This document shows, in pieces, positions 1 through 23,486 of a DNA stretch of 23,486 nt (position 1 is the first letter of the stretch; each line of letters starts with the position of its first letter). A program made the translations under genes and the position numbers. The stretch is from positions 1 to 23,486 of the IMG/VR virus record IMGVR_UViG_3300030388_001176. One strand, written 5' to 3'. The notes below the pieces were generated by a model, which was given only the letters and a program-made list of their open reading frames with translations, was not told where the DNA came from and searched no databases. The DNA is from a virus.

Positions 1-1205
1 ATGCACATCTCTTTCATAGGCACTTCTAAAGCAGCCCTACGTTTCATAGGGTCATTAGATTGCGTAGGATTACACGGTATACCAGCAGCCCTCATAATTT
101 GAAAAGGCGTTTCAGAATTAGATTGGTTTTTATTGTTGCCAGACGGATCACCCCAGCCTTTAAAATTATGGTCAGGGTACATTTCCTCAATATAACGCTT
201 TAGAGTCGGCGCAAAATCTACAGCACCCGAATCTGTTAACACCATTTCATCAAAACAAATCCATCTTCCTATAGATGTTCTTTGTAAAAATGCACAAGCC
301 GGTGTACGCCCAAAGTCAAAACCCAAAACAATAGGGTAATCATGGGTAGGTTTAAATTCTAAATGTTGGCAGTGAACAGAATCAGTATACATAGGATGAA
401 CAGGCTTACCGTTAGACACAAAACCATATTCATTAGCTAGATTAACCTTAATCCAATCATTAGTTTTGCCAGATAAACCACGCTTATAGTAATCAACAGG
501 AAGATTAATTAAATTTTCAGCATTTTCGTTTACTATCCATTCTTCTCCGTTTTTTAAAACACCGCCAGCTTGTCTGTAAAATGCCCAATCTTCCGGCCTT
601 TCTATTTCAGCTAACTTAAAATACCAATGATCTTCATCAGGAGCGTTACTATCACCAAGTATTCCATGATGAGTAGGGCGCACACCTTCTTTGTTAGATG
701 GGTAACGGCCATGACGTAAATCAAGCATATCTAAAACAGCTTTAGAATGCTCCTTAGTCTCGTTTAACCATACCCATGTAGTTTGTATACCCCTAGCTTT
801 CTTAACGTGTTCTGGACGATCAAAAGCAATAAAGATAACATCACATTCAACCTTAGTTCCATCCTCTAAATTAAATCGTATGTAATGTGTAGGCGGTTCT
901 TTATTTCCTTGTTTAAAGTCACCTAATTCACCGTGTATTTCTATCCAATCTTTAATGGTTGTAGAAAATAATTCAGAATAAGTATTACGAGCAGCAATAA
1001 CCCTAGATAGCCTAACACCATAGTTTTTATGTTCTGGGTCGTTAACAGGCTCTTGTTCGCACATTAAATCAAATAGTTTAAGTATGCATTGAACAGTTTT
1101 GCCAGAGCCTAGCGGCCCCATAATAAAACAATTTCTAGCGCGACAATCAGAAAAATCCTGAAGCACCTGACCTTGAGGCATTAAATTATATTCAATTTGA
1201 CTCAT
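1..1205 (-). CDS. Terminase large subunit (TerL), 3' end cut by window edge
   Basis: The packaging motor: it cuts concatemeric DNA and drives it into the prohead with ATP. The 401 visible residues begin MSQIEYNLMP. A Walker A loop, GPLGSGKT, lies at about residues 30-37, and a Walker B-like stretch, TWVWLNE, at about 143-149 ends in the catalytic Glu. The RNase H-like nuclease domain starts at GFDFGR (about 295-300), and a second acidic motif, WGDPSG, sits near 351-356. The frame is open to the left edge, so the C-terminus, with the last nuclease acid, is missing. The start is the ATG at 1205, 13 bases after the stop of the zinc-finger gene, with only a weak AGAAG-like ribosome site. It ends the leftward packaging cluster, and portal and capsid genes would be expected beyond the left edge. 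The family call is firm. Confidence 0.93.
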   Translation of the reverse strand, partial: MSQIEYNLMPQGQVLQDFSDCRARNCFIMGPLGSGKTVQCILKLFDLMCEQEPVNDPEHKNYGVRLSRVIAARNTYSELFSTTIKDWIEIHGELGDFKQGNKEPPTHYIRFNLEDGTKVECDVIFIAFDRPEHVKKARGIQTTWVWLNETKEHSKAVLDMLDLRHGRYPSNKEGVRPTHHGILGDSNAPDEDHWYFKLAEIERPEDWAFYRQAGGVLKNGEEWIVNENAENLINLPVDYYKRGLSGKTNDWIKVNLANEYGFVSNGKPVHPMYTDSVHCQHLEFKPTHDYPIVLGFDFGRTPACAFLQRTSIGRWICFDEMVLTDSGAVDFAPTLKRYIEEMYPDHNFKGWGDPSGNNKNQSNSETPFQIMRAAGIPCNPTQSNDPMKRRAALEVPMKEMC

Positions 1206-1218
1206 AGCTTTTTATCTT

Positions 1219-1458
1219 CTATCTAAGTAAACGTAAATGAGATTGTTTAGATTCAATAACAAACCCTACAAAATGCGAATCATCTCCTCTTAAATTGTAA
1301 TCGTTTATAACTTCTTCAGAAGGATAAGAAACACTAGTAATTGCAAAACAATTAACACATGGAGCTTCTACAATAAACTCTACTTTATTATTATCTGATT
1401 TATGCACTATTACTTCTTGAAGAATACTGCCGCATTCACCACAACGTATTTCTCTCAT
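1219..1458 (-). CDS. Small zinc-finger protein (Com-like spacing of CxxC pairs)
   Basis: A 79-residue protein with CGEC near residue 6 and CVNC near residue 34, the arrangement of a four-cysteine zinc ribbon. The N-terminal IRCGECGSIL resembles the first half of Mu Com-type regulators, but the gap between the cysteine pairs is longer than I expect for Com, so the link is only a resemblance. The rest is polar and ends in a basic LRLLR tail. Its ATG overlaps the stop of the upstream 48-residue gene (ATGA), so the two are probably translationally coupled. It is the last gene before TerL, which would suit a packaging accessory or a small nucleic-acid-binding regulator. The function is unknown. 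Confidence 0.6.
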   Translation of the reverse strand: MREIRCGECGSILQEVIVHKSDNNKVEFIVEAPCVNCFAITSVSYPSEEVINDYNLRGDDSHFVGFVIESKQSHLRLLR

Positions 1459-1601
1459 TTTGATTTACTCAATTTATCAACGCGTTTTTTTAGTTGTTCT
1501 ATTAAAATTGTTTGCTGTTCTATTTCAGACTTTTCTTTAAGAATTAATACTCTTAATCTTTCTTCATCTGAAATTTGAGGCATTGGGAAAGGCAAAATCA
1601 T
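1455..1601 (-). CDS. Tiny coiled-coil protein, 48 aa
   Basis: The frame gives MILPFPMPQISDEERLRVL and then a Lys/Glu/Gln-rich helix with leucine or isoleucine spaced in heptads (roughly residues 14-43), ending KLSKSK. The start ATG at 1601 follows GGAG with six bases between, a good ribosome site, and overlaps the stop of the upstream 53-residue gene as ATGA. Its own stop overlaps the start of the zinc-finger gene in the same way. Overlap at both ends is the main evidence that so short a frame is real. I do not recognise the family. A short self-associating helix is all that can be inferred. Confidence 0.55.
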   Translation of the reverse strand: MILPFPMPQISDEERLRVLILKEKSEIEQQTILIEQLKKRVDKLSKSK

Positions 1602-1759
1602 TTTTTACTCCAATCAATAGAATCAAAATTTGATTTAAATAACTTTCTTGAGCTAACTGTTGTGTTCCTAGCGTGACTACCTTTCCCTCCATTCTTCTCA
1701 GGAAAATGACGCTCAATATCCTTCTTAGGCAACTTGTGAATAAACCCTTTATGTTTCAT
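1598..1759 (-). CDS. Tiny basic protein, 53 aa, unknown function
   Basis: It begins MKHKGFIHKLPKKDIERHF and is rich in Lys, Arg, His and Ser, with no membrane segment. A strong ribosome site (GGAGG) lies four bases before the ATG at 1759, and the stop overlaps the next ATG (ATGA), so it belongs to the chain of coupled small genes that leads to TerL. Its high positive charge would suit nucleic-acid contact, but this is only inference from composition. I do not recognise the family. Confidence 0.55.
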   Translation of the reverse strand: MKHKGFIHKLPKKDIERHFPEKNGGKGSHARNTTVSSRKLFKSNFDSIDWSKK

Positions 1760-1980
1760 TTAACCTCCAGCATAGTGTTAAGAATAACGGTAATCAAGTA
1801 TAATTGAGGTGTATGTGGGCTAGAGGCTAGTGAATAATCAAACACTAGAGCCGTGGTTGACCCTCCAGACATAGCCTCCTTAATCAGTCGGTACTGGCTA
1901 AAGAATAGATTAGAGATTCGATACACATACAATAATACCGATGAGCCGCTTTCTGCCCTCATATCTAAAATTAATCTCAA
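1756..1980 (-). CDS. Doubtful small ORF, 74 aa, possibly with a C-terminal membrane segment
   Basis: The frame opens with TTG at 1980 and has ATG codons at residues 7 and 37. Its stop overlaps the ATG of the 53-residue gene (ATGA), the same coupling used by the neighbours, which is the best argument that some version is translated. An AAGGAGG sits just before the internal ATG at residue 37, but only two bases away, which is too close for a normal ribosome site. The C-terminal LYLITVILNTML could enter a membrane. Against it, there is no good ribosome site at either outer start, and an overlapping plus-strand frame is almost as long. It may be untranslated sequence between the terminase genes. 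Confidence 0.28.
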   Translation of the reverse strand: MRLILDMRAESGSSVLLYVYRISNLFFSQYRLIKEAMSGGSTTALVFDYSLASSPHTPQLYLITVILNTMLEVK

Positions 1981-2153
1981 CCAGAGGTTAAAGGGTTACC
2001 ATGTCTTATTAATAACTCAATTAACTAATAACATTTATTGATAATACTACCTTATTTATAAATGTTTTTTTAGTCACTTTTTTTTTGAGAGAGACATATA
2101 TATACCACACACGCGCGCACGCGGGAGGGGGGCACCTCTTTTATCTAATAGAA
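1981..2153. other. Non-coding spacer between terminase small subunit-like gene and packaging mini-genes
   Basis: No convincing gene is seen here. The left part is AT-rich with TTTATAAAT-like stretches and two T-runs (about 2065-2071 and 2078-2086). The right part is the dinucleotide tract listed separately. Counting the doubtful ORF to its left, up to 394 bases between the terminase genes may lack a gene, which is unusual for so compact a genome. The spacer could hold the DNA site that the terminase recognises. Confidence 0.5.
2087..2138. repeat. Dinucleotide tract running GA, TA, CA, CG, then a G-run; candidate packaging site
   Basis: In order on the plus strand: four GA steps, CATATATATA, CCACACACGCGCGCACGCG, GGAGGGGGG, and CACCTC. 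Alternating purine-pyrimidine DNA of the CA/CG type can adopt the Z form. The GC-rich half stands out against AT-rich flanks, and T-runs lie directly before it. It is not coding. Its place beside the terminase small subunit-like gene suits a cos or pac site, but no cleavage site or TerS-binding repeat can be proved from sequence alone. Confidence 0.45.
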
Positions 2154-2456
2154 TCAATCACTTACGTCTGATTGTGATCCATCGTATCGCTTTCGATTTA
2201 CGCTGATCGTTAAGCCGCCGTCGGTGCTTATCTCAGTCGCTTTTAGAGTAGGCTGAATGTACTTGGCTGTTCTATCCAACGCTTCAATAGCTGCTCGATG
2301 ATCTGCTATATCCCCGCTTATATTGGCTTGTCTTTGAATCTCAATAGAAGACTCGATCATGCTCATTATTGGATCAAAGTCTGGATACTTAGCCTGTAAC
2401 CTTTCCGCTAACAAACGTTTTAAAGGCACATTGCCACTGCCTGTTGGTCTTGCCAT
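2154..2456 (-). CDS. Putative terminase small subunit / phage DNA-binding protein, 100 aa
   Basis: The N-terminus (MARPTGSGNVPLKRLLAERLQ) is basic and helical. It is followed by a long helix, DPIMSMIESSIEIQRQA, then HRAAIEALDRTAKYIQPTLK, and a short beta-like tail, LTISVNRKRYDG. This pattern of a small DNA-contacting head, an oligomerising helix pair and a tail matches small TerS-like proteins encoded upstream of TerL in many podoviruses. TerS proteins form rings that recognise the packaging site and stimulate TerL. The ATG at 2456 has an AGGAG ribosome site eight bases upstream. It is the first gene of the leftward packaging cluster. TerS proteins diverge quickly, so the family call is moderate and a general DNA-binding role remains possible. 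Confidence 0.55.
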   Translation of the reverse strand: MARPTGSGNVPLKRLLAERLQAKYPDFDPIMSMIESSIEIQRQANISGDIADHRAAIEALDRTAKYIQPTLKATEISTDGGLTISVNRKRYDGSQSDVSD

Positions 2457-2504
2457 GTTTTTAACTCCTAAGTGCTTATCTCAAATGAATAATCTATTTA
2501 TAAG

Positions 2505-2513
2505 ATTGTATCA
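2505..2513 (-). promoter_or_regulatory. Possible leftward promoter (extended -10) for the packaging cluster
   Basis: Read on the minus strand, the site is TGATACAAT, that is TG-N-TACAAT, an extended -10 about 50 bases before the terminase small subunit-like start. No good -35 box is seen, which extended -10 promoters can do without. Tentative. Confidence 0.33.
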
Positions 2514-2559
2514 TTAATACCGCTTATACATAAATAACGCTAATAATCATAAGTAATGT

Positions 2560-2589
2560 TTGCATTCGTGAATTACTTGAAACTATAAT
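2560..2589 (+). promoter_or_regulatory. Rightward sigma70-like promoter of the ArdC operon
   Basis: TTGCAT (2560-2565), an 18-base spacer and a perfect TATAAT (2584-2589). Transcription would start just before the repeated leader of the first gene at 2629. A host-type promoter like this fits early expression after DNA entry. Confidence 0.65.
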
Positions 2590-2631
2590 AACCAACAGGC
2601 ACTAATAACTAACCGACAGGTAATTAAAATG
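2590..2631 (+). promoter_or_regulatory. Start-codon leader, first and doubled copy
   Basis: AACCGACAGGTAATTAAA is followed directly by the ATG at 2629. A degenerate copy, AACCAACAGGCACTAA, lies just upstream at 2590-2605. The Shine-Dalgarno core (AGG) sits in ACC-GACA-GGT, a three-base-pair mini-hairpin with a four-base loop. This is the first of four such leaders in the operon. Confidence 0.6.
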
Positions 2632-2967
2632 ACTAAATCACAAATATTTAAAACTTTGCTAGATCAACACGACGAAATTGAGTGCACGAAAGCTTTTCTC
2701 TTATTTACTAAAGATTGGGAGGGCGATATGGATCAGCGAGCGGTTCAAAGGGATAAAAAAATTGCCCAACAATACGCGGTTCGTGAATCTGCTCGGTTGC
2801 TACTGGGACGAGCAATGTATAAGTCTTTCTATTCGTCGTGTAAAACAATCACTCAGACTATGTGGTACCCACGCCGCGAGTTTAATTATGATGGTACGCC
2901 GCTCACTGAGTCACAAATAGAAACACGCGACTGGGCAATTGCGCGAGATGCTAAACGCGCAGCATAG
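2629..2967 (+). CDS. Hypothetical early protein, 112 aa
   Basis: First gene of the rightward operon. The sequence begins MTKSQIFKTLLDQHDEIECTK and is mostly helical and charged. A central basic part, around QRDKKIAQQYAVRESARLLLGRAMYKSF (about residues 42-68), precedes an aromatic stretch with TMWYPRREF near residue 80. There is no membrane segment or recognised motif, so I do not assign a function. The start is fixed by the repeated leader and lies 40 bases after a TATAAT box, so it is probably among the first phage genes expressed. Genes in this position are often host-takeover or counter-defence proteins, which is inference from place only. Confidence 0.7.
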   Translation: MTKSQIFKTLLDQHDEIECTKAFLLFTKDWEGDMDQRAVQRDKKIAQQYAVRESARLLLGRAMYKSFYSSCKTITQTMWYPRREFNYDGTPLTESQIETRDWAIARDAKRAA

Positions 2968-3014
2968 TTGTTATCATCAAGCACATTAAAGTAGTGTGCT
3001 TTTTAATATTAACT

Positions 3015-3035
3015 AACCGAAAGGTAAACAAAATG
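3015..3035 (+). promoter_or_regulatory. Start-codon leader, second copy
   Basis: AACCGAAAGGTAAACAAA runs straight into the ATG at 3033. It decides the start: a GTG at 2994 in the same frame lies upstream but has no such leader. The ACC-GAAA-GGT core could form a small GNRA-type hairpin holding the ribosome-binding AAGG. Confidence 0.6.
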
Positions 3036-3194
3036 ACTTATTATGAATCAGCAAAAGGTTTAACAATTACTAAAGATCGCGCTCTATTAGAGCTTAAAAA
3101 GCATTGCATCGATGATATACAGGGTTTTCTTGATGATTGCGGCGATTGTGAAACATATGATGCTAGCGAAGTGCTTGCATGGCTTGGATATTAA
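3033..3194 (+). CDS. Hypothetical acidic protein, 53 aa
   Basis: The sequence begins MTYYESAKGLTITKDRALLE, continues with a helical KKHCIDDIQGFLDDCGDCETYDASE and ends EVLAWLGY. The protein is acidic in its second half and has three cysteines (HCIDD, CGDC); CGDC alone is too little to call a metal site. The start was placed at 3033 rather than at an upstream GTG because the operon's repeated leader abuts this ATG. Small acidic proteins encoded with antirestriction genes can be DNA mimics or inhibitors, but nothing here proves that. The family is not recognised. Confidence 0.65.
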   Translation: MTYYESAKGLTITKDRALLELKKHCIDDIQGFLDDCGDCETYDASEVLAWLGY

Positions 3195-3200
3195 CTAACT

Positions 3201-3221
3201 AACCGAAAGGTAACTAAAATG
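3201..3221 (+). promoter_or_regulatory. Start-codon leader, third copy
   Basis: AACCGAAAGGTAACTAAA is followed directly by the ATG at 3219. It is identical over all its bases to the fourth copy. Confidence 0.6.
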
Positions 3222-3416
3222 AAGCATATAGTTCACTTAGAAACGACTAGCATTACTTACGACGGCCAACCCAAAAGAGTATTAAACAAATTTGCTTACA
3301 AGCATGAAACGGATGCAAAAGCGTTTTTTTCAGATATGGTTAGAGACGGCGAAGCTGGCGACATTGTTACACGCGCTATTTATACAGATTTAATCGAAAT
3401 TGAATTTATAAAATAA
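3219..3416 (+). CDS. Hypothetical protein, 65 aa
   Basis: The sequence begins MKHIVHLETTSITYDGQPKR, passes through a helical KHETDAKAFFSDMVRDGE and ends in a strand-like IYTDLIEIEFIK. The predicted beta-alpha-beta pattern suggests a small folded domain without membrane segments. No family is recognised. It lies 24 bases after the preceding gene, its start is set by the third copy of the leader, and it sits directly before the ArdC-like gene, so all are probably made from one message. Confidence 0.65.
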   Translation: MKHIVHLETTSITYDGQPKRVLNKFAYKHETDAKAFFSDMVRDGEAGDIVTRAIYTDLIEIEFIK

Positions 3417-3435
3417 CCGAAAGGTAACTAAAATG
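3415..3435 (+). promoter_or_regulatory. Start-codon leader, fourth copy, before the ArdC-like gene
   Basis: AACCGAAAGGTAACTAAA abuts the ATG at 3433. It overlaps the stop codon of the preceding gene (TAACC), so stop, leader and start are packed into 25 bases. Confidence 0.6.
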
Positions 3436-4302
3436 AAAAAAGACATAAAAGAAGAAATTACTCAAAAGATTGTTGAAAAAATAGAATTAGCACAATCTAC
3501 AGGTTCTGATTGGACTAAACCCTTCAGGGATTTGGGAGGCAAACCGACAAACGCAAAAACAAACAACGCGTATAAAGGATTGAATGCGCTTTGGTTGGGC
3601 ATGAATGGCTACGCTATAGTAGCTACTTATAATCAGTGGCAAGATTTAGGCTATCAGGTGCAAAAGGGCAGCACTGCTATTGCTATAACAGTACCGCGCA
3701 TTAAAAAGGATAAAAAGACCGGCGATGATACTTTGATAGGTTTTGGGGGCGCGAGTGTTTTCCCCTCATCAATGGTTTTATCCATTGAGAGCGGCGAACA
3801 ATACCCAGACCCGGCCGTTAACGCTGTCGATTTAACTGCTCGCATTCAAAGTGCCGACGATTATATCAATCGTTTGAATTTTGAAATTAGGCATTCTAAC
3901 GAAGGGCGCGCTTATTACACCCCAGCCGGTGACTATGTACATATGCCAGTAAGAGAAGCGTTTAGCGACACCAAAACAAGTTCAGCTAGTGAATGCTATT
4001 ACTCCACGCTGTTTCACGAATGCGCGCACATGACCGGCCACAAATCACGATTGAACAGATTAGACTCTAAAAATAAACGCGGTTATGCTTTTGAAGAATT
4101 AGTAGCGGAACTGAGCGCAGCATTCTTGTGCAATCAACTGGGCGTATCTAGCGAACCTCGAGAAGATCATATCCAATACCTAGCTAGTTGGTTGTCCGCA
4201 CTTAAAAATGATACTGATTACATATTTCAGGCCGCGAGCCAAGCGCAAAAAGCTGTTGATTTTATGGATGGGTTACAAGCTAAATTGGAGGTGGCAGCAT
4301 GA
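3433..4302 (+). CDS. ArdC-like antirestriction protein: ssDNA-binding domain plus zincin metallopeptidase domain
   Basis: ArdC proteins, known from conjugative plasmids, bind single-stranded DNA and protect incoming DNA from restriction. The 289 residues are close to the usual family length. The N-terminal domain (about 1-120) carries family-like stretches: GSDWTKPF, AYKGLNALWL, YATYNQW-like and VQKGSTAI. The C-terminal domain (about 135-289) has the zincin motif HECAH (H195, E196, H199) in a family-typical FHECAHMTGH, and a downstream EELVAEL (about 221-227) able to give the third ligand. Its start follows the fourth leader copy, and its stop overlaps the next ATG. Early expression from a host-like promoter fits defence of newly injected DNA. 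The domain call is firm; antirestriction activity is known for relatives and inferred here. Confidence 0.88.
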   Translation: MKKDIKEEITQKIVEKIELAQSTGSDWTKPFRDLGGKPTNAKTNNAYKGLNALWLGMNGYAIVATYNQWQDLGYQVQKGSTAIAITVPRIKKDKKTGDDTLIGFGGASVFPSSMVLSIESGEQYPDPAVNAVDLTARIQSADDYINRLNFEIRHSNEGRAYYTPAGDYVHMPVREAFSDTKTSSASECYYSTLFHECAHMTGHKSRLNRLDSKNKRGYAFEELVAELSAAFLCNQLGVSSEPREDHIQYLASWLSALKNDTDYIFQAASQAQKAVDFMDGLQAKLEVAA

Positions 4303-4484
4303 GCAATTACAAATGGGCAGTAAAGCGGCTAGAAAATGCTGACACTGTGGAAAAATTAAACAGAGTTTGGGGAGGTTTAGTTAACGTTTATATAGTTGGC
4401 CATTTATCAGATAAAGACATAACGAGACTTGATCGAAGGCTATGTAAGCGACTTGATGAACTACAACAAGAGGTGACAGCATGA
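4299..4484 (+). CDS. Hypothetical small basic protein, 61 aa
   Basis: It begins MSNYKWAVKRLENADTVEKL and is helical and charged, with KDITRLDRRLCKRLDELQQE towards the end, perhaps a short coiled coil. Start and stop overlap both neighbours as ATGA. The bases around its start, GAGGTGRCAGCATGA, are almost the same as those around the next gene's start, so the two junctions look related. Coupling to the ArdC-like gene suggests co-expression and maybe joint function. The family is not recognised. Confidence 0.65.
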   Translation: MSNYKWAVKRLENADTVEKLNRVWGGLVNVYIVGHLSDKDITRLDRRLCKRLDELQQEVTA

Positions 4485-4633
4485 CATTCTATACTAGGCG
4501 CGATAGATTAATGGCCGAGGTTAAACAAGAGCGCGCGTATATGCGACGGCGACAGATTATTGATATGGTAGCCGAATTGATATTATGGGGCGCTACCTGT
4601 GGATTATTATATGCTGGGCTTTTCCTAGGCTAA
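4481..4633 (+). CDS. Small membrane protein, 50 aa
   Basis: The sequence starts MTFYTRRDRLMAEVKQERAY, then a strongly basic MRRRQ, and ends in a hydrophobic segment (about residues 28-49: MVAELILWGATCGLLYAGLFLG-like). This looks like a single-pass protein with a positively charged inner side and a C-terminal membrane anchor. The ATG has a GAGGTG ribosome site and overlaps the stop of the upstream gene. It is the last gene of the ArdC operon and is followed by a terminator. Small membrane proteins in early phage operons can act in superinfection exclusion or membrane modification, which is inference only. Confidence 0.6.
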   Translation: MTFYTRRDRLMAEVKQERAYMRRRQIIDMVAELILWGATCGLLYAGLFLG

Positions 4634-4680
4634 CGGCGATTGCCGTGTGACGCGGGGCAGCGCACCGCGAGCCAATACGC
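4633..4680 (+). other. Structured leader before the operon terminator
   Basis: ACGGC-GATT-GCCGT (4633-4646) forms a perfect five-pair hairpin. CGCGG (4651-4655) can pair with CCGCG (4665-4669). GGGGC at 4654-4658 could also pair with the GCCCC arm of the terminator at 4687-4691, in competition with the terminator's own GGGGC. This could be a termination switch or simply a reinforced end of transcript. Confidence 0.4.
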
Positions 4681-4685
4681 GCATT

Positions 4686-4709
4686 AGCCCCTATTAAGGG
4701 GCTTTTTTT
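4686..4709 (+). terminator. Intrinsic terminator of the ArdC operon
   Basis: AGCCCC (4686-4691), loop TATTAA, GGGGCT (4698-4703), then a run of T to 4709. The GC-rich six-pair stem with a U-run is a classical rho-independent terminator. Confidence 0.85.
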
Positions 4710-5016
4710 ATGCAACTGGTAGGATGGTATAGATAGGGTCGCTAATCGCTGTTAGAAAGGGATTAAGAGCGGTTTAACGAGGCATTTATTAGCTGTTGAT
4801 CGCTTATTTAAATTAAAACTAACGGCAATGTTTACCTATTTACCTATTGCAACCACTAAGGGCGACACTGCCCAGCTAGTACACTAATAAGACATATAAG
4901 GCTACATCCCTTGCCCTGTCTGCTTTTCCCAGTATCAACCGCATTAATTTAGGCATATAAATCACCAAATTAAAAAAATAAATATCTATATAAATCAATT
5001 AGTTACGATTTTTGTC
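4710..5016. other. Non-coding intergenic region between convergent operons
   Basis: About 300 bases without a credible frame; the longest plus-strand reading from an ATG gives 19 codons. It contains a tandem TTTACCTA pair (4831-4846), a small hairpin GGGC-GACACT-GCCC near 4861-4874, and a very AT-rich stretch from about 4943 to 5015. No tRNA or known RNA family is seen. It could be a relic of lost genes or hold a small RNA, but nothing here proves either. Confidence 0.4.
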
Positions 5017-5037
5017 AAAAAAAGGGTAATATTCCCT
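5017..5037 (-). terminator. Weak intrinsic terminator of the recombination operon
   Basis: Read on the minus strand: AGGG-AATATTA-CCCT followed by seven T. The stem is only four pairs, with a self-complementary AATATT in the loop, but the U-run and the place 18 bases after the last stop support termination. Confidence 0.5.
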
Positions 5038-5055
5038 GCCATAGCTTTTTTTTGG

Positions 5056-5493
5056 TTAACAATACAGCTCTTTGAATTTTTCAATTGAAAATAAACCGCG
5101 TTGACCTAAACCGTACGCCTCTCCCCTGCCAAGATTAATTAAATTTTCGGGCAAAAAAAGCTCCTCTTTTGTGCAAGCACCGGCAAACTCAAATGTTGGA
5201 AACTCGCCGATCATCAGCACGTATAAATCACACGGATTTTTGATTTTAAATCTTTGAGCTAGTAACCTACCGTCCGAATGATGCGTGCATTTAACGTCCA
5301 CAGAACAGCCTCGCGGGGTATAAAAATCTTCCTTTGGCATTACCCCGCCAGTGCGTACGGTCAAATCTGGATAAACGTTTAAGAGTTTGGCACACATCAT
5401 TTCTGAACCAATCCCTTGACGTTCTACCCATTGTTGATTGTCTGTTTGGCCGTCTAGCTTTTTATGATAGCCTTTTTGAATCGCATTGTTCAT
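5056..5493 (-). CDS. PD-(D/E)XK nuclease-like phage protein
   Basis: The fold is suggested by a core with an acidic pair (E55-D56) followed by VDVK (D66-x-K68), the spacing of PD-(D/E)XK nucleases, plus a helix with E31 before it. Downstream, DGRLLA, DLYVLMIGEFP and the ending GLGQRGLF are like those in a family of uncharacterised phage proteins. It is the last gene of the recombination operon, so trimming or resolving DNA is a fair guess. Start: 5493 is the first canonical ATG but has a poor ribosome site. Good coding sequence (TLSDAEQRVAKYVADGR) continues upstream in frame to about 5550, where only ATT is available, with GGAAG before it. The true start is thus probably upstream. Confidence 0.65.
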   Translation of the reverse strand: MNNAIQKGYHKKLDGQTDNQQWVERQGIGSEMMCAKLLNVYPDLTVRTGGVMPKEDFYTPRGCSVDVKCTHHSDGRLLAQRFKIKNPCDLYVLMIGEFPTFEFAGACTKEELFLPENLINLGRGEAYGLGQRGLFSIEKFKELYC

Positions 5494-5543
5494 GCGTCCA
5501 TCAGCGACATATTTAGCTACACGCTGCTCTGCATCGCTTAAAG

Positions 5544-5858
5544 TTAGAATGGTATTTCTTCCGAATCTAAGAAACTTTCTTTTGCATCAGGTTTATTAAT
5601 TTTATGCGTTGTTTGCGAAGTTTGTTCCGAATCATTAAAAAAGATTTTTACATTACCAAGGATGGGCGTTTTTTCTACACCATTTTCACGCTCCTCTTTT
5701 GTCATAGTTTGCGAAATAAAACCATTGTTTTCGTATTGATCTAACTCATCAGTATTGATAAATGTTGTCAAATCAAGATATGTACCTTTTTGACCTTTGT
5801 ACAGTCTTGATTTTTCGATCTTGCTTACGTCGATTTTAACAGAAATACCTAGTTTCAT
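5544..5858 (-). CDS. ssDNA-binding-like protein with SSB-type acidic tail, 104 aa
   Basis: It begins MKLGISVKIDVSKIEKSRLYKG, followed by KGTYLDLTTFINTDELDQY and ILGNVKIFFN, a beta-rich pattern expected of a small OB-like DNA-binding domain. The last residues, DSEEIPF, closely match the acidic C-terminal peptide of single-stranded DNA-binding proteins (such as DDDIPF), which recruits partner enzymes. The gene lies next to an exonuclease and an annealing protein, the usual place for a phage SSB-like protein, and overlaps the exonuclease gene's stop by four bases. I infer that it protects single strands and hands them to the annealing protein. The sequence family is seen in phages but is not biochemically known to me. 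Confidence 0.6.
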   Translation of the reverse strand: MKLGISVKIDVSKIEKSRLYKGQKGTYLDLTTFINTDELDQYENNGFISQTMTKEERENGVEKTPILGNVKIFFNDSEQTSQTTHKINKPDAKESFLDSEEIPF

Positions 5859-6466
5859 CTTTTTAGCCTTTTTGTTTCGAGTTGGATTATTTCTACTGCC
5901 AAATTCACAGCGCCCTCTAACTTTTTAATAAAATTATTATCTCGTTTAACTTCTACAATCATCGCTTTCATTTTTGGGTGATAGCTCATAAACCACCAAT
6001 TTTCCACCTCACAAATCCACATACAACCTTGCACTTGTTGATAGTATTTTTTAGGCATTAAATTGCGACGTAAATTACCCACCGCAGCAGCACCCAAAGG
6101 GCATTTAATTTCTAAACCAGAAACTATTTTGCCGTTTTCTAAAATTACCCCATCAGGCGAACAACCAAACTCTTTTGAGTCATCGAGTATAAAACCAGTT
6201 TGATGAACATCCATTCCAGTTTCAAATTCAAAAAACGCTCTTGCTTGTGGTTCTAGGTCATTGCCGCGAGTCATAGCATCATTAACATAAAATTCAGTCG
6301 GCTCATTAGACAATCTTTCGGCAATAATTCGGTTGATGTAACTCTCAGCACTTGAGCTAGGATTGCAGGTAGCGGTGATTAACTTGTCGAAATTAGACGC
6401 AGAAGGTTTACCGATCCGACTTTGCAGCCACGCATCAGAGCCTTGTGCATCTTCCAAAATAATCAT
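5855..6466 (-). CDS. YqaJ/lambda exonuclease-type recombination nuclease
   Basis: These enzymes chew the 5' strand of double-strand ends and feed the 3' overhang to an annealing protein. The 203 residues fit the family. QGSDAWLQSRIGKPSAS (about 8-24) is the YqaJ start. RGNDLEPQARAFFE (about 68-80) carries the helix acids. GCSPDG (about 101-106) gives the catalytic Asp105, and LEIKCP (118-123) gives the E119-x-K121 pair. YYQQVQ (about 141-146) is the usual last motif. It is encoded directly after the annealing protein with overlapping stop and start, and before the SSB-tailed protein, making a complete Red-like recombination set. Confidence 0.9.
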   Translation of the reverse strand: MIILEDAQGSDAWLQSRIGKPSASNFDKLITATCNPSSSAESYINRIIAERLSNEPTEFYVNDAMTRGNDLEPQARAFFEFETGMDVHQTGFILDDSKEFGCSPDGVILENGKIVSGLEIKCPLGAAAVGNLRRNLMPKKYYQQVQGCMWICEVENWWFMSYHPKMKAMIVEVKRDNNFIKKLEGAVNLAVEIIQLETKRLKR

Positions 6467-7035
6467 TTAATTCGCTCTTTTTTTGACCCTTTTGTTTTCA
6501 TCAAATTTTCTTTTTCGATTAATTTCGATAAAGCAAAATTGTAATTAGATTGCGGTAATTGATCTACAGAATTACACTTAAAAGCTAAACAAAACTTTGC
6601 TACATCGCTGTCTGTTTTTTCAAGCAAGTTTTTTAAAATGACAGATTGCTCGTAACTGATAATTTCATTTGATTCTGCTGGCAAAGATTCACCGGCGTAG
6701 ATATAGTGACCCAGCCCAAACATTGCCAATGCTTTAACTAAGCATCTCATCTTAGTATTGGCTATTTCAGTCGCCGGTGGATTGATCATTGCTTGATTCT
6801 TCATATTCATAACAGCTAACCACATCGTATGTGACACACCCTTTACCGTAACTGTGCAATATGTTGTTACGCTGCCATCAGAATGAATTTCATTGTCGCC
6901 AAACTCATACGTCGAGTCGGGATAATGTTCCATTAGTGTTGCCCATGCCCATGTCCAGCTTAAATAAGTAAATTTGCCTTTCTTTTCTGTGTGTTCGTTT
7001 ACGTCAATGGTTGATAACTTCTGCCAGACATTCAT
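6463..7035 (-). CDS. Rad52-like single-strand annealing protein (DUF1071 type)
   Basis: Phage annealing proteins pair complementary single strands and work with a 5'-3' exonuclease. The sequence has the DUF1071 pattern: MNVWQKLSTIDVNEHTEKKG at the start, YLSWTWAWATLMEHYP (about 24-39), a beta-rich middle with VTTYCTVTVKG, then ATEIANTKMRCLVKALAMFG (about 88-107) and GHYIYAGE (109-116). The last 75 residues are helical and more variable, ending in a basic KGSKKERIK tail that may bind DNA. The ATG overlaps the stop of the preceding gene (TAATG). It is partnered with the YqaJ-type exonuclease immediately downstream. Confidence 0.85.
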   Translation of the reverse strand: MNVWQKLSTIDVNEHTEKKGKFTYLSWTWAWATLMEHYPDSTYEFGDNEIHSDGSVTTYCTVTVKGVSHTMWLAVMNMKNQAMINPPATEIANTKMRCLVKALAMFGLGHYIYAGESLPAESNEIISYEQSVILKNLLEKTDSDVAKFCLAFKCNSVDQLPQSNYNFALSKLIEKENLMKTKGSKKERIK

Positions 7036-7499
7036 TACTTCACTCCAGTTTGTGCGTCAGCACATTGTTGACGCGCATACTCTACGTTGTATCCATTCTC
7101 GTAACTCACCGGCTGATCGCGCAACGCATCATGGTTATGCACAGCGTCATACTCGCCTCTCTCAAAGTCAGATAATTCTTCAAACATAGCTTCATGGTCA
7201 GATTTGTTTTCAGCTTCCCATAACGAACAGGTAATGAGGTAGCGGTGGATGTGAGAATAAAAATGCTTGCCTAGTTTTTGCATATCTTTGTCAAGAATTG
7301 CAGACTTAATTTCCTCGAGAAATTCTAGCTCTGCAAATCGATTTGCTTTTGCTTCCCAATCTGATTTGGGCGCATCATGTACAAGCAAAGTTTGTGAAAA
7401 GTCTAATGCTTCCCAAAGCAGAAGTTCATCTTCCATTTTATCTTTGAGCATTGAGTTTGCTATTTGAATAGTGCGAGCGTTGCAGTCTTGAATTTTCAT
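7035..7499 (-). CDS. Hypothetical protein, first gene of the recombination operon, 154 aa
   Basis: It begins MKIQDCNARTIQIANSML and is almost all helical and acidic, with blocks of Glu and Asp: DELLLWEALDF (about 24-34), SDWEAKANRFAELEFLEEIKSA (about 46-67) and AENKSDHEAMFEELSDFERGEYDA (about 96-119). No catalytic motif or membrane segment is visible. It is the first gene after the leftward promoter and its start has a leader, CCGAAAGG then seven A, like the leaders of the ArdC operon. It may regulate or assist the recombination proteins, but I do not recognise the family. Confidence 0.7.
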   Translation of the reverse strand: MKIQDCNARTIQIANSMLKDKMEDELLLWEALDFSQTLLVHDAPKSDWEAKANRFAELEFLEEIKSAILDKDMQKLGKHFYSHIHRYLITCSLWEAENKSDHEAMFEELSDFERGEYDAVHNHDALRDQPVSYENGYNVEYARQQCADAQTGVK

Positions 7500-7517
7500 T
7501 TTTTTTCCTTTCGGATC

Positions 7518-7534
7518 TGTTTAATGTCTAAACA
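7518..7534. promoter_or_regulatory. Palindromic operator TGTTTA-N5-TAAACA
   Basis: A perfect six-base inverted repeat with a five-base spacer. It touches the -10 box of the leftward promoter, so bound protein would block the recombination operon. A half-site, TGTTTA (7581-7586), lies in the rightward promoter, and TAAACATT (7529-7536) and AATGTTTA (7579-7586) are inverted copies exactly 50 bases apart. The likely binder is the Cro-like protein at 7618. Confidence 0.6.
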
Positions 7535-7562
7535 TTGTATAATTAAAGTTTATTAACGTCAA
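7534..7562 (-). promoter_or_regulatory. Leftward early promoter of the recombination operon
   Basis: On the minus strand: TTGACG (plus 7557-7562), a 17-base spacer, TACAAT (plus 7534-7539). This is near consensus for sigma70 with ideal spacing. It is the counterpart of lambda pL by position. Confidence 0.75.
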
Positions 7563-7568
7563 CACTTG

Positions 7569-7597
7569 TTGCAAATTAAATGTTTATCTGTCAATAT
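7569..7597 (+). promoter_or_regulatory. Possible rightward early promoter of the replication operon
   Basis: TTGCAA (7569-7574), 17 bases, CAATAT (7592-7597). The -10 is poor, so the assignment is moderate. An AATGTTTA half-operator lies between the boxes. A strong AGGAGGT ribosome site follows just before the ATG at 7618. Confidence 0.45.
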
Positions 7598-7617
7598 TGT
7601 AAAAATTAGGAGGTAAC

Positions 7618-7818
7618 ATGGATATTAATAAAGCGCTAGACCATTTCATGGCGATACATAATTTTAACCAAGAAGATTTAAGCAGAGAATGCTCATTATC
7701 TAAATCAGGCATTAGCTTAATTCGTAATGGATTGAGACAACCCAATCTTGTGACGATGGTTATTTTAGCTGAGTTGTTTCAAGTAAAACTTTCCGAATTT
7801 GTTGCGGCGGGTGAATGA
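7618..7818 (+). CDS. Cro/C1-type helix-turn-helix repressor, 66 aa
   Basis: A single small HTH domain of the XRE/Cro type: helix 1 near residues 5-14, helix 2 at NQEDLSREC (about 17-25), recognition helix at SKSGISLIRNG (about 28-38), then VTMVILAELFQVKLSEFVA. There is no C-terminal dimerisation or peptidase domain, so it is Cro-sized and not a full CI repressor. It is the first gene rightward from the divergent control region, preceding the O-like initiator, as cro does in lambda. An excellent ribosome site (AGGAGG) is present. It probably binds the nearby palindrome and represses the leftward promoter, perhaps also its own. Its stop overlaps the next start. Confidence 0.8.
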   Translation: MDINKALDHFMAIHNFNQEDLSRECSLSKSGISLIRNGLRQPNLVTMVILAELFQVKLSEFVAAGE

Positions 7819-8435
7819 TGGACAAACCTAGTTATTACGCAATTATTCCGGCCAATGTCAGATACAACAATGATTTAAAGCCAAACGCCAAATTGCTGTA
7901 TGGCGAAATTACTTGTTTATCCAACGCCGAAGGTTATTGTTGGGCAATGAATAAGTATTTTGCTGAGCTGTACGGCGTTGACAAGAAGACTATTAGCCGT
8001 TGGATTGCACAGCTAAATGCTTGCGGTTATATAGATGTGCAGCTTAACTATCGCGAAGGTACTAAACAAGTCAAAAGCAGGTACATAAAGCTGACTACAC
8101 CTAGGGACGAAATAGTCCCCAGTCTAGGGACGGAATTGCTCATACCTAGGGACGAAATAGTCACAGTTAATAGTACAAGCAATAATAATACTAGTGTATT
8201 TAAGACACCATCTATTCAAATGGTTGCTGAGTATTGCACAAGTAGGCAGAATAAAGTTGATGCAGAAACATTTATAGACTTTTATGCTAGTAAGAATTGG
8301 ATGATTGGCAAGAATAAAATGTCTAACTGGAAAGCGTGTGTACGAACATGGGAAAAGACGGAGAAAGCGAATGCAAATAAACGATCTAGTAAAAGCAGCG
8401 AAGCATGGACAAACCCCAACCCAAATAACTTTTAG
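7815..8435 (+). CDS. Replication initiator, lambda O-like architecture, with winged-helix N-terminus
   Basis: Initiators of this type bind repeats in their own gene and recruit helicase through a partner protein. The N-terminal part (about 5-93) is a winged-helix domain: SYYAIIPANVRYNNDLKPNAKLLYGEI, then GYCWAMNKYFAELYGVDKKTISRWIAQL and GYI. A polar linker (about 94-130) carries two PRDEIV peptides, which are the translation of the iterons. The C-terminal part (about 135-182) has the phage replication pattern FIDFYASKNWMIGKNKMSNWKACVRTWEK. The gene overlaps the Cro-like stop (the ATG at 7815 and a second at 7818 both fit) and the P-like start. Confidence 0.8.
   Translation: MMDKPSYYAIIPANVRYNNDLKPNAKLLYGEITCLSNAEGYCWAMNKYFAELYGVDKKTISRWIAQLNACGYIDVQLNYREGTKQVKSRYIKLTTPRDEIVPSLGTELLIPRDEIVTVNSTSNNNTSVFKTPSIQMVAEYCTSRQNKVDAETFIDFYASKNWMIGKNKMSNWKACVRTWEKTEKANANKRSSKSSEAWTNPNPNNF
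8099..8220. other. Candidate replication origin: three iterons plus AT-rich stretch inside the initiator gene
   Basis: ACCTAGGGACGAAATAGTC occurs exactly at 8099-8117 and 8144-8162. A third, diverged copy (TCTAGGGACGGAATTGCT) lies between them at 8123-8140. The steps are 23 and 22 bases, about two helical turns, so all face one side of the DNA. Each is an interrupted inverted repeat: GGGAC-N6-GTCCC is perfect in copy 1 and weaker in the others. A very AT-rich stretch (8163-8220) follows. The lambda origin has the same design, with iterons in the middle of O followed by an AT-rich unwinding region. This position and spacing make chance unlikely. Confidence 0.75.
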
Positions 8436-8796
8436 TAACGAAGAAAAAGATTCTACTGTTTATTTATTTATGCGAATGACTGGCGTATGGGGTGTGTCAA
8501 AGATGAATAGCCTTTACCCCGACGAGGCTGCACAACAGATAGCTAGGCGAACATTTGCTAAAAGAATCGGCAAGTACACAAGAGAACAGATAGATGCTGC
8601 TATTAACTTTATGTCAGAGCAGAAAAGTAACGCAAAGATGTATGAGTGGCCCGACGTTAACGAAGTGCTTGGATGTTTGCGCGACTTAAATAGAACAAGG
8701 CCGTTGCATCAGACTTATGTAGCCATGCTTACGCATGACGTTGACAAGGGCTATGTGCAAGATCAGTTGTGCAGCTTGAAAGAGATGTTTAAATGA
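8371..8796 (+). CDS. Lambda P-like helicase-loader candidate, 141 aa
   Basis: The start at 8371 (MQINDLVKAAKHGQ) has a GGAG ribosome site seven bases upstream, so it is preferred to the ATG at 8305 deep in the initiator gene. After a polar head, VYLFMRMTGVWGVSKMNSLYPDEAAQQIARRTFAKRIGKYTREQIDAAINFM resembles the P-family pattern of an FPxxW/W-x-x-like helix followed by a helical repeat counting cells of the form 'T-x-E-Q-I-x-x-A', then WPDVNEVLGCL. It is shorter than lambda P, so this may be a minimal loader or only a partner of the initiator. Its place directly after the O-like gene is the strongest support. Confidence 0.6.
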   Translation: MQINDLVKAAKHGQTPTQITFSNEEKDSTVYLFMRMTGVWGVSKMNSLYPDEAAQQIARRTFAKRIGKYTREQIDAAINFMSEQKSNAKMYEWPDVNEVLGCLRDLNRTRPLHQTYVAMLTHDVDKGYVQDQLCSLKEMFK

Positions 8797-9134
8797 ATAA
8801 GTTTCGTTCCTTGCCAAAAGGCGGTCAAGAAAAAATTTTAAAGTACACTGGATTTGATGATGAGTATCCTTTGTTACGAAACAATCAAGAATATACCTGC
8901 TCTCAATTAGCAGAATTATTAAACAAAAAACCTGACGCAATAAAAAAACGACTAGTTAACAAATACACATTCACTAGCAATGATCTACGCAATACTGCTA
9001 GTCAATGGCATAGAGATAGATCAAAATTAGCGAACACAAGTTTTATTAATGATGATGATGGCAAAGCAACATCTAAACAATTTTCACAACAATGGTTAAG
9101 TACAAAAGCATTAGTAATAAAAACAAACACTTAA
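8793..9134 (+). CDS. Hypothetical protein with possible HTH, 113 aa
   Basis: It overlaps the P-like stop as ATGA and begins MNKFRSLPKGGQEKILKYTG. The middle, EYTCSQLAELLNKKPDAIKKRLVNKY (about 33-58), has the form of a helix-turn-helix (helix at CSQLAELL, turn at NKKP, recognition helix at DAIKKRLV). The end is polar and Ser/Thr/Asn-rich. A DNA-binding or regulatory role is inferred from this alone. The function is otherwise unknown. Confidence 0.65.
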   Translation: MNKFRSLPKGGQEKILKYTGFDDEYPLLRNNQEYTCSQLAELLNKKPDAIKKRLVNKYTFTSNDLRNTASQWHRDRSKLANTSFINDDDGKATSKQFSQQWLSTKALVIKTNT

Positions 9135-9175
9135 CATTCAAAAAAGAAGTTATTACAAAGTTTGCGAGGTATGAT

Positions 9176-9634
9176 ATGGGTGAAAGATGGATAGTTCAAA
9201 GTGAATTTAGTTTAAAGAAATTCATAGAGCATACTGAAAAACTATATGCAGATAATGGTTTTATTTCTTTTACATGGTCGAGAAAGAAAATGCGATCCGC
9301 AGCACAGCAAGGTGCTATGGAATTGTATTTTAGAATGGCAGCGCAAGAGTTAAACAATGCTGGGATTTATCAAGAAATTAATTCACAGTTTTTTAAAAAG
9401 CCATTATCAATACCGTGGACAGAGAATAGCTTTAAAGAGTTTTGGCGATCTGTACAATTAGCCATGTTTAACATTAAATCAACAACAGAATTACCAAGCG
9501 ATAAAGTATCACAAATATATGATGTGATTAATTTAGCTTTAATAGATAGAGTAGGCATACACATTCCATTCCCCCAAAAGGAAAACAAATGGGCATTAAA
9601 AGAGAAGCGTGTGACGCGCATTTCAGCACCATAG
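9176..9634 (+). CDS. Nin-region-like phage protein, about 152 aa, function unknown
   Basis: The frame is open from an ATG at 9092, but that start has no ribosome site and lies inside the preceding gene. The ATG at 9176 has GAGGT five bases upstream and gives MGERWIVQSEFSLKKFIEH, so I use it. Later, SIPWTENSFKEFWRSVQLAMFNIKST and VYDVINLALIDRVGIHIPFPQ-like residues form the part that recurs in phage proteins encoded near ninB/ninG-type genes. A NinB-like role in recombination is possible from place but not shown. It overlaps the next gene's start by 46 bases. Confidence 0.6.
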   Translation: MGERWIVQSEFSLKKFIEHTEKLYADNGFISFTWSRKKMRSAAQQGAMELYFRMAAQELNNAGIYQEINSQFFKKPLSIPWTENSFKEFWRSVQLAMFNIKSTTELPSDKVSQIYDVINLALIDRVGIHIPFPQKENKWALKEKRVTRISAP

Positions 9635-9978
9635 TTAGGCGCAAAGCTAACTTTACTTGCGAGTCATGCGAAAAAACAAACGGACAAATGGATTGCGCTC
9701 ATATTTGGGGAAGACGCTGTAAAAGCGTTAGATGGTCGTTAGACAACGCCGTATGCTTATGCAGAGGTTGCCATCAATACTATACAGAAAATCCATTAGC
9801 ATTCAGCACATGGCTTTCTGCGGCTATTGGAGAAACAGCTATGGACATTCTCAATGAAAAGCGTAATATTTTAATGAAAACTACAAAATTATTGCGAAAA
9901 GAAATAGCTAAACATTATTTATCAGAAATTAAAAAAATGGACTTAGATTCAAACTATCAGCCAATTTCTTATAATTGA
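9589..9978 (+). CDS. HNH/NinG-like zinc-binding nuclease, 129 aa
   Basis: A metal-binding core is clear. CESC (about residues 24-27) pairs with CLCRGCH (about 56-62), and between them DCAHIWGRR (about 35-43) and RWSLDNAVCL (about 48-57) give the HNH-type His, Asn and the final CH. Related phage proteins are often named NinG or HNH endonuclease and are encoded late in the replication operon, as here. A role in nicking or resolving recombination intermediates is inferred from the fold. The start ATG at 9589 has GGAAAAC upstream. The C-terminal 40 residues are a Lys-rich helix. Confidence 0.7.
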   Translation: MGIKREACDAHFSTIVRRKANFTCESCEKTNGQMDCAHIWGRRCKSVRWSLDNAVCLCRGCHQYYTENPLAFSTWLSAAIGETAMDILNEKRNILMKTTKLLRKEIAKHYLSEIKKMDLDSNYQPISYN

Positions 9979-9986
9979 GGTGTGTT

Positions 9987-10190
9987 ATGAAAAAATATCC
10001 AAAAGCAAAAAGCTCTGATATAGATTTAAAAATTATTCAAAGCGGAATTAAATACATAGCTGATAAACATAGCGTAGGATTTAAAAAAGGATTTGGTCAT
10101 AGAAAAGAATGGCAAGACAAAAAAGAATTTAAAACTAATAGATATGAAATGATTGCGACTATCTGTCAGTACGGCCAAACGACGGTCTGA
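9987..10190 (+). CDS. Hypothetical basic protein, 67 aa
   Basis: The start at 9987 has a TTGAGGTG ribosome site, which is better than the ATG 12 bases upstream. The sequence MKKYPKAKSSDIDLKIIQSG has a Lys-rich beginning and ends YEMIATICQYGQTTV. The last eight codons lie over the 3' end of the convergent M15 gene on the other strand. No family is recognised. It closes the replication operon. Confidence 0.5.
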   Translation: MKKYPKAKSSDIDLKIIQSGIKYIADKHSVGFKKGFGHRKEWQDKKEFKTNRYEMIATICQYGQTTV

Positions 10191-10561
10191 CCTTCTCGCA
10201 GGTCAGCATGAACAAACAATCGGTGAATGCCAATTCCATTAAAACCTAATCGAATTGCATTTCTAACTATTGTTCCTCTTTGTGTGCCGCTTTTAACTTT
10301 AATATCAGCGGCTATACCCTGCGTATGCGTTCCATATTTAAAGCCATGCATAGATTCATACTGCGCTAGATATTTGTCTGCTTTTTTCTTTTCAATTGAA
10401 TGGCTTGTTGATCTGTAACCAGAAGTAATAATAAATGCAAATCCACACTGCTCTCTAAGCGCATCTATCTTTTCATAAAATTCTTTTGTCATTTGATTTT
10501 CGCCAGTTTCCTGACAATTAAAATCTGATTCTTTAAAATAATTCATACTACCATTTTTCAC
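10166..10561 (-). CDS. Peptidase M15-type endolysin (D,D/L,D-peptidase fold), 131 aa
   Basis: It probably cleaves peptide cross-bridges of peptidoglycan at the end of infection. The M15 pattern is complete: NYFKESDFNCQETGENQM at the start, ALREQCGFAFIITSGYRS (about 34-51), THTQGIAADI (78-87) giving zinc ligands H79 and D86, and GIGIHRLFVHADL (about 109-121) giving the third ligand H118. There is no signal peptide, so a holin is needed, and a holin-like gene lies just upstream. The ATG at 10561 overlaps the preceding gene; the ATG at 10546 (MNYFKESDF) is also possible. The 3' end overlaps the convergent hypothetical gene by 25 bases. Confidence 0.82.
   Translation of the reverse strand: MKNGSMNYFKESDFNCQETGENQMTKEFYEKIDALREQCGFAFIITSGYRSTSHSIEKKKADKYLAQYESMHGFKYGTHTQGIAADIKVKSGTQRGTIVRNAIRLGFNGIGIHRLFVHADLREGQTVVWPY
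10187..10206. terminator. Hairpin at the convergent gene junction, without U-run
   Basis: CTGACCT (10187-10193), loop TCTCGC, AGGTCAG (10200-10206): a perfect seven-pair stem that starts over the stop codon of the rightward operon and lies inside the last codons of the opposing gene. No T-run follows on either strand, so it is not a classical terminator. It may slow polymerase or protect message ends. Confidence 0.35.
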
Positions 10562-10805
10562 TATTTGACCAAAACGCTGCGCTCATTCTTCCCCTTGCTA
10601 TGTTTTTTCTATGCCTAGCCTTAAATGATCTTGATCTAGCAGTATCTTTTTTATCGCCTGTCACACCCTGCTGCCCAAACCTTATAGTTTTTATTTTAGA
10701 CCCTTCTTTAGCAACTACAACGTGGCTTTTAGTTGCATGACTAGGTGTCCGTTTAGGCTTGTTGTAACCTCTAACACCAATACGATCTAATAATGAACTG
10801 CTCAT
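10548..10805 (-). CDS. Basic phage protein, DUF5872-like, 85 aa
   Basis: The sequence has the recurring phage pattern GVRGYNKPKRTPSHATKSHVVVAKEG, KIKTIRFGQQGV, then RSFKARHRKNIARGRMSAAFW. I associate this with a domain of unknown function, from memory (DUF5872), without a search. It is highly basic and would bind nucleic acid or a virion surface. It sits between the holin-like and the M15 gene and overlaps both, so it is made with the lysis genes. Whether it is a lysis or a virion protein is unknown. Confidence 0.7.
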   Translation of the reverse strand: MSSSLLDRIGVRGYNKPKRTPSHATKSHVVVAKEGSKIKTIRFGQQGVTGDKKDTARSRSFKARHRKNIARGRMSAAFWSNSEKW

Positions 10806-11179
10806 TTACCTACGCCTTTTACACGTTCTAAGCTACGCATACCGCCCAACCCTAGCATACCCATTAATACCGGAAGCATTGTGCCTGTATCAGCTTGAGG
10901 TACGATTATACCAAGCGGCGCAACCAATGGAGAAATAAGAAAGTTTACAGCAAATCCTCCGACACAAACCCATGCGGTTGCGGGTCGCCAACTAGACTGG
11001 AACCAGTTTCCTTTTGCTTCTTCTCGGTTAACCGCAATTTGTGCCAAAGCAATTTCTTGCGCGTGACGCTCTGACATTGTAGCAATCTCGTGAGCAATCT
11101 TCTGTTTCGTATCTGCATTCGGAATAAACTTATCTAATAAACCTGACACTGGCCCAATCAAAGCATTAACAATGCTCAT
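10802..11179 (-). CDS. Holin-like membrane protein, 125 aa
   Basis: Holins form holes that let the endolysin reach the wall. An amphipathic N-terminus (MSIVNALIGPVSGLLDKFIP), a charged helix (about 22-55), then SSWRPATAWVCVGGFAVNFLISPLVAPLGIIVP (about 62-94) and MLPVLMGMLGLGGM (about 101-114) give two or three membrane helices and the 'W(F)xxSWRPxxAW' pattern of 3TM-type holins. The start ATG at 11179 overlaps the stop of the XhlA-like gene (ATGA) and is preferred to an ATG at 11230 inside it. It lies next to the M15 gene in the lysis cassette. Confidence 0.75.
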   Translation of the reverse strand: MSIVNALIGPVSGLLDKFIPNADTKQKIAHEIATMSERHAQEIALAQIAVNREEAKGNWFQSSWRPATAWVCVGGFAVNFLISPLVAPLGIIVPQADTGTMLPVLMGMLGLGGMRSLERVKGVGK

Positions 11180-11358
11180 CCAAATTTCCCTGCCACGAAC
11201 AAACCTATTAACAAAGGATAAATACCCCAAAGCATTAATTCCAAACGCTTAAACTTTTGACTACCCTCTTCAAGTCTGCGTTCTATATTCTCATAACGAA
11301 TCGTGCATTCTTTTTCATGCGCTGCAATTTTGCCCATAGTTTCTTTTACAGTTGGCAT
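11176..11358 (-). CDS. XhlA-like lysis accessory protein, 60 aa
   Basis: A charged coiled-coil-like N-terminal part (MPTVKETMGKIAAHEKECTI to about residue 38) is followed by a single membrane segment (about 41-58: LMLWGIYPLLIGLFVAG). This is the arrangement of XhlA-type proteins, which work with holins in some phages. Its stop overlaps the holin-like start, and its start shares a base with the stop of the structural protein upstream. The role is inferred from arrangement and place. Confidence 0.6.
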   Translation of the reverse strand: MPTVKETMGKIAAHEKECTIRYENIERRLEEGSQKFKRLELMLWGIYPLLIGLFVAGKFG

Positions 11359-11744
11359 TATGCTATTTCAACCCATGACGTTGTGTCTTCGTCCCAAGTG
11401 TATTCTTTGTTGTTATCAGGCATAAGGGTAGGTGGTTCCCACAGACAACTGTCTTCATTTAACGTCCAACTTGGATAAGGTTGCGGAGCATAAAAAGCAT
11501 CACGCTCAGAATCGTATGTGTAACCATCATATGTAATACCATTTTCTGTATAGGAAATACCGGCAAAGTTTTTTCTCAAAGCTATGCCGCCGTCTGGCGT
11601 ATGTGAATTTGGAGCATAATGAATGCCCCCGTAGGTGTTGTAACTTGTTTGCACCCACTCACCATCTAGCGCATCAACCCAATCTTGCTCTGCAACAATA
11701 ACTTGAGTAACAATATAATTAACAACTTTTGCATAATGGCTCAT
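11358..11744 (-). CDS. Phage structural protein with QTSYNTYGG and PYPSW motifs, 128 aa
   Basis: The chain MSHYAKVVNYIVTQVIVAEQ, WVQTSYNTYGGIHY, LRKNFAGISYTENGITYD, FYAPQPYPSWTLNEDSCLWEPP and YTWDEDTTSWVEIA is typical of a family of aquatic and cyanophage proteins of unknown but probably virion role. It is aromatic and beta-rich, with no transmembrane part. The ATG overlaps the stop of the glycine-rich adhesin (ATGA), so the two may work together at the tail tip. Confidence 0.7.
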   Translation of the reverse strand: MSHYAKVVNYIVTQVIVAEQDWVDALDGEWVQTSYNTYGGIHYAPNSHTPDGGIALRKNFAGISYTENGITYDGYTYDSERDAFYAPQPYPSWTLNEDSCLWEPPTLMPDNNKEYTWDEDTTSWVEIA

Positions 11745-12583
11745 GCTGTATATGTCCCTGAGCTATTGAATGTATGGTATGTGTACCCCCCAACAGATGT
11801 AACAGTGCCACCGCTTCCAGCTTGTCCACCCAAATAACGAATAATAAATACGCCTGATCCTCCCGCTTCAGCAACTTCTGGGCCGCCACCGTTAGTTTTT
11901 CCTGATCCACCACCGCCTCTATTTGCTGTTGGGCCGCCGCCTGTACCGTTGGCCCCACGTTTAGCAAAGCTATGACTACCACCACCGCCGCCGCCTGCAT
12001 AGGTCGTTCCTAAACTTTTCCAGTTCAACCCGTTTGCACCGTCACCCGCTCCACCAATCAGACCATTTGTACCATTCCCCGACGTACCACCGCCGCCGCC
12101 GCCTTGCCGTTCACCCCCACTAAATTTTTGTCCACCGCCGCCATTTCCTCCACTTATACCCGCTCCACCTTGAGCCACTCCATTTGTCGTCAAGTGGTTG
12201 CCGCCACCGCCCCCAGAGCCGCCATTTAATCCCACTATTGTTGTGTTATCGCCCTTCCCTGCACCCCCGCCACCGCCACCATATTTAATAACGGTGCCGA
12301 TTGTTGAGCTAACTATTTTACTTTGTGAGCCGGTATTTCCACGAGTACCAAATGCAGTTGAGCCTACTGCCCCACCGGCTCCAATTGTTATTGCAAGTGC
12401 TTCCCCACTTGGAATTGCAACAGTTGCTTGGACAAGTCCACCACCGCCGCCACCGCCGCCGCCTATGTTATTTGCGCCCGATCCTCCTCCGGCAATTAAA
12501 AGGTAATCAACATCATAAGGCACACCACCGCCAGCACCCACGCCCTGACGCTGCGACCATAGTTGCATATTTGCGAGTATCAT
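11741..12583 (-). CDS. Glycine-rich tail adhesin, 280 aa
   Basis: From residue about 25, poly-glycine blocks (GGGGGGGGGL, GGSGGGGGNH, GGGGGGSHSF) alternate with short hydrophobic strands (YLLIAGGG, LAITIGAGG, VFIIRYLGG), the pattern of glycine-rich fibre-tip adhesins whose segments may stack as polyglycine helices. VTSVGGYTYHTFNSSGTYT ends the protein, also usual in this group. It probably sits at the tail end and binds a receptor. The codons are CCG/CCT-rich on the plus strand and repetitive, so copy number of the Gly units may vary. It starts with an ATGA overlap on the upstream gene. Confidence 0.8.
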   Translation of the reverse strand: MILANMQLWSQRQGVGAGGGVPYDVDYLLIAGGGSGANNIGGGGGGGGGLVQATVAIPSGEALAITIGAGGAVGSTAFGTRGNTGSQSKIVSSTIGTVIKYGGGGGGAGKGDNTTIVGLNGGSGGGGGNHLTTNGVAQGGAGISGGNGGGGQKFSGGERQGGGGGGTSGNGTNGLIGGAGDGANGLNWKSLGTTYAGGGGGGSHSFAKRGANGTGGGPTANRGGGGSGKTNGGGPEVAEAGGSGVFIIRYLGGQAGSGGTVTSVGGYTYHTFNSSGTYTA

Positions 12584-12852
12584 GCGATCAGCGCAAAGAT
12601 GTTAGATGCAGTAGTTGATGTACTTTTTACCCGCGTTACACCGCAAATGAAATAAAAGTTGTCCGGCACAGGTACAGTAATTGTGTCGCCTGTTTTAGTA
12701 ATGACAACAATGTTTCCTTTAGTACCTATGTATAGCCCTATTGCAGTATTACCAGTTCCTAAATTGTCACTAGCGTCGCTGGGTGTAACTGACACCCACG
12801 TTGATACAGAACCGTTTAAACTTGCGCCTACACCCTCAAATGGATTACTCAT
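12580..12852 (-). CDS. Small structural protein (spike/decoration-like), 90 aa
   Basis: The start at 12852 (MSNPFEGVGASLNGSVSTW) has GAGGTG upstream and is preferred to the ATG at 12894. Then VTPSDASDNLGTGNTAIGLYIGTKGNIVVITKTGDTITVPVPDNF forms a compact beta fold like small phage proteins of the pattern 'TxALYVGTxGNxxVTxxxGDTVTF', probably on the virion. ASNIFALIA ends it. Its stop overlaps the adhesin start. Confidence 0.65.
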   Translation of the reverse strand: MSNPFEGVGASLNGSVSTWVSVTPSDASDNLGTGNTAIGLYIGTKGNIVVITKTGDTITVPVPDNFYFICGVTRVKSTSTTASNIFALIA

Positions 12853-13054
12853 CTTGCACCTCATACCCAAATATTTTAACGTCTTGTGGGTCAACCATGA
12901 TTGGTTTACACCACGCCTGTACTGCTCTGTAATTCTCTTGTCTCTGGCTCAACTGCCGCGCATCGTTCAAACAATGCCTCTGGTTAATCCAATAGCCTGT
13001 TAATACTGGTTCTGTATCTAGCACTACATACAAAGCAAAGACGATGATATTCAT
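12845..13054 (-). CDS. Hypothetical secreted-type small protein, 69 aa
   Basis: The N-terminal MNIIVFALYVVLDTEPVLTG is hydrophobic and may be a signal or anchor; the remainder, with CLNDARQLSQRQENY and AWCKPI, carries two cysteines able to pair. Such proteins are common in marine phages near tail and lysis genes; the function is unknown. Four bases of non-overlap separate it from the coiled-coil gene upstream, and it overlaps the next start. Confidence 0.55.
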   Translation of the reverse strand: MNIIVFALYVVLDTEPVLTGYWINQRHCLNDARQLSQRQENYRAVQAWCKPIMVDPQDVKIFGYEVQDE

Positions 13055-13061
13055 TCATTGC

Positions 13062-13349
13062 CTAGTCCTGCGTGGGCTGGCGTTGCAGTAGATTTAGAAT
13101 AGCGCGTGTATCTCCTTTTACTTCGCTAATATCATCCACCGCAGTTTCCAGTTGTATTTCGCTGCGCGTCATCTTGTTCTGTAGCTCTTGCACTTGGTCT
13201 TCTATTTTCTCTACCTCCTCAGTAAGTTCTTCAACATCTGAGGTAGTTTCAGTTGCTTGCGCTTGTAAAGATGTATAACTAGCAATTAAACCGCTCGCTA
13301 AAACTGCCACAGGAATAAGAGATAAAAGATTTTGAAGTTTTATTTCCAT
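13062..13349 (-). CDS. Membrane-anchored coiled-coil protein, 95 aa (spanin-like shape)
   Basis: The start at 13349 (MEIKLQNLLSLIPVAVLASG) overlaps the stop of the S74 gene as TAATG. A membrane segment (about residues 7-25) is followed by a long acidic helix (about 33-88: TETTSDVEELTEEVEKIEDQ and onwards) with heptad hydrophobics. A membrane anchor with a periplasmic coiled coil is the shape of an inner-membrane spanin, but there is no nested outer-membrane partner visible and the place is upstream of the adhesins, so a virion or membrane role is equally possible. Confidence 0.6.
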   Translation of the reverse strand: MEIKLQNLLSLIPVAVLASGLIASYTSLQAQATETTSDVEELTEEVEKIEDQVQELQNKMTRSEIQLETAVDDISEVKGDTRAILNLLQRQPTQD

Positions 13350-13903
13350 TACACTTTGCTCCTTAAATATGCACACTCAAGTGCTAGAGCTTCTTCATAC
13401 CGTATGCCATACCTGTTAACTTTTGGATACTCTTCACCATCCGCTATAGCAATTGATTTGTCTTCCCATTCGTCATAGCAAAGCAGCCCGTAATCAAAAG
13501 CGTCTAAACCTTCGGCTTCAAATGCAGTCTTTACTTGTTGAGCAATCAAACCAAAATGCCACCGCGCACCATCATTTTTAACTTCAACAGCGTTATTCAT
13601 TTTAAATTGTACAAAGTTAACATTGCCCCACGCTTTTAATACTTTTGCATCGATTGCACCGATTTGTTGTTTTTCTCTTTCATCAGATGTATTGATCGTG
13701 CCAGTACCTGCGTACACAACAGAGAAACGGAATGAAGCATCACCGGCTGATTGGGTATTGTCCGTTGTTGGGCGCACTTTGTTAGACTCAAGAATTAAAC
13801 CTTGAGCCGTTTGTTGGTTCCAAAGATTTAATTTACCCTCCAACTGACTTAGAGAATTTTGTACAAACTCTAGTTCCCAATTTTTAACGATTACTTGCGC
13901 CAT
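13349..13903 (-). CDS. Stand-alone S74-type intramolecular chaperone protein, 184 aa
   Basis: S74 domains help phage fibres and spikes fold and trimerise, then cut themselves off. The core NTSDEREKQQI has the Ser-Lys pair (S73, K78) with the endosialidase spacing, followed by HFGLIAQQV (116-124) and YGIRYEEALALECAYLR at the end. The N-terminal 65 residues (MAQVIVKNWELEFVQNSLSQ, then VRPTTDNTQSAGDASFRFSVVYAGTGTI) are a helix and the usual connecting strand. Normally the domain is fused to the C-terminus of a spike; here it is its own gene, starting three bases after the spike stop. The start at 13903 is preferred to an ATG inside the spike gene. Confidence 0.82.
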   Translation of the reverse strand: MAQVIVKNWELEFVQNSLSQLEGKLNLWNQQTAQGLILESNKVRPTTDNTQSAGDASFRFSVVYAGTGTINTSDEREKQQIGAIDAKVLKAWGNVNFVQFKMNNAVEVKNDGARWHFGLIAQQVKTAFEAEGLDAFDYGLLCYDEWEDKSIAIADGEEYPKVNRYGIRYEEALALECAYLRSKV

Positions 13904-13905
13904 AA

Positions 13906-15534
13906 CTAATATACCTGTATTGCGTATTCGCAAATTTTATAGCGAAATTTAATAATTGAACCGGCGGGTATTGTAAAATTGCCCAGTCCTCGACTTGTAA
14001 GATTGTGCAAAAATACGCTAAAAGTTCCGTTCACATTTGAGCCTGTGACATTGAGCGCAACTTGCTTTCTAAACTCCATCAATCCGGTATTATTTAAAAC
14101 TGTGCTAAAGTCTGAATTAACACGCAACACTAACCCTTCGACACCCGTACCAGAGCCGCCAGTTGGAAACTCAACAGCATATAAAATTAACTGTTGACCC
14201 GACTTATTACCAGCACTGTCAGTTGATGACAATAAAGTGTATGGAATGCTTAATGCTAAATTGACGTTACCGTTTTGAGATACAATATTTGCACCGCTTA
14301 AACATTGCACATACTCAATAACCCCTCGTTGTACTAGGTTATCTGTACGCCCAATAATAATGTCGTCAGTAGCAATTGTTCCGGTAACCGCTTTGCTGGT
14401 AAAAAAGTTAGCAGCATAAGATGGCGTAACGCCGACACAACTAATTGAACAGTTCACATTAACAAGCTGATTGTCGTACATAACTAAACCAGTACGACCG
14501 CCAACTTGCCAACCTGGGTTCATAATATTCGTGGCAAAATCAACAAAACGATTACCATATATTTTTGCGCCATCGCCTCGTGAACGCTCAATCATCCCGC
14601 CGCTAACGGATACTGTTTCACTGTTATATATTAAAAGACCAGTTTGAACTGTCGATGTAACTAATCCCGAACGTACAAAGTCGCAGCCAGTAATTGTTAA
14701 TTGAGAAATGCTGTGGAAGTAACACAGTGTCCCGCCAGATTCAAAGAAGTGGCAATTCGATATGTTGATAAAATTACTAATCTGATTTGATCCACCGCCT
14801 ACGTCGTACATAGCCGATACATAACTACGATAAATTGTGGCATTGCTCATCACTAGCCCATCAAGACTAGTGGTATGTATTCCATAATTCATTTTAATCA
14901 AAGACAAATTGCTAACTGTCCAATCTGCTGCTGCGTCTTCTGCTTTGATAAAGAAATTACAATCTTTTGCTGTCATGTCTTCAATAAAACATTTAACTGC
15001 AAGTTTAGAAGATGTATTAAAAATACACTTATCTAAATTCATAAAATCTAATCTGTTTAAAACTAACTCTGCTGTATCTGACATATTAATAGCATGAGTA
15101 TTAGAATTAAAACTTGGCGCTGCGGCAAACGCCGCTTGCGAAATAGTAGTTCCAGCAAAACTCATCTCTTCAATAGAACAACCAAACGCTGTTACATTAC
15201 TTCCTTTGTTAAAACTAAAAGCTGTTTTTCCTGTTGTTATTCTTATTAGTGTCGCACCGGAATGAACAGTCGTACTAAACGAATCTGTATAACCGTTAAA
15301 GTTAGCACGACCAGCACCCAGTATTCTAATGCCCTTGGTAATTTGTATACCGGTAGATATTAAATACTCACCCTCTGGGATAAAAACAGAACCGCCATTC
15401 GGCAGCGCATCAATTGCGAGCTGAATTGCAGGGCCATCATCGTTAGTTCCATTGCCTTTCGCGCCGTAATCAAGAACATTAATTGTCGGCATGACAGCTA
15501 TGAGCATTCTGTTTTGTGCTTTAGTAAGCGCCAT
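13906..15534 (-). CDS. Beta-helix tailspike (pectate lyase-like), 542 aa
   Basis: Such spikes bind and often cut host surface polysaccharide. After MALTKAQNRMLIAV, the sequence INVLDYGAKGNGTNDDGPAIQLAIDALP (about 18-45) is the classic start of a right-handed beta-helix spike, followed by GGSVFIPEGEYLIS. The middle is many short repeats of the ISNCHFFESGG, LTITGCDFV type. The last 150 residues are beta-rich and probably bind or trimerise. No catalytic residues can be assigned. It is 542 residues long, and the S74 chaperone directly follows. The start overlaps the tail chaperone end closely (TAATTATG). Confidence 0.85.
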   Translation of the reverse strand: MALTKAQNRMLIAVMPTINVLDYGAKGNGTNDDGPAIQLAIDALPNGGSVFIPEGEYLISTGIQITKGIRILGAGRANFNGYTDSFSTTVHSGATLIRITTGKTAFSFNKGSNVTAFGCSIEEMSFAGTTISQAAFAAAPSFNSNTHAINMSDTAELVLNRLDFMNLDKCIFNTSSKLAVKCFIEDMTAKDCNFFIKAEDAAADWTVSNLSLIKMNYGIHTTSLDGLVMSNATIYRSYVSAMYDVGGGSNQISNFINISNCHFFESGGTLCYFHSISQLTITGCDFVRSGLVTSTVQTGLLIYNSETVSVSGGMIERSRGDGAKIYGNRFVDFATNIMNPGWQVGGRTGLVMYDNQLVNVNCSISCVGVTPSYAANFFTSKAVTGTIATDDIIIGRTDNLVQRGVIEYVQCLSGANIVSQNGNVNLALSIPYTLLSSTDSAGNKSGQQLILYAVEFPTGGSGTGVEGLVLRVNSDFSTVLNNTGLMEFRKQVALNVTGSNVNGTFSVFLHNLTSRGLGNFTIPAGSIIKFRYKICEYAIQVY

Positions 15535-15536
15535 AA

Positions 15537-15836
15537 TTAACTACCCAAAGTTGGCTTGGTTGCTGGGAACGATTCTTGCGATGGCCATGAACGGAGGCTT
15601 ACCCGATAGGCAATAATTGCATTGTATTGACTGTGATCCGATGGCGTATTGTCAGTTGACGCTAGTTCGCTATCACGCCACATACGCGCCTTTTCTTCTG
15701 CGGTCAGCACTGGTGCTGTTGGCTCAATATATGCTTCAACATAATCAAAATTAGCTTTGACCCAAGACTCTTCGCCGCGAATGCAAGGGTTAGTTATGTT
15801 GCCGTCAGCGTCTTTTATTATCCATAAATTACTCAT
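15537..15836 (-). CDS. Tail assembly chaperone-like protein, 99 aa
   Basis: It begins MSNLWIIKDADGNITNPCI and ends in the family pattern: AEEKARMWRDSELASTDNTPSDHSQYNAIIAYRVSLRSWPSQESFPATKPTL (about 46-97), as in phage tail assembly chaperones or XkdW-like proteins. These help tail fibres fold and are usually next to a fibre gene, as here. Its ribosome site is AAGGAAAAC. I infer that it helps the spike or fibre genes on either side. Confidence 0.7.
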   Translation of the reverse strand: MSNLWIIKDADGNITNPCIRGEESWVKANFDYVEAYIEPTAPVLTAEEKARMWRDSELASTDNTPSDHSQYNAIIAYRVSLRSWPSQESFPATKPTLGS

Positions 15837-15846
15837 ATTGTTTTCC

Positions 15847-16641
15847 TTATGACGGTAAATATTGAATTAGTACAAGACCATCGCCACCTTTTCCGGCCCA
15901 TGCTTGAGCGGCCGATGCACTGTTTGCACAACCGCCCCCTCCCGCTCCTACGCCTCCGTTGCCACCTGCAACATAATTAGAATTAGAATTAGTTTGTTGG
16001 TATGTACCACCACCGCTTAATGCTCCACCATTTGCAGCATTAAAAGTGCCTGATCCTACTGACCCTGATGAGTGATGGAACGACCCTGCATTTCCTCCGG
16101 TAATTTGACCGAATCCTGACAAGCCAATACCGTCTGCTGCCGCGTCAGATTGTCCTGCACTTACAGCGAAAACAGCCGATGCACCTGTTCCGTACACTCC
16201 AACTCCTCCACCGCCGCCATTTGAACCTGCCCCGCCGGTATTATTTACATTGCCGTTTGAGGCTGAGCCGCCCGAACCACTAGCGTTAGTAGTAGCAGCA
16301 CCACCACCATTGGCTGTAAGCGTGGCTGATAGTCCCGTCCCCGCTACCGTAGAATTGCCACCGGCAACAGGCGTTGCTCCACTGTTTACTCTTGGGCCAC
16401 CTACTCCAACTACCACCGTATAACTACCGCTTGTAGTTACTGCAAGACTGTTCTTTTTACAATAACCACCTGCCCCGCCTGAGTTTAAAGTGCCAGTAGA
16501 AGACAAACCTGCACCACCCGCCCCAATTACGTGAATACACACATTCCCATCTTGAGGTGGAACAAAAGTTTGTGATTGAGTTAATGCAATTTGTGGTAAA
16601 GCACCACCACCACCAGAAATTAACGAACTTAATGTACTCAT
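15847..16641 (-). CDS. Second glycine-rich tail adhesin, 264 aa
   Basis: The start at 16641 overlaps the tail fibre's stop as ATGA and is preferred to an ATG 12 bases upstream. After LTQSQTFVPPQDGNVCIHVIGAGG, it has repeated GGAGG, GGGGG and GSGGS blocks with short beta strands such as GSYTVVVGVGG, ending GDGLVLIQYLPS. The design is like that of the other glycine-rich protein at 11741-12583, but the sequences are clearly different, so two distinct adhesins are encoded. It probably tips or decorates the fibre encoded just upstream. Confidence 0.78.
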   Translation of the reverse strand: MSTLSSLISGGGGALPQIALTQSQTFVPPQDGNVCIHVIGAGGAGLSSTGTLNSGGAGGYCKKNSLAVTTSGSYTVVVGVGGPRVNSGATPVAGGNSTVAGTGLSATLTANGGGAATTNASGSGGSASNGNVNNTGGAGSNGGGGGVGVYGTGASAVFAVSAGQSDAAADGIGLSGFGQITGGNAGSFHHSSGSVGSGTFNAANGGALSGGGTYQQTNSNSNYVAGGNGGVGAGGGGCANSASAAQAWAGKGGDGLVLIQYLPS

Positions 16642-17861
16642 ATCAGCGCCCATCCTCTAGCTGCTGTTGTGTATGCAAGCGTCAAACCCATGTTTGCTAC
16701 ATCTACGGTTAAATTACTGGCAGCGCCCATTACATTTTTGCCGCCTCTAGCTATTACTGTGTTGGTAAATGCACCATGCGCTATGTAAACAACATCCCCA
16801 GAATCAGGACTTGAGGGCAATGTTATGGTTACACCGGCATTGGCTATGTAGTAAAGATTGTTTTTGCTCGCAGTAGTGCCGTTTCCAGTTACATTGATAA
16901 CAGTAATTGAACTTGCATTAGCGTCTATATACGCTTTGATAGATTGCTGACTAGCTACTTTAGTTGCGCTATTGCTTGCAAAATTATCTTCATCAAGAAA
17001 GGCTGTGCCTTGAATAGAAGTATTAATCGTCGGACTAGTTACAGTAACCGCACCAGCCGCAGCAGATACTGCAAGCGTTACACCACCAGATGTACCACCG
17101 CCTGTCAGTCCTGTACCCGCCACTACAGCAGTAATATCACCAACAACATCTGTATTGCGGATAAACTTTCGTACTTCTATTTTAGAATTTAATGGAGGTG
17201 CTTCGGAGAATGTAACAACTAATCCCAAGAGGCTGTAAGAACTAACTTGTTGCATTAATCCATCAATAGATATTTGCAATAAAGTAGCTACTGCCGGTGC
17301 ATCGGTCAGCGTAAATGCGGTTGTTGAACCGTTGCCAGTAAACTCATCAACAGTTAATATTTCAACGCCTGTACCTAGCGCCGAATAAGGCAATACTTCT
17401 ACTGCACCAGTAGCATCAAATCCTAATAACAGACTAGCTCTACTAGAAGCAATTGGCAACTCCATGTTGATAGTGCCAGCATCTGCGACAGGCCGTCTAA
17501 TAGCGCGTATAAGGTCAGTTGTGCCTTGTTGAATAGCCAACCATAGCTTATTAAAATCACCGTTTACATCAAGTGCTAAAAAGTCTCCGCTGTTCTGGTA
17601 ATTAGTAGTGCGAGACAGAGGCATATCTAAATAGATAGCTATTTTGTCGCCAGTAGTAGCACCGGCAGTTAAAGTAACATTGCCGCCATATGTTCCTATT
17701 CCAGACAACGTATAATTATTACCCGAACCAAGTGCTAATGCAGTTCCGTTCTTTAAAACTTTTATGTCACTATTAAGCAGGGCTGTAAACGTATACGCAA
17801 ATACAGTTTGCCCACTTGTTGCAACATAATCGTTTCTAGTTGTTGCTGCTGTTACTGTCAT
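16638..17861 (-). CDS. Tail fibre with T7 gp17-like N-terminal domain, 407 aa
   Basis: The first 115 residues are the T7-type fibre domain that docks to the tail: TRNDYVATSGQTVFAYTFTA, DIKVLKNGTAL, GTYGGNVTLTAGATTGDKIAIYLDMPLSRTTNY and FNKLWLAIQQ. A second, similar beta module follows (about 168-230: FTGNGSTTAFTLTDAP, IDGLMQQ). The rest has GTGLTGGGTSGGVTLAVS and FLDEDNFASNSATKVASQQSIKAYID, typical of fibre shafts. The ATG has GAGGTG six bases away. The gene lies after the ejection proteins, as in T7. Specificity is probably given by the adhesins downstream. Confidence 0.88.
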   Translation of the reverse strand: MTVTAATTRNDYVATSGQTVFAYTFTALLNSDIKVLKNGTALALGSGNNYTLSGIGTYGGNVTLTAGATTGDKIAIYLDMPLSRTTNYQNSGDFLALDVNGDFNKLWLAIQQGTTDLIRAIRRPVADAGTINMELPIASSRASLLLGFDATGAVEVLPYSALGTGVEILTVDEFTGNGSTTAFTLTDAPAVATLLQISIDGLMQQVSSYSLLGLVVTFSEAPPLNSKIEVRKFIRNTDVVGDITAVVAGTGLTGGGTSGGVTLAVSAAAGAVTVTSPTINTSIQGTAFLDEDNFASNSATKVASQQSIKAYIDANASSITVINVTGNGTTASKNNLYYIANAGVTITLPSSPDSGDVVYIAHGAFTNTVIARGGKNVMGAASNLTVDVANMGLTLAYTTAARGWALI

Positions 17862-17883
17862 TTCTGCACCTCATATTGTGCGG

Positions 17884-17889
17884 ATTATA
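17884..17889 (-). promoter_or_regulatory. Possible late promoter before the tail fibre
   Basis: TATAAT on the minus strand, 23 bases upstream of the fibre start, in the only real gap (40 bases) between large late genes. No clear -35 box is seen. Tentative. Confidence 0.33.
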
Positions 17890-17901
17890 CTATAAATGTT
17901 G

Positions 17902-20900
17902 TTATAGATCATTTGCAGCTTTTTCTGCTGCATTAAAAGCAGATCGCAAATAAAATAAATTCTGCAAAGGTATTAATCTTCTTAATGTTCTAATGTCAGA
18001 TTCAGTCATTTCGCCAGAAGATGTTATAGCATTTGTAGCTGCTACCGTTGTACTTAATAAACTGCCTAATGTTGGCCCAAGCAATGATTCTGATACTGTT
18101 CGTGATACTTGTTTAGAAGCAAATTCATTAACTCCAAGTAACGATCTAAGACCAATTGAATTGCCTGATATTTTTTCAACTGTAGTATTTATTTCTCCTA
18201 ATATACCAGCAATACCAGATCGTTCTATACCTTCCATAGCCCAAACTTTTGGGTCATCACTAATTGGTCTTCCTGCAATTTTTTGCTTTAAGTAATATGA
18301 AAACATACCCATACCCATTAATGACGCTACACCGCCTAATGTATTTTGATCTTGCCGTTGTATAGCGGGAATAATTATTCTTTGTGTAGCTGAAAAAATA
18401 AATGACCTAAATTGACCAATTGTTTTTCCCATTTCGCTAGACATAAATAATGGCTTTTCTTGGCCAGGAATTATAATAACTCTGTCGCTTTCTTTTCGTA
18501 CCGCAGCGCCCCATATTACTTCTAAATTAGGTTCATCCCAATTTTTGGCGTTTGTTAACCATATACCATCTGTTTTAGTTCCGTGTTTTTTAACTTGCTG
18601 CCACATTCTTTTAGATGTTTCTTCATCAATTCCTAATCTAGCTAAACGCTTGTCATACTTTCCTTTAGACAAACTATCAAAAATAGATGTTTGCATTGTT
18701 ACTGCATGAAGTTGTTTCATTCCAGCAGTCCAATAATCAAGCAAGTTAAACTTACCAAACTGATTTACACCGGCCCTTAATCCTCGCTCTACAATAGTAC
18801 CGCCTTGAGCATAGTCTGCAACGTCAGCAATAATTTCAGATTTGCCTGATTTAAGAACATCTGTACCTACGTCATATCTTCGCAACTCTTCTTGTGCAAG
18901 TTTTGTAGCTTTTGAATTAGAAATTAAAGGAATTAAACCTTTACTAAAAGTGTTTATAAATCCTTCAGCCATTACAACACGCGCAACATCTGGCAAACTT
19001 GATATAGTTACACCACCTAACAATCTAAGATAATTTAAGTCTCTTGCAGAACGACCCATTCTTGACCAAACGTTATCAGCTTGAAAGCCATAAACACCGC
19101 GTATCCTATCGCGCATACCAGCAATGTCTATTTCATCTTGCTCTTTTTGCTTGGTCATTTTTTTGCTTTGTTTAAGAGTAAGATTAGGATTATCCAACTC
19201 TTTGTCCCACCAATCTCTAATTTCTTTAATTTGAACATCCATGTTTACATCATCAAAAGCCCTCATTAACTCTAAATCGCCAGCTATATTCTGTACATAT
19301 CTTGCGCCTAAAACTTCTATGTCATTTTCTAAAAATTCTTCAATTAATTCATCATCAATTTGAAAGACTCTATTTCTTAATGGGCCACGCAAAGATGTTC
19401 CAGAAATACCTTTAGAATTAACACCTGCTTTTTTTCCATCGCCTAGTTTCCAATCATAAGGTAAACGACCATCTGGACTGCCTTGTATGCGCGTAGCAAT
19501 TTCGCCAGCTATTCTCCTGTAGTCTTGATCTTCCATATCTAAACGATTTTTAAATTCGGAATTTTTAATTATTGCTTCTTGTTTTTTTAATTTCTTTTTT
19601 TCATCACGCGATGCAGTTTTAATTTGTTTTTTTAAATTTGCTAATTTAACTTCTACAGAATCACCAGCAAGATCATCTAAAATAGACTGACTTTCATCAA
19701 ATAACTTAGTGTCTTTGTCAGCTAACCAATTAGATACTTTAGTAATAAATGCCGGACGATTAGCTGTAATTTTATCTTTATCCCACACACGATTTAAATA
19801 ATTATTTGCTGTTGCTACATCAACATCTTCCGGCAATAACTTTTGTGCAACCATTTCATTTTTTAATGGATCGTATAATTCTTTTCGCCACATATCAGAG
19901 GCTGCTTTTACTTCTGGTATATCACTATCGCCTTTGCGTATTGCAGTAGCTATAGCTTTGTTAAATTCTCTTTTGTTTAACTTACCTTTTCCTTTTTTAT
20001 ATGCATTAAAAAATTGTGCATTTTCTTGCAAAGCAGTTGCATATTTACCAGAATGTAATTGCGCTAATGACTCTGCTGCTTGTAAAACTTGCCCATCCAT
20101 TTCTATTGGATTTTCTGCTAACCGTACAGCTATTTGCCTAGTAAACGGATTGTCACTTGTTATTGTTCTTGATAAAGGGTCAAAACCTAAAGCTTTAGTT
20201 ACAAACTTAGCAACTTTTCCTTTTACTTGTTGATCACCAAACGTCTTAGCAGCACCTATACTTTCTCCTATTGGCGCTGTTTCAGCATTAATTGCAGGAT
20301 TAATACCCGCTGCAATTTTAGGCTCAACATTTAACACATCTTCTAATTCAGCTATTTGTTTTTGGTCAATACCATACTTTGAAAGACTAGCTGCACCACC
20401 ACCTAATATGCCACCCAACAAAACGCCAGCACTAACATTAATAGCAGATTCGCCAAATGTTCTAGTAAGTTGTTGGGAATGCAATGCTGCTTCTTCTATG
20501 GCTGTATCAACAGCAACAACAGAGCTAGTAACAGCAGCACCACTTAAAATACTTTTTCCAGCGCGATATGTATTTAATGCTACACCGCCAACAGATAAAA
20601 ATGTTAATGGTGAAGCTATGCCAGCAGCCATAGTCATAACGCCGCCTAACGCACCAGCTTGTTGGATTGTTTGGCGATCCTTCAGTTCCATTGCCATTTG
20701 GCTGCGTACTGCTTCTATTTCGCTTTCATCATCAGCATATATTGCAGACATAACAAAATTTTCATTTAATTTTTCTGCGTCAGTAAAAAAACTATAAGCA
20801 TCAAAATTAGGATTATCTTTTGTATCAGGCTGACCAACTACTTTAGAAACTAATGCTCCAACTATATTTTCTTGTCTAAATGCCGCGCCTGTTACTTCGC

Positions 20901-20997
20901 CAAAACTTAAATCAGCAATAGGGTCAACAGGTTCAGTAGGCAATAAACCTTGCCTAAGACCGTAAATCTCACCTTTTACACTAGGTACAAAAGGCAT
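17902..20997 (-). CDS. Large internal virion / DNA ejection protein, 1031 aa
   Basis: Phage ejection proteins are released from the capsid and form a channel for DNA entry. Length and place, directly before the T7-type fibre, match T7 gp16-like proteins. Visible are a hydrophobic region (about 110-135: ALGGVMTMAAGIASPLTFLSVGG) and further Gly/Ala-rich hydrophobic parts to about 205, a long Lys/Glu-rich helical middle, and KAKEQDEID-like charged helices around 610-640. No lytic transglycosylase motif is evident at the N-terminus, unlike T7 gp16. The start overlaps the stop of the gene before (TAATG). The call rests on size, composition and context. Confidence 0.65.
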   Translation of the reverse strand: MPFVPSVKGEIYGLRQGLLPTEPVDPIADLSFGEVTGAAFRQENIVGALVSKVVGQPDTKDNPNFDAYSFFTDAEKLNENFVMSAIYADDESEIEAVRSQMAMELKDRQTIQQAGALGGVMTMAAGIASPLTFLSVGGVALNTYRAGKSILSGAAVTSSVVAVDTAIEEAALHSQQLTRTFGESAINVSAGVLLGGILGGGAASLSKYGIDQKQIAELEDVLNVEPKIAAGINPAINAETAPIGESIGAAKTFGDQQVKGKVAKFVTKALGFDPLSRTITSDNPFTRQIAVRLAENPIEMDGQVLQAAESLAQLHSGKYATALQENAQFFNAYKKGKGKLNKREFNKAIATAIRKGDSDIPEVKAASDMWRKELYDPLKNEMVAQKLLPEDVDVATANNYLNRVWDKDKITANRPAFITKVSNWLADKDTKLFDESQSILDDLAGDSVEVKLANLKKQIKTASRDEKKKLKKQEAIIKNSEFKNRLDMEDQDYRRIAGEIATRIQGSPDGRLPYDWKLGDGKKAGVNSKGISGTSLRGPLRNRVFQIDDELIEEFLENDIEVLGARYVQNIAGDLELMRAFDDVNMDVQIKEIRDWWDKELDNPNLTLKQSKKMTKQKEQDEIDIAGMRDRIRGVYGFQADNVWSRMGRSARDLNYLRLLGGVTISSLPDVARVVMAEGFINTFSKGLIPLISNSKATKLAQEELRRYDVGTDVLKSGKSEIIADVADYAQGGTIVERGLRAGVNQFGKFNLLDYWTAGMKQLHAVTMQTSIFDSLSKGKYDKRLARLGIDEETSKRMWQQVKKHGTKTDGIWLTNAKNWDEPNLEVIWGAAVRKESDRVIIIPGQEKPLFMSSEMGKTIGQFRSFIFSATQRIIIPAIQRQDQNTLGGVASLMGMGMFSYYLKQKIAGRPISDDPKVWAMEGIERSGIAGILGEINTTVEKISGNSIGLRSLLGVNEFASKQVSRTVSESLLGPTLGSLLSTTVAATNAITSSGEMTESDIRTLRRLIPLQNLFYLRSAFNAAEKAANDL

Positions 20998-23486
20998 TAT
21001 TTATCTTTCCTTTTTATATTAGATCCTGCAAAAAATTCTTCTTTCTTTTTACTTAATATTTTAGAAGTTTCATCAACTGCTTTATCAAAATCCGCATCTA
21101 ATTGATTAACATAATCGTCTAATCTACGACTTTCTTCTATTACTTCTTCTTTTATTTCTTTAGGTAAATTTCTTGGTTTAGGAGTTGTAAATTCTCCCAA
21201 TTCAAATTGCTTTTCTTCTGCTTTTTCTTTAATACGAGCATTTTCTATTTCTTCAATTATCTTTATATTTGGAAAATACCTTTCGTTTATTATTATTTTA
21301 TCTTGATAAAAAGGATTAAGGCCATTATCAAGTCGTTGTTTTGCGTGTTTTTTAGCTTTGTTAATAATTGATTGCGGTATATTTTTAGCGTTTCCTTCTA
21401 ATTGCATATTAGCAAGTATATTAATTTCGTCTTTTGTTAATGTTGGAACCATTGTAGGAATTTGTATTTCTCCATAGCCATCAACTTTAGTATCAATTGA
21501 TACTTCAGTCATTGTTCCACCTTGAACTAAATTTTCTATTGGCCCAAGGTAACCTTTTGCAGATTTAATTGAACCATCTGATCTACGACTATTTGGATCT
21601 GTTAAATCAATGTTATTGTCTATTGCTTCAAACGTAAGTTGCTGAATCACACCATCATTATCTACTACATACATTTTATAGTTTGGCATACCATAACTAG
21701 ATAATCGTTCTGTTTCTGAATCTGATAAAAGATAAATATTTTCTTGTGTATAATTTAAAGAATTTTGATTGTTTAACATTCCTGCATTAAAAATTTCTGA
21801 TTGCATTTCTTCAGTAGATACAGGCAATCCATTTGATTTTATGTAAAACTTGCTAGGAGCATATTTCATTACACCTGATGGAGATATGCTTGAAGATTGC
21901 CATTGAGTTTGTATAGTTTTTTGCGCCATTTCTCTAGCTCTGTCAAACCCTTCTGAACTTCCATTTCCAGACAAATAATATGCTTCAACTAATTCTGCAT
22001 AATCATTCATTATTTGAGCGCCTGATTGAGTATCAGGCTTAAATTTTAATCCAAACCATGAACTGTATTGGGAGGCTATATCTGCATCTAAAGTTTCGTT
22101 AAGAGGATTATTTTTATTTTTTAATGCAGCATCAAATGTGTCTTGTCTTCTTGTAATTAAAGGTAAATTATCTTTACTTGTTTGTTCAACAGCGCTTTTT
22201 ATAGCTTGTTCTCTAGGCATATATAACAAATTAGATTCTATTCGATTAGCCAAAGCAAATTCGCTAGAATCAAATGCGTTTTCTAATCCAGTGTATTCTG
22301 TAATTCTATCCATAGTATCAAGAGCTATAATAATTTTATCTTCATCTCCAGACAAAATATTATTGCGTATTTGTGAAGATACTTGTTTAGGAACATACCT
22401 AACAGAACCTACATAATTACCTATTTGTTGTGATCTTTCTATTGGATCTGTAGAAAGTGTATTTGACCATTCAGTAAAATGTTTATTTACATCATTTTGA
22501 TCAAATATTCCAGAATATGCTCTTTTTTCTATAGCAGCATCAATATCTAAAAATATTTCTGATTGTTTATTTTTATTATCATTTTGTGTATTTGCACTTT
22601 TTAACATTGATGTGCGTTTTTCAACATACTTAACTTTCAATTCTTCTGGCAAACCATTGTACCAAGAGTTAATAGCTTGTGTATTTTGGTTTAAATTGCC
22701 TTCACCAGAATCTATAAATACTTCTAAATTGCTTGTAGTTACAGCTTGTTCTGCACTAATTTTTGATTTTTCTGATTTAATTTCAGAATCTAATGTTCCT
22801 ATGTTTCCTCTTAAACTATCTAATATCGTTGCTCTTTGAGTAGCATTTAATTCTGGGGTAGGCGTATCTAACAAAGTTGCATATAAAGTTTTAGCTTCAA
22901 TTAATTTAGTTTCAGACTTTGAATCAGGATCATTAATTACTTTATCAATTTTTCCTAATTCTGTTTGTATAGCAATAAGATCAGCTATTTTTTCTTTTTC
23001 AATTGCTAATTGAGAAGGCGACATAAAGTCTTGGCTATCTTCTAGCAATAATTCAAAACTTTCTAATGCATTATTTAATTCTTCAAAATTCCCATTAAAA
23101 GCTAAGTTAGAAATATTATCTTGTGCAAGCAGCAAACCAGCGGTATATTCACCAAGCAAAAATTCATCTGTTTTTATTTTTGCGTTTTTGTTTATTTGAT
23201 TAGAATATTTAATATTATTTTGTCTAAAATAATTATCAACACTAAATTTAATTGTTTCTGAAGCATTGCTTAACAATCCATCTTTAGATGAAGTAACTGC
23301 ATTATTGTATGCAATAAGATCGTCAGGATAATCAATAGCAGCTTGATTCATTGCTTTATTTAAATCTATTTTTAAACCAGACTCATACGCCATTTCTGCT
23401 GCACGATTATAAACTTCACCGCCCCAAGCAAATGGGCTTTTCTTTTTTACTTCTGTTCCTTCTTCTCTGGCTTTAGCAACGTCTGC
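20997..23486 (-). CDS. Large internal virion / ejection-type protein, 5' end beyond window
   Basis: The frame ends in a stop shared with the next gene's ATG. The first ATG in the window is at 23393, but coding sequence continues upstream in frame to the edge (ADVAKAREEGTEVKKKS and onwards), so the gene is partial, with 829 visible residues. It is mostly helical, Asn/Lys/Glu-rich, with long coiled parts. Around residue 610 of the visible ATG form, a conserved stretch (KGYLGPI, TMTEVSIDTKVDG, IPTMVPTLTKDEI, PFYQD) recurs in phage ejection and large virion proteins. The C-terminus is highly charged (KKKEEFF, KRKDK). Its place suits a T7 gp15-like partner. Confidence 0.68.
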   Translation of the reverse strand, partial: ADVAKAREEGTEVKKKSPFAWGGEVYNRAAEMAYESGLKIDLNKAMNQAAIDYPDDLIAYNNAVTSSKDGLLSNASETIKFSVDNYFRQNNIKYSNQINKNAKIKTDEFLLGEYTAGLLLAQDNISNLAFNGNFEELNNALESFELLLEDSQDFMSPSQLAIEKEKIADLIAIQTELGKIDKVINDPDSKSETKLIEAKTLYATLLDTPTPELNATQRATILDSLRGNIGTLDSEIKSEKSKISAEQAVTTSNLEVFIDSGEGNLNQNTQAINSWYNGLPEELKVKYVEKRTSMLKSANTQNDNKNKQSEIFLDIDAAIEKRAYSGIFDQNDVNKHFTEWSNTLSTDPIERSQQIGNYVGSVRYVPKQVSSQIRNNILSGDEDKIIIALDTMDRITEYTGLENAFDSSEFALANRIESNLLYMPREQAIKSAVEQTSKDNLPLITRRQDTFDAALKNKNNPLNETLDADIASQYSSWFGLKFKPDTQSGAQIMNDYAELVEAYYLSGNGSSEGFDRAREMAQKTIQTQWQSSSISPSGVMKYAPSKFYIKSNGLPVSTEEMQSEIFNAGMLNNQNSLNYTQENIYLLSDSETERLSSYGMPNYKMYVVDNDGVIQQLTFEAIDNNIDLTDPNSRRSDGSIKSAKGYLGPIENLVQGGTMTEVSIDTKVDGYGEIQIPTMVPTLTKDEINILANMQLEGNAKNIPQSIINKAKKHAKQRLDNGLNPFYQDKIIINERYFPNIKIIEEIENARIKEKAEEKQFELGEFTTPKPRNLPKEIKEEVIEESRRLDDYVNQLDADFDKAVDETSKILSKKKEEFFAGSNIKRKDK

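Follow-up and report, generated by a model that had tools for sequence, protein, structure and literature searches.

The stretch of viral DNA analysed here (IMG/VR record IMGVR_UViG_3300030388_001176; 23,486 nucleotides, hereafter the window) carries, inside a single open reading frame, three copies of a short repeat followed by AT-rich DNA. This arrangement raises the question of whether the repeat is maintained as DNA or as peptide, which protein recognizes it, and whether the phage starts its replication there.

An iteron array in the linker of a phage initiator gene

The gene containing the repeats (Table 1) is, judged from its sequence, a phage replication initiator of the PF13730 (HTH_36) type. 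HTH_36 was the sole Pfam domain matched by the ORF (7.6e-15; 54.9 bits, compared with a curated cut-off of 25), and the PHROG families matched were those of replication initiation (phrog_19658, 2.9e-30; phrog_270, 2.9e-26; others weaker). In the AlphaFold2 model of the protein (mean pLDDT 82.5), the recognition helix (residues 57-69) is followed by two strands (73-79 and 86-93), then by a linker, whose residues 102-125 have a pLDDT below 50, and by the C-terminal helical part. No solved structure closely homologous to the initiator was retrieved by sequence search, and a scan of genome contigs yielded three weak matches only.

Table 1. Positions of the initiator gene, its recognition-helix codons, the iterons and the adjoining AT-rich DNA in the window.
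Feature	Position	Strand	Description
Initiator gene	7815-8435	+	206 aa; PF13730 (HTH_36) winged helix-turn-helix, disordered linker, C-terminal helical domain
Recognition-helix codons	7983-8021	+	Residues 57-69, including Lys58 and Arg62 (AlphaFold2 model); 58 and 62 covary most strongly with arm bases
Possible degenerate upstream site	8080-8095	+	GGTAC-ATAAAG-CTGAC, 24 bp before iteron 1; weak; called by the array finder as an extension only
Iteron 1	8104-8119	+	GGGAC-GAAATA-GTCCC; 5-bp arms perfect
Iteron 2	8127-8142	+	GGGAC-GGAATT-GCTCA; left arm intact, right arm mostly gone, 2/5 pairs remain
Iteron 3	8149-8164	+	GGGAC-GAAATA-GTCAC; single broken pair
AT-rich stretch, presumed unwinding element	8165-8214		74% AT; directly after the last iteron

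Residues ~97-117 are encoded by the iteron region, which overlaps the low-pLDDT linker and lies ~300 bp into the gene. The iterons follow each other in steps of 23 and 22 bp, neither of which is a multiple of three, and iteron 2 is consequently read in a frame different from that of iterons 1 and 3. Thus, a repeated peptide cannot account for the repeated DNA, and the step lengths indicate that the repeat was selected as DNA. None of 300 mononucleotide shuffles attained the array score of the ORF (26.5), nor did any of 300 synonymous-codon shuffles, which preserve the protein, including its repeated peptide PRDEIV. The bare palindrome GGGAC-N6-GTCCC with at most two mismatches, on the other hand, is not rare in the window (2 seen vs 1.8 expected); statistical significance belongs to the array, not to the single palindrome.

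A preliminary description of this DNA had reported two exact 19-base copies and a diverged one, the 23- and 22-bp steps, and the position of all repeats in the linker ahead of an AT-rich stretch, and all of this was recovered, with the exact copies at 8099-8117 and 8144-8162 and the diverged copy between them. It had also written every copy as GGGAC-N6-GTCCC, which is true of copy 1 only (copy 3 ends in GTCAC, copy 2 in GCTCA), and had the iterons write the peptide PRDEIV repeatedly into the protein, which they do in copies 1 and 3, copy 2 being in a different reading frame. In three close relatives (L002-L004), iteron 2 is nearly intact (GGGAC-GAAATT-ATCCC), so that the copy in the window has probably decayed; its spacer has decayed along with it in the window, not in these relatives. 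Either two good sites may suffice, or the lineage may be losing one. The possible upstream site overlaps the conserved codons RYIKL, and a weak first copy is often present at the equivalent place in relatives. The GC skew of the window changes sign near 7.5 kb, where gene direction changes as well; being confounded in this way, it provides no independent support for an origin.

Around the initiator, a Sak-type annealing protein, a YqaJ exonuclease and a NinG-like gene were recognized (Pfam/PHROG). The three ORFs directly 3′ of it (8374-8796, 8793-9134 and 9092-9634) had no significant Pfam or PHROG match; judged by its position, one of them may encode an unrecognized helicase loader. The first of the three was considered as a lambda P-like helicase loader and rejected, as hhalign with lambda P was not significant either. 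An ORF on the minus strand (17902-20997; 1031 aa) matches the PHROG family "internal virion protein with endolysin domain" (7.3e-100); the contig therefore pairs a podovirus-like virion gene with a PF13730 type of initiator.

Array conservation and residue-to-base covariation among relatives

Viral contigs, phage records and plasmids served as sources for relatives of the initiator gene (244 unique). For each unique gene, the 5-base arm was deduced from the linker DNA alone, without the protein, by scoring all 1024 5-mers in chains of palindromic sites with A-rich 6-bp cores; the arms are therefore not measured binding sites. With the 99th percentile of shuffled linkers as threshold, 212 of the 244 relatives contained an array and 32 fell below; the 212 form 107 clusters, which are not fully independent of each other. 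The arrays mostly comprise 2-4 phased sites. Of 442 steps, 435 measure 22, 23 or 24 bp, and 75% have a length not divisible by three. Over the 50 bp that follow the final iteron, AT content averages 80%, compared with 64% for the ORF, and it is higher there than in the ORF in 105 of the 107 lineages. What is constant in the family is the slot in the linker, the 22-24-bp step, the A-rich core and the AT-rich flank, whereas the letters of the arms vary (TTAAC in Lactobacillus phage c5, TTGAC in phage D2SVT, TCACG in Fusobacterium phage FNU4, TGGAA in L246 and GGGAC in the window). Counting GGGAC-N6-GTCCC alone, which is absent from most relatives and would pass for a refutation, was dropped since the arms vary by lineage.

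According to the preliminary description, relatives with a conserved protein that lack repeats in the linker would speak against its reading. The great majority have an array, as given above; a few do not. Among the 32 below threshold, a clear array is missing from the linker of about eight (L230/L232, L313/L321, L037/L041/L062 and L455), in which the initiator is conserved. The origins of these array-less relatives may lie elsewhere or consist of another type of site.

The inter-iteron spacers (8098-8103, 8120-8126 and 8143-8148 in the window) are conserved family-wide in an unusual manner. Ahead of the left arm, C or G (on either strand) occupies positions -4 and -3 in about 98-99%, mostly with TA next; CCC or GGG occurs in 73% of the spacers, compared with 8% of random windows from the same genes. 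Typical spacers are TACCCCTA, TACCTA and GAGGGTA. Two public records among the relatives carry questionable labels. The initiator region of Acinetobacter phage D2SVT (PQ554527.1; L083) has scores against the query equal to those of an Enterococcus phage and is 97.8% identical to a region on an Enterococcus faecium plasmid record; its stated host, Acinetobacter baumannii, may be a mislabel. The initiator of Enterococcus phage SEsuP-1 (MZ333458.1, 1486-2343; L088) carries the annotation "type II restriction enzyme, methylase subunit", apparently in error.

Sequence-weighted mutual information was calculated between the first 93 residues of the protein (columns with enough data) and the five arm bases, with shuffled linkers of preserved base composition serving as the null. 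The highest-ranking pair was residue 62 with the innermost arm base (arm base 5), the second was residue 58 with the middle one (arm base 3), irrespective of whether the null was subtracted or not (1.06 vs 0.25 bits and 0.89 vs 0.32 bits, respectively). Across the 107 clusters, Arg at residue 62 goes with an innermost C (37/42), and Lys (25/27), Asn (11/12) and Ser (7/8) go with A; at residue 58, Arg (16/16), Glu (10/12) and Lys (7/10) go with a middle G, and Val with A (17/23). Among pairs of proteins at least 65% identical outside the helix, arm base 5 differed in 7 of 174 with equal residue 62, but in 350 of 556 with unequal residue 62. Since the base tracks the residue even among such similar pairs, the covariation is not due to relatedness. 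On a tree built without the helix columns, co-change was significant for residue 62 with arm base 5 (p=4.3e-6), residue 58 with arm base 3 (p=1.3e-4) and residue 61 with arm base 1 (p=6.3e-7), each being the best co-changing column for its base. Residue 84, in the wing, showed a correlation with arm base 4 when pairs were compared, but none on the tree, and is, therefore, not relied on.

The covariation also has predictive power. In a hold-out with training sequences below 60% identity, residue 62 gave the correct arm base 5 in 84%, whereas the nearest neighbour was right in 48% and the majority rule in 22%. For loci fetched afterwards and less than 85% identical to any earlier one, the innermost base was predicted in 16 of 18 (nearest neighbour, 14/18; majority rule, 4/18) and the middle base in 19 of 21 (majority rule alone, 16/21). 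Thus, the out-of-sample gain shows most clearly for the innermost base, in comparison with the majority rule.

The window itself combines Lys58 and Arg62 with GGGAC arms, as the covariation predicts. A distant relative with the same two residues (L403; 54% identical to the window outside the helix) has three GGGAC sites, and another (L303; 60%) points in the same direction with a weaker array. The nearest lineages beyond the window's own clade (65-67% identical), in contrast, mostly combine different residues at 58 and 62 with CCCAA, CCCTA, TTTAA or TTGAC arms. Thus, the arms follow the helix rather than ancestry. The anticipated covariation of iteron sequence with winged-helix recognition residues is borne out by the 212 relatives and by the out-of-sample loci, and it supports the earlier suggestion that the encoded protein binds the iterons, which, as far as sequences can tell, it very probably does. 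For PF13730 initiators as a group, these data point to a likely residue-to-base code, in which residue 62 specifies the innermost base, residue 58 the middle base and residue 61 probably the outermost one, together with a fixed origin grammar (spacer with 2-4 C or G plus TA, 5-bp arm, A-rich 6-bp core, second arm, AT-rich flank).

Comparison with known origins

An iteron origin inside an initiator gene is of a known kind. In bacteriophage lambda, the iterons are inverted repeats in gene O, are bound by O dimers, and lie next to ~40 bp of AT-rich DNA (PMC5043065; PMC7466680). The window shares with ori-lambda the position inside the initiator gene, the inverted repeats around a short A-tract, the AT-rich DNA thereafter and a similar step (20-24 bp in lambda, 22-23 bp in the window). 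The two differ in that the best-paired lambda iterons have an odd spacer and form a 17-bp palindrome, whereas those of the window have an even spacer and span 16 bp. Lambda also encodes its helicase loader P beside O, and no relative of P was recognized 3′ of the initiator in the window. Lambda O belongs to PF04492 (5.7e-36), whereas the window protein matches PF13730 only; a direct profile comparison of the two yielded nothing, and the link therefore rests on some PHROG "O-like" profiles that match both. The designation of the gene as lambda O-like in the preliminary description, accordingly, applies to the layout, namely iterons inside the gene with adjoining AT-rich DNA throughout the family, and not to the Pfam family, which is HTH_36 rather than Phage_rep_O. 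Its statement that the repeats are unrelated in sequence to the lambda iterons is correct for the arm letters.

Plasmid initiators of the RepA_N family provide a second parallel. In pSK41, four Rep boxes lie within rep, over a dispensable linker (PMC5703833), and RepA_N iterons have the form of semi-palindromes that converge on a poly-A tract (PMC7145576). Like the window protein, RepA_N initiators (pSK41, pTZ2162) have a winged helix-turn-helix and semi-palindromic iterons around an A-tract, and the pSK41 origin is likewise inside its initiator gene. Among the top fold matches of the model are RepA_N N-terminal domains, one of them DNA-bound (4pql, 4pt7 and 5kbj), with Z-scores of 9.8, 9.4 and 8.7, although generic winged helices reach 8-9 and identity in the RepA_N structural alignment is about 15%. 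RepA_N initiators belong to PF06970, for which the window protein has no match in Pfam.

A precedent for the domain itself is plasmid pPR9, where PF13730 in such an initiator is documented: a PF13730 domain and the origin region replaced their pSK41 counterpart as a ~500-bp block, and the plasmid still replicated (PMC5703833). Initiators of this hybrid type share PF13730 with the window protein, but their C-terminal domain comes from pSK41. The exchange fits the proposal, made for the window beforehand, of a transferable origin-initiator unit. In PLE satellites, the DNA-binding domain of a RepA_N initiator covaries with the origin as a modular pair (PMC8263062); there, however, covariation is among a few replicon types and not residue by base, and the origin is intergenic, whereas that of the window would be intragenic.

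Proposed function of the array and its alternatives

By analogy with lambda O, pSK41 RepA_N and pPR9, the three repeats and the AT-rich stretch are judged, with high confidence, to be the replication origin of the phage, located inside the gene for the initiator that recognizes it. Somewhat at odds with this assignment, the window has three sites only, one of them decayed, about eight relatives show no clear array, and no helicase-loader match was recognized for the gene that follows the initiator. We infer that, in such an origin, the PF13730 winged-helix domain (residues ~1-95) would occupy each 16-bp site as a dimer, its two recognition helices, about 11 bp apart in successive major grooves, each reading one of the 5-bp arms; the distance between arm centres (11 bp, approximately one helical turn) fits this geometry. 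Arg62 would set the innermost base (C) and Lys58 the middle one (G), with the A-rich 6-bp core lying between the helices. Several occupied sites in a row would then distort the DNA and open the AT-rich stretch, upon which the C-terminal part of the initiator would recruit the helicase.

Covariation demonstrates recognition, not the purpose of recognition. The initiator might, instead, bind the sites as an operator and repress its own gene or module, the origin being elsewhere; many phage regulators are winged-helix proteins. This autoregulation is improbable, considering that the sites lie far inside the gene, nearly always beside AT-rich DNA and in a phased array of mostly 2-4, that the lambda and pSK41 origins are placed likewise, and that domain and origin region moved together in pPR9. 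Operator and origin roles could also coexist.

Two further explanations are very unlikely. If PRDEIV were a useful repeated linker peptide, DNA identity would be a by-product or stem from recent duplication, and iterons 1 and 3 do encode the identical peptide. This is already contradicted by iteron 2 and most neighbouring copies in relatives, which are mutually out of frame, by the failure of synonymous shuffles to attain the array score, by the disorder of the linker in the model, and by arms that track the recognition helix. Equally poor is the case for operators of another protein, for example, the Cro/CI-type HTH protein encoded upstream (7618-7818; 66 aa, predicted to bind DNA), whose gene overlaps the initiator start: the arm bases follow initiator residues 58 and 62 across ~100 lineages with varied neighbouring genes. 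A role of the inverted repeats as hairpins, in RNA or in a single strand, is hardly credible: copy 1 can form a 5-bp stem, but copy 2 barely pairs, and the folding energy does not stand out (z -1.2; equalled or surpassed in stability by 27 of 200 shuffles).

With the array interpreted as an origin, what appears to be new is the residue-level code and the shared spacer grammar; neither was found for these initiators in the open-access literature, in which older papers are thinly covered. Because reader protein and target lie together in one gene, each relative that is sequenced amounts to a natural experiment in protein-DNA specificity; a predictive code can already be drawn from about a hundred diverged lineages. 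Phage genomes rarely have their origins marked. If the code is true, sequence alone would suffice to find the origin in a newly sequenced phage or plasmid and to predict the specificity class of that origin, and replicon compatibility, the swapping of origins between phages and plasmids, and the joint change of initiator and origin specificity would become directly testable.
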